Shown here: one piece after another, positions 1-64,000 of the stretch | Layout of the letters: each line of letters opens with the position of its first letter | How positions within the stretch are numbered: position 1 is the stretch's first letter | Assembly: GCA_022729235.1 (NCBI GenBank) | Contig: JALDAJ010000001.1 | Coordinates: 762,442-826,441, forward strand | DNA: 64,000 nucleotides | Direction: 5' to 3' | Source of the DNA: Candidatus Nanohalarchaeota archaeon | GTDB taxonomy: Archaea > Nanohalarchaeota > Nanosalinia > Nanosalinales > Nanosalinaceae | Made by a program: the position numbers and the translations under genes | The notes under the pieces: model-generated | Database searches by the model: none | What the model saw: the letters and a program-made list of their open reading frames with translations, nothing else | What the model was told of the DNA's origin: nothing

Positions 1-2
1 AT

Positions 3-656
3 GGGCTAATTGGGCAATCTAAAACGCTGGGTAAAGTGTGCTTAGCCGTACCTCTTATAGCAGGAATCAAAGGTTATGAGGCGCTAACAGGAAACCGAGT
101 GTTTGATGAAGAAGGTTATAACGGCATCTATGCCAGAGAAGATATTGGCGAACTGGAAGTTTTGAAAGCAGATATGGAGGCAAGATTCCTGCCAACTGAT
201 TTAGAAGAAGAATACCTTTGGGAAACAGACTCTGAGAAAGCTATTAACTTAATTGAACGCTCTAATAGAATGGCAGATTACATATTTAATGTATCGGACT
301 CCGAAGAGGTACGTGCTATTGTAGGAGGAGCTCACTATCCCTTTGTCATGGATAGACTTCAGGAATACAAGGAGGGAGAAAGAAATCAAGAGATTGAGTT
401 CGATATTTACACAGTGAATTTGGAGCCGGAAAGACCTGCAGCAATAAGCTTGGCTTCAGGCCTAATATCAGCTTACTTTTTATCACAGGGAGAGATGAGA
501 GCTGCCAAGGCTTTTGGAGGAATTTCGGCTCTTTCAGGTACGATGGCCGGAGTCTCATACTGGGCTTCCTCAACGCTGAAGACCGTGACAAATGATATGC
601 AGAACTCTCAAGTACCGGATTCACATTTATACGCCGAAGGTTATATCGAGGAGTAA
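3..656 (+). CDS. TraB/PrgY-like membrane protein, 5' end outside window
   Basis: The frame is open to the left edge, so the gene starts upstream; the first in-window start-like codon is a GTG at 36. The segment RMADYIFNV...VGGAHY (about 90-115 residues into the fragment) resembles the C-terminal half of the TraB/PrgY/GumN fold, where a short helix with Arg precedes a strand ending in G-x-x-H. Two hydrophobic stretches follow (about residues 145-160 and 170-190), as in archaeal TraB proteins with a membrane-bound C-terminus. The N-terminal GxxH half that would settle the family is missing. Family assignment is inference from a short motif; a protein at 49751-51007 has a similar AGAQH segment. 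Confidence 0.5.
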   Translation, partial: GLIGQSKTLGKVCLAVPLIAGIKGYEALTGNRVFDEEGYNGIYAREDIGELEVLKADMEARFLPTDLEEEYLWETDSEKAINLIERSNRMADYIFNVSDSEEVRAIVGGAHYPFVMDRLQEYKEGERNQEIEFDIYTVNLEPERPAAISLASGLISAYFLSQGEMRAAKAFGGISALSGTMAGVSYWASSTLKTVTNDMQNSQVPDSHLYAEGYIEE

Positions 657-715
657 AAGGGATTCCGAAATATCTGATTGCGTATCTTTTGATTCTCAAA
701 TCTTGGCTCTGCAAC

Positions 716-1024
716 TCATTCTTCTCCGTGCAGCCTATGTTTCTGCGGGTCGTAGATGTAGTGTTCCCAGAGTTTCTGGAGCTGTGGTAGTGTCATGGTT
801 GCGAGTACGAAGGCGACCGCGGGGACTACAGAGTTGATGAACGGGTCTGGTAGATCGGCGGCGAAGAAGTAGATTACGATCACAATGTATGTCAGGACTG
901 TTATAGCTATTCTTCGTTCCCAGCTGATTTCCCATGCCTTGTCTTTCTCCGCTTTCTTGTTTCTGTCCTTTATCTGTTCTATTTCTTCTTCAAGTCCGTC
1001 AACGCGTTTTTCTAAATCGGCCAT
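716..1024 (-). CDS. Small coiled-coil plus two-TM membrane protein
   Basis: This 102-residue protein begins with a heptad-like charged helix (residues 1-30, MADLEKRVDGLEEEIEQI), followed by a WERRIAI motif and two predicted membrane spans (about 38-56 and 62-80). It ends with a charged tail. The layout, a short coiled coil followed by a two-helix hairpin, suggests an oligomeric small membrane protein with the coil in the cytoplasm. I do not recognise a named family with certainty. It is convergent with the upstream TraB-like gene and lies 60 nt from the next minus-strand gene. Confidence 0.7.
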   Translation of the reverse strand: MADLEKRVDGLEEEIEQIKDRNKKAEKDKAWEISWERRIAITVLTYIVIVIYFFAADLPDPFINSVVPAVAFVLATMTLPQLQKLWEHYIYDPQKHRLHGEE

Positions 1025-1084
1025 ATTAATTTCTGTTGAACTTCTCTCTAATAATATTTTTTAGTGGTTTGTCCTGTTACGGGG

Positions 1085-1603
1085 TCATTCTGTGTTTTTC
1101 GTGTATGTAGTGAAGCTGGTATCTTCGCGCAGGTAGAAGTCTATGGTTCTCTTGAGTTCGTGGTAGGAGATGTTTCTCTGTGAGACATATGTCTCGGTTC
1201 TGTCCTGGATCAGGTGGTTCTGTTTCAGGAAGTCCCAGTGGTCGATCCTGTCTGAGAGGTAGTTGTCTCCTATTTCTTCTAGTTTATCCTTGACTGGTCT
1301 CTCCAAGTATCTCTCTATAAGGTCAGGTTCTTCCTCGATATCGACTTCTATGAAAAGTCTTTGCTCGCAGTACGAACCGCCTACCTGGACAAGGTGTTTG
1401 ATCCTGACTTCTTCCAGATTTTCGTATTCCGGGAGGTCTTGCAGATTGAATCGTCCCTCCAACCTTTCAAGAAGCTCTCTGTAATCTACGTCCTCTGCTT
1501 CATAGCTGCCAGGAAATACTTCCTCTAGGTCGGTCTCTAGATTTGCTGCCGGGTTACGTATGTATATATCTGAGTCTTTGCGAAAACCTCGTGAATGCTT
1601 CAT
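1085..1603 (-). CDS. Hypothetical acidic protein, 172 aa
   Basis: This is an acidic, soluble protein with no signal peptide or membrane span and no motif I recognise. Its codon use and acidity match the neighbours, and it occupies an otherwise empty stretch, which supports it as real. The middle (about residues 60-95) alternates strands and charged turns, including a Cys in VGGSYCEQRLFIEVD. Function unknown. The start is the first ATG, about 60 nt from the end of the start-less ORF upstream. Confidence 0.65.
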   Translation of the reverse strand: MKHSRGFRKDSDIYIRNPAANLETDLEEVFPGSYEAEDVDYRELLERLEGRFNLQDLPEYENLEEVRIKHLVQVGGSYCEQRLFIEVDIEEEPDLIERYLERPVKDKLEEIGDNYLSDRIDHWDFLKQNHLIQDRTETYVSQRNISYHELKRTIDFYLREDTSFTTYTKNTE

Positions 1604-1663
1604 TTTGCCGGGTAAGAAGTTCTATCGCTTGGTTTCTATCCTGTCTGAACTGCCGCGTTACCT

Positions 1664-2059
1664 TTAAATAGAGAAATTACGTAGGAGTGAATTCAGCCAT
1701 GATGAATCATCCAGAGCGCTCTTAAGCTCATTGATTGTCTCTTCTTCGTAAGGACCGAGAGATATTGTTCCCGTGTATTCTCTATTCTGTCCGTTGTCCT
1801 GTACATGTAGTTTGTCGTGTCGATCAGGGTCATCGGTTTCTCTGACCTCTGCATAGAGCCAGCCATCTCTAGGTGAATAGTCGAGGAATAGAGAAGAAGG
1901 GATTTCGCCGGTCCGATCTGGGACTAGGATACTATGTAGTGTAGGGAAGTCTATAGTTCCTTCTGCTTCAGTTTTATAGGTTTCAGTTGTATGGTCTTGG
2001 GTATAGTCTTGGGATATTTCGATCTCCTTTCTGCTCCCTCTCCCCTGGGAAAAAGTACT
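1664..2059 (-). pseudogene. Open frame of 132 codons with no ATG, GTG or TTG start
   Basis: Reading the minus strand gives an uninterrupted frame between a stop at 2060-2062 and a TAA at 1664-1666. The product looks like a real acidic protein of this genome: it contains SLFLDYSPRDGWLYAEVRET and ends in a helical segment and LLRNFSI. No ATG, GTG or TTG occurs anywhere in the frame before the conserved-looking body. An AAAGGAG stretch abuts an ATC codon, but at zero spacing. It lies 10 nt after the trm1 stop on the same strand. Either the gene lost its 5' end, or initiation is non-canonical or coupled to trm1 termination. Family unknown. Confidence 0.5.
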
Positions 2060-2069
2060 TTACATTTGT

Positions 2070-3161
2070 TTATGTATGTTTGCGTATAATCTCTTTCACA
2101 TCTTCTATCGGTGCGTCAGTTCGGAAACCAGTCGGCGAGAAGTGAGTCCTAGACACAGGATAGCCTTTCCCATCTATAGCTTCTATTACGAGGTCCCGTT
2201 TCGGCACTTCGATGTCCATGACTGAGGCGAGCTCGTGGAGGTCGTAGAACGGCGTGACTATCTCCGCCTCGCTGTCAATATGCTCCAGGAGTTCCAGCGA
2301 GTCTTCCCAGTCCTCTGGCATCTCCTCCAGCATTCTGGAAGTGAAGCGCTGGTCTGCGATTTTTCCCGTCCAGAGAGGTCCGGCGACCCGTGTTTCTGAG
2401 TCGCATTCAGGACAGTTTCCGGCACGCTCCAGTTTCCGCCACCTACATTTCGGGCAGAATGAGAGATAACCGATTTTATCCAGCGCGTTATTGGTGCGCT
2501 GTTTCGACTCGGTGACCCGACCCATAACTCGGGAGTAGTGCTGTTCGTGCCAGCAAACTTTTGGGTCGAACTCCTTGTCGAACCGGGCGAAGTTTTCGAA
2601 GACGGCCTTGATGTATATCCTGAGACCTGTCTCGTGCATGAAACTGTTCTTCAATGGCATGGAGGCGTACCGTCTCCTGCAAACCTTTGAGTATGTTCCG
2701 GCTGGCGCCGCGTTATCTGTCGCGGTCAAACCAACGAAGCTTGAATGGGATGCGGCTCTAGCGGTGGAGTCGAGGAAAGATGTGAACGGTCCGAAGGGGT
2801 CGATGTCTATTATGTGCAGATAGTTCCGGTGCTGTGACAGGAAGACATTCGCGTCCTCATTGTAGACCTCTGCCTTGATACCGTTTACTTCGAGACCTTT
2901 CTCTATGCTTTCAATCGCTTCCGGGTTAGTGTCATTCAGGTATACGTTCCCGAGTTCCGAGTACCTGAAACCTCGTATTCCTGATGCTGCGAGGGCATCA
3001 CATATCCTTGGCTCCTCTATATCGACTTCTTCAAGGAAAACCCTGGCGGCGATTATAGACAGGTCGCGGTTGGTCTTCATGTCCTCGTTGTAGAAGACAC
3101 TGGAAGACTTGTCGGGTTCGTCTTCTTCCGGGACGGATATCTCGTATCCTCTTTCTTCCAT
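2070..3161 (-). CDS. trm1: tRNA (guanine(26)-N2)-dimethyltransferase Trm1
   Basis: Trm1 uses S-adenosylmethionine to dimethylate G26 of tRNA. The 363-residue length fits archaeal Trm1. The N-terminal Rossmann domain shows SSVFYNEDMKTNRDLS, the SAM loop DALAASGIRGFRY, and the catalytic DPFGPF (a variant of the usual DPFG[ST]P). The C-terminal half carries a zinc-ribbon pair, CPKC and CPEC, around residues 235-255. The start is the ATG 25-30 nt downstream of a TTTTTAAA box on the minus strand, so the mRNA is probably leaderless. The gene is divergent from the ATPase operon. Confidence 0.95.
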   Translation of the reverse strand: MEERGYEISVPEEDEPDKSSSVFYNEDMKTNRDLSIIAARVFLEEVDIEEPRICDALAASGIRGFRYSELGNVYLNDTNPEAIESIEKGLEVNGIKAEVYNEDANVFLSQHRNYLHIIDIDPFGPFTSFLDSTARAASHSSFVGLTATDNAAPAGTYSKVCRRRYASMPLKNSFMHETGLRIYIKAVFENFARFDKEFDPKVCWHEQHYSRVMGRVTESKQRTNNALDKIGYLSFCPKCRWRKLERAGNCPECDSETRVAGPLWTGKIADQRFTSRMLEEMPEDWEDSLELLEHIDSEAEIVTPFYDLHELASVMDIEVPKRDLVIEAIDGKGYPVSRTHFSPTGFRTDAPIEDVKEIIRKHT

Positions 3162-3185
3162 GCAACTTTGTTGCGATACAAAAAG

Positions 3186-3230
3186 TTTTTAAACCAGAGC
3201 CAGTCTTCCGCATTTAGCAGGGTTTATAAA
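3186..3230. promoter_or_regulatory. Divergent TATA boxes for trm1 and the A-ATPase operon
   Basis: On the minus strand TTTAAAAA (3186-3193) sits about 28 nt before the trm1 ATG, which implies an almost leaderless message. On the plus strand TTTATAAA (3223-3230) sits 33 nt before the atpH ATG, leaving a leader of about ten bases that contains GGAG. The two boxes are only about 35 bp apart. Confidence 0.6.
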
Positions 3231-3262
3231 CCTATCTTCTAATCCTTATCTGGAGATTTTCC

Positions 3263-3580
3263 ATGTCAAATGTTGTCAGTCAAGTCAGGAAAGCCGAGAA
3301 AGACGCGGATTCTATCATCGAAGAGGCGGAGGAAGAAGCCGATAAAATTATAGAAGAAGCGAGGCAGGAAGCCCAGGAGATTATCTCTGGTGCGGAAAAG
3401 AAAGCATCGGAGATGAAGCGAGAAAGAATCGAGCGCTTCAGAGATAAGCTCGAAGAGAAAAAGGAAGAGATAACAGAGGATGGAGAAGATGAAGCTGATG
3501 AGCTCGCGGATAAAGCATCACAGAACAGAGAGGACGCGGTCGAGCTTCTTGTAGCGCAGTTTGAAGAAGAGTTTCTTTGA
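3263..3580 (+). CDS. atpH: A-type ATP synthase subunit H (peripheral stalk)
   Basis: This 105-residue protein is almost entirely a long charged coiled coil (Glu/Lys/Ala heptads, residues 5-90) and is the first gene of the operon. In A-ATPases, subunit H pairs with subunit E to form the peripheral stalks that keep the A3B3 head from turning. Length, composition and position directly before subunit I match. A GGAG lies 8 nt before the ATG. It is followed after 13 nt by atpI. Confidence 0.85.
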   Translation: MSNVVSQVRKAEKDADSIIEEAEEEADKIIEEARQEAQEIISGAEKKASEMKRERIERFRDKLEEKKEEITEDGEDEADELADKASQNREDAVELLVAQFEEEFL

Positions 3581-3593
3581 GGACTAGGTATAT

Positions 3594-5387
3594 ATGGTAA
3601 AACCAGCACAGATGACGAAGGTGTCAGTAACTGGGTCGAAAAACCAGTTACAGAAGGTTATAGATACACTTTATGAACTGGAACTCCTGGATATTGAGGA
3701 CTATGAGGGCGGAGAACTTGAGAAAGGTGAACCGTTTGAAGACGCCGAGGATATCTCAGAACTTCTAGTCGATGTCAGATCGATACTTTCCAAACTACCT
3801 GACAGCGAAGTAGTGGAGGAAAAATCTGTTTCTCTCGGAGATATACAGGAAAACCTTGGAGAGATAAAGAGCGAGGTCGACCGGCTTGAGGACAGGAGAG
3901 ATGAGATAGAGAAGGAACGTTCCCGACTTGAGGACCAGGAAGAGTTTTTCTCCAGGCTAAGAGGCACAGATCTTACTTACGAGGATTTACAGGGGACAGA
4001 TAGTCTTGAGGTCTTCATAGGACGCATGGATGTTGATAGGTTCAAGAAGGAAACAGGTTCAAGTCATGAAATCTTACAGGGTGAGGACTCAGAAATCGTG
4101 TTCTACAGGAGAGAAGATGCTGGTGAGGTAGAGAAAGTTTTGAGGGAGGTAAGTGATGAACAGTATAGTCTTGTTGACACCGATTTCACAGGTACTATAG
4201 AAGAGATACTGCAGGCGATTGAGTACAGGAGAGAAGAACTGGAGGAAGAAATCGATGCGATTGAAGAAGGATTCAAGAACCTTGCAAAAAAATGGGGTGG
4301 CAAACTCGAAAACGCCGAGAGCTTTTTGGCTGAAAAAGTTGAAAAGTCAGAGGCACCTATCCGGTTCGCGACTACAAAGCGGACGTTCATCGCGGAGGGA
4401 TGGGTTCCAACGGACAGTCTTGACCAGTTAAGAAAAAGGCTGAACGAGGAGAATGGAGATAAAATCCATATCGAGACCGAGGAGGGTGAGAACCCGCCGG
4501 TAAAACAGGAGAATAATCAAGTTGTAGAACCCTTTGAAAGCCTCACAGATCTCGTAGATGTTCCAAGGTATAATGAAGTAGATCCTTCTTTCCTGATCTT
4601 ACTTACGTTCCCGCTGTTCTTCGGAATGATGATCGGTGACGCGGGATACGGCATATCGAGTGCTATAGTATTCTTTGCAGGTATGAAGATGTTCCCAAAG
4701 GCGTCAGAATTATTCAAGGCGTTGCTTTGGACTTCCGCAGCGACGCTTTTGTTCGGACTGCTTTACGGCGAAATGTTTGGGTTCCGGATTTACGAGTCGC
4801 CGTTCTACCGTGCCTACTACTGGACAGAAATCCTTTACCTGACGGTGCTGATAGGGCTGGCGCACGTTAACCTGGCGCTGCTTATAGGTGCTTATAACGA
4901 ATACGTCAGGCACGGACTGCTCGCTGCTGTGTATGAAAAAATATCCTGGATACTGCTCCAGGCAGCCTTAGTTGCAGGATACCTTACAGGTGTACTGTAC
5001 GGTTCAACGGCGGGCTGGGGAGTGTTGCTCGGTTTAGGAGTTCCCTCGCTGATGATGCTTTACAAGGGAGAGGGGATTGCAGGCATCGTTGAGATACCTG
5101 CCCTGATATCAAATATACTGTCCTACCTGAGGCTTTTCGGGGTCTGCATGGCGGCATACACGCTTGCAGGTACTGCAAACGCGATTGCAAGCCCTGCGTA
5201 CGCGTCAGGGACTCTTATGGGTATAGTAGCAGGAACACTGATCCTGATGGTAGGGCACACGATACTAACGTTCATCAAAATCATGGAAGGCTTCATACAG
5301 GGAATCCGTCTCCACTACGTGGAGATGTTCGGATGGTTCTTTGAAGGCGGTGGAAGAAAATACGCGCCGTTTGGAGCCGATAGATAA
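3594..5387 (+). CDS. atpI: A-type ATP synthase subunit I (a subunit, ion channel)
   Basis: This 597-residue membrane subunit forms the ion half-channels against the rotor ring. Residues 1-330 are cytosolic with coiled coils (about 85-125 and 205-235). From about residue 335 there are seven or eight membrane spans, beginning with LILLTFPLFFGMMIGDAGYG. The functionally essential arginine lies in NILSYLRLFGV, the conserved motif of the penultimate spans. The C-terminal YVEMFGWFFEGGGRKYAPF is the family signature. It is 28 nt before atpK, and the operon context is complete. Confidence 0.95.
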   Translation: MVKPAQMTKVSVTGSKNQLQKVIDTLYELELLDIEDYEGGELEKGEPFEDAEDISELLVDVRSILSKLPDSEVVEEKSVSLGDIQENLGEIKSEVDRLEDRRDEIEKERSRLEDQEEFFSRLRGTDLTYEDLQGTDSLEVFIGRMDVDRFKKETGSSHEILQGEDSEIVFYRREDAGEVEKVLREVSDEQYSLVDTDFTGTIEEILQAIEYRREELEEEIDAIEEGFKNLAKKWGGKLENAESFLAEKVEKSEAPIRFATTKRTFIAEGWVPTDSLDQLRKRLNEENGDKIHIETEEGENPPVKQENNQVVEPFESLTDLVDVPRYNEVDPSFLILLTFPLFFGMMIGDAGYGISSAIVFFAGMKMFPKASELFKALLWTSAATLLFGLLYGEMFGFRIYESPFYRAYYWTEILYLTVLIGLAHVNLALLIGAYNEYVRHGLLAAVYEKISWILLQAALVAGYLTGVLYGSTAGWGVLLGLGVPSLMMLYKGEGIAGIVEIPALISNILSYLRLFGVCMAAYTLAGTANAIASPAYASGTLMGIVAGTLILMVGHTILTFIKIMEGFIQGIRLHYVEMFGWFFEGGGRKYAPFGADR

Positions 5388-5415
5388 AAAATATTATCGA
5401 GGTGAAAAATCAACA

Positions 5416-5634
5416 ATGGCAGTAGAAGGACTAACCGCGATCGGTGCAGGACTAGCAATCGGACTTACAGGATTAGCAACAGCATGGGCTCAGGCAAAGA
5501 TCGGAAGCGCTGGAGTAGGTGCACTAGCTGAAGACGACAGTATCTTCGGTAAAGTGCTCGTACTGACAGCACTCCCGGAGACCATGATTATCCTGGGACT
5601 GGTTGTAGCACTGGTTGTGGCAGGATTCATATAG
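5416..5634 (+). CDS. atpK: A-type ATP synthase subunit K (c rotor proteolipid)
   Basis: The rotor subunit is a single hairpin of two membrane helices, 72 residues. Helix 1 is glycine-rich (IGAGLAIGLTGLATAWAQAKIG) and helix 2 contains LPETMIILGLV, whose Glu is the ion-binding carboxylate. The start is the ATG at 5416, preceded by GAGGTGA at a good distance. An upstream in-frame start would overlap atpI and add an implausible charged N-terminus. It is followed by a stable hairpin and a fresh promoter-like box, consistent with the need for many more copies than its operon partners. Confidence 0.95.
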   Translation: MAVEGLTAIGAGLAIGLTGLATAWAQAKIGSAGVGALAEDDSIFGKVLVLTALPETMIILGLVVALVVAGFI

Positions 5635-5645
5635 AAAACCCCAAA

Positions 5646-5663
5646 GCGGGCCGCAAGGCCCGT
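5646..5663 (+). terminator. GNRA hairpin between atpK and atpE
   Basis: CGGGCC-GCAA-GGCCCG forms a six-pair GC stem with a GCAA tetraloop, extended by one G-U pair, 11 nt after the atpK stop. It has only a weak T-tract after it, so it may act as a 3' stabiliser or processing point rather than a strict terminator. Confidence 0.6.
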
Positions 5664-5672
5664 TCACACTTA

Positions 5673-5680
5673 ATTTATAC
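5673..5680 (+). promoter_or_regulatory. TATA-like box before atpE
   Basis: ATTTATAC lies 33 nt before the atpE ATG in the only sizeable gap of the operon. With the hairpin just upstream it suggests a second transcript start, dividing H-I-K from E onwards. An AAGGTGA Shine-Dalgarno follows at about 5697-5703. Confidence 0.45.
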
Positions 5681-5712
5681 CACATAACAAGACACAAGGT
5701 GAAACAAATACT

Positions 5713-6243
5713 ATGGGACTCGAAGAAGTCACAGACGACATCCTGAACGAGGCAGAGCAAAAGTCGAACCAGCTCGTCAAGGAAGCGAGAGCTGAAGCCG
5801 AGAGCATCAGGGAAGAAGCTGAAGAAAAAGCAGAGAGAATCAAACAAGAGGCGGAAGAAGAAGTAGAAGAGAAAAAAGAATCCCTGGAGAAGAAAGCACT
5901 CTCAGGTGCACGGATGAAAGCCCGGGAGATAAAGCTCAGGGAGAAACAGAAACAGCTCGACGAAGTGTTCGAGAACTTCCGTGAAGAACTGGAAGACCTC
6001 GATGCGAGTGAAAGAGAAGAATTCGTAGACAGGTGTATAGAGAAAGCCGGTTTCGATGTCGGAACTGTGAAAGGTTCAGCAGAATTCGAGGATGCAGTAG
6101 ACATGGAGTTTGAAGAGAAAGAAATTGACGGGATTATACTTGAATCAGAAGACGGTGAGAGACGGATGGACTTCACATTCGATCGCATCGCCAGGAACTA
6201 CCGTGAAAACCTGAGGAAAGACGTGGCAGAGGTGCTGTTTTAG
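5713..6243 (+). CDS. atpE: A-type ATP synthase subunit E (peripheral stalk)
   Basis: This 176-residue protein has a long N-terminal coiled coil (residues 1-95, rich in EEAEEKAERIKQEAEEE-type heptads) and a globular C-terminus ending in FDRIARNYRENLRKDVAEVLF, the typical subunit E tail that binds the A3B3 head. It pairs with subunit H. The gap to atpC is only 5 nt, so the two are probably translated together. Confidence 0.93.
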   Translation: MGLEEVTDDILNEAEQKSNQLVKEARAEAESIREEAEEKAERIKQEAEEEVEEKKESLEKKALSGARMKAREIKLREKQKQLDEVFENFREELEDLDASEREEFVDRCIEKAGFDVGTVKGSAEFEDAVDMEFEEKEIDGIILESEDGERRMDFTFDRIARNYRENLRKDVAEVLF

Positions 6244-6248
6244 AGACA

Positions 6249-7247
6249 ATGAACATCAAATTATCTTTCGCAGACTACACCTACACAAATGCGCGTGTAA
6301 GCGCGAAGCGCGCCAAACTCCTCGATAAAGGAGACTACGAGAATCTCCTCAAGATGCAGTCGAATGAGATCGCAAGAAACCTGGAAGAAGAGGACTATCG
6401 ACAGGAGATTAACGAACTTGGGTCCCGGTATGAAGGCGTTGAACTTGTAGAGCTGGCGTTGAACAGGAACCTTTCAAGGACACTATCCCACCTGCTGGAG
6501 CTGGCGCCGGAAGAACTTGAAGAGGTTCTCAAGACCTACCTCAGAAGGTATGATATAAAGAGCCTGAAAAGACTGCTCCGGTGGAAGAAATCAGGACACG
6601 AGATAGATATCCAGGACATGATGGTGCCTGCAGGCGATCTGGACTACGAAGAACTGGAAGAACTCGCTGAGAAGGAGTTCCATGATATAATAGATGCTAT
6701 ACACTTCAAGGACTCCAGGGTTGACTACCAGAGTTACCTTGAAGGAAAAAAGGAGCTTCCCGAGATAGAAAAAGCTCTTGACCAGGCATACTTCGATGAA
6801 CTGGAGATGCTGGCGTCAAGAGCAGGAAGCCGGCAGTTCAGGAAGTTCGTGGAGAAGGAGATGAAGCATGAGAACCTGAGAACAGTTCTGAGACTGAAGA
6901 AGTATGGTTTCGATTACGATGAGACCCGGGAATACCTGTTCTCTGACGGTGACAGAAGGGTCGAAGAAGTTGCGAGAGCAGGGAGTATGGAAGATGCGCT
7001 CAATATAGTACGGAAGGAGGAGAAAGTGGACGGAGACAACCTGGAAGAGATAGAGCACGCCCTGGAGACCCGTCGACTGGAGGAGGCGCTCAAGATGGCG
7101 CACGCTGAACCGCTCGGTATAACGCCTATACTCGGATACGTAATCGCAAAAATCGTCGAGGTAAGAAATCTCAGGGTGCTCATGCGTGCGAAAGAGACCG
7201 AGATCCAAAAAACAGAGGATATCAGGCAGAGTTTGGTGACAGCATAA
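6249..7247 (+). CDS. atpC: A-type ATP synthase subunit C (rotor-shaft adaptor)
   Basis: Subunit C (V-ATPase d homologue) is a funnel that sits on the rotor ring and receives the central shaft. The protein is 332 residues, all-helical and acidic, beginning with DYTYTNARVSAKRAKLL and ending with HAEPLGITPILGYVIAKIVEVRNLRVLMRAKE, the signature C-terminal stretch of the family. Its TAA shares a base with the atpF ATG, indicating translational coupling. Confidence 0.95.
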   Translation: MNIKLSFADYTYTNARVSAKRAKLLDKGDYENLLKMQSNEIARNLEEEDYRQEINELGSRYEGVELVELALNRNLSRTLSHLLELAPEELEEVLKTYLRRYDIKSLKRLLRWKKSGHEIDIQDMMVPAGDLDYEELEELAEKEFHDIIDAIHFKDSRVDYQSYLEGKKELPEIEKALDQAYFDELEMLASRAGSRQFRKFVEKEMKHENLRTVLRLKKYGFDYDETREYLFSDGDRRVEEVARAGSMEDALNIVRKEEKVDGDNLEEIEHALETRRLEEALKMAHAEPLGITPILGYVIAKIVEVRNLRVLMRAKETEIQKTEDIRQSLVTA

Positions 7248-7549
7248 TGGATGAAAAGAAAAGTATCGCGGTGATAGGTGACAGTGACTTCACAACCGGT
7301 TTCAGGCTGGCAGGAGTCCGGAAAATATTCGGCGACGAAGACTACGCAGAAACTATCCAGGAACTTGTTTCGAGAGATGACATAGGCATAATAGTCGCTG
7401 AGCAGGAAGATATCCGGGAACTACCAGAACGTATACAGAAACAGGTACAGGAATCAGTTGACCCGGTCGTAGTCGCGTTATCAGAATCAGGTACTACAGA
7501 GCAGATTAATGAAAAAATCCGGAAAGTTATCGGGGCAGACATAACGTAA
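7247..7549 (+). CDS. atpF: A-type ATP synthase subunit F (central stalk)
   Basis: This 100-residue protein begins SIAVIGDSDFTTGFRLAG, the CheY-like Rossmann start of subunit F, with the strand DDIGIIVAEQEDI in the middle. Subunit F binds subunit D in the central shaft and modulates coupling. It overlaps the end of atpC by one base. Confidence 0.95.
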   Translation: MDEKKSIAVIGDSDFTTGFRLAGVRKIFGDEDYAETIQELVSRDDIGIIVAEQEDIRELPERIQKQVQESVDPVVVALSESGTTEQINEKIRKVIGADIT

Positions 7550-7576
7550 TCTATACTATCAAGGTGAACAACTAAA

Positions 7577-7666
7577 ATGACAGAACAGACCACAGCTCAG
7601 CAGCAAGACGCTGACGAAAAGCAAAGCTTTTCTAAGACAACAAGAACTCGCGGAGGCGATTTCTGA
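7577..7666 (+). CDS. 29-residue ORF between atpF and atpA
   Basis: A small frame encodes a hydrophilic peptide ([20 protein letters not shown] and nine more residues ending GGDF). It has its own AAGGTGA Shine-Dalgarno nine bases upstream, and its TGA overlaps the ATG of atpA as TGATG. The GGAGG that serves atpA lies inside its last codons. That arrangement makes it a candidate short coupling peptide setting atpA translation. I know of no homologue. It could be a chance frame, but the ribosome site and overlap are both good. Confidence 0.5.
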
Positions 7667-9396
7667 TGTCGGGAGAAATCTATAAAGTTACAGGACCGGT
7701 CGTAGTAGCGACCGGTATGAGCCCACAGATGAACGATGTCGTCCGAGTAGGCGACGAAGGTCTGATGGGGGAAGTTATCCAAATCGAAGGAGAAAAAAGC
7801 TATATCCAGGTCTACGAGGACACGACCGGAGTCAAACCCGGTGAACCCGTGGAGAACACAGAACAACCACTTTCCGTAGAACTTGGACCCGGACTGCTTG
7901 GCTCAATCTACGACGGGCTCCAGAGACCGCTTGAAATCCTACAGGAAAAGACTGGTGACTTTATCGAGAGAGGAGAAGACGCACCCGGAATCGACCCGGA
8001 AGAAGAGTACGACTTCTCGCCAGTTGTAGAAGAAGGAGACGAAGTCGAACCAGGAGACGTCCTCGGAGAAGTAGAAGTCTCCTACGGAACACACAAAGTC
8101 ATGCTACCGCCTCACAGGGAAGGTGGAGAAGTAGAAAACATCGAAGAAGGTGAATACACTGTCGAAGAAACAGTAGTTGAAGTCGACGGACAGGAAGTAT
8201 CGATGAGACAGGAATGGCCTATCAGGAAGGACCGGCCAGTAGAAGACGACCTCAAACCGGAAATCCCGCTGATAACAGGACAGAGAGTCCTCGACGGACT
8301 GTTCCCGATTGCAAAAGGAGGAACGGCAGCAATCCCAGGACCGTTCGGATCGGGAAAAACGGTTACACAGCAGTCGCTCGCGAAGTTCTCCGACGCCGAC
8401 ATCATCGTCTACATCGGATGCGGAGAACGTGGAAACGAGATGACCGAGGTACTTGAAGAGTTTCCGGAACTTGAGGATCCGCAGACAGGAGACAAAATCA
8501 TTAACAGGACTGTACTTATCGCGAACACATCGAATATGCCTGTAGCAGCGCGTGAAGCATCAATCTATACAGGAATCACAATCGCGGAGTACTTCCGAGA
8601 CATGGGACTCGACGTCGCGCTGATGGCAGACTCAACGTCGCGGTGGGCGGAAGCTATGCGTGAGATATCCGCAAGACTCGAGGAGATGCCTGGAGAACGT
8701 GGATACCCGGCATACCTCGCGTCCAAGCTCGCGGAGTTCTACGAACGCGCAGGACGGGCAGAGCCCCTGGGAGTTGAAGAACCGGGAAGCGTCTCGATTA
8801 TCGGCGCGGTTTCACCTCCAGGAGGAGACTTCTCGGAACCGGTGACGCAGAACACCCTGAGGGTTGTGAAAAACTTCTGGGCGCTTGACTCAGATCTTGC
8901 GGAAAAAAGACACTTCCCCGCAATCAACTGGAACGATTCCTACTCTGGCTACGAAACCCTTCTCCACCAGTACTACGGAGAGGATGTTGACCCAGAGTGG
9001 CCGGAAAGAGTCCAGGAGATGAAAGACCTGCTGCAGAAAGACTCTGAACTACAGGAGACAGTACAGCTCGTCGGAAAAGACGCACTACCTGATAGAGAAA
9101 GACTCACGCTGGAGATCGCAACCATGATTAAGCAGTTCTTCCTCCAGCAGAACGCGTTCCACGATGTGGATCAGTACTGCTCGCCTGAAAAAACCTTTGA
9201 AATCCTTGACCTCGTACTTGACTGGGGAGACGAAGCCTACGACGCACTGGAAGATGGCGCACTAGTATCAGACATCGTCTCCGTCAGCTCCCGTAACAGG
9301 ATATCCGAAGTAGCGATATCTGATGACTGGGAGCCAGTAGTCGAAGAAATCAGGGAACAGATGAAGCAGGAACTGCAAGAAGTCGTGGAGGAGTAG
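7666..9396 (+). CDS. atpA: A-type ATP synthase catalytic subunit A
   Basis: Subunit A hydrolyses or makes ATP in the A3B3 head. The protein is 576 residues with an N-terminal barrel, the A-specific non-homologous bulge (about residues 105-190) and the P-loop GPFGSGKT at 225-232. GERGNEM with the catalytic Glu follows near residue 255, and [17 protein letters not shown] further on. No intein interrupts the P-loop, unlike some archaeal homologues. The start is the ATG overlapping the small ORF stop, with GGAGG ten bases upstream. Confidence 0.97.
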
Positions 9397-9407
9397 AGGC
9401 AGATACT

Positions 9408-10787
9408 ATGCAACAAGAATACCAGACAATAAACGAAGTTTCAGGACCACTAGTATTTGTGGAGAAAACCGAGAACGTCGCTTACGGAGACATCGTTGAG
9501 ATCGAGACTCCTGACGGCGTCAAGAAAGGGGAGGTGCTTGAGACCTCCAAGGACGTTGTAGTCGTACAGTGCTACGAAGAGACGCGGGGAATCGGTCAGG
9601 ACGCGTCCGTCCGTTTCATGAACGAGAATGTCAAGATGCCTGTAACCGAGGACTTGCTCGGGCGTATACTTGACGGTACGGGAGAACCTCTTGACGACGG
9701 ACCGGAGATAATCCCGGAGGAAGAGAGAGACATCGTCGGGGAAGCAATCAATCCTTCTTCAAGAGAACTTCCGGAGGACTTCATCCAGACCGGTGTTTCA
9801 ACCATCGACGTCATGAACACGCTAGTACGTGGACAGAAACTGCCGATTTTCTCCGGTTCAGGACTACCGCACAACGAGCTGGCGATGCAAATCGCACGAC
9901 AGGCAGATGTGAAAGGAGAGAACGAAGAGTTCGCAGTAGTCTTCGCAGGAATGGGTATTACGGAGGAAGAATCCCGTGAGTTCATCGAAGAGTTCCGGGA
10001 AACTGGCGCACTTGAGCGCTCCGTGGTCTTCCTGAATAAGGCATCAGACCCGGCACCTGAAAGGATTATCACACCGAGACTCGCACTGACAACGGCGGAG
10101 TACCTGGCGTACGATAAGGGCTATGAGGTACTTGTTATCCTGACCGACATGACCAACTACGCCAACGCACTGAGAGAAGTATCCGCGGCACGTGAAGAAG
10201 TACCGGGACGCAGAGGATATCCGGGATACATGTATACAGACCTTGCGAACATCTACGAACGCGCAGGCATCATCGAAGGAGAGGACGGATCAGTTACCCA
10301 GATCCCTATCCTGACGATGCCTAACGACGACATCACACACCCGATCCCTGACCTCACAGGATACATCACAGAGGGACAGATTGTTGTCGACAGAGACCTT
10401 GATAACCAGGGAGTTAAACCACCAGTCAATGTACTTCCATCTCTATCGCGTCTCATGGACAACGGGGTGGGAGAAGGGTTCACACGTGAAGACCACCCTG
10501 ACGTCTCCGACCAGCTCTACGCGCTATACGCAGAGGGAGAGTCGCTCAGAGATCTCGTAGCTATCGTCGGTGAGGACGCACTCAGCGACAAGGACGAGAA
10601 AGTCCTGGAGTTCGCCCGTCAGTACGAGAAGGAGTTCGTCAACCAGGGAACAAGAGAGAACAGAACCATCGAGGAATCGCTTTCCGTCGCATGGGACCTG
10701 CTTTCAATCCTGCCAGAAGACGAACTCATCAGAATCGACCCAGAAATCCGTGAGAAATACCTAGAGAGTGAGGAGGGTAATGAGTAG
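9408..10787 (+). CDS. atpB: A-type ATP synthase regulatory subunit B
   Basis: This 459-residue partner of subunit A forms the non-catalytic half of each nucleotide site. The P-loop is replaced by [10 protein letters not shown], as is usual for subunit B, and [37 protein letters not shown] runs through the conserved interface region. It lies 11 nt after atpA. Its last codons overlap the start of the inserted 104-residue gene by eight bases. Confidence 0.96.
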
Positions 10788-11094
10788 GGTCGGATTATCT
10801 GTGAAGGCTCTTGAAGGAGATCGCGAGTATGACTGCGTGGCGGTTTTAGACGAAAGAAATGTTTGGGATAAAGATCGTGTGGTGAACGAGAGGCTCAGTG
10901 AGTTACTTCCTGGTTCGACGTATGATTACTTAACAAGACCTGACTCTGAAGGACCTTCTTGCGCTGAGATATACTTCAGTCCTACTCGAGGAGGTATGGA
11001 CTTCAGGATAGAGGTTGATAACAGCGATACGGCATTTCTAGGGAGTATGTCTACAGAAAACCATCTGTATGGGTATTTAAACAGAGGTCTTTGA
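10780..11094 (+). CDS. Unknown 104-aa protein inserted between atpB and atpD
   Basis: The ATG at 10780 lies inside the last codons of atpB, behind GAGGAGGG. The stop codon abuts the atpD ATG, so the gene is fully embedded in the operon's translation chain. The product is acidic and apparently two-layered alpha/beta, with [20 protein letters not shown] at the N-terminus and [18 protein letters not shown] near the end. I recognise no family, and this position between B and D is not a standard ATPase gene. The codons look more AT-rich than in atpA and atpB, which may mean later insertion. Confidence 0.7.
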
Positions 11095-11724
11095 ATGACA
11101 CAGGACGTTAAACCCACGCGCTCGGAAGAGCTGAAGCTGAAGGAGAAGATCGAGCTTGCGGAGAACGGTCACAATATCCTTGAGAAGAAGCGTGACGGTC
11201 TTATCCACGAGTTCATGGAGATTGTTGACGAAGCGAAAGAGGTTGACGAGAACTTAGCGGAGGCGTACACCGAGGCGAAGGAGAAACTGGCGCTTGCAAA
11301 GACATATGACGGAGAGGATACTGTAAAGGCGAGTGCTCTCGCAAACGGCGACGAACCGAAGATTTCCTCCGAGACCCACAACATCATGGGTGTTCTGGTG
11401 CCTGAGATCTCCGCAGAGACTGATATCCAGACCAACATACTGAACAGGGAGTACGGTATCACGTCCTCTACATCCCGTATTGACTCAACTGCGGACAAGT
11501 ACGAAGTCCTGCTTGAACAGGTGATAGATGCCGCGGAGACCCAGACCAAGCTCCTCCGTCTACTCAACGAGATAAAGAAGACTAAGAGAAGAGTGAACGC
11601 GCTGGAGCACAAGGTCATCCCGGAGATGAAGGATGCGCTCGGCACTATTTCCCAGGCGCTGGAAGAAAGCGAGCGTGAGGAAACGTTTAGGATGAAGAAG
11701 GTTAAGGAGATGACCGAAGAGTAA
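11095..11724 (+). CDS. atpD: A-type ATP synthase subunit D (central shaft)
   Basis: This 209-residue protein consists of long N- and C-terminal helices that form the antiparallel coiled-coil rotor axle inside the A3B3 head. It opens with KPTRSEELKLKEKIELAENGHNILEKKRDGLI, matching the family's N-terminal helix, and ends with RRVNALEHKVIPEMKDALGTISQALEESEREE. It starts immediately after the preceding stop and is the last gene of the operon. Confidence 0.95.
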   Translation: MTQDVKPTRSEELKLKEKIELAENGHNILEKKRDGLIHEFMEIVDEAKEVDENLAEAYTEAKEKLALAKTYDGEDTVKASALANGDEPKISSETHNIMGVLVPEISAETDIQTNILNREYGITSSTSRIDSTADKYEVLLEQVIDAAETQTKLLRLLNEIKKTKRRVNALEHKVIPEMKDALGTISQALEESEREETFRMKKVKEMTEE

Positions 11725-11817
11725 TCCTGCTCTTACCCAGCACGAAACAATATTGTATAAACATGTTGATAAGAGTTGTCGCGGGTCAAGAGATAAAAGA
11801 TTTTCTGTCTAATAGGC

Positions 11818-11919
11818 ATGAAAATGAAAGAGTCTGTAGCCAGAGCTTCAAGTTTCTTGACCGTTGCCCGTAAAACCGGCTACAAGAAAAGACAGGGCGT
11901 CGGCGGGGCCGATGTCTGA
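11818..11919 (+). CDS. 33-residue basic ORF
   Basis: The frame encodes MKMKESVARASSFLTVARKT plus a Lys/Arg/Gly tail, unusually basic for this acidic proteome. Its stop overlaps the ATG of the next small membrane gene (GATGTCTGA), suggesting coupled translation. No Shine-Dalgarno is evident, so it may be leaderless. I cannot assign a function, and chance is possible. Confidence 0.35.
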   Translation: MKMKESVARASSFLTVARKTGYKKRQGVGGADV

Positions 11920-12073
11920 GGGACCAGACCTCATAGATGTACTGTCAAATCTAACACATCACGTTGCAGCTTTCCTGTTTGGTGCGATACTGCATAAATC
12001 TGTAGAGATTGGGAACTGGGAGATGGTTCTGGTGGCGTTTCTCTGCGGAAAAATTATCGATATACTGCCCTGA
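11912..12073 (+). CDS. Small membrane protein, 53 aa
   Basis: Starting at the ATG at 11912, the product has one clear hydrophobic segment (about residues 13-28, HHVAAFLFGAILHKSV) and a second weaker one near the end (MVLVAFLCGKIIDIL). An upstream in-frame start at 11864 would add a basic stretch that belongs to the overlapping 33-codon frame. It is convergent with the nucleotidyltransferase gene. No family recognised. Confidence 0.5.
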   Translation: MSEGPDLIDVLSNLTHHVAAFLFGAILHKSVEIGNWEMVLVAFLCGKIIDILP

Positions 12074-12117
12074 ATACAGGGTAAATTTCTAATCACGTAA
12101 GAGTTCCTGGCTCTCTA

Positions 12118-13380
12118 CTACTCCTCGACATCGTCTTCTTCCTCGTCTTCCATCTCTTCTTCTGCTTCGTGCTCCGCTTTCTTTTCGAGGTTAGGAACCA
12201 TCTCTTCTGTGTCAGCTGCCTGCGCGATGGAGGATGTGTCCATGTCGGGCGCCATCTCCTCTGCCTGACCTTCTTTCATCTCCTGGAGGTCTTTCCCTAC
12301 GCGGGATATGAAGTCGTGGGTGTCGTTCTTGAGCTCGTACAGCTCTTTCTCGTTGACTTCTTCTAGTTCTTTCTCCTTTATCTTTTCGACCACGTCTTCC
12401 CACCTGTCGAACATCTCGAGGTGGTTTTCGTCAACGTCAAGATTCTCCTCTACGACCTCCGGTAGATCGTCCTTGTCTTCCGGTGGTTCGACATCCTGTG
12501 CCCTTAGTGCTGCAACGTTTGCCTTGAGGAACTGCTTGTAATCATCTATTATTCCCTTGACTTTTTTCTTCGCGCCGAGCTGTGACACAAGCTTGTGCAT
12601 TCTCCGGACGAAGTCGTCCGCCTTTTCCAGGTGTTCTTCGACTTCTTCTCCTTTAACTTTTTGTGGGTTCTTTTCTCCCTTGTCTCCGAAGTCGTAGAGT
12701 TCCTGTGCGATTTCAACGTATTCTTCTTCCAGCATCTCCTGTTCGACGAACATCTCTTCAAGCGTCTCCGGGACTCTTTCCTTTGCAGGGGGCTGTTTAC
12801 CGACTAGCATGATTGGTGCCTGTCCAGCGTTAGCCATCACCTGCTCAAGCTTGTGAGGGATTGATGACTTGAAGTTCTTCTCCGCCTTCTTGTAGCCTGC
12901 AGCAGCCATCTTCAAACGTTTCTTCACTGATTCTCGTGTGGCAGATATCTTACCGCGTTCCAGCAGTCTTTTAGCTGGCATGAAAATCCCGACGTCGTAA
13001 ACCGGTTCTCCGTTCCTGACTGCTTCGATTGCGAGTGGTTCGCCTTTTCTTAGAGAGTTCCAGAATTCTGTTAGGAATGGGAAGTACTGGATGGTTATCC
13101 TGTCGTCAGTCTCTTTTGCGAGTTCGGTGACCTTGGTCTGTATCTTGTTTCTCGCGTCCTGGGGTACATCGTTCTGTAGTTTGGTGTCGTCAAGTATTAC
13201 CAGTGTGTCGATGTCGCTGTCGTATCCGTGTTCGCCCTGCGGGACCGAGCCCCAGACTGCGACGCATTTTACCTTGTCCCCGAGTTTATCTACTAGTTTG
13301 TCTGCGAATTCTTCTGCAGCTTCTATACGTCTCTCCTGCGATTTCTCTCGCATCTCCTTAACTTTGTCGGCACCACTCAT
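12118..13380 (-). CDS. Nucleotidyltransferase-fold protein with acidic tail
   Basis: Residues 35-80 (from the ATG at 13380) show the minimal nucleotidyltransferase signature: CVAVWGSVPQGEHGYDSDID supplies the GS followed by the DxD metal ligands. A long helical C-terminal region and a strongly acidic tail (EEEMEDEEEDDVEE) follow. The founder fold transfers nucleotides to proteins or small molecules; the substrate here is unknown. I place the start at 13380 because a TTTATAAA box at about 13413-13421 puts the transcript start near 13390, inside the longer frame that begins at 13410. The gene is single, convergent with the membrane ORF. Confidence 0.75.
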   Translation of the reverse strand: MSGADKVKEMREKSQERRIEAAEEFADKLVDKLGDKVKCVAVWGSVPQGEHGYDSDIDTLVILDDTKLQNDVPQDARNKIQTKVTELAKETDDRITIQYFPFLTEFWNSLRKGEPLAIEAVRNGEPVYDVGIFMPAKRLLERGKISATRESVKKRLKMAAAGYKKAEKNFKSSIPHKLEQVMANAGQAPIMLVGKQPPAKERVPETLEEMFVEQEMLEEEYVEIAQELYDFGDKGEKNPQKVKGEEVEEHLEKADDFVRRMHKLVSQLGAKKKVKGIIDDYKQFLKANVAALRAQDVEPPEDKDDLPEVVEENLDVDENHLEMFDRWEDVVEKIKEKELEEVNEKELYELKNDTHDFISRVGKDLQEMKEGQAEEMAPDMDTSSIAQAADTEEMVPNLEKKAEHEAEEEMEDEEEDDVEE

Positions 13381-13455
13381 AACAGAACCACATTTAGAGT
13401 CTTCTTTCATAAATTTATAAACCTTGCAGTGCAGTTGTCACTTCTAAGTACTTAC

Positions 13456-15912
13456 TTATCGGTATTCTTCGCTCTTCCACTGTCCGCCTCTAGCCTGACC
13501 CTGTTCGATAGCTCCCTGACTGGAGAATGTATCATCGAAACTTCTAGCCTGTAAAAGGCCGTCAAGCGGGTCGAAGGCGTGCTCCTCGATCTTTGCCCAT
13601 TCCCGGTGGTAGCTCCCTTTGTCCATGCCGAAGAACCGCGCGACCAGTTCCTGTTCGACCGTCTCAAATTCTCCATCTGTCGGTATTTCTGCTAGTATTT
13701 CGTCGAGCTCGTCCGGTGCTATACCTCTCTTTATCATATCCATGGCGACCCGGGTGACGTACATCTCCTCCCTGTACTCGCCACCGACCTCGAATATTAT
13801 ACGTGCCTCGTCTTTCTCGTTGCGGGCAAAACCGTTCTTGACCATGTGGTAAAGCCAGTAGTAAAGTGTCTCGTCTCCCCTAGTGAAAGGTCCGTGCCGG
13901 TGACCCTGTTGCTGCTCCCATCCTGGCTTTGTTAGGTGGTATGTTTTGACTATCTTTGCCAGCGGTTTGTCAGGGTCGATATCTAATTCGGGGTAGTCCC
14001 TTGCGAGTTCCTTCTCGTTTCTGATAAGTTTCTCCATCTCCTGCCAAGGATCGACTCCGTAGGACGCGGTGTGCTCCATGTCGATGGTGAACTTGACAAG
14101 GTTATCTCTGTAATCCTCTCCTAGGTCATAGCGCGCCTGCCGGTTGATGGCGTGGCAGACTATCGCGATATCTTTAGGGCGCCATACCCTGTTAAGCTCT
14201 CCTGGGCTGCCAAACATAGCCTCTATGTTTATCTTCAGGCCGAACTTGTTCATCCACTCTATCCACGTGTACGGATTTTCCAGGTCTGGTTCCTCGTAGT
14301 TTTCTGATTCTATCACGGTCTGTTCAAAAGCCTCTTCTTCGAATTTGTCTTCTGACTGGGTGAAGTGACCCCAGATGTAGCAGGCCCCGACCGCGGCGAT
14401 TACGTCCAGCTCGTTCTCCCTTCTTTCGTCTAGGAATGCCTCGAAGTCTTCATGTTCTTCAAAGTATGGCTGGTCTCCTTCGACCTCGTCGCTCTCCTCA
14501 AAACTCTGTCTGAGCACGTTTTCCCAGATGAACTGTGGCACTTCGCCGTCTACCTCCGCGGTCTGCATCCAGGCCGGCATTATCTGGAAGAAGATGTTCG
14601 CCTCCTGGATTATCTCATCCCGGAACAGTCGCTGGACCAAGTTCTCCATGATAGGTTTACGGATGTTTTCCCAGTCCTCGCTGGCGAACGCCAACTCCTT
14701 CGCCGCCTCCTTTAGTTCTGGTCGTTCTGCCGCCTTCTGGTAGATCTGGCTTTCAGTGATTTCGTCGATTTTACTTACGATGGAGCGTGTCTTGGCGTTA
14801 ACAGATATTATGCTATCGCCTCCATTTATACCCCAGAGTCTCTCCGTTATCACCTCATCGACAGCCTCTCTTACCTCTTCATAGTCGTAGTCTATGATTT
14901 CTTGAAGATCTATTCCTTGAACCTGTCCTTCTCGCAACTGATATAAGACGTCACCTAGAGGCCTTAACAGGTCTCTTGGGGTTTGCTGCTGAATACTGGC
15001 GACCGTTTGTATCAACTGCGCCAGATTATCTATATTATCTGCATCTTCTTCATCTCCTGCCATGTTATATGGCCCGATTCCATAGTTTTCTGCTTCTTCC
15101 CTGAATGTCCTGCTGACACCTCCCTGTATCTGGTTGGCTGTCTGGACCACATCTATCCTCTCTTCTGTATCCTGCGTCCTGTTTTCGAAATATCCGTCCA
15201 CGATCTCCTCCTTTGCATCGTTCCATTCATCTCTGAATTCATCCGAAAAGTCGGAGAATATCCCCTCGTATATCTGTCCCGGCTGGTCGACGTTGGGTAT
15301 GAAGAAGTAGTCGAAGAGTTTTTTCATGAACTCCCGGTTCCGGTAGATGTTGTAATCCTTGCCGTCATCACTGATGTCTCTCAGGCGTTCTCCGAACGGG
15401 TCGACTGATATGTCGCTTGCAAGTCTTTCTTCTCTCGGGGGTATGCTTTCGTTGGAGGCGTGCATGTTGACGTAGCCGACGTCGAAAAGTCCGTCTTCAT
15501 CTCCTCGTTGTTCGGTCATCTCCCACCTGAAGCTTGCCATCTGCTCCAGGTAACGCTTGAAGTAGCGGTGGACGATGTTGTAGCCCTGGACTCCCTGTCC
15601 TCTGGTAGCGTATGCGCCGGTGAAGCCGATGTTCGGGTCGCCGTGGAGGGTGATGTCGTCGAACCCGAGCTGGTTGATGACGTTCATGAGTTCCGGGCGG
15701 TCGATCTGGAAGGTTGCAGGATTGGATATCTGTATCTCCATGATACCTCCTCCGATCTGTGCCATACGCCCGATACGCTGGTCGAGCGGAGACGGCACCT
15801 GTCCTACATCCAGTCCCGAGGTGTTTCCTACCTGGTAGTGTAAATCGGTTAACTCGCCTTCCGTATCTTCAGTCTTTAGTTTCTTCTTGATAGAGTCTAT
15901 GAGGAAAGCCAT
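13456..15912 (-). CDS. Giant endonuclease IV / xylose isomerase-like TIM-barrel protein
   Basis: The two ends of this 818-residue protein together resemble one endonuclease IV-type barrel of about 280 residues. From residue 50: GGIMEIQISNP, then DITLHGDPN (His90), YVNMHASNE (His151), INIEAMFGSPGE (Glu564), TIDMEHTASYGVD (Asp611, His614), KTYHLTKPGW (His659), GHRHGPFTRGD (His671, His673) and IIFEVGGE (Glu708). These correspond in order to the trinuclear-zinc ligands of endonuclease IV, with the usual D-x-H replaced by H-x-H. Residues of about 155-550 are an insertion with no motif I know. It may act on DNA or on a sugar; that is inference. It is 4 nt after the 559-residue gene, so the two are an operon. 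Confidence 0.7.
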   Translation of the reverse strand: MAFLIDSIKKKLKTEDTEGELTDLHYQVGNTSGLDVGQVPSPLDQRIGRMAQIGGGIMEIQISNPATFQIDRPELMNVINQLGFDDITLHGDPNIGFTGAYATRGQGVQGYNIVHRYFKRYLEQMASFRWEMTEQRGDEDGLFDVGYVNMHASNESIPPREERLASDISVDPFGERLRDISDDGKDYNIYRNREFMKKLFDYFFIPNVDQPGQIYEGIFSDFSDEFRDEWNDAKEEIVDGYFENRTQDTEERIDVVQTANQIQGGVSRTFREEAENYGIGPYNMAGDEEDADNIDNLAQLIQTVASIQQQTPRDLLRPLGDVLYQLREGQVQGIDLQEIIDYDYEEVREAVDEVITERLWGINGGDSIISVNAKTRSIVSKIDEITESQIYQKAAERPELKEAAKELAFASEDWENIRKPIMENLVQRLFRDEIIQEANIFFQIMPAWMQTAEVDGEVPQFIWENVLRQSFEESDEVEGDQPYFEEHEDFEAFLDERRENELDVIAAVGACYIWGHFTQSEDKFEEEAFEQTVIESENYEEPDLENPYTWIEWMNKFGLKINIEAMFGSPGELNRVWRPKDIAIVCHAINRQARYDLGEDYRDNLVKFTIDMEHTASYGVDPWQEMEKLIRNEKELARDYPELDIDPDKPLAKIVKTYHLTKPGWEQQQGHRHGPFTRGDETLYYWLYHMVKNGFARNEKDEARIIFEVGGEYREEMYVTRVAMDMIKRGIAPDELDEILAEIPTDGEFETVEQELVARFFGMDKGSYHREWAKIEEHAFDPLDGLLQARSFDDTFSSQGAIEQGQARGGQWKSEEYR

Positions 15913-15916
15913 GATA

Positions 15917-17596
15917 TCACTTCATCGTGTACAGACCAAGTCCGAGCTTGAAGTCGTAGTAGTAATTGAACTTCATTTCGTCCCGGAGCTCCTGCATCAG
16001 ACCTGGTTCATCAGGGATTTTGAACTTGTCAGTCTGACCTGTTACCGACCTGACTTTCTTTTCCAGGTCGCCATACATCTCATCGTCTTCGTCATTGTCT
16101 TTCCTCAGTTCGGCGTCCAGTACTTCTTCCATTATCTCAAGCACATCTTCATCATCGCCACTGTACCGCTCATTTATCTCGTCCAGACTGTCGATTCCGT
16201 CTTCGATACGTCTTATCGTAGCTGAGAACTCTACCGGTATATCTCCGTCCGCCTCATCAGCTACTTTCTGGCGTAGCTTCTCGATTGATATGCCATCGCC
16301 GTCATCCGCTTCTTTCCTTGCTTTTTTTAGTTTCTCTGCGTCTTCAGGAGTTAGGCTTTCACCTTTGTACTCCTTGACAACCTGTTCCAGCTGGTTCTGC
16401 TGTCTTTCTATCTTTTGTTTGAAGAAGTTTTCGAAAACGTGTTTGCAAGTTATTATAGGGTGCAACGAGATCTGTGCGACCGAGGGACCCTGTGCTGGTG
16501 TCTGTGGTTGATCCCAGCCCGCCAGGTTGATGTGTAGTGCGGTGATGTATATCACGCGGTAATGGGTGGGGTCCTCATCGCCCGCGATTTTCATGATGCC
16601 GTGGTCGTTTACCATTCCCTTATAGGCAATGAACTCCAGTCGCCTGAACTGGGTTGCAGTGCCTTTGAATGTGAAGTAGGTGTTCATCTCGCCCTTGAGA
16701 TCTTCCAGTCCTCCTTCGTTAATCATTAGCATGTCGCGTACGTAGGGTGCTAACCAGTCCTTTGTCTCATTGATTGAACGCTCGATGCTGCGGAGTTGCT
16801 GTTTAAGATCTTTCAACTTTCTCTGTATCTCACTCCCGTAAAGATCCTTCCATTTTTCATACATCGCCCACTTCTTCTTCAGTATCGCCTTCTCGTTGTT
16901 AGGGACCTCATTCAGTCTCGGTCTGTCATATTTTGATTTTTCAGGGTCTTTCAGGTCATCATGACCTCTCATCTCCTGGAAGTCTGCAACGATTGAAGGA
17001 TAAATATTGTTGTCTCTGTAGAACTTGAGTGATGCCTCATCTCCCCCCTGTCCGCCGGCTGCCCCGGCACCATCAACCAGCTCTATGAAGTCTCCCTTGA
17101 TTATGTTCTCGTCACCTGATCTCATGTTTTCTGCACGCGTCCTCAGCTTGCGGATGTCGTGCTCCAGCATGTGTTTCTGCTGGGTGAGGTTTGAGATATT
17201 TCTCATCGTCTCTCTGACATTCTGCTCTGACTGGTTCTTCCTCTGCATGTATTCTCCATGGAGCTGGCTCTGCGGTGAAACAAATATTTTTTCCTCGGTT
17301 TTCTTGACTGTGTAGTCAAGGTCTTCGTCCCATTTATCCGCTGCATCCAGCGCCGCTGCCCGTGGAAATCCCTGGCTATCTGACTGAACCTTTACAGTCT
17401 TCCAGGGCTCTCCGACTAGGGCGTCTATTCCTTTATTCTCATTTTTCAGTTCATTCAGGTCTCCTATAGTACCGTCAACTATTTTTTTGTGTACTTCCGG
17501 GTCTACCCCGCCCGCGGATACATCTCCCCTGTCTTCGTGTGTGTTAGTAAGGAGGACGTGCCCGAACTTGCATGTTTTGTCTCCGTCGTGGCTCAC
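15917..17596 (-). CDS. Unknown 559-aa protein, operon partner of the giant barrel protein
   Basis: The protein has coiled-coil segments (about residues 120-165 and 235-275), a central folded region around ATQFRRLEFIAYKGMVNDHG and YITALHINLAGWDQ, and an acidic helical C-terminal third ending NYYYDFKLGLGLYTMK. There is no signal peptide or membrane span. The start is a GTG, with ATTTTAAG about 27 nt upstream as a likely TATA box. The stop lies 4 nt before the 818-residue gene, so both are probably made together and may form a complex. Family unknown. Confidence 0.75.
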   Translation of the reverse strand: MSHDGDKTCKFGHVLLTNTHEDRGDVSAGGVDPEVHKKIVDGTIGDLNELKNENKGIDALVGEPWKTVKVQSDSQGFPRAAALDAADKWDEDLDYTVKKTEEKIFVSPQSQLHGEYMQRKNQSEQNVRETMRNISNLTQQKHMLEHDIRKLRTRAENMRSGDENIIKGDFIELVDGAGAAGGQGGDEASLKFYRDNNIYPSIVADFQEMRGHDDLKDPEKSKYDRPRLNEVPNNEKAILKKKWAMYEKWKDLYGSEIQRKLKDLKQQLRSIERSINETKDWLAPYVRDMLMINEGGLEDLKGEMNTYFTFKGTATQFRRLEFIAYKGMVNDHGIMKIAGDEDPTHYRVIYITALHINLAGWDQPQTPAQGPSVAQISLHPIITCKHVFENFFKQKIERQQNQLEQVVKEYKGESLTPEDAEKLKKARKEADDGDGISIEKLRQKVADEADGDIPVEFSATIRRIEDGIDSLDEINERYSGDDEDVLEIMEEVLDAELRKDNDEDDEMYGDLEKKVRSVTGQTDKFKIPDEPGLMQELRDEMKFNYYYDFKLGLGLYTMK

Positions 17597-17676
17597 GCCT
17601 GTTAATTAGTGGCGACTGTACTTAAAATCAAATCTTGGGGGAAACTTTAATCAACCGTCCTCGTATAAAACCTTTT

Positions 17677-18369
17677 ATGAGTGTTTTCGATAGTTTGAAG
17701 GACTCTTTACCGGGTTCAGGCTCATCCAGTTCATCAGGCTCCCGGTCAGGAGACAGTGATTTTGATTCCGATTTCGGATCGGACTTTGACAGCCCTGATT
17801 TTGATGACTCCTTCCAGGATAACTCTCCGAGGTCAGGGCAGAATGATCTTGGTCTAGACCAGGGAGATACCGGACAGACAGGGTTTGATGGTCCTGGTGG
17901 TCAGGGAGAGGGTCTTGACAGTCAGTCGCCTGTTACAGGTCAAGACGGTAGAGGAAGTCCTGGTGAGCAACAACGGAGTAATCCTCAGCAGAATACTCGT
18001 GGTCAGTCCCGGCGGGGTACGCCGTCACAGTCTCGAACTGGACAGCAGAGGGCTAAAGATAATCCGTCTCAGACATCTCGTCCGCAGGAGAACCGGTCGC
18101 GTAACACACCTCATGACTCTCCTAATCCACAGACGGGAAGACCTCAGAGAGGTAGTGCGGAGCCACAGCTAAGCAGGCAAACCGAGAAGAAGATGGAGAA
18201 CGCGGGACTGAAGGATTCGCAGGATCAGTCGGTGGCGGAGCGCAGTGATGAGTTCCAGGAGTTGAAGAGGCAGAACGAGCAGATAATAGAGCTCCTGAAG
18301 AGGATAAACGATAACCTGGAGATGTCCGGGACAGGTCAGTCGGGTGGACGCCACGGCGGACGCAGATAA
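17677..18369 (+). CDS. Intrinsically disordered protein with C-terminal coiled coil
   Basis: From the ATG at 17677 (behind a TATAAAA box, probably leaderless) the 230-residue product is low in complexity. It has a Ser/Gly tract, an Asp/Ser/Phe tract (DSDFDSDFGSDFDSPDFDD), then a long Gln/Arg/Pro/Ser region, and a coiled coil near residues 185-215 (DEFQELKRQNEQIIELLKRI). It ends in Gly/Arg/His. It is divergent from the 559/818-residue pair and may share its control region. Disorder plus a coil suggests a scaffold or tether. No homologue recognised. Confidence 0.7.
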   Translation: MSVFDSLKDSLPGSGSSSSSGSRSGDSDFDSDFGSDFDSPDFDDSFQDNSPRSGQNDLGLDQGDTGQTGFDGPGGQGEGLDSQSPVTGQDGRGSPGEQQRSNPQQNTRGQSRRGTPSQSRTGQQRAKDNPSQTSRPQENRSRNTPHDSPNPQTGRPQRGSAEPQLSRQTEKKMENAGLKDSQDQSVAERSDEFQELKRQNEQIIELLKRINDNLEMSGTGQSGGRHGGRR

Positions 18370-18394
18370 AAAACTTGTACGGTGATTTTTACCT

Positions 18395-18556
18395 ATGGAT
18401 GTAGAGGCAGAACTTCCAGATAATTTTGATAAACTGTCTTCACAGGAAAAAGTAAATGAACTAGAATCATTGAGAGACAGGATAGACGACAGTGATGATG
18501 CCGGTGCTGTAAAGAAGCGTATAGTTGAAGAACTTATCAGAAACTATTCTCGCTAG
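18395..18556 (+). CDS. Small acidic helical protein, 53 aa
   Basis: The frame encodes MDVEAELPDNFDKLSSQEKV followed by a charged helix and KRIVEELIRNYSR. A GGTGAT lies about 10 nt upstream. It is 25 nt after the disordered-protein gene on the same strand, so it is likely in the same transcript. The composition matches real proteins of this genome. Function unknown. Confidence 0.6.
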   Translation: MDVEAELPDNFDKLSSQEKVNELESLRDRIDDSDDAGAVKKRIVEELIRNYSR

Positions 18557-18617
18557 CGGAATTACTGGAACACTCTTCGCTTGTTTATAAAGGAGGCGTT
18601 GAGAACTTTCTTTCGCG

Positions 18618-18749
18618 ATGGTATCAACAGAATATATTTCGCTCGAGGACTTTCAACAGGAGGAGACGCTCTGGAACGAACTGGGTGTACGCAGTCTTTC
18701 CTTGCAGGAGGACTGCTCTGAACAGGAATCAAAGCAGATTCCTGTGTAA
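18618..18749 (+). CDS. Possible small acidic protein, 43 aa
   Basis: The frame MVSTEYISLEDFQQEETLWN continues to a short acidic tail. An AAAGGAGG lies about 24 nt upstream, which is farther than usual; a competing TTG-started frame sits closer to it but gives a less acidic product. It is convergent with the next membrane gene. Evidence is composition only. Confidence 0.35.
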   Translation: MVSTEYISLEDFQQEETLWNELGVRSLSLQEDCSEQESKQIPV

Positions 18750-18755
18750 GAGAGG

Positions 18756-19073
18756 TTAGCCTTGCATAAAGCTCATCAGGGTAAATACTCCTTTCAGGAA
18801 GAGGGCTCCAGCTATCCATTCCTTATATCCTGCGAGTACAGGAGGGTTGCCGGTGAAGAGGATGGCGGCGGATAAGACATCCGCCGCTCCTCCTAACACG
18901 TATACAGGCAGAGGCATTCTGGGCGCAGGAAATATGTCGATTAGACCTTTGAAAATTAGGAACCCTGCATGTCCCTGCGCCATTATGGCAGGTATCGGGG
19001 CAATAGTAAACCACAGTAGTGCTCCGGATAGCAGGTCTAGAAGCCCTAGAGGGGAGGGATTTATCTTAGCCAT
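18756..19073 (-). CDS. Multi-span membrane protein, 105 aa
   Basis: Three to four hydrophobic segments cover almost the whole protein (LLDLLSGALLWFTIAPIPAI, FLIFKGLIDIF, VYVLGGAADVLSAAILF, WIAGALFLKGVFTLMSF). The repeated short helices with Gly and Pro recall small integral membrane proteins with two internal repeats. It is 4 nt after the NYN gene on the same strand, so co-transcription is likely. No function assigned. Confidence 0.7.
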   Translation of the reverse strand: MAKINPSPLGLLDLLSGALLWFTIAPIPAIMAQGHAGFLIFKGLIDIFPAPRMPLPVYVLGGAADVLSAAILFTGNPPVLAGYKEWIAGALFLKGVFTLMSFMQG

Positions 19074-19077
19074 ATTC

Positions 19078-19542
19078 TCACTCTAGCTCTATTACCTGGT
19101 CAGCCGCGTTCTTAAGTGCGGTCGAGAAGCCGGGACTCATCCCGATTATTACTGTTTCCTTGCCGTGCTCCTTCGCTTTCTGGATGACAGGGAGGAAGTC
19201 CGTGTCCCGGGTCACGAGGACGATTATATCTATCGAGTCGTTGAAGACAGCTTCCATCGCGTTCACGGCCATGTACACATCGACATCACTGTCTTTGTCT
19301 TTTTCTCCACCTAGTCCGAGTGCGGCTTCGAAGCCCTGTGAGACTATCGCCTCGATGAGTTTTTCGGAGGCGTACTGGTTGAGGAAGACTTTGCCGACTT
19401 TGATGTTCCCGAGTTCGCCTATCTCCTCTCTCAGGTAGTCGAGGTCCAGGTCGAATTCTTTTCTTATGATATTTGGTCCATCGACGAAAACCGCGATGTT
19501 GGGTTCCCCACTGACTCTTTCCTTGAACTTTTCCAGTACCAT
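19078..19542 (-). CDS. NYN-domain (PIN-like) nuclease, LabA/DUF88 type
   Basis: The 154-residue protein follows the NYN fold: [10 protein letters not shown] with the first metal Asp at the N-terminus, [15 protein letters not shown] with central Asp residues, and [30 protein letters not shown] with the third acidic cluster. NYN proteins are metal-dependent RNases related to PIN domains. The whole length corresponds to the domain, with no added module. It is followed closely by the membrane gene. Confidence 0.85.
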
Positions 19543-19577
19543 GTAACAGGAATTATGCCGAAGCTATAAACAAGTAA

Positions 19578-20321
19578 TCATCTACCGAATAACTCCTTCG
19601 CGTTCCGGGTCGTGGCGTCCACCACTTCTTCTACACCTGTATTTTTGATCTCGGCAATTCTCTCCGCGCTTTCTATGACGTTTATAGGTTCGTTTCTCTC
19701 TCCCTGGTACAGGAAAGGAGAGTCGGTCTCAAGTAGCATGTCTTCTGTATTTATTGCCTCCACTATTTCTTGTACCTGGCTGGAATACAGGACCTGTGTT
19801 GTCACGCCGATTTTCATACCGTTCTCGACTGCGTCCCTTGCAAGCCTGGGAGAACCGTTGAAGCAGTGGAGCATCACCTGGGGGATGTCGTATTCCTTAA
19901 GAATATCGACTGCCTTTTCCTCCGCATCACGGGAATGCACGACTACTGGAAGCTCCAGTTCCTCTGCAAGCTCCAGCATCTCGCGGAAAATTTCTTCCTG
20001 TCTATCCCTCAGTTCGCTGTCGGTGACATGGTGGTAGTCCAGTCCTATCTCTCCTACTGCTGCCGGTTTATTCTCCCGGATTTGTTGTTTTACTTCTTCA
20101 AGCTGGTTGAAGCTGTCTGTGTATACAGGGTGTAGTCCGAGGTTGGATACCGCGATTTCAGGGTATTTCTTTTCAAGCTGTATAGCTGACTGGTTATGCT
20201 CGACGTTACTGCCGGCAGTTACTACGAATTCCAGCTTTTCCCGGCAATTTTCTATCACTTCGTCCCTGTCAGAATCGAACTGTTCAAAGTCAAGGTGGCA
20301 GTGGCTGTCAACGGGTTTCAT
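19578..20321 (-). CDS. TatD-family metal-dependent deoxyribonuclease
   Basis: The 247-residue protein starts with MKPVDSHCHLDF, which gives the HxH metal pair. It continues with VGEIGLDYH (catalytic Glu), LPVVVHSRDAE (His), VMLHCFNGS (His) and LLETDSPFL (Asp), the full TatD metal set. TatD proteins act as 3'-5' exonucleases on DNA. I place the start at the ATG directly before KPVDSHCHL, because a TTTTAAAGG box lies about 27 nt upstream of it and the longer frame adds seven unsupported residues. Confidence 0.92.
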   Translation of the reverse strand: MKPVDSHCHLDFEQFDSDRDEVIENCREKLEFVVTAGSNVEHNQSAIQLEKKYPEIAVSNLGLHPVYTDSFNQLEEVKQQIRENKPAAVGEIGLDYHHVTDSELRDRQEEIFREMLELAEELELPVVVHSRDAEEKAVDILKEYDIPQVMLHCFNGSPRLARDAVENGMKIGVTTQVLYSSQVQEIVEAINTEDMLLETDSPFLYQGERNEPINVIESAERIAEIKNTGVEEVVDATTRNAKELFGR

Positions 20322-20358
20322 GGTTAGAAGGTGTAGAGGCATACCTTTAAAACTCGTA

Positions 20359-20410
20359 TGTATTACAAAATCTGTCTTATATTGTTTATATCAGATATTT
20401 GTATTACAAA
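20359..20410. promoter_or_regulatory. Pair of TGTATTACA inverted repeats upstream of tatD-like gene
   Basis: TGTATTACA at 20359-20367 and TTTGTATTACAAA at 20398-20410 are inverted repeats around a single T, about 40 bp apart. The first lies just upstream of the TATA-like box of the TatD gene. Two matched palindromes at roughly four helical turns look like operator sites. The rest of 20411-20622 shows no convincing gene. Confidence 0.4.
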
Positions 20411-20622
20411 AAATGGCGGAGCTCTCATTTTTTCTTTCATTTGGTCCAGGTGTAAGAGATAAAACCTCTCCTGATATCCTGTTTTAATTACGTATAGAAG
20501 ATGCATTCTTGCGTTTTAAGGTGTTTAGAAAGGTTTTCTCCCGTTTCAGGTAGGATGAAGCTCTAGCAGTTAGTTTTTTAGTAGAGTCTTCCAAAATGAC
20601 CTGTAAAGGGGGTGAAGGAAAC

Positions 20623-20934
20623 ATGGTTCTAGGACTTGAACTGACTGCAGGACTAGTTGGCTTTGGAACTGCTATCACTCTGACAGGTCTCGCTGTACTG
20701 TGGAACTACAGCTCTCTGCCAGAAGTAAGGTGGTCAGAGATTACCGCAGGAGTGATGGCGTTCGTTGCCGGTGCAGGACTCGAAGTTCTTGCAGGCGGTG
20801 ACGCGCTAGGAGTCTGGACGGCAGTAGTGGCGCTTGACCAGCTGGTAGCAGCGCTTTACGTTGCTGGTGGACTGCTGGTTCTTGTAGGTGGTCTGGTCAA
20901 CAGCTTCCAGCTCCTGCAGAGACAGTATGGTTAG
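20623..20934 (+). CDS. Membrane protein with three to four spans, 103 aa
   Basis: From the ATG at 20623 (preceded by GGGGGTGAAGG) the product is almost wholly hydrophobic: LTAGLVGFGTAITLTGLAVLW, then ITAGVMAFVAGAGLEVLAGG, then LVAALYVAGGLLVLVGGLV. The earlier in-frame ATG at 20596 would place this ribosome site inside the gene. The small-residue-rich helices suggest tight packing. No family recognised. Confidence 0.7.
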   Translation: MVLGLELTAGLVGFGTAITLTGLAVLWNYSSLPEVRWSEITAGVMAFVAGAGLEVLAGGDALGVWTAVVALDQLVAALYVAGGLLVLVGGLVNSFQLLQRQYG

Positions 20935-20972
20935 TGATTCTCCAATCTTCTTCTCTTTTCTTTTTCTCGTCC

Positions 20973-21167
20973 TTACACTAGGAGATTCTCAAGTTTTTCC
21001 TCGACTTGGTCAACATCTCCTCTGTTCAGCATCCGTTGCATCTGAGCCGCGTCTTTATCGCTCACGTGTTTGGAGCCGACAACCTGCTCATAGAAACCTT
21101 CTGTATCTCCTGAAGAACCATTTCTCAAGTAGTTTTCTCTCACGTACTCTAGATGTTCTTTGCTCAT
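20973..21167 (-). CDS. Hypothetical protein, 64 aa
   Basis: A short acidic helical protein (MSKEHLEYVRENYLRNG to VEEKLENLLV) without recognisable motifs. Its composition matches the proteome and it fills the space between a membrane gene and dcd on the dcd strand. Its start lies behind an AT-rich stretch that could be a promoter. Confidence 0.55.
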   Translation of the reverse strand: MSKEHLEYVRENYLRNGSSGDTEGFYEQVVGSKHVSDKDAAQMQRMLNRGDVDQVEEKLENLLV

Positions 21168-21225
21168 ATTATCCGGAAAAAGATTTAGAATAAAAAGTTA
21201 AATTAGTTGTACTTCAGCACAACAT

Positions 21226-21810
21226 CTACCGCTTCTCTTTATCCAGCCGTGACCCTGTGGCGCCGGTCTGACCCATGTACTTGGTGTCCTTCTTGGAGCC
21301 GTACGGCGTCTCAGCTTCCGAGGTCATGGTCTCGAACACTACCTGGCATACCCTGTCTTCCGGGTAAAGCTTCACGGGGGCGTTTCCGAGGTTCTGCATT
21401 TCGAGCGTTATATCACCCTCAAAACCAGGGTCGATGTATCCTGCGGTCGCGTGGACGATGATTCCCAGTCTGCCGTAGGATGAGCGTCCTTCGACCCTCG
21501 CGACTAGGTTGTCAGGGACGTTAAGTGTTTCCAGTGTGCTTCCAAGCAGGAACTCTCCAGGGTGGATGACTACGCCTTCTTCTGCAGAGTGTCTCTCGCC
21601 GTTTATGAAGTCGCCGTATTTTTCCATGTTCTTGGTGTCTATCATCTCCAGTTTCCTGTTGTTCAGAACACCGAACTCATATCCCAGCCTTAAATCGAAC
21701 GAGGAAGGTCCAAGCTGAAGTCCGAGGTCGATTTCAGGTCCTTTTTCGACATAGATAGCGTCTTTCTCCTGTACAAGTTCTTTCAGGTCCCTGTCGGACA
21801 GTATAGCCAT
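21226..21810 (-). CDS. dcd: dCTP deaminase (possibly bifunctional with dUTPase activity)
   Basis: Dcd converts dCTP to dUTP for thymidylate synthesis; some archaeal members also hydrolyse dUTP to dUMP. The 194-residue length is typical. The trimeric active-site segment VEGRSSYGRLGIIVHATAGY includes the conserved Arg-Ser-Ser and the catalytic Glu region, followed by IDPGFEGDITLEMQN and the C-terminal GQTGAT lid. Whether it is bifunctional cannot be told from these motifs alone. Single gene, divergent from the secreted protease. Confidence 0.93.
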   Translation of the reverse strand: MAILSDRDLKELVQEKDAIYVEKGPEIDLGLQLGPSSFDLRLGYEFGVLNNRKLEMIDTKNMEKYGDFINGERHSAEEGVVIHPGEFLLGSTLETLNVPDNLVARVEGRSSYGRLGIIVHATAGYIDPGFEGDITLEMQNLGNAPVKLYPEDRVCQVVFETMTSEAETPYGSKKDTKYMGQTGATGSRLDKEKR

Positions 21811-21862
21811 AACTTTTTCTCGGGCTTGTAGTCTTTTATTCCTTCATGCTAAAACAAGGGTC

Positions 21863-23317
21863 ATGAGGAAGCTTCTGTTCCTGTTATCGCTCTTATTCCT
21901 TGCTACAGCTGTTTCGGGACAGGTACAGTACCAGGTCGATACTGATGAGGAAAAAATACTGAAGAATACCACGGTCAAGCTGGACTGCTCGAATACCTGT
22001 CCCGGGCTGAGCTGGTCTCTGTCCTCTGGAGAGAAAGTCCTGCACGTGAGAGACGGTCAGGGAGAGATATCGGATTATGATGTCAACGGTGACGAGCTGG
22101 ATATACCCGGAAGGCGTTTTGCAAGGCAGGAGGAACGTGTCTTGGAGATAAGGACTCGTATAGACAGGGAGGCTGAGGAGATACATGAGGGACTGTATAA
22201 GAGAACAGTGCAGTTTTCGGGTTTCCCGGATGAGGAGACTTCCGGGATGATAAAGTCTCCGAAGTTGCTTTCTGGGAGGGTAGGTTTCGGATTCGACATG
22301 TCTTTTGAGGACAGAGAGATGAGGTTCCAGGGAGAAGGCCCGGTCAATGTCCGTTTAAAATCTGGTGAGGGATATGATACCCGTTACTTCTCATTCTTCG
22401 GAGATAGACCTGGTGATACGGAAATGGCTTATGAGGTACCTGTAGGTACCACTGGTCTTGTCCAGGATTTCGAAAGGTTTCCGGTTGCAGTACACACTGA
22501 CGAGAGCTATGATTTAAACATTAATGACTGGAGTTCGGGTGAGTACGTTGCGGGTTCCATACAGATACGGGATCAAGAGAGTTTGGGAGGTAAGTTTCTT
22601 CCTGTTCTTGCACATGAGGTCGTCCACGGTCTCAATGATAGAGAGTTGACCTGGGATCAGACGAGTTCAAGTTATTTCGATGAAGGTACCGCAACCTATG
22701 TAGAGTTCCTCATGGAGAAAAAGCTTTACAGAGAAGGTGAAAGGGACCGGCCGCCTAGAGAGCTTTTCGGTGATGCAGTAAGGTACCGCGAGGGAAGACA
22801 CGTTTACAGGGTACCGCCTAGAGGCGACAGTGACCAGCTCTGGAATTACTACCAGGACGAACAGGACTTTATGAAGTATTGGAACGCGCACGACAGTGAG
22901 GGAGACACTCGAAGTTTCGGATATGCTTACTCGCAGCTGATAATCAGGAACTACATATCCAGGATGAACGGCTCTCTCCAGGATTTTTATCGGGAGCTCG
23001 AAGTCGATCAAAAGGTCGAGGACCCTGAAGTAAAGTGGGAGATATATTCCGGGCACCTGGATATGACTCCGTGCGACTATGATTCGCGGGGAAAATTTGA
23101 AGGATGCCTGGAGGAGATCAACGATTACGACTACCCTGTTTACTCCGCGGAGCCTGACAGGGATACGAAGCAGTTGGAAATCGAGAGACTGGAGGTTCCG
23201 GAGCTTGAAAAACCTTCTGTATCACAGGTATCTGAGGGAGAGGTAACTTTGACGGAGTTTGTAAAAGGTTTCATAGACTATATAGTCATGGAACTAAGTT
23301 CTTTTTTCAAGCTCTAG
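21863..23317 (+). CDS. Secreted gluzincin-type metalloprotease
   Basis: A clean signal peptide (residues 1-20, MRKLLFLLSLLFLATAVSGQ) precedes a beta-rich ectodomain. The catalytic region reads LAHEVVHGLND, a HExxH zinc motif, with YFDEGTATYVEFL about 25 residues later supplying the third ligand Glu and a peptidase-M1/M61-like EGxA motif. The C-terminus has an amphipathic or weakly hydrophobic helix (FVKGFIDYIVMELSSFF) that may rest on the membrane. It could process the cell's own envelope or act on a host surface; the substrate is unknown. The 3' end overlaps ogt by 24 nt tail to tail. Confidence 0.8.
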   Translation: MRKLLFLLSLLFLATAVSGQVQYQVDTDEEKILKNTTVKLDCSNTCPGLSWSLSSGEKVLHVRDGQGEISDYDVNGDELDIPGRRFARQEERVLEIRTRIDREAEEIHEGLYKRTVQFSGFPDEETSGMIKSPKLLSGRVGFGFDMSFEDREMRFQGEGPVNVRLKSGEGYDTRYFSFFGDRPGDTEMAYEVPVGTTGLVQDFERFPVAVHTDESYDLNINDWSSGEYVAGSIQIRDQESLGGKFLPVLAHEVVHGLNDRELTWDQTSSSYFDEGTATYVEFLMEKKLYREGERDRPPRELFGDAVRYREGRHVYRVPPRGDSDQLWNYYQDEQDFMKYWNAHDSEGDTRSFGYAYSQLIIRNYISRMNGSLQDFYRELEVDQKVEDPEVKWEIYSGHLDMTPCDYDSRGKFEGCLEEINDYDYPVYSAEPDRDTKQLEIERLEVPELEKPSVSQVSEGEVTLTEFVKGFIDYIVMELSSFFKL

Positions 23318-23668
23318 CAGCTTCTGTTTAAGCCCCGGATATTGGTAACCGCCGATACCATCGCTTGCAACTATTCTGTGGCAGGGAACTATAACCGGTA
23401 CAGGGTTTCTGGAGCATGCGCTCCCGACCGCGATAGCAGAACTATCGATTTCCTCGGCGATTTCTCCGTAAGTCCTGGTCTGGCTGTAAGGGATTTTCTG
23501 CATCTCTTTCATCACTTCGCCGGTGAAATTATCTGGAAAACTTACCTTGATATCAAGACTTTTCTCCCCTTCCATGTAGCGGTCAAGACGTTCCCTGATT
23601 TCTGCCTCGCCCGCATCTACCAGCGACTCGTCTATCTCTACTGTTGTCCCATATATCTCGTATTTCAT
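23294..23668 (-). CDS. ogt: O6-alkylguanine-DNA alkyltransferase
   Basis: The protein repairs O6-alkylguanine by moving the alkyl group to its own cysteine. The active site is VPCHRIVASDG, with the PCHR acceptor Cys. Upstream is YSQTRTYGEIAEEI, the helix-turn-helix that flips the base. At 124 residues it is short because the N-terminal domain is reduced. It is convergent with the protease gene. Confidence 0.93.
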   Translation of the reverse strand: MKYEIYGTTVEIDESLVDAGEAEIRERLDRYMEGEKSLDIKVSFPDNFTGEVMKEMQKIPYSQTRTYGEIAEEIDSSAIAVGSACSRNPVPVIVPCHRIVASDGIGGYQYPGLKQKLLELEKRT

Positions 23669-23720
23669 GCTTTGGGCGGTCGCTGTAGTTTAATTAAGCT
23701 GACTGCGAAAAAGAACGTAG

Positions 23721-24671
23721 ATGGACTGGAAGCGATACGAGAAGTGGCTAATAGTATACCTGAAGGGATTCGCGATGGGGTGTGCGGACGCCGTTCCCGG
23801 TGTTTCTGGCGGGACGATAGCCCTTATTGTCGGCATATATGAGAGACTTATCACTGCGATAACTTCTATCGACATAGAAAAAATTGTTGCTGTTATGAAA
23901 TGCGTTACCCCGTCCATGTTTCCTGAAGCCAAGGAGGCATTCCTCGACATGGACGGACCATTCCTGCTGGTCCTGGGTCTGGGAATAATCACTGCGGTGG
24001 TGTCGATACTACGAATCATCTACTACCTGCTCTCGAATCATCCTGTACCAACTTACGGCTTCTTCTTCGGGCTCATCGCGGTTTCCGCGGTCATCCTTTA
24101 CCGCGAGGTCGATCTGTCCACGTCTGGAAGAAAAGCTGCTGCGCTGGCCGGTTTCCTTACAGCGTTCATAACCTCTGGATATGCTACCGCGGCGCTGGGA
24201 CATGAACTGCCCGTCATATTCCTTGCAGGCATGGTAGCTGTAAGCGCGATGGTTCTGCCTGGTATCTCCGGCTCCCTGATCCTCATAATCCTGGGTCAGT
24301 ACGAGTACATGTCAGGCGCACTATCCGAGTTCACGGACGCGATTGTCTCGGGTCTGGTCTCTGGAAACACTGTGCCTGTTATCGAAACAGGTCCGCCAGT
24401 AGTTGTGTTCATCACTGGAGCAGTTGTTGGGCTTTTCACAGTAGCCCATATAGTGCGTAGAGCGCTTGACACTTACCGGTACGCGACCATCGCTTTCCTG
24501 GTAAGCCTGGTCGCCGGTGCTCTCCGGGCGCCGGTAGAAGAGGTCAACAGGACACTTGTAGAACAGGGAGCAACATGGGCATCAGTTCTCCCCGAGTTCA
24601 CGATAGCAGCACTTGCAGGCGGTCTTATGATATATCTGATTGATAGGAAGGCAGGAGTTATAGAGTACTAG
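23721..24671 (+). CDS. DUF368 family polyprenyl-phosphate transporter (PopT-like)
   Basis: The 316-residue protein has eight or more membrane spans. The DUF368 signature lies in its N-terminus (GFAMGCADAVPGVSGGTIALIVGIYERL) and is repeated in the middle as MVLPGISGSLILIILGQYEY. DUF368 proteins were shown in bacteria to return undecaprenyl phosphate across the membrane. In an archaeon the substrate would be dolichyl phosphate used for glycosylation, an inference. The stop overlaps the convergent beta-lactamase-fold gene by four bases. Confidence 0.88.
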   Translation: MDWKRYEKWLIVYLKGFAMGCADAVPGVSGGTIALIVGIYERLITAITSIDIEKIVAVMKCVTPSMFPEAKEAFLDMDGPFLLVLGLGIITAVVSILRIIYYLLSNHPVPTYGFFFGLIAVSAVILYREVDLSTSGRKAAALAGFLTAFITSGYATAALGHELPVIFLAGMVAVSAMVLPGISGSLILIILGQYEYMSGALSEFTDAIVSGLVSGNTVPVIETGPPVVVFITGAVVGLFTVAHIVRRALDTYRYATIAFLVSLVAGALRAPVEEVNRTLVEQGATWASVLPEFTIAALAGGLMIYLIDRKAGVIEY

Positions 24672-25249
24672 TACTTTGATTCTCGCCTCCTTGCATTCTC
24701 CAGCGACTCCTGTATCTGCTCTTCCGCGTTCTTTTCCACGGCGTTATCGTGACCTGGATAGAACGCGTCCACGCCCAGCTCTACTATCTTCTCTATCGAC
24801 TCTATCAACAGGTCTCGGTCTCCTTCCTCAAGGTCCGTTCTGCCGAATGAGCCTGCAGGAAACAGCAGGTCGCCTGTGAAAAGTATCTTTTCTTCCGATG
24901 AGTACAGGCAGATAGAGTCGTCCTTGTGTCCGGGTGTGTGGATGACCTCGAACTCGATTCCTGCAATTTCCACAGTATTTTCCTCTGAAAGTTCTTCCGC
25001 ATCGACAGGAAGGTTGTCAGGATTGTAGGCGTAAACCTTCGGACCGTATTTATCCACTATCTTCGGCAGGTTATCGACATGGTCGTAGTGTGAATGTGTT
25101 ATGACGACCTTGTCAACCGGTTCAAGTTTCCTGATTTCTTCCCAGGAGTCGCCTGTACCTGCATCGATCAAGACGGTCTCATCGTTCTCGATTAGCCAGA
25201 CGTTGCCGGTGAATTCTTCGGCTTCTTCAGAAATGTTGGTGATTTCCAT
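24668..25249 (-). CDS. Metallo-beta-lactamase-fold hydrolase (glyoxalase II-like)
   Basis: The 193-residue enzyme shows THSHYDHVDNLP (HxHxDH), HTPGHKDDS (third His), FTGDLLFP (bridging Asp) and YPGHDN (last His), the complete dinuclear metal set of this fold in glyoxalase II-like order. The substrate is not determined by the sequence. It stands alone on the minus strand. Confidence 0.88.
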   Translation of the reverse strand: MEITNISEEAEEFTGNVWLIENDETVLIDAGTGDSWEEIRKLEPVDKVVITHSHYDHVDNLPKIVDKYGPKVYAYNPDNLPVDAEELSEENTVEIAGIEFEVIHTPGHKDDSICLYSSEEKILFTGDLLFPAGSFGRTDLEEGDRDLLIESIEKIVELGVDAFYPGHDNAVEKNAEEQIQESLENARRRESKY

Positions 25250-25290
25250 GTGTCAAGATTGTGGTGGCTGGGTTTATGCGTTACGGATTT

Positions 25291-26523
25291 CTATCTTATC
25301 CGGTACCGGAGTATCGCTGCAACGCCTCCCATGTTGCTGAGTCGTCTGCCTTCTTCGTGGTCGGTGGATATGATTTCGAGCCCGGAGTTCATCTCCTCTG
25401 CTTTCTTACCGAACACGTCCACTATATCGCTGATGGTTTCCAGATCCATCTCATCGTTGCATTCATCGCATTCCATATCTTCCTCTATCTCTGGTTTCTC
25501 CTCGAATACTTCTTTCTCGTGCCCGTTCGGACACTCGTAGCGCGCGAGAAACAGGTCTACATCCTCTGTTATCAGCAGCGTGTCAACCGCACCCATCCCT
25601 AGGGCTTTCTTCACCTGTTCGACGCCGTATTCGCTCTTACCGTTCTCCTCTCTCAGGTTGTCGAAGAACTCGTTGACCAGGTTCTTCTCCTTGACAACTT
25701 CTGCGTCCTGTATCGCGTCCTCCGCCTTGTTCACTAGCTCTTCCAGCGCTTCTTCACCGGAGTAGTTCAGATCCTCCGTCGCAACGACCTCGTCCCGCAG
25801 TTCCTGGTGCAGGTGGTCTTCCATGAACTTTTCCTTCGCGAATCCGGGACCTCCTACGAGTATCCCGAGGAGTTTGTCATCCCTTGCCTTCTGGAGGAGT
25901 GCGTTCTTTGCGTTTTCTGCCACGTCGCCCAGGAAGTTTTTCAGCATCTCTTTCCTGATTCTGGCGAATCTTTGCGCGGATTGACCTCCTGCCCTCGTTT
26001 TTCCGGGTACTTCCGAGGACATTGTGTACTCTGTCTTGATATTCGAGCCCTGGAGGTAGCCTATGGCGGCGTCGTTCTTGTCTACTGCGATTAATCCGTA
26101 GACTTTGTCGGATACGACCATCTGTCTTAGAGGTTCCAGAACGAACTCCTTGTCGCAACGGTAGTGCCGGGACTCGATTGGTTGTGGAGGAACAACCTCC
26201 CATACCTGTATATCCGGTCGTCCTTCCCGTTCCGACACATTTCCTGAGAAGAACGCGACACCGTTCTCAGGTGTTGTATGCTCTTCCTGCACCTTTCTAC
26301 CGATCTTGTCAAGCGCTGCCTGAACATTCTTCCGGGTGTGCTTCGACTTGATGTTCTCCGCCTCTGATGCTTCCGATGTCACGAAGTCTGATATCTTCGA
26401 CATGTCGTACCCTGCGGGGATGTACAGCGACACTAACTCGGTATTCCTGCCTCTGATATCCTCCAGCTGGTTGATGAGCTTCTTCAACTGGTACTTGGTC
26501 ATGGTCTGTGTTTCTTGAGTCAT
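25291..26523 (-). CDS. prf1: Peptide chain release factor aRF1
   Basis: aRF1 recognises all three stop codons and releases the nascent chain, then hands over to ABCE1 (also in this window). Domain 1 contains NIKSKHTRKN with the NIKS stop-reading motif. Domain 2 has KTRAGGQSAQRFARIR with the catalytic GGQ. The C-terminal domain carries a zinc-like CPNGHE...CDEC arrangement. The length of 410 is normal. The start may be the first ATG or the inner ATG before TKYQLKKLI, eight residues later. Confidence 0.97.
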   Translation of the reverse strand: MTQETQTMTKYQLKKLINQLEDIRGRNTELVSLYIPAGYDMSKISDFVTSEASEAENIKSKHTRKNVQAALDKIGRKVQEEHTTPENGVAFFSGNVSEREGRPDIQVWEVVPPQPIESRHYRCDKEFVLEPLRQMVVSDKVYGLIAVDKNDAAIGYLQGSNIKTEYTMSSEVPGKTRAGGQSAQRFARIRKEMLKNFLGDVAENAKNALLQKARDDKLLGILVGGPGFAKEKFMEDHLHQELRDEVVATEDLNYSGEEALEELVNKAEDAIQDAEVVKEKNLVNEFFDNLREENGKSEYGVEQVKKALGMGAVDTLLITEDVDLFLARYECPNGHEKEVFEEKPEIEEDMECDECNDEMDLETISDIVDVFGKKAEEMNSGLEIISTDHEEGRRLSNMGGVAAILRYRIR

Positions 26524-26559
26524 GGGGTTGGATGCGGGCAGAATACTTTTATTTACAGG

Positions 26560-26733
26560 TCAGAAATGCTGCAGGAATTTTTCTCTGGACACGGTGTGGT
26601 AGTCGTAGTCAGGAGAGAATATCTCGAATGTAGCGGTCTCCATCTCACCAATCCCGATTTCCGCGAAGTCGAATTCTTCCGGGACTTCTTCTACTAGTTC
26701 TGTCTTTGGTCCAAGAGAGATTCCGATCTTCAT
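26560..26733 (-). pseudogene. 57-aa fragment resembling the start of a sugar isomerase/endonuclease IV barrel
   Basis: The minus-strand frame encodes MKIGISLGPKTELVEEVPEE, then FDFAEIGIGEM and a short end. The first strand (KIGISLG) and second strand (FDFAEIGIGE) are what one sees at the start of xylose isomerase-like TIM barrels, which are normally 250-300 residues; here the frame stops after 57. It is therefore either a decayed gene or a separate small protein derived from such a barrel. It lies 36 nt upstream of prf1 on the same strand. Confidence 0.45.
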
Positions 26734-26802
26734 TTTAACCTAAATATTGAGAATTATTGATTTAAAGGCAATTTTCCCTCATTCTGACTATACAGGGATA
26801 TC

Positions 26803-27675
26803 ATGGTGACGATTATAGAGCTCGGTGTCGTAGTTGCTCTTTTGGCATCTCTGGTCTCAGCTTTAAGAGATGCGTTCCAGAAGAAGCTTACTGATGGCTT
26901 TACTTCTGTAGAGATTGGTTTTATCGGACAGGTTTACGGTGTTGTATTGCTGGCTCCCCTGACTCTTTACGTTTACCTTACGAGTGAGGCTGTGATGACA
27001 TCCACTGTTTTTCTTTCGATTCTCGTGGTTTCGACCTGCATAGTTCTCGCTTTTTACTTCTTCATCGAGGCGTTGAGAGACACGGATATATCGATCGTCT
27101 CGCCTTTGAGAAGGTCGACGCCTATAGTCGTCGCACTTCTGGAACCTCTAGTTCTGGGGGTAAGTTATCGTTCTGTTGTGTTGCTCGCCGGTGCTCTAGG
27201 GACTGTTGGTGCCTATGTATTGATGGCTGATGAAGGTTTCATGGAGCCTATACTGAATCTCAGGGAGAGAGGGGCTCAAATGGCTCTTGCCTCGACTTTT
27301 GTATTTGCTATATCTGCCATATCTCTGAGGTATGGAACCACTAATTACGATACTATTCTCTTCACTTATCTGGTCTACCTGCTAGGTCTAGTTGGTTTCT
27401 GGTTCTTGATGGTCGGAGGTTCCCATAGTGTTTCTAGACCTGACTACCTTGATTCCGATATGATATGGATGGGGTCTCTGAACACTGTGGCGGCGGTCAT
27501 GACCTTTTACGCCTTCTCACTTATATCTGCCTCTGAGGTTACTATCGTAAAGCAAACCACAGGGATATTCGGGATTCTCGTTGGAGGTGCGTACTTCAGG
27601 GAGTCAGAGTTGTTAAGAAAGCTCATCGGTACCCTGATAGTGATCGCCGGGGTTGTTCTGGTGGTCCTTTACTAG
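26803..27675 (+). CDS. EamA/DMT-superfamily transporter
   Basis: The 290-residue protein has ten predicted membrane spans in two EamA repeats, the first ending near GTVGAYVLMADEG and the second ending with LIGTLIVIAGVVLVVLY. The motif SPLRRSTPIVVALLEPLVLG corresponds to the conserved end of the first repeat. Members export or import small metabolites; the substrate cannot be told. It is convergent with valS, overlapping it by four bases. Confidence 0.88.
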   Translation: MVTIIELGVVVALLASLVSALRDAFQKKLTDGFTSVEIGFIGQVYGVVLLAPLTLYVYLTSEAVMTSTVFLSILVVSTCIVLAFYFFIEALRDTDISIVSPLRRSTPIVVALLEPLVLGVSYRSVVLLAGALGTVGAYVLMADEGFMEPILNLRERGAQMALASTFVFAISAISLRYGTTNYDTILFTYLVYLLGLVGFWFLMVGGSHSVSRPDYLDSDMIWMGSLNTVAAVMTFYAFSLISASEVTIVKQTTGIFGILVGGAYFRESELLRKLIGTLIVIAGVVLVVLY

Positions 27676-30266
27676 TTCTTCACTATCACGAACCCGTCTC
27701 CGGCTTCCAGCATCTCTCCTTCTCCCTTGTAGCGGTGTTCTTCTTCGACCTCGAACATCTCGGGTTTGAGTAGTTCGCCTGCAACTCTGAGTCTGCCGGC
27801 GTCAATCTTCCATTCGTTTTTCTCCAGAGCCTCTTCTATCTCGGAGACCTTGTTCCCGTACTCTGGTCCTGCGACCTCGTAGTCAAGCTTGATTTCGATG
27901 ACTTCCTGCTCGGTCTCCGGCTCTTCTTCGAGTACTTCCAGGGTGTCAACGTGCATAACGTCTTTGATGGCTGCCTGGAAGCCTTCGATATCGCCGTATA
28001 TCTGGACTTTTCTCAGGGTTTTGTTGAGAGGCATCTGCCTCTTCGACTTATACTTTCTCAGTGCGGAGATGACGTCCATCGCCTGTTCTCCCTTCTCCAG
28101 GTCTGCCCTGACTCCTTCTTTCTCGGGCCAGGAAGAGGTGTGGATGGAACCTTCCCCGTATATCTCGTGCCAGATCTCCTCGGTTATGTGAGAGAGGAAT
28201 GGCGCGAACATCTTCAGGAATGCGCGGTGTGACCGTCTGAGGGCGTGCTCGGCGGAACGGATGTCTTCTCCTTCCAGTCTCTGCTTTGATATCTCAAGGT
28301 AGTTGTCGCAGAAAGTTTCCCAGAAGACGTGTCTCAGGCGGTCGCGGGCTTTTGAGAACTCGTAGTTCTCCATTTTCTCGGTAACGTACTCTATGGTTTC
28401 ATCTAACTTGGCTAGCATCCACCTGTCGATTTCTTCCAGTTCCTCCTCCCGGACATCAGGGTCACGTGGTGCAAGCCTGTCAACAAGCTTTGAGGCGTTC
28501 CACAGTTTCCTGAGCAGTTTTTCACCTGCTTCAAGATCACCTTCGTTGAATGGGAGGTCGTCCCCGACCCTTGAACCTGCGCTCCAGTATCTTGCGGCGT
28601 CGACAGGGTACTCTTCCAGGACTTCCTGTGGAAGTACGACGTTTCCTTTTGATTTGGACATCTTTTCACGGTTCTCGTCAAGCACCATTCCGTTGATCAT
28701 GACATCCTCGAATGGGACTTCTCCGGTGTGTTCAAGACATTTTACAACTGTGTGGAAAAGCCAGAAGGAGATGATGTCGTGTCCCTGTGGTCTGAGGTTC
28801 ATAGGGTAAAGCCCTGGTCTCTGCATCATGTATTCTTCGCTCTCGGAGTCCCAGTCCCAGTCGGCGTTGATAAGCGGTGTTAGCGAGGAGGTTGCCCATG
28901 TGTCGAAGACATCCTCCTCCGGCTTAAAGTTCTGCGAGCTGCAGTCAGGGCATTCATCGACTGGTGGCTCGTCCTGCAGCGGGTCGACTGGTAGCTGTTC
29001 TTTTTCCGCTATTATCTCCTGTCCGCAGTCTTTACAGTACCAGACCGGGAACGGGATACCGGAATCCCGCTGTCTTGAGATACACCAGTCCCACTGTAGA
29101 CCTTCGATCCAGTGCTTGTACCGCGTGAACATCTTTTCAGGGTACCAGTCCAGTTCTTTACCTGCTTCCAGGTATTCTTCCCTCTTGTCAAGCAGCTTGA
29201 CGTACCACTGTTCTGTTACCAGGAATTCTATCCCGGTTCCACAGCGTTCGTGGACCTGGACAGTGTGAGTTATATCCTCCTGTTCGAGCAGGTTATTGGC
29301 TTCTTGGAGGTCTTTTATTATGGCCTTTCTGGCTTCATCAGTTGTCATACCTTCGTACTCTCCGGCGACATCAGTCATGATACCTGCCTCGTCTATTGCA
29401 ACGCGCAGATCAAGATTGTGTGCTTGGTACCATTCGATGTCTGTCTGGTCTCCGAAGGTACAGCACATGACTACGCCAGTACCCTTCTCCATTTCAACAC
29501 GCTCGTCTTTGAGTATAGGGACCTCGTGACCGAAGATAGGGACGACTGCGTCTTCTCCTGCAAGGTGGCTGTTGGCGTCATCATCAGGGTGTACAAATAT
29601 TGCGACACATGCCGGCAGGAGTTCTGGTCTTGTAGTTGATATGACTACTGAGCCTTCTCCCGCGGCAAGTTCGAACTCTATGTCGTTGAAGCTTGAATGT
29701 TTCTCCGCGTCCTCTGTCTCAACCTGGGATATAGCGGTCTCGCACTCAGGACACCAGATAGCGGGTGCTTCCTCCCGGTATTCTCTGCCGTTCTCGTAGA
29801 GGTCGATGAAGGAGAGCTGTGATATTTTCTGGACACGGGGTTCTATGGTCTTGTATACATTGCTCCAGTCCATCGAGAACGCGAACGTCTGCATGACCTC
29901 TTCGAATTCTTCCTCGTATTCTTCGCATATCTTCCGGGTTTTCTCCTGGAACTTTCTACGCGTAAAGTTCTGGTGCTCTATACCGAGTTCTCTTTCTGTT
30001 AAACGTTCTGATGCGATCCCGTTGTCGTCGTGCCCGAATGGGAAGTAAACATTTTTTCCACGCATCCGCTGGAACCGTGCCATAAAGTCTGTTAGTGTGT
30101 TTCCGTAGGTGTGTCCGAAGTGCAGGTTTCCTGATACAGTTGGTGGTGGCGTGTCGATTGAGAATACCTCTGCATCACTTTCCCTGTCGTAGAAATAGGT
30201 CTCGTTTTGAACCCATCTGTTACTCCATTTCTGTTCGGATTCTTCTGGATGGTAGTTTCCTTTCAT
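27672..30266 (-). CDS. valS: Valyl-tRNA synthetase
   Basis: ValRS charges tRNA-Val and edits threonine. The 864-residue protein has the HIGH-type motif GNLHFGHTYGN near residue 48, a zinc-binding cysteine set (CPECETAISQ; CKDC and CPDC), the editing domain (VISTTRPELLPACVA) and KMSKSKGNVV in the C-terminal half. The arrangement is the archaeal form without the long bacterial C-terminal coiled coil. The leader upstream carries two stable structures (see 30284-30305 and 30408-30483). Confidence 0.97.
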   Translation of the reverse strand: MKGNYHPEESEQKWSNRWVQNETYFYDRESDAEVFSIDTPPPTVSGNLHFGHTYGNTLTDFMARFQRMRGKNVYFPFGHDDNGIASERLTERELGIEHQNFTRRKFQEKTRKICEEYEEEFEEVMQTFAFSMDWSNVYKTIEPRVQKISQLSFIDLYENGREYREEAPAIWCPECETAISQVETEDAEKHSSFNDIEFELAAGEGSVVISTTRPELLPACVAIFVHPDDDANSHLAGEDAVVPIFGHEVPILKDERVEMEKGTGVVMCCTFGDQTDIEWYQAHNLDLRVAIDEAGIMTDVAGEYEGMTTDEARKAIIKDLQEANNLLEQEDITHTVQVHERCGTGIEFLVTEQWYVKLLDKREEYLEAGKELDWYPEKMFTRYKHWIEGLQWDWCISRQRDSGIPFPVWYCKDCGQEIIAEKEQLPVDPLQDEPPVDECPDCSSQNFKPEEDVFDTWATSSLTPLINADWDWDSESEEYMMQRPGLYPMNLRPQGHDIISFWLFHTVVKCLEHTGEVPFEDVMINGMVLDENREKMSKSKGNVVLPQEVLEEYPVDAARYWSAGSRVGDDLPFNEGDLEAGEKLLRKLWNASKLVDRLAPRDPDVREEELEEIDRWMLAKLDETIEYVTEKMENYEFSKARDRLRHVFWETFCDNYLEISKQRLEGEDIRSAEHALRRSHRAFLKMFAPFLSHITEEIWHEIYGEGSIHTSSWPEKEGVRADLEKGEQAMDVISALRKYKSKRQMPLNKTLRKVQIYGDIEGFQAAIKDVMHVDTLEVLEEEPETEQEVIEIKLDYEVAGPEYGNKVSEIEEALEKNEWKIDAGRLRVAGELLKPEMFEVEEEHRYKGEGEMLEAGDGFVIVKN

Positions 30267-30283
30267 ATTTCTCGGTCCTTAAA

Positions 30284-30305
30284 AGGAGTCGACTGTACGA
30301 CTCTT
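30284..30305 (-). promoter_or_regulatory. Hairpin next to the valS ribosome site
   Basis: On the valS strand, GAGTCG-TACAGT-CGACTC forms a six-pair stem extended by A-T and G-U pairs. It ends about ten bases before AAGGA, the likely valS Shine-Dalgarno. TCCTTTTAAGGA just after it is itself self-complementary and could hide the ribosome site. Confidence 0.45.
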
Positions 30306-30407
30306 AAATTCCTTTTCAGGTTTTGAGGAGTGGTAAAGCTGTGTCTGGTTGATGTCGAGTTTGTGCAAGTTAAGCCACCTTTGAAAATCAAGTTGGGTAA
30401 AAGGGCC

Positions 30408-30483
30408 GGAGCTTCTTCAGGGGTTGAGAACTGTTCCTGACCGTACAAAACGGCCACCCTTGGTTGGATGGGTTGATAGCTCC
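30408..30483 (-). ncRNA. Candidate 76-nt four-helix, tRNA-like RNA in the valS leader
   Basis: A closing stem GGAGCT/AGCTCC (30478-30483 with 30408-30413) encloses three hairpins read on the minus strand: ACCC/GGGT; GGCCG/CGGTC with a seven-base loop TTTTGTA; and TCAGG/CCTGA. The size of 76 nt, a 5-bp stem with a 7-nt loop in the middle and three arms recall a tRNA cloverleaf. It lacks a GTTC-type T-loop, so it is not an ordinary tRNA. It lies about 140 nt before valS. The remainder of 30306-30592 shows no supported gene; a 64-codon minus frame there is basic and unlike the proteome. Confidence 0.3.
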
Positions 30484-30592
30484 ATAACAGGGTAAATGTA
30501 CGCGAATTTTATAAAATCACTTTCTTTTGTACAGGGTTGTTCACTCAAAACGAAAAGCCATATAAAGATTTTTTATCTTATAGTCACAACAT

Positions 30593-30979
30593 ATGAACAG
30601 CAATTTTGCCTCCGGAAATCTTCCGGAGAGACCTGAGATAGATATGCTTGATGGTCTACGCTTAGAATATGTCTCCAGTGTTTTGAGGTTCTTTGCAGAC
30701 GTCTCAGACCTTCGTTTCACTGGAGAATTCGTTGATTGCGAAGAGTACAGCAGGATAATTGTTCTCGTAAACGGTGTTAAGAGGACAGAGGATATCGATG
30801 AGGCGATAGCCCAGCTTACAGATGAGAGTCCTGAGAAGATTCTCATAGAGGATGAAAGTAGTAAAGTAGCCTGTTACCAGTTCTCTATAGGAGAGGAGGG
30901 GCTAGAGACTAATTTTGTTCTCGTGTGCTCGGATGAACTGCCGGATACGTGTCCTGTTACGGATTTTTACAGTATCTAG
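30593..30979 (+). CDS. Hypothetical protein, 128 aa
   Basis: An acidic soluble protein with alternating strands and helices (YSRIIVLVNGVKRTEDIDEA in the middle; TNFVLVCSDELPDTCP near the end). It has no signal peptide and no known motif. It lies behind an AT-rich region with a possible TATA (CATATAAAG, around 30560). The N-terminus before PERPEIDMLD may be shorter than drawn. Confidence 0.6.
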   Translation: MNSNFASGNLPERPEIDMLDGLRLEYVSSVLRFFADVSDLRFTGEFVDCEEYSRIIVLVNGVKRTEDIDEAIAQLTDESPEKILIEDESSKVACYQFSIGEEGLETNFVLVCSDELPDTCPVTDFYSI

Positions 30980-31022
30980 AATCACTGCCTCCCGTTACAC
31001 TCGGTTTCTGTGAGAGCCTGTT

Positions 31023-31805
31023 CTAGGATGCAAAACGTGACAGCTTCGCATCTCCCGGAAACTCCATGCCGTCTTCCGCGAACACGACTTTCGCGCCGAT
31101 TTCCTCATCCAGCCACTCTTTCTGCTCGTCTAGGTCGGTGTCAAGGAACTTGTACCCGAAATGCGTCACTATAACAGTGTTGATGTCTAGGTCTTCTACG
31201 ATATCCGGTATCTCGTCCAGAGAGGTGTGGCTGGGTACACTTTCATTCCTCGGTCTTCCACAGTAGACTACTACGATGTCGCAGTCCTGGTAGAATGCTG
31301 TCAGCTCTTCCGAGTACTCTGTGTCCGTCCAGAAACCGACTGATTTTTCCTCTGTCTCCAGTATGAAGCCCTGGGTCTTGGGGTCGCCGTGGAACATCTG
31401 CTGCGACCTTATAGCCAGGTCTTTGAACTCGTGCTCCGAGCCTTCTTCAAGCGTTTCTACGCGCCCAATCTGGTTCTGGTGGTAGTCGGTTATACATTTC
31501 TCTATATCTCCGTAACCTCTTAACACGGATTCGTTCGCAAACACTGCGCCTTCTTTCTCGTTAACCTCGGTTATCATCTCTATAAGCGCGTTCGCATCGT
31601 TGACGTGGTCGAGGTGTCCGTGTGAAACGATGACTGCTTCTGTCTCCTCTGGTTCGTCCATCTCGTGGCAGTGCACGAGCGCTCCGGGTCCAGGATCGAC
31701 ATGTACCTGCGTCTCATCCGTCTTGACCAGAATACCTCCGGTTTTCCGTCTCTGAGTTCCTGTAACGTAGCGCCCTCCGCCTGTCCCTAGAAAATGGAGT
31801 TTCAT
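31023..31805 (-). CDS. Metallo-beta-lactamase-fold hydrolase, RNase Z-like
   Basis: The 260-residue protein begins MKLHFLGTGGGRYVTGTQRR, the RNase Z/PhnP-type N-terminus, and carries VSHGHLDHVND (HxHxDH), FWTDTEYSE and VIVTHFGYKF as later metal ligands. It resembles the single-domain RNase Z-like group rather than glyoxalase II. It lacks an evident flexible exosite arm, so a role in tRNA 3' processing is possible but unproven; other phosphodiesterase roles exist in the family. Confidence 0.8.
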   Translation of the reverse strand: MKLHFLGTGGGRYVTGTQRRKTGGILVKTDETQVHVDPGPGALVHCHEMDEPEETEAVIVSHGHLDHVNDANALIEMITEVNEKEGAVFANESVLRGYGDIEKCITDYHQNQIGRVETLEEGSEHEFKDLAIRSQQMFHGDPKTQGFILETEEKSVGFWTDTEYSEELTAFYQDCDIVVVYCGRPRNESVPSHTSLDEIPDIVEDLDINTVIVTHFGYKFLDTDLDEQKEWLDEEIGAKVVFAEDGMEFPGDAKLSRFAS

Positions 31806-31903
31806 GAGGTTTCAAGTCCTTGCTAAGTCTAATAATGTTTTCCTGTAGTTGGTTGCGGATCTGCCCATGATTTCTAATAAAAGCTTTTGTCTCCAGTTGT
31901 TTA

Positions 31904-32215
31904 ATGGAGCTTATGAGTTCTGCTGAATATATAGATACTGTAGAAACCTCAAAAGGATCTAAGGTCGCCTATGGAACTTTTCTGAATGATGAAGGAGAGA
32001 AATATTCTGTCTGGGTGAGAGAGGGTGGTGGTTGTATGGATATAACTTTGAATCATGCTTGGGGAGATTCCAAAACATATGTTGTCGATGTAAATCCTCT
32101 AGATTCGGAGAAAAATCCTTGGCTGCCTGGTGATGACGAAGAACTTGGTAAGTTTGCAGACTGGGCACTAAAGAAGTCTGATCAATGGAAGAGGACTATC
32201 CAGAAACTCGCCTGA
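31904..32215 (+). CDS. Hypothetical protein, 103 aa
   Basis: A small protein of mixed alpha/beta character with Trp-rich segments (KYSVWVREGGG, MDITLNHAWGDSK, FADWALKKSDQWKR). No family recognised. A second ATG nine bases in is an equally good start. It begins a run of short plus-strand genes up to metG. Confidence 0.6.
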   Translation: MELMSSAEYIDTVETSKGSKVAYGTFLNDEGEKYSVWVREGGGCMDITLNHAWGDSKTYVVDVNPLDSEKNPWLPGDDEELGKFADWALKKSDQWKRTIQKLA

Positions 32216-32266
32216 GTAACTTCTCTTACCAAAACCTTTAATAGTGTCACTGAGCAATAACAACAT

Positions 32267-32383
32267 ATGCAAGTGGCTGAACAGGCGTATGACGATGTCG
32301 CCCAGAAAAACCTTGAAGAGCTCAGAGAGGAAGTCCCTGTAAGGGACGTAGAGCTCCAGAGAAGGGAGTTTTCAACTGGGTGA
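32267..32383 (+). CDS. Small protein, 38 aa
   Basis: The frame MQVAEQAYDDVAQKNLEELR continues to REFSTG and stops seven bases before the next ATG. A likely TATA (CTTTAATAG, about 32236) precedes the start by 30 nt. The peptide is helical and charged, like the neighbouring products. Function unknown. Confidence 0.5.
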   Translation: MQVAEQAYDDVAQKNLEELREEVPVRDVELQRREFSTG

Positions 32384-32389
32384 TTCTTT

Positions 32390-32704
32390 ATGGATAGAGT
32401 AGATATCGTGGATGTTGATGGTAATCGTTACGTTGCTGTCCCAGAGGTAAGTAGCTTGTCAGGAAAGATGGAAATAACTGTAGTAGATTACTCTGACAGG
32501 CACTTCCTGGATAATTCCCGGGAGAATGTTGGAGACACCACGGTAGTGGACGAGCAGTCGTATATGTCAAATCGTTGGTCGACCTACAGAAAAGTTATTG
32601 AGTCTATGAACCAAGACAATGAAGACCCAGTCGAAGCTATTCTTGGAGAAAATGTCAGTGAGGAAGAGCTTACAGGTTCGCCTACGGCAGGAGCCTTCAG
32701 GTGA
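32390..32704 (+). CDS. Hypothetical protein, 104 aa
   Basis: An acidic protein beginning MDRVDIVDVDGNRYVAVPEV with a likely beta-rich N-terminal half and a helical C-terminal half. It is 7 nt after the 38-residue gene and 60 nt before the 73-residue one, consistent with a small operon. No recognised domain. Confidence 0.6.
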   Translation: MDRVDIVDVDGNRYVAVPEVSSLSGKMEITVVDYSDRHFLDNSRENVGDTTVVDEQSYMSNRWSTYRKVIESMNQDNEDPVEAILGENVSEEELTGSPTAGAFR

Positions 32705-32763
32705 TATTATCTGGGAAAAATGCTGAGTTCAAAGAGGTATCTATCAATATTTGAGGTGAGATC

Positions 32764-32985
32764 ATGACACAAGACGAAACACCGGCACTTCCCGCTGGCG
32801 ATGATAAGATCATTGTCGCAGGAGACGCTGACGGAGACTTTGAATCTGCTCTAGAATATGACGTGCATAGAGTAGAGCAGGGTGAGGTAGAGGACGTTGG
32901 TCTGGGATACGATGCAGACGGCGATGTAAGAGGAGAGATTTTGGGAGTATCTCAGTACCACGAAGATGTAGACGTGATTAGGTAG
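32764..32985 (+). CDS. Hypothetical very acidic protein, 73 aa
   Basis: The product contains repeated Asp/Gly-rich turns (AGDADGDFESALEYD, GYDADGDVRGE), which resemble but do not fulfil an EF-hand loop. A GAGGTGAGATC ribosome site lies right before the ATG. It is convergent with metG, 4 nt apart. Confidence 0.6.
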   Translation: MTQDETPALPAGDDKIIVAGDADGDFESALEYDVHRVEQGEVEDVGLGYDADGDVRGEILGVSQYHEDVDVIR

Positions 32986-32989
32986 TTCT

Positions 32990-35095
32990 CTACTTAACCT
33001 CACTCCCTATTTCCATTTCTTCTTCTGTTCCTAGCAGTGCTACGTTGCCGTCTTCGTCTTCTGCAGCGAGCATCATGCACTCGCTCTTCTCTCCCCGCAG
33101 TTCGGATGCTTCGAGGTTGGCTAGTACCACTACCATGCGTCCTTCCAGCTCTTCTGGTTCGTAGTGGTTGACGAGTCCGGCACAGGTCTGTAATTGCTCG
33201 CTTCCAACATCTATCTGGACTTTGTACAACCTGTCCGCGTTTGGATGTTCCTCTACTTCAATTATTTTTCCTATCCTGATGTCTATTTCCTGGAATTCTT
33301 CGAATGAAATCTCGTCTGTCATTTTGACACCCTCTGTTTCTTCATCTTGTTCCTCTTCTTTTTTATCCTCTGCATCGACCTTTTCAAAGAGTACTTCTCG
33401 CTCGCCGAGCTCGTGACCGGATTCGATTCCGCCTAGAAGAGGGTCGATGAACTCGTCGTAGCCTTCCTCGGCGTGTATATCCGTGTCTAGCATATCCTCT
33501 ATCTTCTCCGAGGCTTCTGGTGTGAATGGGTACAGTAACACGGCGAGTCCTCTAACAATCTGTACTGCGACCTGTAGCACTGCTTCTCTCCTGTCTTCAT
33601 TGTTCCACGGTTCTTCCTCGCTTAAGTATTGGTCGCCGAGTCTCGCAAGTTCTAGCGCCTTGTTTAGTCCTTCACGAAGATTATGGTCTTCAAACGCTTC
33701 CTGGTACTCATCTACTATCTTCTCGGCGCGGTGGATAGCTTCCTCGTCTGCCCTCTCCAGTTCCCCAACAGGTACTTCGTTGTCGAACCATTTCTCGGTT
33801 AATGCGAGCGTCCGGTTGACGAAGTTGCCGACCGTGTCGTTGAGGACGTTATTGATCTCGGATTCGAAGTCGTCCCAGGAGAACGTGGTGTCCTGTCCCT
33901 GCGGCAGGTTGCGTGATAGGTAGAACCTCCAGTAATCTGAGGGGTACATGTCCAGTGCTTCCTCAGTGGAAAGCCCTTTACCCCGCGACTTCGAGAACTT
34001 GGTGTCTTCCGCGAGCAGGAACTCCTGGATGAATTCGTAGTAAGGCATTGTGTACTGTTCTTCTTCTGTCGAGGCACCTATCAGCATCGATGGCCAGATA
34101 ACGGTGTGGAATATGGTGTTGTCCTTGCCGATTGAGTAGTATACCTTGCTCTGGTAGTCTTTCCAGTACTTCTTCCATGTCGCATCGGCTTCGCCGCTGC
34201 TTTCGTGACCTTTTTCGGCAAAAAGCTCACGTGTGAATCCGATGTATCCTATCGGCGCGTCGAACCAGACATAAAGCACCTTGTTATCGTATCTCTCTGG
34301 GTCGAGCTTCTGGACGTCGAGTCCTTCGTTTTCTATTCTTTCGTTGACTCTTTCTGAGGGTATTTCGAAGCCCCAGTTGATGTCTCTCGTGATGCACCGT
34401 TGTTCTGTTCCCTCGATAGCGTTCCTGACCTCTTCTATCTTCGAGTCAGGTACTGGCTGTGTATCCGCCTCTTCCAGCCATTCGTTCAGCTTGTCCTTGA
34501 ACTGTGGCAGATCGAGGAACAGGTGTGTGGTGTCCCTGAACTCTATGTCGCGCTCGCCGCAGATCTGGCACTCCGGCTCGATTATCTCTTCTGGTTCAAC
34601 TAACTTTCCGCAGTCATCGCATTGGTCGCCCCGCGCTAAACCTCCACAGTGCGGGCATTCACCTTCGATGTACCGGTCAGGTAAGAAGCGCTCGTCGTTT
34701 AAACAGTACGGCAGGTTCTGCTCTTTCTCTTTTATGTAACCCGAGCAGTAAAGTTCTTCGAACATGTCATGTGTCTGTTTCCGGTTGTACTCGCTGTGCG
34801 TGTCCGAGTAGATGGAGAAGTCCATGTCCATACGTTCCAGGACTTTTTTCACTTTCTCGTGCTGCTCCTGTTTCAGTTCTTCCACCGGGATTCCGCGTTC
34901 AATAGCTTCCAGTTCCAGCGGTGTGCCGTGCACATCACTTCCGCAGACGTAGATGTTATCCGTGCCTTTCAGGTCAAGGTAGCGGTGGAATATATCCGCG
35001 GGGAGAAGGCTTCCTACGATGTTTCCAAGGTGAGGTACTCCGTGGATGTACGGCAGTGCCGATGTAACAGTTACGCGTTCGTGTTCGAAGGTGAT
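32990..35095 (-). CDS. metG: Methionyl-tRNA synthetase with fused C-terminal tRNA-binding domain, start unclear
   Basis: The protein is recognisable well upstream of the first canonical start (GTG at 34933): the preceding 54 codons encode VTVTSALPYIHGVPHLGN, the HIGH-motif N-terminus of MetRS. That frame runs back to an ATC at 35093-35095 and then a TGA, with no ATG, GTG or TTG between. The knuckle domain has CPHC, CDDC and CQIC cysteines. The KMSKS loop reads TKFSKSRGKG. The last 110 residues are an EMAP/Trbp111-type OB fold (DIRIGKIIEVEEHPNADRLY). From 35095 the length is 701 residues. Deleting one A from GTGAATC would restore a GTG start, so either an indel or non-standard initiation is involved. 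Confidence 0.9.
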   Translation of the reverse strand: MTFEHERVTVTSALPYIHGVPHLGNIVGSLLPADIFHRYLDLKGTDNIYVCGSDVHGTPLELEAIERGIPVEELKQEQHEKVKKVLERMDMDFSIYSDTHSEYNRKQTHDMFEELYCSGYIKEKEQNLPYCLNDERFLPDRYIEGECPHCGGLARGDQCDDCGKLVEPEEIIEPECQICGERDIEFRDTTHLFLDLPQFKDKLNEWLEEADTQPVPDSKIEEVRNAIEGTEQRCITRDINWGFEIPSERVNERIENEGLDVQKLDPERYDNKVLYVWFDAPIGYIGFTRELFAEKGHESSGEADATWKKYWKDYQSKVYYSIGKDNTIFHTVIWPSMLIGASTEEEQYTMPYYEFIQEFLLAEDTKFSKSRGKGLSTEEALDMYPSDYWRFYLSRNLPQGQDTTFSWDDFESEINNVLNDTVGNFVNRTLALTEKWFDNEVPVGELERADEEAIHRAEKIVDEYQEAFEDHNLREGLNKALELARLGDQYLSEEEPWNNEDRREAVLQVAVQIVRGLAVLLYPFTPEASEKIEDMLDTDIHAEEGYDEFIDPLLGGIESGHELGEREVLFEKVDAEDKKEEEQDEETEGVKMTDEISFEEFQEIDIRIGKIIEVEEHPNADRLYKVQIDVGSEQLQTCAGLVNHYEPEELEGRMVVVLANLEASELRGEKSECMMLAAEDEDGNVALLGTEEEMEIGSEVK

Positions 35096-35153
35096 TCACC
35101 TAGGGAAGTCTATGAAGGCAATTCTTTAAACAGCTTTCTTGTGTGACCTTGTG

Positions 35154-35921
35154 CTAGATAATCCGTCTCTGTAGTTTTGCAAGGTTGGAGATGCCGTAGT
35201 CCGGGATCTGCATCTCGTCCGCATTCTTGAGTGTTTCTGAGTCTATGTCGCCGGACATGACGGCTGCGGTCTTCATTCCCAGGTGGTTCCCGGTTTCGAT
35301 ATCTGCTAATCGGTCACCGATGAATATGGAGCGGTCAGGGAAGTAGCTGAAGTGTTTCTTGAAGTATTTCCTGAATATCTTCCCGGGTTTACCCGCGTCT
35401 ACGGGTTCGGCGAATTCCTGGAGAGCGAGATTGACAGGTCCCTGGTGAGGCTGTTCTCCGTGGGATGTGCGGAATGTTTTCTCATTAGAGCAGATGTAGA
35501 GCTCGCCGGAACGCGCTATCCTGACGGCGCGTTTGAGCTTTGCGTAGCTGAAGTTCCTGTCGAAACCTACGACGACGATATCCGCGTCCTCGGAAAGGTA
35601 GATGTCACGTTTCTCGAGTTCCTCGATAAGACCGGATTCTCCTATTATGTATGCCTGGTTAACGTCCCTGTCTTCCAGGTGTTTCGCGACTGTATATGCG
35701 GAGGTTATGATGTCTTCTTTTTCGGCAGGGATTCCCATCGATGTCAGTTTCTTGGCGTAATCTTCCCGTGTAAGTAGTGTGTTATCGGTGTGGAAATGGA
35801 TTTTCTTTCCAGCCTCCCTGAGCGAATCGATGGTGTCTTCTGCCCCGATTATGGTTTCGTCCCAGTTCCAGAGGGTTTTATCCAGGTCGAAGAAGAAGTT
35901 CCTGAATTCATCTAGGTCCAT
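35154..35921 (-). CDS. HAD-superfamily phosphatase, NagD-like (subclass IIA)
   Basis: The 255-residue protein has FFFDLDKTLW (nucleophile Asp), FHTDNTLLTRED (motif II with Thr), GKPGKIFRKYF (Lys motif III) and IFIGDRLADIETGNHLGM (motif IV acidic pair). The cap between motifs II and III and the GKP sequence are typical of NagD/p-nitrophenylphosphatase-type subclass IIA enzymes. The substrate is unknown. It lies about 58 nt upstream of metG on the same strand. Confidence 0.85.
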   Translation of the reverse strand: MDLDEFRNFFFDLDKTLWNWDETIIGAEDTIDSLREAGKKIHFHTDNTLLTREDYAKKLTSMGIPAEKEDIITSAYTVAKHLEDRDVNQAYIIGESGLIEELEKRDIYLSEDADIVVVGFDRNFSYAKLKRAVRIARSGELYICSNEKTFRTSHGEQPHQGPVNLALQEFAEPVDAGKPGKIFRKYFKKHFSYFPDRSIFIGDRLADIETGNHLGMKTAAVMSGDIDSETLKNADEMQIPDYGISNLAKLQRRII

Positions 35922-35959
35922 GGTCAGGGTTTTAACGTTTAAAGCTCTTATACGTGTCT

Positions 35960-36919
35960 ATGCCGTCGATAAGAGAGGCTGCGGAGAAGCTTTCTAAGAG
36001 GGGTAGTAGGACTGAGAGACTGGAGGAAAAGTTCTCGGAGATCGACTCTATCGATACAGGTTCTACAGTTAAGGAAGGGTTTCTCTCAAAGAGAGTTAAG
36101 GAGAGGGAGGCTCCGACTGTGGCGGGTGTTGATGGAGGTCTCGTGAAGAAGCGGTACTCGTCAGGTGACGTTATCGCCACAAGAGCGGTTGCGGCGGTTT
36201 TCAACTACGGGAGTTCCCTGGGTGTCAACTATATTCCTTCAAGGAGTCCGGAGCCAGAGTTCCACGTTTTCGGCGCCGAGGACTCACGGAGCCTTGACCG
36301 GAACGCGGAGACAGAACGTGTGAGAGCGGAGATAGAGGCTGTTTCAGAGGCTCTGGACGATGCTGACATGGTTCTTCTTGACGGCTCGATAGTACCGAGT
36401 TACCTGGAGAGCGAGGAGGTTATTGAGATGTATGGAGAGGTTTTCGATGGTGCTGGTGAAGGCAACTTTGTCGGTGTTGTAGAGGATTCCTACGGTCTCA
36501 AGCTTTCACGGATCCTGGAGGATAGGCTGGGACTGGAGATAGGTGATGTACGGGATACGGTTATCATGGATGCTATACTTGAAGAAGGAGAGAGGAGCTT
36601 TGCCCGCCGATATTCGGACTCCCCTGTGGAGCACCCGGTACTCCAGGAGCTTGAGGACCGGCACGTGAACAGGATTCACACGTTCTACGTCAAGCTCTCC
36701 GACGGCGACCTGCCTCTTAGAGTTGACTATTATGGTGGAGTCGAGGAGGCGGATAGGATCGCAGGAGTACTCCAGTCTGTAAAGGTCTCGGACCGTTATA
36801 CAGTTCCCTCGCCAATTATCGAGGCGGATAAGAGGGCAAAGATCCCTGGGAAGTATATCAAGAGGCTTGAGAAACGTTTTGACCCTGCTCTTAGAAGACG
36901 GGATAGAAGGGCTTACTGA
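35960..36919 (+). CDS. nurA: NurA-family 5'-3' nuclease
   Basis: NurA works with the HerA translocase in DNA end resection. The 319-residue protein has VAGVDGGLVKK (first metal Asp), MVLLDGSIVPSY (second Asp), FVGVVEDSYGLKL and VPSPIIEADKRAKI near the end, in the order typical of the NurA fold. No herA is in this window. A GTG two codons before the ATG at 35960 is an alternative start; the ATG is preferred because the short leader follows a TTTAAAGC box. Confidence 0.85.
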   Translation: MPSIREAAEKLSKRGSRTERLEEKFSEIDSIDTGSTVKEGFLSKRVKEREAPTVAGVDGGLVKKRYSSGDVIATRAVAAVFNYGSSLGVNYIPSRSPEPEFHVFGAEDSRSLDRNAETERVRAEIEAVSEALDDADMVLLDGSIVPSYLESEEVIEMYGEVFDGAGEGNFVGVVEDSYGLKLSRILEDRLGLEIGDVRDTVIMDAILEEGERSFARRYSDSPVEHPVLQELEDRHVNRIHTFYVKLSDGDLPLRVDYYGGVEEADRIAGVLQSVKVSDRYTVPSPIIEADKRAKIPGKYIKRLEKRFDPALRRRDRRAY

Positions 36920-36977
36920 AGGGTATTTGACTGGTGACGGGTTTAACTTTATTTAAGAGCTAGTTACAACTTCTCTC

Positions 36978-39638
36978 ATGAAGAAATTAACTGTTCTGGT
37001 TTTTCTCCTGTTTTTTTCAGGTTCTGTTCTAGCCCAGCACACGCAGGAGACCGGTGTCCCCCTGGAGAGTATTGAGGAGGGAGAGACATTTGAAGCCAGG
37101 AGTGATGAACTGGGAACTATAGAAGCTGTGGAGCTGGAGGTCCGGCACGATGATGAGTCTCCGCCATGGGATTCCGCTATAGAGGTTATGGGACAGGATT
37201 TTGATGTCATCGATGAAGAAAGGGTCAACGAGGATGAAGCTGTAATCATCGCCGAGACTGATAGTCCTGTCGAGATTTTTGAGTCGGACGTAGAGTTATA
37301 CGCCGAGGCTAATGAAGAACTCCTGGCTGAAAATATAGTCCTGAAAGGCTCCCAGAGATTCCAGGGTGTCGAATACGCTGAAGAGGAGGGGACAGGTATA
37401 GCTGAAACCTTTGACCCGGAGCTAAGTCTTTCCGTAGACCACCCGGACGGTGAAGAAATGGAGTACACGTTCTATGATATAGACGATGACTCAGAACTCG
37501 GAGAGACGTATACGTTCACTACCTGTGGAGAGGACGGTAGACTTGGACCTTCACAGAGTGACTGTGATGACGAGTACGAGGATACCAGCCTGGAGGGGCA
37601 GGTGGAGGTGATAGGGTCAGGCGTCCAGGAGTGGGAAGTACCTTTTACAGGCAGATATGAGTTAACCGCAGTCGGAGCTGTTGGAGGAGGTCCTCACGGA
37701 GGGTCTGGGGCGGTGATAAAAGCAGAGGTGACTCTGGAGCAAGGAGATAGGATGAGGATAGTCAGTGGTCAGGAAGGAGATTTGTTTGAAGATACTTTTA
37801 CAGCAGGTAGCGGAGGTTCATTTGTAACACGGGTCGTTGATGACGGCTACCAGATGTTTGATGGTGAAGAAATCGAACCTGTACTTGTTGCGGGTGGTGG
37901 AGCAGGATCGACCATGGAGAATCAGAACCAGGACGCCCAACTAGTTGAATGTGGTGATGACGCCCAGCAGAGCGGGTCTGGAGAGGCAGGAAGCGGAGGT
38001 TGTGACGGGGAAGGAGGCTCAGCTGATCTTTCTGATACTAGTCACAGGGTCGGTGGAGGCGCCGGACTGTTAGAGGACGGACAAAACCCTCGTAGCCCTG
38101 AACTTGCAGGTACAGCGTTTATCGACGGTGCCGAAGGAGGAGACGATGAATCTGAAGGTGGTTTCGGTGGCGGAGGAGCAGCACGGATGGTGAGCTGGGA
38201 TAGAGGAGGGGGAGGTGGAGGTTACTCCGGAGGAGGAAGCGCCAGGGGAGATGACTGGGCTGCAGGAGGGGGAGGAGGTTCTTATGTTAGCGATGAGTCC
38301 AGGTATGATGCTGAGATAACGGTTCAAGAGGTTTCATCCTCAGGACAGGGCTACGTTGAGTTCGACCTTGAGAGCAGTCCTTCTGGTGTTATCGGTTATG
38401 ATTCTGTTAATTCAGGTGAAACTGCGAGCGTCGAATGGTCTGATCGGGAGAACTTTGAGACTTACAACTGGGCTGTAGAGGTCTGTGAAGAAGGTGCCTC
38501 TAACTGCGTGATGAACAGTGAATCATGGACGTTTACTGTAGAAGTTGAGGAGCCAGAGGTTGAGCTCAGTTTCGAGAACTACACAACCGAGCATGCTTTT
38601 GACGTAACTGCCGATATCGAGTTTGGCAGGGATGACTATAATCCAAGATGTGATTTTAACTTCACGAACCTTGAAGATCCGGATAATGAAGACTTGATAT
38701 ATGAAAAAGACGACATAGAAGTTGAGGAGGGCTCAGGAAGAGAGGCTAGCTGCCAGGCAAAAGTATACCACGAAGAACATGAGGATTATGATTCTAGTGA
38801 CGGGATTTTCGAGGGCTACGAAGTTCTGGACAGGATCAGGATAGGTGTGAATGTGACGGATCAGCACGGGGAACTGGATAGCAATTACACGATGGGAGAC
38901 AATATCATCCCTAACATAAAACCGTTTATTGAAAGTCCCTGGCCTCAAGACGGGATGATGATGGATGAATCTCCGGTGGAATTAAGTGTTGATGTTCATG
39001 ACCAGATGGATGATGAAATCAATGTTTTCTTCTTCAACGACTCGGATGACACACTGATAGGAAAGGATGAGGTAACATCCGGTGATACAGCGAGGGCTTC
39101 GTGGAGAGATCTCAGGATGGGTGCGATATATAACTGGTACGTAAAAGCTTCTGACACCTACGAGAACAGGACCTCAAACACTTTCCAGTTCCGGATAATT
39201 CTTACCCATGCGTTCCGGCCTGAGATAGAGGTGGAGTACCCTTATACGACAGTTGTGGCATCGCAGGATCAGCCTGTAAATCTCATCTTCAGAGTTGAGA
39301 ACAGTATAAACCGTGAAAAAAACCTGAACATATCCCTGCAGAATGTCAATGCAGAATACATAGGAGAGGATAACTGGTACATAGAAGATACCCTGGAGCC
39401 TGAATCCGAGAGAAGATACCAGATACTAGTAGAGCCGGAAGATACCGGTCTTAATGATCTGGAGATAGTTGCAGAGAACCAGGATATGGGTGTAGAAACT
39501 GTGGAAAAAGTTCCGATTTACGGCGTGGATATAGATACGCAGGCAGTATCACGCGGAGTTCCTGGAATAGGATTAAGTCAGGTACTGTTGATAGTGGTTC
39601 TATCTACAGCGATTTATATCCGGTCTATCTGGACATGA
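36978..39638 (+). CDS. Large surface protein with glycine-rich domain and Ig-like repeats
   Basis: The 886-residue protein has a signal peptide (residues 1-20) and a single C-terminal membrane anchor (QVLLIVVLSTAIYI). Between them are an acidic N-terminal region, a glycine-rich module from about residue 215 to 460, and two similar Ig/fibronectin-like repeats. The module runs from FTGRYELTAVGAVGGGPHGG through LEQGDRMRIVSGQEG to GGGGGSYVSDESRYD. The repeats share the pattern GETASVEWSDRE...YNWAVEV and GDTARASWRDLR...YNWYVKA. The module matches the pattern of the ALK/LTK-type Gly_rich family. Surface attachment or host contact is plausible but inferred. Single gene. Confidence 0.8.
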   Translation: MKKLTVLVFLLFFSGSVLAQHTQETGVPLESIEEGETFEARSDELGTIEAVELEVRHDDESPPWDSAIEVMGQDFDVIDEERVNEDEAVIIAETDSPVEIFESDVELYAEANEELLAENIVLKGSQRFQGVEYAEEEGTGIAETFDPELSLSVDHPDGEEMEYTFYDIDDDSELGETYTFTTCGEDGRLGPSQSDCDDEYEDTSLEGQVEVIGSGVQEWEVPFTGRYELTAVGAVGGGPHGGSGAVIKAEVTLEQGDRMRIVSGQEGDLFEDTFTAGSGGSFVTRVVDDGYQMFDGEEIEPVLVAGGGAGSTMENQNQDAQLVECGDDAQQSGSGEAGSGGCDGEGGSADLSDTSHRVGGGAGLLEDGQNPRSPELAGTAFIDGAEGGDDESEGGFGGGGAARMVSWDRGGGGGGYSGGGSARGDDWAAGGGGGSYVSDESRYDAEITVQEVSSSGQGYVEFDLESSPSGVIGYDSVNSGETASVEWSDRENFETYNWAVEVCEEGASNCVMNSESWTFTVEVEEPEVELSFENYTTEHAFDVTADIEFGRDDYNPRCDFNFTNLEDPDNEDLIYEKDDIEVEEGSGREASCQAKVYHEEHEDYDSSDGIFEGYEVLDRIRIGVNVTDQHGELDSNYTMGDNIIPNIKPFIESPWPQDGMMMDESPVELSVDVHDQMDDEINVFFFNDSDDTLIGKDEVTSGDTARASWRDLRMGAIYNWYVKASDTYENRTSNTFQFRIILTHAFRPEIEVEYPYTTVVASQDQPVNLIFRVENSINREKNLNISLQNVNAEYIGEDNWYIEDTLEPESERRYQILVEPEDTGLNDLEIVAENQDMGVETVEKVPIYGVDIDTQAVSRGVPGIGLSQVLLIVVLSTAIYIRSIWT

Positions 39639-39668
39639 AATCATTGTACAGGACTAGAACATCTGGTG

Positions 39669-39860
39669 CTAGAACTCCTTGTTCTTCTTAACCCTGACGA
39701 TGTAGCCCGCGACACGGTTCCTCAACTTCTTCGACTCGAACTCTTCAGTATCCTTTAGCTCCTCCTTGTTCTCATCGAAGTCCTCGCTGAATCTTTCCGG
39801 GTCTGCATCAACAAGATCCTTCGCAAGCCTCTTGATATAGGTCTGTCTTACTCTTCCCAT
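39669..39860 (-). CDS. rps17e: 30S ribosomal protein S17e
   Basis: The 63-residue protein begins GRVRQTYIKRLAKDLVDADP, the conserved S17e start, and ends RNRVAGYIVRVKKNKEF, the conserved RN(K/R)IAGYVT-type end. It is an archaeal/eukaryotic-specific small-subunit protein. Single gene, convergent with the surface protein. Confidence 0.95.
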   Translation of the reverse strand: MGRVRQTYIKRLAKDLVDADPERFSEDFDENKEELKDTEEFESKKLRNRVAGYIVRVKKNKEF

Positions 39861-39984
39861 ACCTTAGTCCGTGGCATAAAGTTTCTTAAACCGGACGGTC
39901 GCCGATCTACTACTTTTGGTGTTACGTTACTGCGGATACCCTTCTGGAAGGATATTATAACTTTTTCGTACTAAAACATATGTA

Positions 39985-40392
39985 ATGAGAAATCCTGTTG
40001 AAGACGCTATAAGGACGGCAGATAGATACGGTTTTCATCAGATAAGTAAAGTTGATTCCAACGGCGCGACAAGCGCTCGTCTAGGAGGTGGAGAGGGAGA
40101 ACTCGAGATAAAATCACCTCCTTATTCTCATGAGTTATATTTAACTTACACAGGAAATCCGGATATAGATATAGTCTTGGACGATGCTATCGAAGAATTT
40201 AGGGAAAACAGAGATATAGAGGTAGAAACCCTAGAAGAGTGTCAAGATACACTTAGAATTGAATTAACCTATGATGACACGGTAGATGATTTATTGAGTG
40301 GAGGATTCGAGAAACAACATAAGGGTCTGAATCATGTTTTAGATACTCTTTCTGATATTGCTGGTGCCGAACAGCAACAGTTTTCCAGTTAA
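39985..40392 (+). CDS. Hypothetical protein, 135 aa
   Basis: A soluble acidic protein (MRNPVEDAIRTADRYGFHQI at the start; a repeated beta-rich centre; a Gln/Ser tail). No family recognised. A TATA-like element (TATAACTTTTT, about 39956) lies just upstream. Codons are more AT-rich than in the core genes around it. Confidence 0.55.
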   Translation: MRNPVEDAIRTADRYGFHQISKVDSNGATSARLGGGEGELEIKSPPYSHELYLTYTGNPDIDIVLDDAIEEFRENRDIEVETLEECQDTLRIELTYDDTVDDLLSGGFEKQHKGLNHVLDTLSDIAGAEQQQFSS

Positions 40393-40453
40393 TACACGCC
40401 TTTATAAGGATGCGTTCAGAACAGTTCTTTACTTCAAAAGGAGGTGTTTCTCA

Positions 40454-40648
40454 GTGCAAGGTACAGTCAAGTTCTTCCATGACCAGAAGAATTACGGTTT
40501 TATTGAAACCGAGGACATGGACGACGACGTTTTCTTCCACGCTTCGGAACTGCCGGAAGGCGAATCCGTCGAGGAAGGTGATGAAGTCGAGTTCGAACAG
40601 GAAGAAGGCGACCGCGGTCCCAAAGCCGTCGAAGTCACAGTAGTTTAG
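40454..40648 (+). CDS. cspA: Cold-shock domain protein
   Basis: The 64-residue product is a complete CSD barrel: GTVKFFHDQKNYGFIETED holds RNP1-like KNYGFIE, and DDDVFFHASELPEG holds the RNP2-like VFFH. These bind single-stranded RNA or DNA and act as RNA chaperones. The GTG start at 40454 is eight bases after an ideal AAGGAGGTG (40437-40445); the longer frame from 40358 would bury this site and overlap the upstream gene. Confidence 0.93.
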   Translation: MQGTVKFFHDQKNYGFIETEDMDDDVFFHASELPEGESVEEGDEVEFEQEEGDRGPKAVEVTVV

Positions 40649-40668
40649 ACCTCTCAGAGGTTTAAACT
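40642..40668 (+). terminator. Hairpin terminator of cspA
   Basis: AGTTTAGACCTCT pairs with AGAGGTTTAAACT around a central C with one mismatch. The stem contains the cspA stop codon and is followed by T-rich sequence, which suits transcript termination or 3'-end protection. Confidence 0.55.
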
Positions 40669-40707
40669 GCTTCTTCTACAAAAACCACATATTTTTCTAT
40701 TGTTATT

Positions 40708-41127
40708 CTAGTGTTCTGCTAAAAGGTGCTGCTCACGGCTTTCTTCTGCTTTCTTTAAGCTCCTAACGGAAGGCGAAAGGATGCCCTCTACTTCTATACA
40801 TTGTGGATTACTTAGACCCATGTTAGCCACGGCATAGATTTCTAAACTTTCTTCTCCAGAATCGTACCATGTGTTACAATACGGTCCTCTGAACGGTTCA
40901 TCTGTATTGTAAAGTTCTGAAGATGCCTCCGAACCTGTCAAGTTAGGAATAGTTCTAGATACAAAAGGGATCATGCTATGCCTACGGACATCTAGAGCGG
41001 CAGAATCGTAGTTTTCCAAACCGGCAGCTAAATCCTCCATTTCCATCGAATTGTGTCCTAAAAAGTCTTTTCCATAAACATGGCCGGTTATCTGTTTCCT
41101 AAGTTGTCTTAAGTCTCCGTTGGGCAT
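40708..41127 (-). CDS. Hypothetical protein, 139 aa
   Basis: A soluble protein with no motif I know; the middle contains SRTIPNLTGSEASSELYNTD and PYCNTWYDSGEESLEIYAVA, the end is charged. It fills an otherwise empty region and its acidity matches the proteome. Convergent with cspA, divergent from alaX. Confidence 0.55.
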   Translation of the reverse strand: MPNGDLRQLRKQITGHVYGKDFLGHNSMEMEDLAAGLENYDSAALDVRRHSMIPFVSRTIPNLTGSEASSELYNTDEPFRGPYCNTWYDSGEESLEIYAVANMGLSNPQCIEVEGILSPSVRSLKKAEESREQHLLAEH

Positions 41128-41218
41128 GGCTCGTTATACCGTTCTTAGTTTTATTAAGATATCTGATTTTCTTCCGTGTACCGCAACCCACTTAATTCTC
41201 CTGCGTGTTTCTTGAAAC

Positions 41219-41941
41219 ATGACCGACTTCCTATACCTGCCGGACCGGAACTACGATAAAAAGTTTGATTCTGAAGTATCAAAAGTCAAGGAGGGTGATG
41301 GATATATTGTCCTTGAAGAGACGCTTTTCTACCCGGAGGGTGGGGGACAGCCCGCGGACCACGGAGTGATTTCCTGGGACGGAAACGAAACCGAAGTAAC
41401 TGATGTCCAGAAAAAACATGGCGAGGCACACCACTTTATCGAAGGCGACGATTTCCCTGAAGAAGGGCAGGAAGTCCGCGGAGAAATCGACTGGGAAAGG
41501 CGCTACAAGCACATGAGGATGCACACCGCCCAGCACGTGCTTTCCCTCGTGGTTCTTGATGAGTACGGTGCCACGACCGCTGGCAACCAGATACACGAAG
41601 ATTATTCGAGAATAGATTTCAAACCGGTGGAGTTTGATGAAGGCGATATAGAGAAGATTCAGAATGCGGCGAACGCATTGATAGCTGAGAACCTCTCTGT
41701 TGAGAAGAAGATGATGGACCGTGAACAGCTGGAGGAGGAGATGGATGCGGGACGCGCCAACATGGACTTGATTCCTGACCACATCGACCCTCTACGCGCT
41801 GTAATAATCGGCGAAGACGATGTCTGTCCCTGCGGCGGCACCCACGTCGACAACCTCGAAGAGATAGGGGAGATAGAGATCACAGAGCAAACGAAGAAAG
41901 GAGCGGACACCGAGAGACTGGAGTTCGAGCTGGAAGGATAA
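41219..41941 (+). CDS. alaX: Alanyl-tRNA editing protein AlaX
   Basis: AlaX removes serine or glycine wrongly attached to tRNA-Ala. The 240-residue protein has the N-terminal barrel start (EETLFYPEGGGQPADHG) and the zinc site made of HTAQHVLS (HxxxH) and CPCGGTHVDNLEEIG (CxxxH), the same signature as the AlaRS editing domain. The size matches the medium form that retains the glycine-rich N-terminal part. The ATG is at 41219 after a short leader. Confidence 0.94.
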   Translation: MTDFLYLPDRNYDKKFDSEVSKVKEGDGYIVLEETLFYPEGGGQPADHGVISWDGNETEVTDVQKKHGEAHHFIEGDDFPEEGQEVRGEIDWERRYKHMRMHTAQHVLSLVVLDEYGATTAGNQIHEDYSRIDFKPVEFDEGDIEKIQNAANALIAENLSVEKKMMDREQLEEEMDAGRANMDLIPDHIDPLRAVIIGEDDVCPCGGTHVDNLEEIGEIEITEQTKKGADTERLEFELEG

Positions 41942-42004
41942 ATAGGATTTTGAAACATATAGAGGTACGAAACGTTTATAAACGTGCCAATTCCTGGGTC
42001 ATGT

Positions 42005-42382
42005 ATGAGGAAGGAGGAAGCCTACAATTCGATACTCGATGATGAAGAGTTCGATAGAAAGTTGCTAGCTAAGGCTATAGAGCCCTATATCCGGATTGGT
42101 AAGGAGTCTAAAGATATTCTATTCCTTGATAAGTTCGACAATTTAACGAATAAAGACAAAGTCCTGGTTTATCTTCTCGCTCAAAAAGTATTAGATGATT
42201 TGGAGAATCAGGATTCTTTGGTATTCCCGCAAAGTATTTCCTCTGGTTTGGGAGTTAATGATAATACAGTTAGATCTGTTCTGAGAAGGCTGAGACAGAG
42301 TGATTTGGTGAAGAAGCGTGATGGAGGTAACTATGAGATACCTAATTATAGGATTGAAGAGGTGATTGATGAATTTGATTGA
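42005..42382 (+). CDS. Winged-helix-like regulator, candidate antitoxin
   Basis: From the ATG at 42005 the 125-residue product has a helical N-terminal half and a probable winged helix-turn-helix in SISSGLGVNDNTVRSVLRRLRQSDLVKKRDGG. Its end overlaps the start of the next gene by 14 nt, so the two are translated together. Position directly before a nuclease-like gene suggests an autoregulatory antitoxin, which is an inference. Codons are more AT-rich than in surrounding core genes, consistent with an accessory module. Confidence 0.6.
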   Translation: MRKEEAYNSILDDEEFDRKLLAKAIEPYIRIGKESKDILFLDKFDNLTNKDKVLVYLLAQKVLDDLENQDSLVFPQSISSGLGVNDNTVRSVLRRLRQSDLVKKRDGGNYEIPNYRIEEVIDEFD

Positions 42383-42674
42383 TTTTCCGAAGAAGTTTAA
42401 AGATCCTGAAGACAACGAATACGTACTTAAGAGATCTACTTGGAGCCATATAGTGGCTGGTCAGAATCCTCATGGTGAGTTTGTGGGGCATATCGAGGAG
42501 ATAAGGAAATGTATCGAGAACCCTGCCGATATATTTGAAAGCAAAAAATCCGATGTCCGGTATATATACCGGAGAATGCCAGATAAGATGGACTACAAGT
42601 TTGTAGTTGTGGTAGTTGATAGAGCGGATAATCTTGTTGTAACTGCCTATCCCGCCAATAATGATGATTTCTAG
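42369..42674 (+). CDS. Small nuclease-like protein (PBECR/DUF4258-type fold), candidate toxin
   Basis: The ATG at 42369 has GAGGTGA four to nine bases upstream. The 101-residue product reads STWSHIVAGQNPHGEFVGHI, then IRKCIENPADIF, VRYIYRRMPD, and FVVVVVDRADNLVVTAYP. The pattern of a Trp/His helix, a PD-type loop, Arg-rich strand and V-VTAYP end is that of the barnase/EndoU/colicin/RelE-like nuclease group linked to toxins. Family assignment is by motif order only. It overlaps the regulator upstream and meets a DUF2283 gene tail to tail. Confidence 0.6.
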   Translation: MNLIDFPKKFKDPEDNEYVLKRSTWSHIVAGQNPHGEFVGHIEEIRKCIENPADIFESKKSDVRYIYRRMPDKMDYKFVVVVVDRADNLVVTAYPANNDDF

Positions 42675-42880
42675 GCAGGTACTTTCGCTGCGTCCGGAAG
42701 ATTTATTTTCTCACGCTCTTCAAATCCGATAACAGTGTATCCGACTATTTCCCCCGTTTCCGCATCTCTTCTTATGAGCACATCATCATCCTTGTGCTCG
42801 GTCTCTACGTTCTCGCAGCTTCTGAGCTTGATATACAGGACATCTGCTTCTTCATCATAGGATACTTCCATAACCCACAT
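42671..42880 (-). CDS. DUF2283 family protein
   Basis: The 69-residue protein shows VSYDEEADVLYIKLRS at the start and DAETGEIVGYTVIGFEE in the middle, the two strands that define DUF2283. Members of this family often sit next to DUF4258-type nucleases and are presumed antitoxins. Here it is convergent with the nuclease-like gene and overlaps its end by four bases. Confidence 0.75.
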   Translation of the reverse strand: MWVMEVSYDEEADVLYIKLRSCENVETEHKDDDVLIRRDAETGEIVGYTVIGFEEREKINLPDAAKVPA

Positions 42881-42918
42881 TTACCGCTCGCCATTTAAAT
42901 TTATAATAGCGTTTCACA

Positions 42919-43332
42919 TCAGTACTTCTTCTCTTTTTCCAGGTACTCGTCCAGGAAGACCATCGCGGGAAGCCCGTATCCTGCATCAGCGTGCCAGTTC
43001 ATTTCACGGTATTCTGCAGATGTCGCCCAGCGATATTCAGAGAGTTCTCTCTCGTGTAGTTCAACAGCTGTACTGTCAGTTTCTGTGAAGACTATCCAGC
43101 AGTTCACACACTTCTCATCCTCGACTTCAATACGGACGACATCCTCAAAACTCTCTATTTCCAGACCTGTTTCTTCCCTGACTTCGCGTTCTGCAGCCTC
43201 GAACCGATTCTCATCGTCCTCGATTATACCTCCTGGCAGTTCCCATTTACCGGATTCTCGCTCTTTAACAACTAGAAACTCTCCCTCGTTATTCTGTATC
43301 AGTACCTTTGCAACAGGTATCTTCTCGGTCAT
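42919..43332 (-). CDS. Nudix hydrolase
   Basis: The 137-residue enzyme has a complete Nudix box, GGIIEDDENRFEAAEREVREETGLEI (GX5EX7REUXEEXGU pattern), after ELPGG. The start is the ATG at 43332 that overlaps the stop of the next Nudix gene upstream (ATGA), and the longer frame is not needed. Family members hydrolyse nucleoside diphosphates linked to another group; the substrate is not apparent. Confidence 0.88.
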   Translation of the reverse strand: MTEKIPVAKVLIQNNEGEFLVVKERESGKWELPGGIIEDDENRFEAAEREVREETGLEIESFEDVVRIEVEDEKCVNCWIVFTETDSTAVELHERELSEYRWATSAEYREMNWHADAGYGLPAMVFLDEYLEKEKKY

Positions 43333-43733
43333 ACCAGGTCGAACGCCTCCAGGCATCTCCTCTCCTTTCCAAGGTCTATATCGTAGTCTTGAGGTTTTAT
43401 CCAGCAGCGCTTCCCGTGCTTGTCTTCTCTCAGTTCTAGGTGTTCTTCTAGGTCTTCGTAGTCGTGGGTCGCTCTAACCGGGATTATCTTGAACCCGCCT
43501 GCTTCCCATGAGTCCTCCTTGCTTGATTCGACAGCTTCTATATCAAGTCCCAGCTCTTCTTTTATCTCTCTTTCAGCGGTTTCCGTGAGGTTCTCTCCTT
43601 TCTTCTGCTTTCCGCCGGGAAACTCCCACATCTCATGGTCTACTCTCCACGTTACCAGGTATTCCTCTTCTTCAGAAGTACGGGGTATGACTGTTGCAGC
43701 GACTCTATTAGTATCGTCCGCGTCACTGCTCAT
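43329..43733 (-). CDS. Nudix hydrolase, MutT-like
   Basis: The 134-residue protein has WEFPGGKQKKGENLTETAERE followed by IKEELGLDIE, a full Nudix box with MutT-like spacing. Its start overlaps the end of the ABCE1 gene by eleven bases, and its end overlaps the next Nudix gene by four, so the three genes form a tight minus-strand operon. A role in clearing oxidised nucleotides is possible but unproven. Confidence 0.88.
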   Translation of the reverse strand: MSSDADDTNRVAATVIPRTSEEEEYLVTWRVDHEMWEFPGGKQKKGENLTETAEREIKEELGLDIEAVESSKEDSWEAGGFKIIPVRATHDYEDLEEHLELREDKHGKRCWIKPQDYDIDLGKERRCLEAFDLV

Positions 43734-45513
43734 AGTACTCGCCTTTATCCCTTTGCTCCTTGTCTTTTTGCGAGTCTGGCTTGTTCGAGCGTGGTCTTCC
43801 GGAGTCCGGGTCTTTCCTGTATGTGATGCCGACTTCTTCCAGGAAGGAGTTCATCGCGTCTCCAATTCTCGAGGGTTCGGAAGATTTTCCCTGGATTCCG
43901 GGTTCGCCCTGGAATACAATTCCTCTATCGGAGATGTAGTCGAGGAGTAGGAGGTCGTGGTCAATCACCATCAGAGGTTTCTCTGTCTTCCTCGCGAACC
44001 TTTTCAGTGTCTTTCCAAGTTCCACTCTCGCCTCCACATCGAGATACGCGCTCGGTTCGTCCAGGAGGTAGACTTCTGCGTCCCTCGCCAGACAGATCGC
44101 TACTGCAACTCTCTGCAGTTCTCCGCCGGATAGTTCCTGGAGGTTCTGTTCGTAGTATTTTTCGAGTTTCAGTGGCTCCGCTATCCTTGTCTTGAAACTC
44201 TGGTTTTCTGGGTTGACGTGTTTCCTCAGCGCTTCTTCAACTGTCTCGTCTTCTGGTTCAATGTACTGCGGCTTGTAGGAGATGTCTATGTCTGGTGATT
44301 CACCTTCATCCGGTTTTACGGCGCCGGCAAGCATCTTTGCGAACACGGTCTTACCGAGCCCGTTCTCTCCGAATATCGCCAGTATCTCCTCTTCATGTAG
44401 CTCTCCTTCACTGGTTTCAAGTTCGAACTCTCCTTTGCCGAAGTCTTTGCTGAAAGAGGGGTAATTGAATACTGTCCTGTTGTGTTCGACCTGTGACCTT
44501 TTCGTGCGGTCGAATTTGATCTCGCTGTCCCTGAAGCGGAGGTTGTGGGAGGGTAACATTCCTTCGAGGTACTGGTTGATACCGTTTCTTGCGGTCATGG
44601 AGTTGGAGACCATCCCGTAGCTTCCTGAGTCGCCGTAGAAGATGTGGATGGTGTCCGCGACGAGGTCCAGGGTGGCGAGGTCGTGCTCTACCACCATCAC
44701 TGCTCGGTCTTCTCCCAGTTCCCTGATTTCGCGGGCGACACGTAAACGCTGGCTGACGTCGAGGAACGAGGAGGGTTCGTCTATCATGTATATATCGCGG
44801 TCTTTCAGGAGCGTGGATGCGATCGCCACGCGCTGCAGTTCTCCCCCGGAGAGCTGGTCGAGCTCCCTGTCAAGCAGGTGTTCTATGTCGAGTCTTTCAG
44901 CTATTTCTTCCACGCTGAGCCTTTCACGCGCATTCTCCAGAAGCTCTTTTACCTGTCCGTCGTATGCCTCCGGTATCGCCTCGACTTGCTGAGGTTTAAA
45001 TGCCGCATCTACTTCATTGTTCGCGAGTTTTGTGAAGTGCTCCTGCAGTCCGGTTCCCCGGTACTTCTCCTGTATCTTATCCCAACCAGGAGGGTTCTCG
45101 TAGTCGCCGAGGTTCGGCTTAATCTTTCCCGCAAGTATCTCAAGCGCGGTCGATTTACCTATACCGTTCTCCCCCAGTATTCCGACTACTCGACCCTCCT
45201 CCGGTACAGGTAGTCCGTAAAGCCTGAACGAGTTCTCGGAGAACTGGTGCATCTTCTCGCCTTCTTCATGAGGCAGTTGCACAAGCTTGATCGCGTCCTC
45301 GTAGGGATACTTCTTTATCGCCATCCTGTGAGCTTCCATCACGTCTTCCTCGTCGATATGTAGCTCCTCGTTCTCGATGTAGAAACCGCCTTCTTTACCG
45401 GCGCGGTTCAAAGGGTCGTAGTTGATAACTGTCTCTCTCGCGAGGTCCGGCTCGATCTTGTCCTGGTCTACAACGACGATGAATTTCTTCTGTTTTTCCG
45501 TCGGCATATACAA
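43723..45513 (-). CDS. ABCE1/Rli1 ribosome-recycling ATPase lacking Fe-S cluster cysteines
   Basis: ABCE1 splits ribosomes after termination. Both nucleotide-binding domains are intact: Walker A GENGIGKST (114-122) and GENGLGKT, signatures LSGGELQRVAIAS and LSGGELQRVAVAI, and Walker B regions ending DEPSSFLDVSQR and DEPSAYLDVEAR. The N-terminal domain keeps its ferredoxin-like frame (FIVVVDQDK at the start, DPLNRAGKE, YPYEDAIKLVQLP), yet none of the eight cysteines for the two [4Fe-4S] clusters is present; residues such as Ile20, Ala25, Asp33 and Tyr69 stand in their places. The 596-residue length is normal. First gene of an operon with two Nudix genes. Confidence 0.95.
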   Translation of the reverse strand: MYMPTEKQKKFIVVVDQDKIEPDLARETVINYDPLNRAGKEGGFYIENEELHIDEEDVMEAHRMAIKKYPYEDAIKLVQLPHEEGEKMHQFSENSFRLYGLPVPEEGRVVGILGENGIGKSTALEILAGKIKPNLGDYENPPGWDKIQEKYRGTGLQEHFTKLANNEVDAAFKPQQVEAIPEAYDGQVKELLENARERLSVEEIAERLDIEHLLDRELDQLSGGELQRVAIASTLLKDRDIYMIDEPSSFLDVSQRLRVAREIRELGEDRAVMVVEHDLATLDLVADTIHIFYGDSGSYGMVSNSMTARNGINQYLEGMLPSHNLRFRDSEIKFDRTKRSQVEHNRTVFNYPSFSKDFGKGEFELETSEGELHEEEILAIFGENGLGKTVFAKMLAGAVKPDEGESPDIDISYKPQYIEPEDETVEEALRKHVNPENQSFKTRIAEPLKLEKYYEQNLQELSGGELQRVAVAICLARDAEVYLLDEPSAYLDVEARVELGKTLKRFARKTEKPLMVIDHDLLLLDYISDRGIVFQGEPGIQGKSSEPSRIGDAMNSFLEEVGITYRKDPDSGRPRSNKPDSQKDKEQRDKGEYYEQ

Positions 45514-45606
45514 AGAGGTATTATGAAGATTTATTTAGTTCTGGTTGTGGACCTAGTCAGATGGGTTTCCCGAAAGCAGATAAATGGAGGTGCTCCTTAT
45601 TTGCAT

Positions 45607-46230
45607 ATGGAATTGGATATTAATGATACTCTAACTGATATCTATCATAAGGCTCAAGGGCTATCAGAGGAAGAGATTGCGGAACATATCGAGGAAGTTG
45701 TAAAAGATGCAATTGAGGAATTTGAAGATTATGGTTTAAAGTTTGAGGATCTCCCTGAGGTAGAGTACAGCCTTAACAAAGACGGTGCAGATTACAACCC
45801 TGATAAGGATAAGATCACGGTAGGTGTCCCTGCGGCGGACGGTGAGTATGTTAAACATCCTTTGAATGAGGAGGTTGATGAAGAGAAGGATAAGGGTCAT
45901 GAGGATGTTTATAGGCTCTCTCTTGGAGATGTCCTACGGTACGGTCTTGGTCAAGCTGCAAGCAACCGTTTGATGGGGGATGACTCTGATGAATCTATTG
46001 ACGAGGGAATCTGGCAGGCATTTCTCTACCATAATAATCAGGAACGGATGGGGTTCGAGGAATTCGTGGAAGAACGTAAAGAACAGTACAGAAGTAGAGG
46101 CTTGAAGGAGGATGTTTTTGAGGATGCTGCCGATATAACCTACGAACATCTAGAGGGAGAAGATGTTGACCTCAAAAATATTATTAAGACAGTTTACCAT
46201 GATTTAGAGGATAATTTAGAGAAGGGGTAA
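45607..46230 (+). CDS. Hypothetical acidic protein, 207 aa
   Basis: I start the gene at the ATG at 45607 (MELDINDTLTDIYHKAQGLS); the longer frame begins with a basic hydrophobic stretch that lies over the ABCE1 promoter region. The product is helical, very acidic and soluble. The central LSLGDVLRYGLGQAASNRLM and later YHNNQERMGFEEFVEER might be a conserved core. A GGAGGTG lies 15-20 bases before the ATG. No family recognised. Confidence 0.6.
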   Translation: MELDINDTLTDIYHKAQGLSEEEIAEHIEEVVKDAIEEFEDYGLKFEDLPEVEYSLNKDGADYNPDKDKITVGVPAADGEYVKHPLNEEVDEEKDKGHEDVYRLSLGDVLRYGLGQAASNRLMGDDSDESIDEGIWQAFLYHNNQERMGFEEFVEERKEQYRSRGLKEDVFEDAADITYEHLEGEDVDLKNIIKTVYHDLEDNLEKG

Positions 46231-46284
46231 AGTTCGACCGGAGATGCTGATTAGAGAGGTATAAGGGAAAAGAGAGGGATGTAC

Positions 46285-46788
46285 CTACTCGAACGAGAGT
46301 TCGTAGTCAGTTCCGGTAACCCAGTTGATTATCTTCTCGAACTCGTCTGTTGATAGGTTGATCTTGCCCTCGTAGCTTTCATCGACTACTATCTTCTGGT
46401 GTTCTCCGTCCGGTTTGAAGACGGTGTTGATGGATTCTACTTCTGCGGGCGATAGCAGTCCTTTGATGACTTCCATATCGCTCTCTGCTGCCTCAACTAC
46501 TCTTATCGATTTCTCTATCCTATCCGCCAGTTCTTTGACTATCTCCCCGTTTCTACCGACGACCTTTGCACCATCACCCTCTGCAGTTATCACAGCTACC
46601 ACGTTTTCCATGTCAAATACTTTCTTGATTTCTGAGTCTTTCAGGGAACCGTAGTCAGTGGAAAGGTCCTGGAGTATCCGGGAGATTTTGATGTCGATTT
46701 CGTCTATTTCTGCCTCGTCGAGCTTCTCCTCGCATCCTGAACAGAGCTGGTCGCTCTTGAGACATACGTTACAGATTGGAGCCTTCAT
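46285..46788 (-). CDS. NusA-like KH-domain RNA-binding protein with zinc knuckle
   Basis: The 167-residue protein opens with CNVCLKSDQLCSGC, a four-cysteine zinc site, followed by a KH-type core in which VVAVITAEGDGAKVVGRNGE contains the GxxG-like VGRNG RNA-binding loop. An upstream helical part and a C-terminal domain follow. Archaeal proteins of this kind are related to NusA KH domains and are thought to bind ribosomal or nascent RNA. Single gene. Confidence 0.8.
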   Translation of the reverse strand: MKAPICNVCLKSDQLCSGCEEKLDEAEIDEIDIKISRILQDLSTDYGSLKDSEIKKVFDMENVVAVITAEGDGAKVVGRNGEIVKELADRIEKSIRVVEAAESDMEVIKGLLSPAEVESINTVFKPDGEHQKIVVDESYEGKINLSTDEFEKIINWVTGTDYELSFE

Positions 46789-46847
46789 GTTTTAGCCGGC
46801 GCGTGCAACAATTAAATAAATGAGGACACTGCCATATTGCTTTCCGG

Positions 46848-47357
46848 CTAAATCTTGTACAGCTGGTGGATAAGTCTCAAAGAGTCGTAAATCGCGAGTA
46901 GCGCGATGAACAGGACGCCGTAGAATAGGAAGTAAGGGTTGAAGCTGTACGCTACGAGCGCCAATGCAAGAACTATGAGGCGCCCTTCTCTTGCGATATC
47001 TGGTGAGAAGGTTTCCCTGAGAGACTGCTCTGTTTCCAACCGCAGTATTTCCGCGAATGCCACTGAGGCGAGTAGTATTGCTGCAGCGTACTTAGGGATA
47101 ATCGGCAGCGATACCGCGCCCAGGAGAAGTATAAGCTCGTAAAGAGTATTTGAGGATACCAGTGCAACTTTCATCTGGTCGGTTCTCCCGCTCTGCAGAG
47201 ACGACTTTTCCGCTGATCTCATCAGTGCGAGAGCTGAAACAGTTGCTACTCCTGCCACTACTCCGGTATATTCTGCCTGTGTCGTTAGAATAGATGCGGC
47301 GGAGAGAGCCAGTAATAGTACGCCGGCGAGTCTGAAGTAGAACTTGTTTCTTACCAC
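46848..47357 (-). CDS. Membrane protein, possibly a degenerate CDP-alcohol transferase relative
   Basis: Five to six membrane spans fill the 169 residues (AGVLLLALSAASILT; GVVAGVATVSALAL; LILLLGAVSLPII; AAAILLASVAFAEIL; LIVLALALVAYSF; LFYGVLFIALLAIY). The tract REGRLIVLALALVAYSFNPYFL is reminiscent of the later part of archaeal CDP-alcohol phosphatidyltransferases. The catalytic DGxxAR...GxxxD motif is not present, so either that family assignment is wrong or the protein is not catalytic. Confidence 0.6.
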   Translation of the reverse strand: MVRNKFYFRLAGVLLLALSAASILTTQAEYTGVVAGVATVSALALMRSAEKSSLQSGRTDQMKVALVSSNTLYELILLLGAVSLPIIPKYAAAILLASVAFAEILRLETEQSLRETFSPDIAREGRLIVLALALVAYSFNPYFLFYGVLFIALLAIYDSLRLIHQLYKI

Positions 47358-47434
47358 ATCTTAGGGACAGGTTTCCAGAGTTAAACATTTTTTCCTGCCA
47401 AAAACCAGGTTGGAAAGAAAATAAGTGAAATGGC

Positions 47435-47563
47435 GAGGTCCTCCGCGGGGGGGAGGGGGTTGTGTTCTTGTGTTGCGGAGGGCCTGCCGGTGAATATAAA
47501 TCAGAGGAGATCCCGGGCTGTTGGGGGGGAAGGGGTATTGTGTGAGCCCGTGAGGACCTCCTC
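47435..47563 (+). ncRNA. Pair of long G-loop hairpins downstream of ftsZ
   Basis: Hairpin 1 (47436-47485) has 11 pairs, AGGTCCTCCGC with GCGGAGGGCCT including one G-U, and a 28-nt loop starting G7-A-G5. Hairpin 2 (47504-47563) has a 16-position stem with one mismatch and a three-base bulge, and a 25-nt loop containing G7-AA-G4. Both loops go on with GT-rich sequence ending TTGTGT or similar. GAGGTCCTC (47435-47443) can also pair with GAGGACCTC (47552-47560), closing the whole unit. No frame here is protein-like. The strand of any transcript is unknown; on the ftsZ strand the loops are C-rich. A TATA-like AATATAAA lies between the hairpins. Confidence 0.5.
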
Positions 47564-47583
47564 CGGTTGAAATATTGTTTTTA

Positions 47584-47629
47584 CGAAAATCAGAGATTTC
47601 CTGGAAATCCAGAAAACCTCCGGTTTTCG
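47584..47629 (-). terminator. Nested hairpin after ftsZ
   Basis: CGAAAA and TTTTCG (47584-47589, 47624-47629) enclose a stem GATTTC/GAAATC with a three-base loop (47595-47609), directly after the ftsZ stop on its strand. This is a likely 3' end for the ftsZ message. Confidence 0.5.
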
Positions 47630-47632
47630 CCT

Positions 47633-48703
47633 CTACTTCATGACTTCCAGTCCCAGGTCGTTGACGTCACCTGATACCTCTGTTTCGGTTTCCTCTTCCA
47701 CGTCTCCGAGGATGTAAGGTGATTCAACCCCGGTTACGATGGATATGACCTGTATTTTACCTTCAAGCTGTTCTTTCACTCTCGCACCCCATATCACCTG
47801 GGCGTGGTCGTCGAGGTTGCCCTGGACTGTCTGACCGACGTCGTTGATCTCGTTGAGCGTCAGATCCTGTCCTCCAGCTACATGGATTAGAGCTCCGTTG
47901 GCGTCCTCAAAGCTGACGTCAAGTAGTGGGTTGGATAATGCTTCGTGGATCGCTTCTTCTCCTTTGTTATTCGTATCTGATTCTCCGTATCCTACTACTG
48001 CTACTCCTCCCTGGTTCATCACTGCTCTTACGTCTGCATAGTCCAGATTGACGAGGGACGGCTTGGAGATAGTTTCTGTAACGCCTTTTATCATCGTAGT
48101 TATGAGTTCATCCGCGACTCCGAACGCCTGGTCAAGAGGCATGTCGCCTGCGATGTCGAGCAGTCGGTCGTTTTCGATTACAATCGCGGTGTCGACATGC
48201 TGTCTCATCCGGTATAAGCCGTCTTCTGCCTTGGACATTCTTGCTCCTTCTATCTCGAAAGGCATTGTAACGGTTCCGATTACGATGCAGTCTTCTTTCT
48301 TTGCGATTTCTGCTAGTACAGGTGCGGCACCAGTACCTGTTCCTCCGCCAAGTCCGCAGGTTACAAAGACCATGTCTGCGTCAGCGAATAATTTTCTTAG
48401 TTCCGCACGGTTCTCTTCCGCGCTTCTCTCACCTTTTTGAGGGTGTCCTCCTGCACCGAGACCCTTTGTCAGGTCACGTCCGATGAGTATCTTTCTATCG
48501 GCGCTGGAAATTTCCAGGTGCTGTTTATCGGTATTGATAGCTACAGTCTCGGCACCGTCAACATTCTTTTTCTGGATGCGCGTTACCTGGTTGTTGCCGG
48601 CTCCGCCGACTCCTACAACCAATATTTTAGCATCTTTAACATCCTCTAGGTTAGAGGTTTTAGCCTGTTCTTGGGATTGCGTGTTGTTGATTATGGATTC
48701 CAT
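47633..48703 (-). CDS. ftsZ: Cell division GTPase FtsZ
   Basis: The 356-residue tubulin-like GTPase forms the division ring. It has [10 protein letters not shown] at the N-terminus, the tubulin signature [38 protein letters not shown] and NDRLLDI with the T7 region [15 protein letters not shown] (catalytic Asp). The C-terminal domain ends in an acidic tail. TTTAAAAAGG about 35-40 nt before the ATG is the likely TATA, and the GCCCAA array lies upstream of that promoter. Confidence 0.96.
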
Positions 48704-48780
48704 CTTGTATCGTCCTGCGCGATAGCTATGCCTAACCTTTTTAAACCGGCATAGGTAATTCTACCTTAGAACAAACGCAA

Positions 48781-48898
48781 TTGCCCAACTTACACGTATT
48801 CAAGCCCAATCGTCGATTCGAAGCCCAATTCGAATCATGTGATCCAACTCGCGCCCAAACGAGTTCGATCCGAGTCGTTTCACGGCCCAACGTGAAAC
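48781..48898. repeat. Array of inverted repeats with conserved GCCCAA centre upstream of ftsZ
   Basis: GCCCAA occurs five times in 108 bp (48783, 48804, 48823, 48853, 48885). Three copies are exact loops of different perfect or near-perfect stems: GATTCGAA/TTCGAATC (8 bp, 48815-48836); AACTCG/CGAGTT extended by GATC/GATC across a C-C mismatch (48841-48870); and GTTTCACG/CGTGAAAC (8 bp, 48877-48898). The copy at 48804 has a weaker stem with a bulge. The stems differ in sequence while the centre is conserved, so selection acts on structure plus loop. They lie upstream of the ftsZ TATA box and 160-280 bp before gatC. Confidence 0.75.
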
Positions 48899-48933
48899 AA
48901 TCTGAGCTTATACTAGTACATTTTCTAGCCCGG

Positions 48934-48942
48934 TTTATAAAT
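48934..48942 (+). promoter_or_regulatory. TATA-like box toward gatC
   Basis: TTTATAAAT follows AGCCCGG and lies about 120 nt before the gatC ATG. It would give a leader of about 90 nt that includes the 18-bp palindrome at 48990. It is the best plus-strand promoter candidate in this intergenic region. Confidence 0.4.
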
Positions 48943-48989
48943 GTTACTTCTGTATCGTGTTCTATCGATGTTCACGAGTTCTGAACACT

Positions 48990-49007
48990 AACTGTTCATG
49001 AACAGTT
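48990..49007. promoter_or_regulatory. Perfect 18-bp palindrome AACTGTTCATGAACAGTT
   Basis: The sequence is identical to its reverse complement. Further GTTCA/TGAAC half-sites flank it (GTTCACGAGTTCTGAAC at 48970-48986 and GTTCATG at 49005-49011). It looks like an operator for a dimeric regulator acting on gatC, ftsZ or both. Confidence 0.55.
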
Positions 49008-49059
49008 CATGCTACTGGTTTTGGAATGATACAAAAAGATTCGCTGTAACTCATGGTAC

Positions 49060-49338
49060 ATGGTCGATCAGGAGGAGGTTCAAGGAGTCGCGGAGAACGC
49101 ACGGCTGAACTTGACTGAAGACGAGGCGGAAGAGTTTACCGAGGACTTCGAGTCGATCCTGGAGATGTTTGAGACCCTGGATCAGGTTGATACTGATGAT
49201 GTGGAGCCGGCGTTCCATCCTGTCGAAGTGGAACCCGAGACCAGGGAGGACAGGAAAGAAGTTGGTCTTTCCCATGACGAGGTCTTCCAGAACACGGATA
49301 ATGTGGAAGACAATAAATTCAAGGGTCCTTCAGTTTAA
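49060..49338 (+). CDS. gatC: Asp/Glu-tRNA amidotransferase subunit C
   Basis: GatC stabilises the GatCAB complex that turns Asp-tRNA-Asn into Asn-tRNA. The 92-residue protein fits the family: VAENARLNLTEDEAEEFTED is the conserved N-terminal helix pair, VEPAFHPVEVEPETRED the extended arm, and the C-terminus includes KGPSV. gatA and gatB follow at 51 and 54 kb but are not adjacent. GGAGGAGG lies just inside the gene; no classical Shine-Dalgarno precedes the ATG. Confidence 0.9.
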   Translation: MVDQEEVQGVAENARLNLTEDEAEEFTEDFESILEMFETLDQVDTDDVEPAFHPVEVEPETREDRKEVGLSHDEVFQNTDNVEDNKFKGPSV

Positions 49339-49341
49339 GGT

Positions 49342-49833
49342 ATGAAACTCGGAATAATCTCTGACACCCACGACAACCTCGACTTGACGCGTGAAGCTAT
49401 AGATTTCTTTGAAGAACAGGAGACTGACGCAGTTGTCCATTGCGGTGACATGGTCGCGCCTTTTACTGCAGAGCTTTTCGACCGCGACAGCTTCGACTTC
49501 TACGCGGTCAGGGGTAACAACGACGGTGAGTGGAACCTGAAGTCGACTGTCCATGCGTTCGGCGAGTTTTTCAATAACGTGGCAGAGCTCGAGCTCTCCG
49601 GTAAGAGTATTGCGGTATATCACGGGACAGAAGAGTCTATCGTTGATTCCCTGGTTCTATCCGGTGAGTACGATTACGTGCTCCGCGGACACACGCATGA
49701 GAAAAAATTGAGGGAGGAGAACGGTACTATAGAAGTTAATCCTGGCGGTATCAAGCTTCCTGGTAGTGAAGAGGAGTTCCACGTTGCCACGCTGGATCTG
49801 GAGTCGGGCGAGATAGAGTTTCATAAGGTGTAG
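49342..49833 (+). CDS. YfcE/MJ0936-type metallophosphodiesterase
   Basis: The 163-residue protein has the calcineurin-like metal set in order: ISDTHDN (DxH), VHCGDM (GD), VRGNND (GNxD), YHGT, and RGHTHEKK (GHTH). This minimal form acts as a phosphodiesterase in vitro; the natural substrate is unknown. It is 3 nt after gatC, so it is co-transcribed, and its end overlaps a convergent gene by about 83 nt. Confidence 0.9.
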   Translation: MKLGIISDTHDNLDLTREAIDFFEEQETDAVVHCGDMVAPFTAELFDRDSFDFYAVRGNNDGEWNLKSTVHAFGEFFNNVAELELSGKSIAVYHGTEESIVDSLVLSGEYDYVLRGHTHEKKLREENGTIEVNPGGIKLPGSEEEFHVATLDLESGEIEFHKV

Positions 49834-51007
49834 AGGTGTAGGATTCTTCAAGGAGTTCGACCATTGAAACAGGAGGTCTGTTGCGCTCCTCCGGGTCTGC
49901 CTCTTCGAGTAGCTGTTTTAGATCTGCCTGGTGCTGCGCTCCTGCGATAACCCATATCTCATCTTCTCCAGCATCCCAGCTCTTTCTCAATGCCTTATTG
50001 TGCATGTATTTCGATCGTTCCCAGCTGACGATAGGGCGGAAGCCGCGTGAGGCTTTCTTGAACATGAGACGTTTCTTCTTGAGTTTCAGGATCTGGTTAC
50101 GGTACCAATCTGCAACATGACCGGTCACACCTCGTGGGTTATAGTTTCTTGATGCCTGTATCTTCTCGTTGAGAACGGTTTCTTGTTCTCTTACTTCGCC
50201 AAGTCTCTTGTCCCAGTAGTCCTGCCTGAAACGCAGCGGTAACTGCATGTCCTTGATGTAAGCCTGTGTTCTCGGGATCTCTCGCGGGTCGTTTAGACCC
50301 CGATAGGCGGATCTGACAGGTGTGATGGTTCTGCCTTCCCTATCCTGGCGTTCAGCCTGCTTGACAGCTGACTCTGCAATAGGTCCCAGAACGTGGTTTA
50401 AAAACGGTTTCATCAGGAACTTGACGCCTAGCCGTGCTCCCTTTCCGAACAACATGCCCTGGTCATCCAGCAATTTCCTGTCGTCAAGCTCGATGACTTG
50501 TTCGCTGTCCTCAAAATGATTGTTGAAAAGTACGTCATCGAACCCATCTTCTAGGTATACCTGACCTCTGTCAGCCATTCTCTCAATTTCTTCTCTCAGG
50601 TAGTCCCTGGTTTCATCACCCATCTTAAGGAAACCCCGTTGCCCGTGCGGGATACCAGCCACGTTCAGATCTACGTCTAGGACCTGGTTTTCACGACTCA
50701 TATGCAGGTTATACTGGTCGCAAGGCAGACTGTATGTGTCTGATAGAAGCGGTATCTCTCGATTTCTGAGCTTCCAGATATCCTCTTCTGCAGCTTGGAA
50801 AAGCTTACGTACTGATTCGAATTCGAAACCTTTCTGCCTGTAAATAGTTTCCAGATCGTCTAAATCGTTTGCCTCGCTGAAATCATTCTGCTGGAGTACA
50901 GGTTCTTCCCTTGATTCTATCTCCTCCAGTCCTGCCTCCTCTGGTTGCGAAGCACTTTCTAGAGTTCTGGTCTCTGGCATGATACCATGGGCATCCCCGT
51001 ACCTCAA
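49751..51007 (-). CDS. Unknown 418-aa protein with possible TraB-like C-terminal motif
   Basis: The protein is soluble and charged, with VYLEDGFDDVLFNNH around residue 155 and EIWVIAGAQHQADLKQLLEE near residue 365. The acidic strand before DGFDD and the final strand ending AGAQH recall the two halves of the TraB/PrgY fold, but the link is weak. A long helical region with basic residues lies between. The gene overlaps the convergent phosphodiesterase tail by 83 nt, unusual for this compact region. Confidence 0.55.
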   Translation of the reverse strand: MRYGDAHGIMPETRTLESASQPEEAGLEEIESREEPVLQQNDFSEANDLDDLETIYRQKGFEFESVRKLFQAAEEDIWKLRNREIPLLSDTYSLPCDQYNLHMSRENQVLDVDLNVAGIPHGQRGFLKMGDETRDYLREEIERMADRGQVYLEDGFDDVLFNNHFEDSEQVIELDDRKLLDDQGMLFGKGARLGVKFLMKPFLNHVLGPIAESAVKQAERQDREGRTITPVRSAYRGLNDPREIPRTQAYIKDMQLPLRFRQDYWDKRLGEVREQETVLNEKIQASRNYNPRGVTGHVADWYRNQILKLKKKRLMFKKASRGFRPIVSWERSKYMHNKALRKSWDAGEDEIWVIAGAQHQADLKQLLEEADPEERNRPPVSMVELLEESYTSTPYETLSRPTPDPAWQRGTPLHYQEA

Positions 51008-51107
51008 ATCTTAAATCGTTAATCGCTCTTAAACACGCTTTAAATCCCTTGCCGCGGCGGAACGTATGCAAATCTTCATTAGCATCAGGTACAACAGTTC
51101 ACTAGGC

Positions 51108-51233
51108 ATGAAGATCAGGTGTCCAGAGTGCGGCGGTGAGATGAGCTGGGAAGGCTACCGCCCGTTATTCGCGACCTGCACTGAGTGCGGAGAAAGTTTC
51201 CACGTGGACGAGTGTGAAGTTTCCGGAGAATGA
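51108..51233 (+). CDS. Small zinc-ribbon protein, 41 aa
   Basis: The frame encodes MKIRCPECGGEMSWEGYRPL followed by CTECGESFHVDE. The two CPEC/CTEC knuckles form one complete zinc ribbon. The last 20 bases overlap an upstream in-frame extension of gatA, but the likely gatA start lies 31 bases further on. Such free ribbons may bind nucleic acid or protein partners. Likely co-transcribed with gatA. Confidence 0.75.
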   Translation: MKIRCPECGGEMSWEGYRPLFATCTECGESFHVDECEVSGE

Positions 51234-51264
51234 ATTTTTAAGAGTCGCCGAGGATTCCAGAGGT

Positions 51265-52632
51265 ATGACTACTGTAAAAGATGTGATCGAAAACGGTCAG
51301 GAAGTAGACCACGACAAATTTCTGGAAGAACTACAGGAGAAGAACTCCGAGCTTAACTTCATGCGCGAGATAGAGCAGGGAAAGGAGAGGGGCGGTGACC
51401 TCAACGGCATCCCTTTCGTTGTGAAGGATGCTATCTGTACTAAAGACGTGACTACTAGCGCAGGCTCGAAGATAATCGAGGATTACCAGCCTGTTTTCGA
51501 TGCTACAGTTGTTGACCGTTTGAAAGCCTCAGGAGCAAGGTTCTATGGTAAGACGCAGCAGGACGAGTTCGGTTTCGGATCTTTCTGCACCAATACCGCG
51601 TTCGAAACCCCGAGGAACCCTCACGACCCGGAACGTGTTGTTGGAGGTTCTTCAGGAGGCGCTGGAGCGGTCGTCGCGGCGATGGAGCATCCTGTTATCT
51701 CTATCGGCGAGTCTACGGGTGGTTCGATAACTAATCCTGCGGCTTACAACGGCGTCGTCGGCATTACACCTACTTATGGAAGGGTTTCTCGCCACGGTTT
51801 GATTAGCTACGCGAATTCGCTTGACAAGATAGGCGTGCTTGCGAAGACTGTTTTCAGCGCGGCTAAGGGTCTTGAAGTCATCGCTGGGCGTGACGGTAAC
51901 GATCATACTACAGCGAGAGAGAAAGTGCCGGGTTACGCGGAGAACCTGCGAGAGGTTTCCGACCTGAAAATTGGCGTTCCCAACCAGTACATCGAACTGG
52001 AGGGTCTACAGTCCGGGGTGCATGAAAACTTCCAGGAGTCGTTAGAAAAGCTGGAGGAGGCTGGAGCTGAGGTCGAAAGAGTAGACATGCCGATGCTTTC
52101 CCGCGACTACTCGCTTCCCGCATACTATATCCTGGCGATGGCGGAGGCATCAACCAACCTGGCGAAGTTCTCTGGAATGCGCTACGGTCTTGAGCTTGAT
52201 CCCGAGGACTTCAACGACTTCAACGAGTACTTCTCCTCAGTACGTTCCGAAGGATTCGGTGAGGAAGCGAAGAGAAGAATTCTGGTTGGAACCTACACTA
52301 GGATGGCAGGTTACCGTGATCAGTACTACCTGAAAGCCGCCAAGGTCAGGCAGAAGATAATCGACGAGTTCAAAGAGGCGTTCAGAGAGTACGACGTACT
52401 TGCATCACCGTCCATGCCCAACATCGCTCCGAAGATTTCTGAGGCAGAGTCGATGAGCCCGACAGAGATGTACGCCATGGACACGCTTACCGTCGGTCCG
52501 AACCTTGCAGGTATGCCGATGGTATCCGTGCCGAACGGGAAAAGCAACGGGATGCCGACCGGTCTACACCTGATAGGCGACCACTTCGAGGAGCAGAAAG
52601 TACTGGATGTGGCGTATACTTTTGAAAAATAA
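51265..52632 (+). CDS. gatA: Asp/Glu-tRNA amidotransferase subunit A
   Basis: GatA releases ammonia from glutamine for tRNA-dependent amidation. The catalytic Lys is in PFVVKDAICTKD, and the Ser-cis-Ser pair in VGGSSGGAGAVVAAM and IGESTGGSITNPA (the usual GSDTGGS is changed to GESTGGS). The 455-residue length is normal. I take the ATG at 51265 (MTTVKDVIENGQEV); the GTG at 51214 would overlap the zinc-ribbon gene. Confidence 0.94.
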   Translation: MTTVKDVIENGQEVDHDKFLEELQEKNSELNFMREIEQGKERGGDLNGIPFVVKDAICTKDVTTSAGSKIIEDYQPVFDATVVDRLKASGARFYGKTQQDEFGFGSFCTNTAFETPRNPHDPERVVGGSSGGAGAVVAAMEHPVISIGESTGGSITNPAAYNGVVGITPTYGRVSRHGLISYANSLDKIGVLAKTVFSAAKGLEVIAGRDGNDHTTAREKVPGYAENLREVSDLKIGVPNQYIELEGLQSGVHENFQESLEKLEEAGAEVERVDMPMLSRDYSLPAYYILAMAEASTNLAKFSGMRYGLELDPEDFNDFNEYFSSVRSEGFGEEAKRRILVGTYTRMAGYRDQYYLKAAKVRQKIIDEFKEAFREYDVLASPSMPNIAPKISEAESMSPTEMYAMDTLTVGPNLAGMPMVSVPNGKSNGMPTGLHLIGDHFEEQKVLDVAYTFEK

Positions 52633-52676
52633 ATAATTTGCCGTCTTTAGAGTTCGATAGGGGCGTAGTTATACGA

Positions 52677-53729
52677 ATGGAATATGATGTTGTGTCTCAG
52701 GAAGCAGATCTGATTTCGGAAATCGAGTCCTACATGTATGAAGATCTTTTAGAAGAGTACACCTTTTCTGAAAGTCCAGTTTCTCAGGAAGAGGTTGATG
52801 TAGCTAAGTACCATATAGGACTTGGAAGCTCTATGAGACGTCCCAAAGTGTTCTTCAGTTTTCTTGAAGGACCGGGAACCTTCTATGGTAGAGACGCGGG
52901 AATACAGGTAGCCTCTAATCTACAGATCCAGCACGAAAGCTCTCTCTGGAAAGACGATGTTGACGATGACGATAAAGAGAGGAGAGATGGTAACTCCTAC
53001 TGGTACGAACTCGCGCAAAGGATAGGCAATGAAGAGGTTGCAAAGTCTAACACTATAGATATGGCGATAAATGCTGTTGTTTTACCTTTCAGAGATTTAA
53101 ACAGCCCTGGATTAGATGATAAAGCTGAGTTAATCCGTGTAATGGGCAAAACCATCTCGATGCTCACAGAAGGACAGTCTCAAGATAACTATGAGGCAGG
53201 AGTTGACTCTCCAGAACTGGTGCAAGACTATAGGGATGAAGAAAGGAGATACGATGAAAGAGTTCGGCTCAAGACTGGTGCGCTTATAGAGGCGCCTGCT
53301 GTCTGTGGAGCTATAATGTCGGATGCTGATATGGAAGCTGCCTCAGAATGGGGTCAGGAATTAGGATGGATATACCAGGTTCAGGATGATATATACGACA
53401 ATCATGAGGACAACAAAAAAGGAAGGTTCTCTGATGCCCAGCAACCCGGACAGTCTCTCCTATGGATAAGAGCATTAGAAAATGATGAAACAGGTAGGAC
53501 AGAAGAAGTACTCTCCCAGGACAACCCGGATGAGGAAGAGCTGGAAGAGATCTGGGAGTTAGCTAGGGAGAACGGTACAGCAGATGAACTAGTGGAAGAT
53601 ATGAAGGGAAGACAGGCTTACGCTAACCAGCTTCTTGATGAGATAGAATGGCAGAATCCTGAATATAGACGGTACCTGGAAGTATTGCCAGCAGAATTGA
53701 TTCGTCGCGCGGAGACGGCACTAGAATAA
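52677..53729 (+). CDS. Polyprenyl diphosphate synthase
   Basis: Trans-prenyltransferases build linear isoprenoid chains for archaeal lipids or dolichol. The 350-residue protein shows GSSMRRPKVFFSF (in place of GGKRLRP), the first Asp-rich motif SLWKDDVDDDDKERR, KTGALIEAP and the second Asp-rich motif YQVQDDIYDNHEDNKKGR. The chain length cannot be read from the sequence. The ATG at 52677 is preferred over a TTG at 52638, which is only six bases after gatA. It lies between gatA and gatB in one transcript direction. Confidence 0.85.
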   Translation: MEYDVVSQEADLISEIESYMYEDLLEEYTFSESPVSQEEVDVAKYHIGLGSSMRRPKVFFSFLEGPGTFYGRDAGIQVASNLQIQHESSLWKDDVDDDDKERRDGNSYWYELAQRIGNEEVAKSNTIDMAINAVVLPFRDLNSPGLDDKAELIRVMGKTISMLTEGQSQDNYEAGVDSPELVQDYRDEERRYDERVRLKTGALIEAPAVCGAIMSDADMEAASEWGQELGWIYQVQDDIYDNHEDNKKGRFSDAQQPGQSLLWIRALENDETGRTEEVLSQDNPDEEELEEIWELARENGTADELVEDMKGRQAYANQLLDEIEWQNPEYRRYLEVLPAELIRRAETALE

Positions 53730-53755
53730 AAAGCGTTACCAGTTCTAACTAAACT

Positions 53756-55165
53756 ATGACAGAAGTAAAAATAGGATTGGAGACTCACGTCCAGCTGGAT
53801 ACTGAGACAAAGCTTTTCTGTGGTTGTTCGAACAGTGATGTGGAGGAGCCGAACAGCAACGTGTGCCCGGTGTGTCTTGGACATCCCGGGAGTAAGCCGA
53901 GGCTGAACCACGCTGTACTTGAAAAAGCGGTGAAGACTGCGCTTGCACTCCAGTGTGATATCAACGAGGACATCTATTTCTCCCGCAAGACTTATTTCTA
54001 CCCGGACATGAGCAAGAACTACCAGATAACGCAGTACGAGGTGCCTGTCGGCGGACAGGGCGTGCTGGAGGTCAAGATGGGGGATGAGAAGAAAGAAGTT
54101 GATATCTCCCGGTTACACATAGAAGAAGACCCGGCTAAACTGGAGCACGTTGGTGGCTCGATATCAAATGCGAAGTACACGCTCGTGGACTACAACCGCG
54201 CAGGGACACCGCTACTTGAAATCGTTACGGAACCAGTCTTCGAGTCGCCTGGAGAAGCCCGGGCCTACCTTCAGCAACTTTCACAAATCTTTGAATACCT
54301 CGGTATATACCATCCAGAGTCAAGTTTCTCAATCAAGAGCGATGCGAACGTTTCAATTGAGGGCGGCTCCCGCGTGGAGGTCAAGAACATAACAGGGACT
54401 GCGGGGATTGAGAAAGCGCTGAGTTATGAGATATCAAGGCAGAAACAGCTAAAGAGGCGTGGCAGAGAGGTAGAACAGGAGACCAGGAGCTATAACGCCG
54501 GGCAGGAAATCACGGAGAAACTCAGGGAGAAGGAGACCGAGAAAGATTACGGCTACATTTTCGACCCTGACCTGACAAGACAGGTGCTTGGTGAAGAGTT
54601 CCGGGAAGAGATGCGTGATGAGATACCGGAGCTACCGCACGAGAAATTTGACCGGTTCAAACAAGAGTACGGACTTCCCGGCAAACAGGTGGAATCGCTC
54701 ATAACTGAACCCGAGCTTGCGGAAGACTTCGAGGAGTTTGCGGAGGAGCATGATACAGGACTGGTAGCTTCCTGGCTTACTGGAGAACTGAGGAAGACAC
54801 TGAACTACAATGATCTTACCTATGCCGAGTCAGGGGTCAAGAAGGAATGGCTTGAATACGTAGTCGAGCTACTCGAGGATGACAGGATATCCGACAGGAA
54901 CGCAGAGATGCTTCTGCGGAAGTTAGTTGAGAGACCGCGCGAGCCTGGAGAAATAGTGGAGGAAGAGGACTTACTGAAGGCGGACGAATCAGAGGTTGAC
55001 TCTATAGTTGAATCAGTTATCGAAGATAACGAGGACGCAGTTGAGGATTATAATTCAGGAGACAACGGTGCATTGAACTTCCTTGTCGGACAGGTCATGC
55101 AGGAGAGCCAGGGCAAGGCTGATCCGAAAACAGCAAGAGAGAAGATTAAAGAGCGTCTGGGATGA
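53756..55165 (+). CDS. gatB: Asp/Glu-tRNA amidotransferase subunit B
   Basis: GatB binds the aminoacyl-tRNA and performs phosphorylation and amidation. The 469-residue protein begins KIGLETHVQLDTETKLFCGC, with the zinc site completed by CPVCLGHPGS. VDYNRAGTPLLEIVTEP holds the conserved active-site region and the C-terminus is the helical YqeY-like tail (LNFLVGQVMQESQGKADP). The absence of an inserted AspRS-like domain marks it as GatB, not GatE. Confidence 0.96.
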   Translation: MTEVKIGLETHVQLDTETKLFCGCSNSDVEEPNSNVCPVCLGHPGSKPRLNHAVLEKAVKTALALQCDINEDIYFSRKTYFYPDMSKNYQITQYEVPVGGQGVLEVKMGDEKKEVDISRLHIEEDPAKLEHVGGSISNAKYTLVDYNRAGTPLLEIVTEPVFESPGEARAYLQQLSQIFEYLGIYHPESSFSIKSDANVSIEGGSRVEVKNITGTAGIEKALSYEISRQKQLKRRGREVEQETRSYNAGQEITEKLREKETEKDYGYIFDPDLTRQVLGEEFREEMRDEIPELPHEKFDRFKQEYGLPGKQVESLITEPELAEDFEEFAEEHDTGLVASWLTGELRKTLNYNDLTYAESGVKKEWLEYVVELLEDDRISDRNAEMLLRKLVERPREPGEIVEEEDLLKADESEVDSIVESVIEDNEDAVEDYNSGDNGALNFLVGQVMQESQGKADPKTAREKIKERLG

Positions 55166-55428
55166 CAGAAGAAATCGAGTCTCTCAGAGAGGAACTGGAT
55201 ACTGATGATGTCGGTCAGAAACGATACCTGATGTATACTGTATTTGATCTTGTTCTTGAGAAAACGTACGAGCTAAATGAGGAGGAGCTGCCCGAGGTTA
55301 AAAATCGTGTCGAAGAATTAAACGGCATCGACGGCTACATGTACAAGCTATCCCAAGACTTTTTGACCTCTTCAAGCACGCTGGAAAAAGAGAGAAAGCT
55401 GGAGAAGATGGTTAAGTATGTAATTTAA
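55162..55428 (+). CDS. Hypothetical protein, 88 aa, coupled to gatB
   Basis: The start overlaps the gatB stop by four bases (ATGA). The product is an acidic, mainly helical protein (TEEIESLREELDTDDVGQKR; VLEKTYELNEEELPEVKNRV). No family recognised; the tight coupling to gatB suggests a related function. Confidence 0.65.
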   Translation: MTEEIESLREELDTDDVGQKRYLMYTVFDLVLEKTYELNEEELPEVKNRVEELNGIDGYMYKLSQDFLTSSSTLEKERKLEKMVKYVI

Positions 55429-55527
55429 GGCTCTGAACGAGGTTGAGTAGAGGAGGCTTCGAAATAAGGTCTGAAAGATTTTGTTCTTCTGAAGTAGTAA
55501 TTTAAATCTTGTTTCTATTTAGTCCTC

Positions 55528-56439
55528 ATGGGCTCAGACTACGGATTTGAGGAATGGATGGAAGAAACCGTAGATGAAGAAAGAAAGATTTTTCGTTATT
55601 CGGATGTTTTCGGAGAAGAAGGGCTGTCAGCTGAAAGAGTGGAAAATTACGCAGCTGATTTGAAAGATATGATGGCAAGATTAGGTTACAGTCCCGTTGA
55701 AGGTATAGAGGAACCTGAAGATTTGACGTCACCTCGGCTTCCTAGAGAAATCGAGGTTGACCCGGGCTCTGGAGGTATGCGTCAACTAGAGAAGGAAGAA
55801 GTACCGGAGCAGTACTGGTTATTTTCACAGAGTTTTGAGCCCTTCATCTATGAGAAAGGAAGTGATGATTACGTGGCGATGTATGTCCCAAAGGTGGAGA
55901 AAGGAGAAACAGCTAGAGTTGAATTCTTTTTACCTCAGTTTTGGATGGAGACGGAGGAGGGATTCCGTGATTCTTATGAAGACGAGCCTGAAAAGATAGC
56001 TCCTTTCCTCGCATGGGAGATGCAGCAAGATTTTGTAGAGTTTCTTTGGGAAGAGGGAGAATCGGATCTTGCTGAAACAGTCCAAGACAGCCAGCAACTA
56101 TGGGAGAGCCTTAGGAGGGAACCGAATAGTGAGGATTATGAAACAGGATGGGAGATGTTTGTAGATTACTATATAGAAGAGAGGGCAGAAGAACTACCAG
56201 ACAGAGCTGAGTCGATCGAGGTTAGAGAGGAGATAAATAATATAATCGATGAAGTAGGGGAGGCTCTTCAACATGGTGAAAGCCAAAGAATCCCTGATGA
56301 ACTAGATGATAATCACAACGTCTTCACTATATCTGCAGTTTCCTCTGTGGATATAGAGACCTTTATTCAGGATTTACATAGAGCCTCTGAAGGTATGGAT
56401 AACATTAGGCAAAGTTTTCCTCTCGAACATAAGTTCTAA
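55528..56439 (+). CDS. Hypothetical acidic protein, 303 aa
   Basis: A soluble, strongly acidic protein with Trp/Phe-rich segments (QYWLFSQSFEPFIYEKG; FFLPQFWMETEEGFRDS) and a helical C-terminal half. No motif recognised. A TTTAAATC TATA-like box lies about 27 nt before the ATG. It is convergent with the amphi-Trp gene, overlapping by four bases. Confidence 0.65.
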   Translation: MGSDYGFEEWMEETVDEERKIFRYSDVFGEEGLSAERVENYAADLKDMMARLGYSPVEGIEEPEDLTSPRLPREIEVDPGSGGMRQLEKEEVPEQYWLFSQSFEPFIYEKGSDDYVAMYVPKVEKGETARVEFFLPQFWMETEEGFRDSYEDEPEKIAPFLAWEMQQDFVEFLWEEGESDLAETVQDSQQLWESLRREPNSEDYETGWEMFVDYYIEERAEELPDRAESIEVREEINNIIDEVGEALQHGESQRIPDELDDNHNVFTISAVSSVDIETFIQDLHRASEGMDNIRQSFPLEHKF

Positions 56440-56657
56440 TCTTCTGGCGGTATCATCTTGAGGTCGACTTCGAGCCCGGTGTCGTCCTGGATTATCTGGA
56501 ACGGTATGATGTCTTCATAGGGCTGGTAGAGTTTCCAGTCACCGCCCTGTATCATGACTTCGTCCTCATCTTCTATAGAATCCGCCAGTTCGCGCAGAAA
56601 ATTTGCTGCATCCTCTTTCTTCAACCGGAGTTCTTTGCGGAAGTTTTCGGTCATCAT
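56436..56657 (-). CDS. Amphi-Trp domain protein
   Basis: The 73-residue protein matches the halophile amphi-Trp module: ELRLKKEDAANFLRELADSI in the helix and EVMIQGGDWKLYQPYEDIIPFQI across the strands. Such modules are common in haloarchaea and their symbionts and are of unknown function. Two ATGs in tandem (MMTENF) give the start. Confidence 0.75.
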   Translation of the reverse strand: MMTENFRKELRLKKEDAANFLRELADSIEDEDEVMIQGGDWKLYQPYEDIIPFQIIQDDTGLEVDLKMIPPED

Positions 56658-56738
56658 ATCACCTGTTGAAAATCACAGCTTTTCTCAAGTGCGAAAACGT
56701 CCGGACATTTTCTTGATTTCTCGAATCTGTGATTCTGG

Positions 56739-58010
56739 TCATGCAAACATCTCCTCGGGATGTAGTTCCTCTCCGGCGAGGAAGTCTTTTTCAACCCCTA
56801 TATTCCCTTCCTTGAGGTCCTGGACAGCTTCCTGGAAGTCGGTCATGCCGACTGTGGCGTCTGAGATGTGGTTCGACCGGTCAAGTGCGTTGATAGCGGC
56901 TTGTTTAACTATCTGTTTTATATCGCGTCCGGTAAAGTCGTCATCTAACTCCGATGCAATCAGGTTGAGGTCGACATCGTTCTCGAGTTCGATGAGTCGT
57001 GTGTGCACCTGTAGGATCTCCTTCTTAGCGTCCTGATCCGGTACCGGTACTTCTAGCGCGCTGCATCTGTTGAGAAGAGCAGGGTCCATAACGTCAGGCT
57101 TGTTGGTTGCGAATATGGATATGATGTCGGAGCCTTTCTCCGTGTCCAGTCCATCGAGTTCTGAGAGGAGCTGTGACATGGTTCTCTCGACTTCTTCACC
57201 GCCGTGCCGTCTGTCGTCGAGACGTTTCTTCGCGATGGCATCGATTTCATCGATGAAGATTATCGCGGGTTTGTCGGAGGCGCGTGCCTGCTCGTACAGT
57301 CTTTTGACCTTTTTCGCGCCTTCTCCTATGAATTTTTCTACCAGCTGTGGACCGTTTATCATGAACATGTTTGCGTTGTACTCATTGCTCAACGCCTTGA
57401 CAAGGTGGGTTTTACCGGTTCCTGGCTTTCCGATAAGTAGTATGCTCTTATCGAAGTCCATTCCCCACTCGTTTATTTTCTGTCTCTTGTCAGAGTCCAG
57501 CTGTGCGCCGACGTTTGACTTTAGACCTTCTATTATGTGGTCGAGTCCTCCGATATCCTGGAATGTAACCTCTGTGTCGATAGGGGTGAAGTCCGCGTCT
57601 TTACTTTTCCCGACGATATCTGTTACCTTGAAACTGTTGGGGTCGAGCGCGACCTCTGTACCTGCGGAAAAGTCGCTGGGGCTGTGTCCTTTTGGAATCT
57701 CTACGCCGTATCTTCCTTTCATGTTTCCTGATGCTTCCACCCATAACCGCTCTCCATCGTACTCGGAGATTACAACTCCCCTGAGGACAGGTGTTTTCAG
57801 GTTGGTCCCATTAGGATTGGCTTTCTGTTTTTGCTTCTGCTGGGTCTGGAAGTACTGTGGAAACTGTACGCGCTGTTTTTTACCCTGGGATTTCTGCTTC
57901 TGATTTTTCTCTTTCTTATCTTCGACCTCGGAATTCTCTTCACTCATTTGTTTCACCCGTTGGTAAAGCTGGACGAACAGATTCTTTAAACGCGTCAGCC
58001 AGCCCATCAA
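56739..58010 (-). CDS. Divergent proteasome-activating nucleotidase-like AAA ATPase
   Basis: The 423-residue protein has the PAN layout: a Gln/Lys-rich N-terminus in place of the usual coiled coil, an OB domain (VLRGVVISEYDGERLWVEAS, about 75-125), then the AAA domain. That domain has Walker A GKPGTGKT (194-201, Lys for the usual Pro), pore loop VEKFIGEGAK, Walker B IIFIDEIDAI (250-259) and sensor 1 FATNKPDV. The following DPALLNRCSALEVPVPD lacks the RPGRFDR arginine-finger pair of PAN, and the C-terminus EEMFA is not an HbYX motif. It may start at the inner ATG (MSEENSE). Proteasome partners are not in the window. Confidence 0.85.
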   Translation of the reverse strand: MMGWLTRLKNLFVQLYQRVKQMSEENSEVEDKKEKNQKQKSQGKKQRVQFPQYFQTQQKQKQKANPNGTNLKTPVLRGVVISEYDGERLWVEASGNMKGRYGVEIPKGHSPSDFSAGTEVALDPNSFKVTDIVGKSKDADFTPIDTEVTFQDIGGLDHIIEGLKSNVGAQLDSDKRQKINEWGMDFDKSILLIGKPGTGKTHLVKALSNEYNANMFMINGPQLVEKFIGEGAKKVKRLYEQARASDKPAIIFIDEIDAIAKKRLDDRRHGGEEVERTMSQLLSELDGLDTEKGSDIISIFATNKPDVMDPALLNRCSALEVPVPDQDAKKEILQVHTRLIELENDVDLNLIASELDDDFTGRDIKQIVKQAAINALDRSNHISDATVGMTDFQEAVQDLKEGNIGVEKDFLAGEELHPEEMFA

Positions 58011-58078
58011 TTAACACGTTGAAACTTCCTGTCTTATCTTTATAAAACCGATATCGATATTAATAGGGAAATGTGTAC

Positions 58079-58222
58079 GAGCCCGCAGGGATTTGAACCC
58101 TGGACCTTTCGGTATCTTCTATCGAAAATCACGGGACCGTGATTTTCTTAGTCCTCGTTCTCCAGGAGGGAGAACTTGAGGAGCCGAAGCCGAATGCTCT
58201 GTCCGGACTGAGCTACGGGCCC
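58079..58222 (-). tRNA. tRNA-Arg (anticodon TCG) with a 70-nt intron
   Basis: On the minus strand the exons are 58222-58184 and 58113-58079. Pairing: acceptor GGGCCCG/CGGGCTC (one G-U), D-stem GCTC/GAGC, anticodon stem TTCGG/CCGAA with loop CTTCGGA (anticodon TCG), variable AGGTC, T-stem CAGGG/CCCTG around TTCAAAT. The intron (58183-58114) sits after position 37, the usual archaeal place, and folds into two strong hairpins: CCTC-aa-GTTCTCC/GGAGAAC-GAGG and GAAAATCACGG/CCGTGATTTTC. CCA is not encoded. Confidence 0.92.
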
Positions 58223-58258
58223 CTTTGTTTCTTCAAGAGAAATTTCCTGTTGGAAGTC

Positions 58259-58603
58259 TTAAATAACGTTGGAGTCGGTCATCCTCTCCCTGCATTCTTC
58301 ACACCGCTCCGCAAGCTCCTTGATGTTCTTCTCAATGTTGATTTCTCCGAGGTCTAGTTTGTCCCTGTAATCCATAGGGCTGTCATGTTCAAATCCGCGG
58401 CGTTCCAGCTCCTCCACGAGGTCGTCGTGCCGCTCCTGTATAAGCGACGTATCGATCTGGTTCTCCTCGGCGTGTCCTTCGACCACTTTTCTGCCGTGGG
58501 CGTGGTTTCTGAGCGTTCCGACTTCCTGATGCATCTCGCTGTGTTCTCCAAGCAGGTGCTGGTCGCACATCAGCTTTGGATTGATTCCCCACATCCTTGT
58601 CAT
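58259..58603 (-). CDS. Pyrimidine-dimer DNA glycosylase-like protein (T4 endonuclease V family)
   Basis: The 114-residue protein opens MTRMWGINPKLMCDQHLLGE, and the stretch DQHLLGEHSEMHQEVGTLRNH matches the T4 endonuclease V pattern (ADQHLMAEYRELPRV...RKH). The catalytic residue of that family is the N-terminal Thr exposed after Met removal, present here as Thr2, and a conserved Glu follows. It would excise UV-induced dimers; given the remote similarity this is likely but unproven. The C-terminal half differs, with a Cys-x2-Cys near the end. Confidence 0.7.
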   Translation of the reverse strand: MTRMWGINPKLMCDQHLLGEHSEMHQEVGTLRNHAHGRKVVEGHAEENQIDTSLIQERHDDLVEELERRGFEHDSPMDYRDKLDLGEINIEKNIKELAERCEECRERMTDSNVI

Positions 58604-58735
58604 GGCGGCTCGGTTTTAGGTCTGTATAAGATTTTTTATCTAGTTCCTCTCCTACAGTTTTGATTAACTGTACTGTCCAGTAAACAGGACCTTTTAAGTA
58701 GTGAGCTATCCGCCCAGAGTGGAGGTGATCACACG

Positions 58736-58840
58736 ATGTGCCATAAGCCCTGCGGTCAGACTGCGGAGGAGACAGAGGAGTCGGCAGAACCGGATGAGCG
58801 CCAGGAAGAGGAAGAGCTCAAGGTCACAGCAGAAGCCTGA
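58736..58840 (+). CDS. Small acidic Cys-containing peptide, 34 aa, with ideal ribosome site
   Basis: GGAGGTGATC (58721-58730), a ten-base match to the 16S 3' end, sits five bases before the ATG. A CTTTTAAG box lies about 45 nt upstream. The product is MCHKPCGQTAEETEESAEPD followed by a charged tail ending EA. The CxxxC at the N-terminus could bind metal. The strength of the ribosome site argues for real, strong translation. Function unknown. Confidence 0.7.
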   Translation: MCHKPCGQTAEETEESAEPDERQEEEELKVTAEA

Positions 58841-58928
58841 GCAAATATGTCAAAACCTTTCTTTCAACTTTCTTAACGGAACATCATGCCTGTACAGTAA
58901 TAAAAAATATTAGTACCTTCTTCAGTGC

Positions 58929-59234
58929 ATGTCGGATATTAGAGGCAAATTCCAAGAGGCAGAAGAGATTCTGAAGGATGAAGGACTTGCGTCTTTAGCG
59001 AGAGATTTTTCTGAGTATTACGTGGAGAGAAGAGAAGACAATATTGTAGTCAGAGAAAGAGGTGGTTGCTTTTGCGAAGCTTACGAAGACGTAGATGAGT
59101 TTTTAGAGGTAATTAGAGAGTATGGGGATAACCGTTTTGAAGAGTATGAAACTGGTAACGGTCATCTTCACATATTTGACAGGTATTCTCCTGATGCATG
59201 GATACAGGGAGACCCTGTTAAAATAGAAAGATGA
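58929..59234 (+). CDS. Hypothetical protein, 101 aa
   Basis: A soluble acidic protein (MSDIRGKFQEAEEILKDEGL; a Cys pair in GGCFCEAYEDVDEFL; NGHLHIFDRYSPDAWIQGDP at the end). No family recognised. AT-rich sequence with AAAAATATTAG precedes the ATG, so the message may be leaderless. Confidence 0.6.
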   Translation: MSDIRGKFQEAEEILKDEGLASLARDFSEYYVERREDNIVVRERGGCFCEAYEDVDEFLEVIREYGDNRFEEYETGNGHLHIFDRYSPDAWIQGDPVKIER

Positions 59235-59235
59235 G

Positions 59236-59487
59236 TTAGTCCTCGTCTTCATCCGTCAATGCTTCTACGGGGTATGTCTTGTCGCACTGTGGATAACCCT
59301 CGCAGCCCCAGAAGTAGCCGTACCGACCCTCTCTGATCTTCATGGGCATCCCGCACTCGGGGCACCCAACATCTTTCGGTTCCTTGTCCTTGTGATCTTT
59401 GCAGACCGGCTGTCCCTCGCGGTTGGTCTTCGTCGCGTTCTTGCCGCAGAACACGCACTTCGACATCTTGGTTTCTCGCTTGTTCAT
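59236..59487 (-). CDS. Topoisomerase-type zinc-finger protein
   Basis: The 83-residue protein contains two zinc sites: CVFCGK...CKDHK near the start and CPECGMPMKIREGRYGYFWGCEGYPQC, the topoisomerase I C4 finger, in the second half. Standing alone, it may bind single-stranded DNA or assist a nuclease. The start may be the inner ATG before SKCVFCGK. It is convergent with the 101-residue gene. Confidence 0.8.
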   Translation of the reverse strand: MNKRETKMSKCVFCGKNATKTNREGQPVCKDHKDKEPKDVGCPECGMPMKIREGRYGYFWGCEGYPQCDKTYPVEALTDEDED

Positions 59488-59550
59488 GCATATTCTAGTG
59501 GCGGATAGTTTTTTGTAGGTGACTCAGAGACTTGAGGAACAGGATGTCCT

Positions 59551-59988
59551 CTAGTCCTTTTCCCTGCCGTTAAGCTTCCTGAAGACTTCAAGTACTTCTT
59601 CCGCGGATAATTCTTCCAGGTTCTGTATCTCCTTTCTCCCAAGTTTAGTCTTCATGGAGTCGATCAGTGCTTCTTTAAGCTCCTCGTGTTTCCCGTTTTC
59701 CAGCCATGCTTCGTTGACAAGCGCCAGTGCATCTTTGTCTGTGCCCTCTATCACGCTGAGACCGATTTCCATCGCAGTCGATGCAACGCCGTAGATGTCG
59801 TGTAGGTCTCTATCTTCATCTACTTCCTCCTCTAACCTCTCCTCGAAAGGTTCGAAGCAACTCTCCTTCACAAGTTCGGCTTCGTTTTTCTCTGAGTAGC
59901 CAGGTTCATTGTCTCGGAGCTCTAACCTGGTTTTATCAATATCTGGACTAGATAGATTAAAGTTGTTGCTTGAGGTTGTTTTTGACAT
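59551..59988 (-). CDS. Hypothetical protein, 145 aa
   Basis: A helical acidic protein (ESCFEPFEERLEEEVDEDRD; AMEIGLSVIEGTDKDALALVNEAW). The last part, LEELSAEEVLEVFRKLNGRE, is a likely amphipathic helix. No motif recognised. A TTTAAATATAAA run upstream is the probable promoter (about 60013-60024). Confidence 0.6.
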   Translation of the reverse strand: MSKTTSSNNFNLSSPDIDKTRLELRDNEPGYSEKNEAELVKESCFEPFEERLEEEVDEDRDLHDIYGVASTAMEIGLSVIEGTDKDALALVNEAWLENGKHEELKEALIDSMKTKLGRKEIQNLEELSAEEVLEVFRKLNGREKD

Positions 59989-60162
59989 GTAGACAGTTTT
60001 TAGAATTTTCTTTTAAATATAAAGGCTTAGTTTTCCGTTAATTCCGATATAAACTTGTTTTCTATTCTTTGTATTCTGTGGTGTGAGAGCATCAGTTCCT
60101 ATCTTATGGTGTGTTTGCCTGGCGCGTTAAGTGCTTCTGCTTTTTATCGAACCAATCGGTTT

Positions 60163-60173
60163 AAAACTCTAAA
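60163..60173 (+). promoter_or_regulatory. TATA-like box of tRNA-Gly
   Basis: TTTAAAACTCT begins about 37 nt before the tRNA 5' end, with an upstream GG resembling a BRE. The stretch 60025-60160 shows no supported gene; a long minus frame across it only translates the tRNA backwards. Confidence 0.45.
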
Positions 60174-60199
60174 TCAATCTCATCCAATATACACTGTAC

Positions 60200-60270
60200 G
60201 CGGAGTTGGTCCAGTGGCTAAGACTCCAGCCTTCCAAGCTGGCGACCCGGGTTCAAATCCCGGACTCCGC
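60200..60270 (+). tRNA. tRNA-Gly (anticodon TCC)
   Basis: Acceptor GCGGAGT/ACTCCGC, D-arm GTCC-AGTGGCTA-AGAC, anticodon stem CCAGC/GCTGG with loop CTTCCAA, T-arm CCGGG-TTCAAAT-CCCGG. The 71-nt gene has no intron and no encoded CCA. It is followed at once by a repeat tract (see 60335-60449). Confidence 0.96.
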
Positions 60271-60334
60271 ATCGCTTTCAGCGCTGCTAGTTCCAGGATT
60301 TTGAGAAAACTTGTTTTCTTCGACTTCACTCCCC

Positions 60335-60449
60335 GACGCCGCAAACTCTTTCTGGGTTTGTCTGATCCAAGAAGATTTCCGATCTTCGGACGCCGCATCA
60401 GTTTCTTCCGAAACTGCTGCTTGAAGAACACGCAGTGCTTCGCGCCGCA
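60335..60449 (+). repeat. Degenerate repeats of the tRNA-Gly 3' end with small hairpins
   Basis: GACGCCGCA occurs at 60335-60343 and 60389-60397 and as CGCGCCGCA at 60441-60449, spaced 54 and 52 bp. Each resembles the tRNA end GGACTCCGCATC and is followed by CTTTC or AGTTTC as after the tRNA. Hairpins lie between them: GAAAAC/GTTTTC near 60304, GAAGAT/ATCTTC near 60371 and CAGTTTC/GAAACTG at about 60399-60416. The pattern may reflect repeated insertion or duplication at a tRNA end. No protein-like frame is present in 60271-60554. Confidence 0.45.
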
Positions 60450-60554
60450 AAAACTTCTGAAACCTGGAACCGTTAATTTTCCGATTCTCTTCACTTTAGC
60501 ATGTGTTTTCTGGTGTAATAGTTCTTTTTGGGAGTGGGTTTTGATGAGTTGTTT

Positions 60555-61961
60555 ATGAGTGAGAGATCGGTTTCGAAATACATTCACGGGAACGTTAGAG
60601 CGCTTAGGGAGTGTGTAGACGAAGCAGGGTTAGAAGTAGAGGACGAGGAATTTCATGGTGTTGTGGAGGCTCTTGAGAGTAATATAAGTTGGCTAGAAGA
60701 AAATTGGGGGTCTGTAGACGAGGAATCCAGTTTGTTCGATTATTCTCATAAGGTGCGGAAGACAGCTAGTGAACTTGATGTATCTATGGAGGAATATGCC
60801 AATGCTGCCTTTGATCATCCGCCATTGTTTTCCTTAAGTCCGGATACTGTTGTGGGTAATGCTTCTGAGATTTCGAATCGTCTAGGTGTTGATGAAGGTG
60901 TTTATGTTGATGCTGCTTTGAAGTTCCCTCCGTTATTTACTCAGAAATCGGATACTGTTGTGGGTAATGTTTCTGAGGTTGCTGATAGTTTAGATATCGA
61001 TAGAAGTGTATATGTTGATGCTGCTTTGAAGTTCCCTCCGTTATTTACTCAGAAATCGGATACTGTTGTGGGTAATGTTTCTGAGGTTGCTGATAGTTTA
61101 GATATCGATAGAAGTGTATATGTTGATACCGCTTTGGATCGACCTCAGCTGTTTTCTCTCAGTCCGGATACTGTTGTGGGTAATGTTTCTGAGGTTGCTG
61201 ATAGTTTAGATATCGATAGAAGTGTATATGCTGATGCTGCTTTGGACCAACCTCAGTTATTTTATCAGAGCCCTGATACTGTTGTGGGTAATGTTTCTGA
61301 GGTTGCTGAGCGCCTAGATATCGATAGAAGTGTTTACATTGATGCCGCTTTATACCATCCTTCTTTACTTACTCATAGCCCTGATACTGTTGTGGGTAAT
61401 GTTTCTGAGGTTGCTGAGCGCCTAGATATCGATAGAAGTGTTTACATTGATGCCGCTTTGGATCATCGATCTTTGTTTTATCAGAACCCTGATACTGTAG
61501 CAGAACATGTGGATTGGGTGTATGCTTTAGAACGTGAGGATGTTATCTCTATACCTTCGGGTTATGATGAATTGAGTGTTGACCCTGAGGTTGAGTATAT
61601 GTGTAAGTCTCCGTTTCTTTTCTCTTTGGCGGATAATAATTTTGAGTTAAGGCTTTACAACGGGCTTTTACTGGACAAAGATCCATATATGAAGAATTTG
61701 ACTGGGACGAAGTATAAGTCTCTTGATGAGCTGGAGAATAAGTTTAGTGTTTTAGATGACATGGCCTGGGATAAGGATTGGAGAGAGCGGTTGAGAGATC
61801 ATCTTCCGAATGGAGGTGATGCGGAGATAGGTAATTATAGGCGTTCTGTAGCTTATGATCAAGAAGTAATTGGAGAGTATCTTCAAAGGCTGGAGAATCA
61901 AACCGGGTTGTCTGCGGAAGTGGCTGAGGAGACCAAGAATCTGATGTCTACAGTAAAATAA
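60555..61961 (+). CDS. mTERF-like helical repeat protein
   Basis: The 468-residue protein (from the ATG at 60555) is built of 36-residue repeats from about residue 85 to 330. A typical unit is SPDTVVGNVSEVADSLDIDR followed by SVYVDAALDHPxLF. The order, a Pro-containing 'hP-LF' helix followed by a helix with Val-Leu spacing, matches mTERF solenoids that bind nucleic acid. The unique C-terminal part contains LADNNFELRLYNGLLLDKDP. Adjacent units are nearly identical in DNA, so the array has expanded or been homogenised recently. The gene is AT-rich compared with core genes and follows the tRNA-Gly repeat tract. Confidence 0.75.
   Translation: MSERSVSKYIHGNVRALRECVDEAGLEVEDEEFHGVVEALESNISWLEENWGSVDEESSLFDYSHKVRKTASELDVSMEEYANAAFDHPPLFSLSPDTVVGNASEISNRLGVDEGVYVDAALKFPPLFTQKSDTVVGNVSEVADSLDIDRSVYVDAALKFPPLFTQKSDTVVGNVSEVADSLDIDRSVYVDTALDRPQLFSLSPDTVVGNVSEVADSLDIDRSVYADAALDQPQLFYQSPDTVVGNVSEVAERLDIDRSVYIDAALYHPSLLTHSPDTVVGNVSEVAERLDIDRSVYIDAALDHRSLFYQNPDTVAEHVDWVYALEREDVISIPSGYDELSVDPEVEYMCKSPFLFSLADNNFELRLYNGLLLDKDPYMKNLTGTKYKSLDELENKFSVLDDMAWDKDWRERLRDHLPNGGDAEIGNYRRSVAYDQEVIGEYLQRLENQTGLSAEVAEETKNLMSTVK
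60843..61490 (+). repeat. 108-bp tandem repeats inside the mTERF-like gene
   Basis: GATACTGTTGTGGGTAATG starts at 60843, 60951, 61059, 61167, 61275 and 61383, exactly 108 bp apart, with a degenerate seventh unit at 61491. Most bases between units 2 and 3 are identical over the full period. The exact 36-codon spacing shows that frame is maintained. Confidence 0.95.
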
Positions 61962-61962
61962 T

Positions 61963-62100
61963 ATGGTAGCATACTGCCTATACAGAGTTTTAATGACTAC
62001 GAGCAGAGCTATGACAGCGAGGAATCGGTTGCCGGGAGAGTTCGACGACTTCTTTGAGTTCGTCGGTATGGAGACGCCTCCATGGTATCAGGAGGACTAG
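61963..62100 (+). pseudogene. 45-codon ORF, likely remnant of a larger gene
   Basis: The frame ends ARNRLPGEFDDFFEFVGMET and PPWYQED, which looks like the C-terminus of a normal protein with a random-looking start (MVAYCLYRVL). It begins just after the repeat-gene stop. Together with the two fragments that follow, it marks a decayed stretch. Confidence 0.4.
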
Positions 62101-62213
62101 ACTTCTTCGAATTCTTCTCTTATGTCTTCGATAATTTCTGTTATGTCGCCTTTGAATTTCCAGAGCACGATGCTTTCCTCGTCGCTAGGGTTGATGTGCT
62201 GGTGGTCCTGGAG
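62097..62213 (-). pseudogene. C-terminal fragment on the minus strand
   Basis: Only the last 38 codons look protein-like: HQHINPSDEESIVLWKFKGD then an acidic amphipathic helix ending REEFEEV. Upstream codons in the frame are the antisense of the M24 fragment, so the gene is cut at about 62215. The parent family is not recognised. Confidence 0.4.
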
Positions 62214-62219
62214 GCTCAG

Positions 62220-62564
62220 CAGGCTGCTTTTGAAGTGCTTGAGCAGGGCGCGGGAGTTACAACTACTGAGGTCTACGATGCGGTCTGCGACGTCCTGGAA
62301 GGGCACGGCTTCAAAACCTTGCGCGATGGAGATATCGAGGAAGGGTTTATCCACTCGGCGGGGCACGGTATCGGTCTGGAACTGCACGAGCCGCCGCGGA
62401 TATCGGATAACAGTGAAGAGATCGAGGCGGGTACGGTCCTGACGGTGGAGCCGGGTCTGTACATTTCCTGTGTCGGAGGCGTACGTATCGAGGATATGGT
62501 TGTGGTTACTGAGGACGGCTACGAGAACTATAACTCGATGAATAAGGACCTGGAGCTCGGCTAG
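62220..62564 (+). pseudogene. 5'-truncated M24-family aminopeptidase fragment
   Basis: From about 62220 the frame encodes FEVLEQGAGVTTTEVYDAVCDVL, then SAGHGIGLELHEPPRIS (metal His), VLTVEPGLY (metal Glu) and GVRIEDMVVVTEDG (last metal Glu), the C-terminal half of an Xaa-Pro/methionine aminopeptidase-type pita-bread fold. The half that supplies the two Asp ligands is missing and is replaced by sequence that makes sense only on the other strand. Hence it is a remnant, although the last 110 codons are still intact. Confidence 0.75.
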
Positions 62565-62565
62565 T

Positions 62566-62880
62566 GTGTGGGTTGTAAAGTGTAGATATCCTGAAGAGTC
62601 TCGTTCCTTCTTTTCTCCTATGAGTGATGATGTTGAACGCCCGGAGTGGATGGAACGTTTCATGGGAGAGTTGACTGAGTGGGTTCTTAACACGCCGGGA
62701 GGAGGCGTCAAGTTTGTCAGGGCGAGGAGCCAGGAGGAGGCGCTGAGAAAGGCGGTGAGTTTTGAGGAAGTTGAGGTGTCCGGTACTCACGATGTACGTC
62801 CACGAGTAGGGAGGTCGGACGCCCGCCTGATGCCGGAGCGAGAGTTTCTCCAGAGACTGAGAGAGCTTGTGGAGCGGTGA
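62566..62880 (+). CDS. Hypothetical protein, 104 aa (or 86 aa from inner start)
   Basis: The GTG at 62566 lies next to the M24 fragment stop; an ATG at 62620 begins SDDVERPEWMERFMGELTEW, which looks like a natural start. The body has VRARSQEEALRKAVSFEEVE, and the C-terminus is charged. No family recognised. Confidence 0.55.
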   Translation: MWVVKCRYPEESRSFFSPMSDDVERPEWMERFMGELTEWVLNTPGGGVKFVRARSQEEALRKAVSFEEVEVSGTHDVRPRVGRSDARLMPEREFLQRLRELVER

Positions 62881-62929
62881 TTTCTGGTCTTTTCTGAGGT
62901 ATTAAAGAATAACGCGGTATGCGGTATCG

Positions 62930-63754
62930 ATGGATAGCTTTGACCCGAGCTTACTTCTCCTAGTTGTGGCAGCGTTCCTGGGAGTTCTATCGGTAGGATT
63001 GCTGGGGGTTCATGACGTATTCGGTATTTCACCTACCCTGAAGCTGATCGTGTTTTTCCTGGCTTCCTTGCTTTTCATACTGACAGGTGTTTACGTTGAA
63101 AGCCCGCTTGATTATTTTGCGTATCTACTGGCGGTTTCACTGTATCTTTCTGGTCTGTACCAGATGACCTTTTTTGGTTTCGATACAGCCGTGTACTTTG
63201 CAGTGACTGCGGCAGGTTCAGCGTTTATGGTAGGAGCCAGTTATCTCATCCAGCAGGATAGCCGGGAAGTATCTCGCGGAGATTTCAGGCTGTATTCTGC
63301 GGTACTTATGCTCTCTATCACGGCGTTTTTTTCCTATGGTATGTCGGCTCCAGAACCGACATATACCTTTATAGCCAACGAGGCTCCGGTAGTAGAAGGA
63401 GATGCTATGGAGCTAGGTAAGTTGTCGGTACACAACCCATTCCTTTTCTCCAGCAGACTGGATTTCCCGGGTTATGATGTCTGCATGTCTGGTTCTGAAG
63501 GAGTGGTTTTAAGGGTTTCCGCGGAGGTAGGCGGGGATGAAAGAGCTGTCAGGGGCGGTGAGGTGAGGCAGTTTCCTGTTGTAGCGGACGTTGGCAGCGA
63601 GTTATTTGATGATTTTGATTTTGATAACAGGAGTATCGGAACTGCATCGGAATGCGTCTCGGGGTCTGAAAAAAGGATCTGGATCGTTTCATCACCGGGC
63701 TCGCAGTTAGAGGATGCTTCATCGGAGAACAGTTACCTGTTCCGCTTTCTCTAA
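62930..63754 (+). CDS. Membrane protein with extracytoplasmic C-terminal domain
   Basis: Five hydrophobic helices occupy residues 7-140 (LLLLVVAAFLGVLSVGLLG; LKLIVFFLASLLFILTGVYV; YFAYLLAVSLYLSGLY; TAVYFAVTAAGSAFMVG; YSAVLMLSITAFFSYG). A beta-rich soluble domain follows (residues 145-274) with two Cys (DVCMSG, SECVSG) that could form a disulfide outside the cell. No family recognised. Confidence 0.75.
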   Translation: MDSFDPSLLLLVVAAFLGVLSVGLLGVHDVFGISPTLKLIVFFLASLLFILTGVYVESPLDYFAYLLAVSLYLSGLYQMTFFGFDTAVYFAVTAAGSAFMVGASYLIQQDSREVSRGDFRLYSAVLMLSITAFFSYGMSAPEPTYTFIANEAPVVEGDAMELGKLSVHNPFLFSSRLDFPGYDVCMSGSEGVVLRVSAEVGGDERAVRGGEVRQFPVVADVGSELFDDFDFDNRSIGTASECVSGSEKRIWIVSSPGSQLEDASSENSYLFRFL

Positions 63755-63861
63755 ACTTTCTGGTCCTCTATAGTCCGGACTAACCTCTATTTACCCAAAA
63801 TTTTCTTCCTGATATAGGACTCCTGGAGGTTTTAAGCTGTCTATGAACTTTTTCTGAAATA

Positions 63862-63920
63862 ATTAAACGATTAAAAACAATTATTAGGCGTATTAAACGG
63901 TTATAAACAGTTATTAACGG
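63862..63920. repeat. Two 30-bp AT-rich direct repeats before the last gene
   Basis: ATTAAACGATTAAAAACAAT (63862 onwards) and ATTAAACGGTTATAAACAGT (63892 onwards) continue alike to TTATTA and repeat with a 30-bp period and only a few differences. A TTTTAAAC element follows at about 63929, 41 bp before the next ATG. They look like binding sites for a regulator of that gene. The rest of 63755-63969 has no supported gene. Confidence 0.5.
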
Positions 63921-63969
63921 AAAAACCCTTTTAAACAGGTTTTTACAATGGAAGAGCGTGGTTGAAATC

Positions 63970-64000
63970 ATGAATGCTTTGAAGAATGCGGTTGAACAGG
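63970..64000 (+). CDS. Start of a gene cut by the window edge
   Basis: ATG at 63970 opens MNALKNAVEQ and continues past the window. TTTTAAAC lies 41 nt upstream and the direct repeats beyond that. Too short to identify. Confidence 0.45.
   Translation, partial: MNALKNAVEQ

Follow-up and report, generated by a model that had tools for sequence, protein, structure and literature searches.

A ribosome-recycling factor without iron-sulfur ligands: ABCE1 of the Nanohaloarchaeota and the modular loss of cluster cysteines

Introduction

The ribosome-recycling factor ABCE1 (RLI) is a commonly cited reason why iron-sulfur (Fe-S) assembly is held to be indispensable. What, then, is to be made of an ABCE1 gene in which every ligand of the two clusters has been replaced? 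Such a gene lies in a stretch of 64,000 nucleotides (“the window”) from a nanohaloarchaeal genome that is complete in one contig of 1,027,595 bases (1.03 Mb). An initial annotation, made from the DNA letters, had described an ABCE1 with intact ATPase sites and erased cluster ligands, had proposed that the lineage recycles its ribosomes with this form, and had offered weak or absent Fe-S assembly as a possible cause. The analysis reported here makes it quite probable, on the strength of sequence comparison and a predicted model, that the protein is a working ribosome-recycling factor with an N-terminal lever domain that would fold without Fe-S clusters.

No earlier report of cluster-free ABCE1 in Nanohaloarchaea, DPANN archaea, or haloarchaea was found in a search of mostly freely accessible papers. 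New here are the modular character of the cluster losses in ABCE1, in which either cluster may go alone; the apparent nanohaloarchaeal origin of the cluster-free form, with transfer to Halorutilales and Halobacteria; and the frequent location of the haloarchaeal copies on plasmids, some of them near Fe-S-repair and metal-stress genes.

An ABCE1 orthologue with two complete ATP sites

The features discussed are collected in Table 1. Over residues 12-595, the window protein matches the NCBIfam equivalog NF009945 with 725.9 bits, the curated cut-off being 469 bits; the likelier start is the ATG at 45507, two codons inside the TTG of the 596-codon open reading frame. Both ABC ATP sites are complete, each with Walker A, LSGGE, Walker B, and H-switch, and the earlier description of two intact ATPase sites holds for every motif of the two nucleotide-binding domains (NBDs). 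Relatives were sampled as 28 genomes of the phylum in five families, f1-f5, with the window genome in f1. By tree, the protein is an ABCE1/RLI orthologue that groups with the ABCE1 of f2 and those of other DPANN archaea. It resembles canonical ABCE1/Rli1 (3bk7, 6tmf) in its full length, its twin NBDs with all motifs, and its predicted fold, and differs in having no cysteine at the eight ligand positions, where a predicted helix and aspartate, histidine, and hydrophobic replacements stand instead. It is thus an orthologue without the textbook cofactor ligands rather than a canonical Fe-S ABCE1. Homologues of aRF1, which the window also encodes, are present across the phylum.

Table 1. Positions in the window of the ABCE1 gene, its domains, and the gene for aRF1
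Feature	Position	Strand	Basis or remark
ABCE1/RLI gene	43723..45513	-	596 codons from TTG; NF009945 match
N-terminal domain (NTD; former Fe-S domain), 0 Cys	45256..45507	-	alignment and predicted model
NBD1, limits approximate	44620..45200	-	Walker A GENGIGKS (114), LSGGE (221), Walker B IYMIDEP (241), EHDL (276)
NBD2, limits approximate	43900..44400	-	Walker A GENGLGKT (382), LSGGE (461), Walker B VYLLDEP (481), DHDL (518)
aRF1, partner termination factor of ABCE1 in other archaea	25291..26523	-	translation: eRF1-type, zinc ribbon

Missing ligands and their replacements

The single cysteine of the whole protein is residue 474, in NBD2, and the NTD has none. In the alignment the eight ligand positions (C1-C8) are occupied by I20, A25, V29, D33, V58, H62, A65, and Y69, so that 0/8 are kept, as the initial annotation had claimed. 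The Pfam family Fer4_RLI does not match the protein, and a search of the entire genome found no Fer4_RLI domain. A general avoidance of cysteine does not explain this, since C-x2-C motifs are kept in aRF1, MetRS, ValRS, and Trm1 of the same window; neither does chance, since the NTD of ABCE1 is free of cysteine in 19/19 genomes of f1 and 2/2 of f5.

In the 2[4Fe-4S] ferredoxin fold, cluster I is bound by C1-C3 together with C8, and cluster II by C4-C7. The assignment of ligands in ABCE1 follows from such general knowledge of ferredoxins and from the statement that yeast C25 and C61 ligate different clusters (PMC4523923), which is consistent with these two sets. The cluster II ligands of the window protein are replaced by a D33-P-L-N-R37 motif and an E60-x-H62 loop, and most cluster I ligands by hydrophobic residues. 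All 28 of the aligned NTD rows of this “DPLN” type have D at C4 and H at C6, and many have E two residues ahead of that H; NTDs of an “SPSN” type have S and D in place of the pair. The invariant D and H in related NTDs suggest a charged replacement of the clusters, along the lines of the salt bridge that had been envisaged from the sequence.

A sole copy, retained by selection

The complete genome holds no second ABCE1, its two other matches being partial, single-domain ABC ATPases; the only ABCE1 of this lineage is the cluster-free one. Mapped across related genomes, the cluster-free state extends through f1 and f5, and the one genome of f2 has an ABCE1 with all eight cysteines. ABCE1 was not found in the one genome of f3, which is 61% complete, and no ABCE1 of any kind was found in the five metagenome-assembled genomes (MAGs) of f4 (G003-G007), which are 80-91% complete. 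Archaea without ABCE1 are a possibility in f4, and with five genomes of this sister family seemingly devoid of it, the nanohaloarchaeal lineage may depend less on ABCE1. Four of the five f4 MAGs have aRF1, and three of the five have 14-17 radical SAM proteins.

The NTD of the window type is under purifying selection and is retained by it, as judged from its low dN/dS, 0.018 and 0.030 in two close nanohaloarchaeal pairs with unsaturated dS, and from an NTD dN below the NBD dN in most nanohaloarchaeal pairs, several of which have saturated dS.

Fe-S assembly as a cause

Weak or absent Fe-S assembly is rejected as the reason for the loss. Genes of the SUFBD (SufB/SufD) type are present in 21/21 cluster-free nanohaloarchaeal genomes, and none were found in the genomes of f2, with its eight-cysteine ABCE1, or of f3 or f4; SUF thus accompanies the cluster-free protein and is missing where the cysteines are complete. 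Radical SAM proteins also persist, with at least one in every genome of the phylum and one or two in those of f1.

Predicted structure and ribosome contacts

An AlphaFold2 model built from a 38-sequence alignment has a mean pLDDT of 90.5, with 84-92 across most of the NTD, and predicts a helix at residues 20-30 (counted from the ATG), at the former first cysteine loop. Its best matches in the PDB are all ABCE1 (3bk7, E 3.7e-70; 6tmf, 3.7e-62); the rmsd to whole solved chains is high (10-11 Å with 3bk7), a probable effect of domains that are oriented differently in different states. The NTD is predicted to keep the fold and architecture of ABCE1, and the NTD alone matches the canonical NTDs of solved structures weakly (best E 0.035).

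In Sulfolobus solfataricus, the Fe-S domain of ABCE1 contacts uS12 through P25, R28, and S29 and rRNA through R2, K15, N17, E19, and K59 (PMC7196836). In the alignment, the P and R that face uS12 are invariant in the nanohaloarchaeal set and the S position is S or A; the window protein keeps a K-K-x-P element that matches published 30S contacts and is altered at the rRNA contacts R2, K15, N17, and E19 (S. solfataricus numbering).

Cluster ligands are lost one set at a time

The eight ligand positions were surveyed in ~320 ABCE1 loci. Of the 220 distinct full genes retained from these, 147 have all eight cysteines, 27 have none, and 46 show partial loss. Every one of the 46 partial forms lacks cysteines from {4,5,6,7} only or from {1,2,3,8} only, and none from both: 15 are without exactly C4-C7, 15 without exactly C1-C3 and C8, and 16 without part of one set. 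In one more ABCE1, a short fragment, only C2 is gone. The chance that four random losses fall on one of the two ligand sets is 2/70 per event. On an ATPase-domain tree the cysteine states need 17 changes, some of which may be regains, so that the number of losses could be lower; well supported branches force at least five changes for a broken cluster II and at least four for a broken cluster I.

The cluster II ligands are gone in Halorutilales and in some Nanoarchaeota-type archaea, and the cluster I ligands in Woesearchaeota (L115, L123, L130, and others). The cluster-I-only ABCE1 of Halorutilales is the sole copy in four genomes, with C7 also kept in H. salinus. Five Nanoarchaeota-type loci (L397, L398, L399, L400, L422) carry a DPLN..GFH..E-x-H-like NTD signature, as do nanohaloarchaea and Halorutilales; with ATPase domains that branch elsewhere, this shared signature would reflect convergence or domain exchange. 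In the Nanoarchaeota-type phylum of genome G038, ABCE1 was not found at E 1e-100 in 31/194 genomes and scores low in about a dozen, and these genomes may hold further cluster-free forms.

Origin and transfer of the cluster-free form

In a tree of the ATPase domains only, the ABCE1s of f1, f5, and Halorutilales and the cluster-free haloarchaeal copies form one clade (99/97), which adjoins Aenigmatarchaeota and f2, the closest relative with eight cysteines, and the eight-cysteine ABCE1s of Halobacteria branch elsewhere. Halophile composition is unlikely to have made this clade, since the canonical haloarchaeal proteins stay outside it. Within it, the haloarchaeal copies branch inside or beside f5, and Halorutilales is the sister of f1. 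Approximately unbiased (AU) tests, with p values that are optimistic because the grouping was drawn up with an initial tree already in view, reject four hypotheses: vertical inheritance within Halobacteria (p 0.0002), a grouping of Halorutilales with the canonical haloarchaeal ABCE1 (p 0.01), one shared loss of cluster I behind every cluster-free form (p 0.004), and, weakly, a single origin of the haloarchaeal copies (p 0.037). Parallel loss of cluster I presumes a correct tree around compositionally biased halophile sequences. By trees and alignments, the ABCE1 of Halorutilales and the rare second copy of haloarchaea derive by transfer from the nanohaloarchaeal cluster-free form.

A second copy in haloarchaea

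ABCE1 is present in 117/117 Halobacteria genomes sampled, with a second match in five: three are full-length and cluster-free (one of them the center of the search), one is a cluster-free fragment, and one is an unassigned partial match. More full cluster-free copies occur in Halomarina halobia, Haloferax sp. Q22, and genome G161. Eight plasmids carry a cluster-free ABCE1 with 55-69% identity to the Haloferax denitrificans copy, all with cysteine-free NTDs, and two other plasmid matches are canonical. Carriage by phages or viruses was not found in INPHARED, and matches in IMG/VR were distant ABC ATPases only. The canonical haloarchaeal ABCE1s seen (e.g. L138, L153) have a two-residue insertion in the cluster II motif, C-L-G-E-T/S-C-G-I-C.

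Among the neighboring genes in Haloprofundus and Natrinema are those for the Fe-S repair protein Ric or hemerythrin/DUF542 proteins, DUF2249 proteins, a protein with a heavy-metal domain, a P-type ATPase or a multicopper oxidase, ferredoxin, CGCGG peptides, and additional copies of SdhB and TrpRS; the H. denitrificans locus, as read from its sequence, encodes a CGCGG peptide and proteins that resemble DUF2249 and SdhB. Around the cluster-free ABCE1 on other plasmids, this context of Fe-S-repair and metal genes is missing. From the gene neighborhood on a few plasmids, we infer that the plasmid-borne copy may be a spare for conditions in which nitric oxide, copper, or oxidants harm the Fe-S form. 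A yeast study links copper toxicity to the Fe-S supply of Rli1 (PMC5654725). Plasmid or accessory islands at L432, L433, L439, L440, and L189 gather extra ABCE1, SdhB, TrpRS, and ferredoxin beside Fe-S repair and metal genes.

A probable lever without clusters and its alternatives

How might such a domain have come about and how would it work? Cluster II would have been lost first, because Halorutilales, which is sister to f1, has none of the four ligands of that cluster; an ionic or hydrogen-bonded pair, D at C4 and H at C6, would have replaced them. Loss of cluster I would have followed, at least twice on the trees, with mostly hydrophobic packing in its place. Closure of the NBDs, driven by ATP, would then swing the NTD in the direction of uS12 and h44, parting the subunits as in other archaea. 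If the lever completes its cycle in this way, the clusters of other ABCE1s would be structural staples and not chemically active parts.

Counting against a working cluster-free factor, Fe-S clusters are reported to be essential in S. solfataricus and yeast (yeast: PMC4523923). The four altered rRNA contacts, the weak match of the NTD alone, and the five f4 genomes seemingly devoid of ABCE1 also speak against it. The nanohaloarchaeal protein might still bind ribosomes and act in anti-association or initiation but have lost 70S splitting, with recycling by another route. In the systems studied, splitting is reported to depend on the clusters, an ABCE1 from which the entire Fe-S domain is missing still binds 30S transiently (PMC6656783), and f4 has aRF1 without detectable ABCE1, hence another route may exist. 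Yet in most pairs the NTD is under tighter constraint than the NBDs, and the P and R that face uS12 do not vary, both of which fit a working lever, and a protein that no longer splits ribosomes is considered quite unlikely. A further proposal, that D33, E60, and H62 have turned the former cluster II site into another metal site (e.g. for Zn or a mononuclear ion), draws on the invariant D and H of the DPLN type and the E nearby in many rows as possible ligands; but just two ligand-type residues are invariant, and NTDs of the SPSN type carry S and D there instead, which leaves this very unlikely.

The direction of transfer could also be reversed, with the form born in Halobacteria and then passed to Nanohaloarchaeota. 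Both groups share brines, and the haloarchaeal copies are frequently found on plasmids; against this, the form is the universal sole copy in f1 and f5 and only a rare extra in Halobacteria, and the haloarchaeal copies lie within or beside f5, in a clade next to f2 and Aenigmatarchaeota and not to the haloarchaeal ABCE1, so that an origin in Halobacteria is highly improbable. An artifact (misassembly, pseudogene, or decaying paralogue) was rejected, its probability being practically nil given 21 separate and concordant assemblies, an intact frame, a single copy, and purifying selection. For ABCE1 as a whole, the balance leans slightly toward a wider account, in which the clusters are dispensable structural staples that archaea shed repeatedly and one at a time, nanohaloarchaea went on to a recycling factor with no cluster at all, and their form moved to haloarchaea, whose plasmids bear it as a spare that needs no Fe-S when copper, nitrosative agents, or oxidants cause stress.

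Relation to known systems

Some 2[4Fe-4S] ferredoxins have lost one cluster. They resemble the present case in the loss of a cluster from a ferredoxin-like fold with ligands that cross between two motifs, whereas the losses in ABCE1 sit in a translation factor, are repeated, and affect either cluster. Engineered Fe-S mutants and delta-FeS versions of ABCE1 from S. solfataricus and yeast likewise have ligands missing from one cluster or from both, or have no such domain, but these are laboratory variants reported to be defective, and the nanohaloarchaeal form keeps the domain and is natural and fixed. Yeast single-ligand mutants grow only without oxygen, and a double mutant does not grow (PMC4523923). 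Duplicated ABCE genes such as plant ABCE1/ABCE2 (PMC6088178) give two copies per genome, like some haloarchaea; the haloarchaeal second copy is foreign by tree and AU tests, and local duplication in Halobacteria is rejected. No report of cluster-free copies among duplicated ABCE genes was found.

Natural variants with cluster I only, cluster II only, or no cluster make the question of why a ribosome splitter has Fe-S clusters directly testable. A cysteine-free version would also permit thiol labeling of the lever domain, so far blocked by the Fe-S ligands (PMC6656783).

Two minor observations concern other genes. In genomes G012 (L216/L219) and G004 (L217/L220), an insert of ~500 amino acids splits aRF1 in frame near residue 181; with their LAGLIDADG plus Hint or intein-splicing domains, the inserts are inteins that occupy one shared site in two families. 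Within the window, the open reading frame at 60528-61961 consists of repeated “TVVGNVSEVADSLDIDRSVYVDAALKFPPLFTQKSD”-like units and encodes a repeat protein.

Follow-up and report, generated by a model that had tools for sequence, protein, structure and literature searches.

Organization of the ftsZ upstream region

The window analysed here, a stretch of 64,000 nucleotides, is part of a closed 1.03 Mb nanohaloarchaeal genome whose relatives include SG9, Nanosalina J07AB43 and Nanosalinarum J07AB56. The ftsZ gene (47633..48703, minus strand; TIGR00065, E 1.4e-120) reads leftward from 48703, while gatC (49060..49338, plus strand; TIGR00135) reads rightward from 49060. The following features lie between them:

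48738..48745, plus strand: PL, a TATA-like box TTTTTAAA with CCTAAC before it and a footprint towards the array
48755..48771, plus strand: conserved start region ending TTCTACCTTAGAA, with the predicted 5' end of a plus-strand RNA at AGAA (48768)
48783-48788 and 48804-48809, plus strand: a pair of GCCCAA copies that lack a good stem, at a place where several relatives have one
48815..48836, plus strand: hairpin B, GATTCGAA GCCCAA TTCGAATC (27.5 bits, model R1)
48841..48870, plus strand: hairpin C, GATCcAACTCG CGCCCAAA CGAGTTcGATC (25.6 bits at 48845-48866)
48877..48898, plus strand: hairpin D, GTTTCACG GCCCAA CGTGAAAC (28.5 bits)
48917..48928, minus strand: AGAAAATGTAC, a conserved segment lying between the array and PR (relatives have TAGAAAATGTTAG)
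48934..48941, minus strand: PR, a TATA-like box TTTATAAA facing the array, with a predicted minus-strand start near 48911

In agreement with the original prediction, GCCCAA occurs five times within 108 bp (48783-48890; starts at 48783, 48804, 48823, 48853, and 48885), and our recount places three of the copies at the exact centres of inverted repeats with stems of 6-8 bp. When both strands of the window are considered, stems of at least 6 bp surround 3 of 12 GCCCAA copies vs. 31 of about 64,000 hexamer positions, and the arithmetic from these window counts gives a chance of about 1e-8 for three such copies in twelve. Matches of the hairpin covariance model in the window are exactly hairpins B, C, and D, and the folding z-scores of the array are -3.5 for the plus strand and -3.0 for the minus strand. 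At the place of the stemless GCCCAA pair, stems are present in relatives such as L004 (attcaag-CCCAA-cttgaat) as well as L007 and L013 (with TTTGCCCAAA). Inspection of a 67-aa open reading frame that overlaps the array (48781-48984) revealed no frame conserved across relatives. The array had been placed between the ftsZ promoter and gatC; the two genes do flank it, but what encloses it directly is a pair of promoter-like boxes that both face inward.

Conservation in nanohaloarchaea and covariation of the stems

In the phylum set of 28 nanohaloarchaeal genomes, the array lies directly upstream of ftsZ in all 27 that have an intact ftsZ start, and the remaining genome appears to correspond to contig L052, where the array is likewise present. 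The loop sequence is GCCCAA in most of them, TCCCA or TCCCAC in L015-L017 and L019-L021, and CGCCAA in L029. A search of the 28 whole genomes with the single-hairpin covariance model gave 33 matches with E<=0.021, every one of them upstream of ftsZ, and two marginal matches (E 0.06) away from it. The suspected constant association with ftsZ is thereby borne out, and a dispersed repeat of the REP, CRISPR-like or degraded type can be ruled out; GCCCAA arrays scattered near unrelated genes, which had been named as a result that would speak against the element, are not what the confident matches show. The sole constant neighbour of the array is ftsZ, while the presence of gatC is a matter of local synteny, its place being taken elsewhere by other genes.

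All eight stem positions have changed on both sides among 32 ungapped hairpins. The covariation score of this set, which was preselected for at least five Watson-Crick pairs and comes from related genomes, so that the counts are non-independent, is 1.009, as compared with 0.227 after shuffling and at most 0.154 with slid partners. Because of this preselection, the unbiased figure is that of unselected GCCCAA-type sites, at which 4.01 of 8 flanking pairs are complementary vs. 2.23 with right arms reshuffled (maximum 2.64 in 1000 reshuffles). Individual compensatory swaps can be followed in hairpin D (GTTCGTG/CACGAAC in L004, GTTCATG/CATGAAC in L005) and in hairpin C (CTCA/TGAG in L016, CTCG/CGAG in L017), and the array hairpins thus display the compensatory stem changes by which structured RNAs are recognized. 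The original prediction had proposed selection on a structured element and had pointed to missing covariation in close relatives as a possible refutation; the stems do covary, and there is strong support for selection on an element whose loop is conserved and whose stems compensate.

Promoter-like boxes at both ends of the array

The conservation of each box is markedly one-sided. Column identity at PL is 0.80 at positions -8..-1, 0.96 in the box, and 0.88 at +18..+34 on the array side; past AGAA it falls to 0.52, and on the ftsZ side it is at the baseline of 0.50. In 20 of 27 nanohaloarchaeal genomes, the distance between the first T of the box and the AGAA motif is exactly 30 nt. When read in reverse (TTTAAAAA), PL is also well placed as a putative promoter of ftsZ and, therefore, is probably bidirectional. 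The PL box lies inside an inverted repeat, ATGCC..GGCAT (48728-48757), the arms of which differ by species and are still complementary (CTATACC..GGTATAG, GTGCCG..CGGCAC).

At PR, read leftward, the AA at -4 and -3 is invariant, the identity in the box is 0.99 and that at +8..+25 about 0.7, while the outer side is at baseline (0.47). The conserved stretch at 48917..48928 is T-rich on the plus strand and could end a plus-strand RNA. The genes to the right of PR vary among genomes, and in L026, L093-L095, L097, L098, and L111 they are convergent on the array. Since these neighbours change or run towards the array, PR is not their promoter; a role as the gatC promoter is ruled out by the position of its conserved side, towards the array, and by its persistence beside convergent genes. 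Its retention where the right-hand gene is convergent and is not gatC indicates that the unit belongs with ftsZ. Two predicted promoters thus face each other across the hairpins, as in an RNAI/RNAII-type pair.

The SRP RNA promoters of family f9 read CGAAAACCCTTTAAAG in the forward direction, which is the polarity of PL rightward and of PR leftward. Nanohaloarchaeal SRP and gene promoters are less informative on polarity, and BREs alone make that polarity hard to assign. The SRP promoters of family f1 (L061-L087) read CTTTTAACMTTTCC, an unusual TATA context unlike that of the other families of the phylum.

The element in a second DPANN phylum

Outside nanohaloarchaea, the boxes and a hairpin array precede ftsZ in genome G031 and in many other members of its phylum, which is the larger of the two. 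A recognizable PL, here CGAAAT-n-CTTTTTAA, is present in 57 of 90 loci, and strict GC-loop hairpins average 0.98 per unit vs. 0.047 in shuffles, counts in this phylum being lower bounds because the automatic choice of start codons misplaced ftsZ in part of the loci. AGAA lies 27-37 nt from the PL box in 29 of 34 loci, and PR has a GAAA-type BRE in most loci of the phylum. The loops of this phylum are GCCCA, GTCCAGA, CCCCC, CGCCAA, and GCCCGA, as well as GGGGG in L122 and L159, and some lineages have short direct repeats and no clear hairpins (ACGAGA, GTTCCA, AAACCC, GTGCCC). Overall, the loop motif is GCCCAA, TCCCA, GTCCA, CCCCC, CGCCAA, or GGGGG, depending on the lineage, and the constant feature is a pair of putative promoter boxes around several copies of one lineage-specific motif.

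Two deviations within this phylum deserve mention. In L140, L141, and L150 (family f24), the array consists of ACGAGA-type direct repeats unrelated to GCCC, and in L122, L159, and L134 the G/C orientation of the motif is flipped, so that the strand with CCC in other loci has GGGGG or GGGGC instead.

Nature and possible function of the element

Whether the stems act in RNA or in DNA can be approached through their mismatches. Among 1409 stem pairs, 57 are G.T and 40 are A.C, as compared with 478 and 61, respectively, in the consensus helices of SRP RNA of the same genomes, which were counted by a different rule; controls counted by the same rule (SRP, tRNA) are too small for comparison with the 57 vs. 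40 of the array. If both strands were made into RNA as a sense/antisense pair, each G.U in one transcript would be an A.C in its complement, and the two mismatches should be tolerated equally little; the same is to be expected of a DNA structure. The linkers between hairpins are A-rich on the plus strand (A exceeds T in 22 nanohaloarchaeal segments and T exceeds A in 2), which is expected if unpaired RNA is made from that strand; the flank to the right of PR, taken as a control, shows the reverse and is T-rich. The plus-strand folding z averages -4.75, whereas raw folding energy is lower on the minus strand in most genomes, and the z advantage of the C-rich plus strand is partly one of composition, which confounds folding z as a test of strand. 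The presence of the motif outside hairpins in some lineages fits a motif that needs to be single-stranded. Taken together, the balance is towards RNA.

We propose an ftsZ-linked non-coding RNA locus, which would encode a complementary pair of hairpin RNAs that make contact through their loops and set ftsZ expression or division, and we rate the chances of this proposal as even. PL would drive a plus-strand RNA of about 130-190 nt with its 5' end at AGAA, which would fold into 3-5 hairpins whose loops all display one short C-rich motif. PR would drive a minus-strand RNA over the same interval, and the two would form a complementary pair with matching loops (GCCCAA vs. UUGGGC). The repeated loops would offer many identical contacts to one partner, be it the complementary RNA, another RNA or a protein, and this contact would set the level of ftsZ expression or the activity of division. 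Transcription of the array, a function of the plus-strand RNA, the existence of its minus-strand counterpart and ftsZ as the target are what we infer here from sequence, and it is the location and conservation of the element that suggest its role in division control. That the element, which occurs in at least two phyla of DPANN archaea, makes an RNA that regulates division is probable. The widest form of the proposal is rather unlikely to hold in its entirety: an ancient, DPANN-wide control of division in which convergent promoters would make complementary multi-hairpin RNAs that meet via identical loops and set the FtsZ level. The loop would be free to drift in such a system, as each strand encodes its own complement.

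Of the other explanations, an array acting at the DNA level is somewhat unlikely. In this case, the array would be an operator between promoters, with a protein bound to its repeated centre, either in the duplex or in hairpins of extruded or single-stranded DNA; the stems would matter as DNA structure or persist via template-switch repair of palindromes. The near-equality and rarity of both mismatch types, as if the two strands counted alike, would follow, and in lineages that have direct repeats but lack hairpins the array looks like one of operators or iterons. The turnover of the motif across lineages and its uniformity inside an array also speak for this explanation. However, ordinary operators keep their arms and not an asymmetric centre, whereas here up to four arms per genome surround one centre, the spacing is irregular, and A-rich linkers on one strand are left unexplained. 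Those linkers, along with the PL footprint, the AGAA spacing, and the better plus-strand z-scores, would suit equally a plus-strand RNA acting alone, i.e., a trans-acting C-loop RNA, either a sponge or a multi-site antisense RNA, to which PR is unrelated. Such an explanation is quite improbable, as it does not account for the conservation of PR, its array-facing side and its survival of neighbour-gene exchange; moreover, the complement of the loop was not found by inspection as a conserved feature of the ftsZ leader.

A different use of PR, as a distal promoter of ftsZ whose transcript would begin with a long regulatory leader of UUGGGC-loop hairpins, agrees with its orientation towards ftsZ, with the constant link to this gene and with the lower raw folding energy of the minus strand in most genomes. 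We consider it very improbable, because ftsZ is already well served by PL and a short leader, G.T exceeds A.C when the stems are read on the plus strand and not when they are read on the minus strand, and the minus-strand linkers are U-rich. A replication-linked site had also been envisaged, and a repeat array flanked on either side by an AT-rich box would be compatible with an origin, iterons or a centromere located incidentally beside ftsZ. In seven closed genomes of the family, however, the best orc1/cdc6 match is about 33-41% of the genome away, a distance that speaks against a replication origin; some genomes have a weaker second paralogue closer by (about 81 kb in that of the window), but never adjacent, and the skew of the window shows no turn at the array. 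Replication or segregation is, therefore, hardly credible as the function of the array.

Relation to known regulatory systems

The cis-encoded sense/antisense hairpin RNA pairs of plasmids, RNAI/RNAII of ColE1 and CopA/CopT of R1, resemble the element in their convergent overlapping promoters, several stem-loops on both RNAs, GC-rich loops capable of kissing and near-perfect pairing on both strands. Unlike them, the array is chromosomal, archaeal and located beside ftsZ, it has one loop sequence per array, and its RNAs are predicted only. Sponge RNAs of the CsrB/RsmZ type also consist of numerous short hairpins in which the stems vary and the loop motif is shared; the array differs in that its loop motif changes with lineage, a second inward promoter is conserved and its RNA could come from either strand. 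A constant GGA-type CsrA loop is absent from the arrays, the motifs of which include the ACGAGA and GGGGG types, and to our knowledge a CsrA partner is not to be expected in archaea. MraZ boxes and plasmid iterons, which are regularly spaced direct DNA repeats without covarying arms, share with the array the short G/C-rich motifs repeated upstream of a division gene or in series, and differ from it in that the array has covarying arms and irregular spacing.

We know of no account of ftsZ control in DPANN archaea. In Euryarchaeota, an ftsZ locus has been described as being under protein control, with CdrS and CdrL acting at the promoter of ftsZ2 (PMC7439475); CdrS was reported in all major archaeal groups except DPANN (PMC7439475), which is where the hairpin array occurs. 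A search of Rfam 15 gave no match in this region of the window at E<=5, nor any in 18 related loci except one tRNA, so that no family of this database fits the element. No description of the element was found in the literature on DPANN ftsZ regulation, on small RNAs of nanohaloarchaea and N. equitans, or in structured-RNA surveys, and a literature search for an ftsZ-DE motif yielded unrelated papers only. A 266-nt nanohaloarchaeal intergenic sRNA, STRG.4577.1 (PMC7002113), is close to SRP RNA in size. With no counterpart in Rfam or in the literature searched, the element is previously undescribed.

As an element of two phyla found only beside ftsZ, it offers a direct entry point to ftsZ control in DPANN archaea. 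If it acts as RNA, it represents a new archaeal RNA family with an unusually fast turnover of loops; if as DNA, a type of operator whose stems persist only as pairing. The predicted start sites and the hairpin coordinates make both readings testable.

Other features of the window

Immediately to the right of PR, at 48993-49011, there is a palindromic sequence TGTTCATGAACAGTTCATG, and many members of the family have GTTCA-type sites in the same position; the palindrome is likely a regulator site for PR or gatC. A tRNA match of 145 nt on the minus strand (58078-58222), missed by ARAGORN, contains a 10-bp inverted repeat (58124-58147) and probably has an intron.
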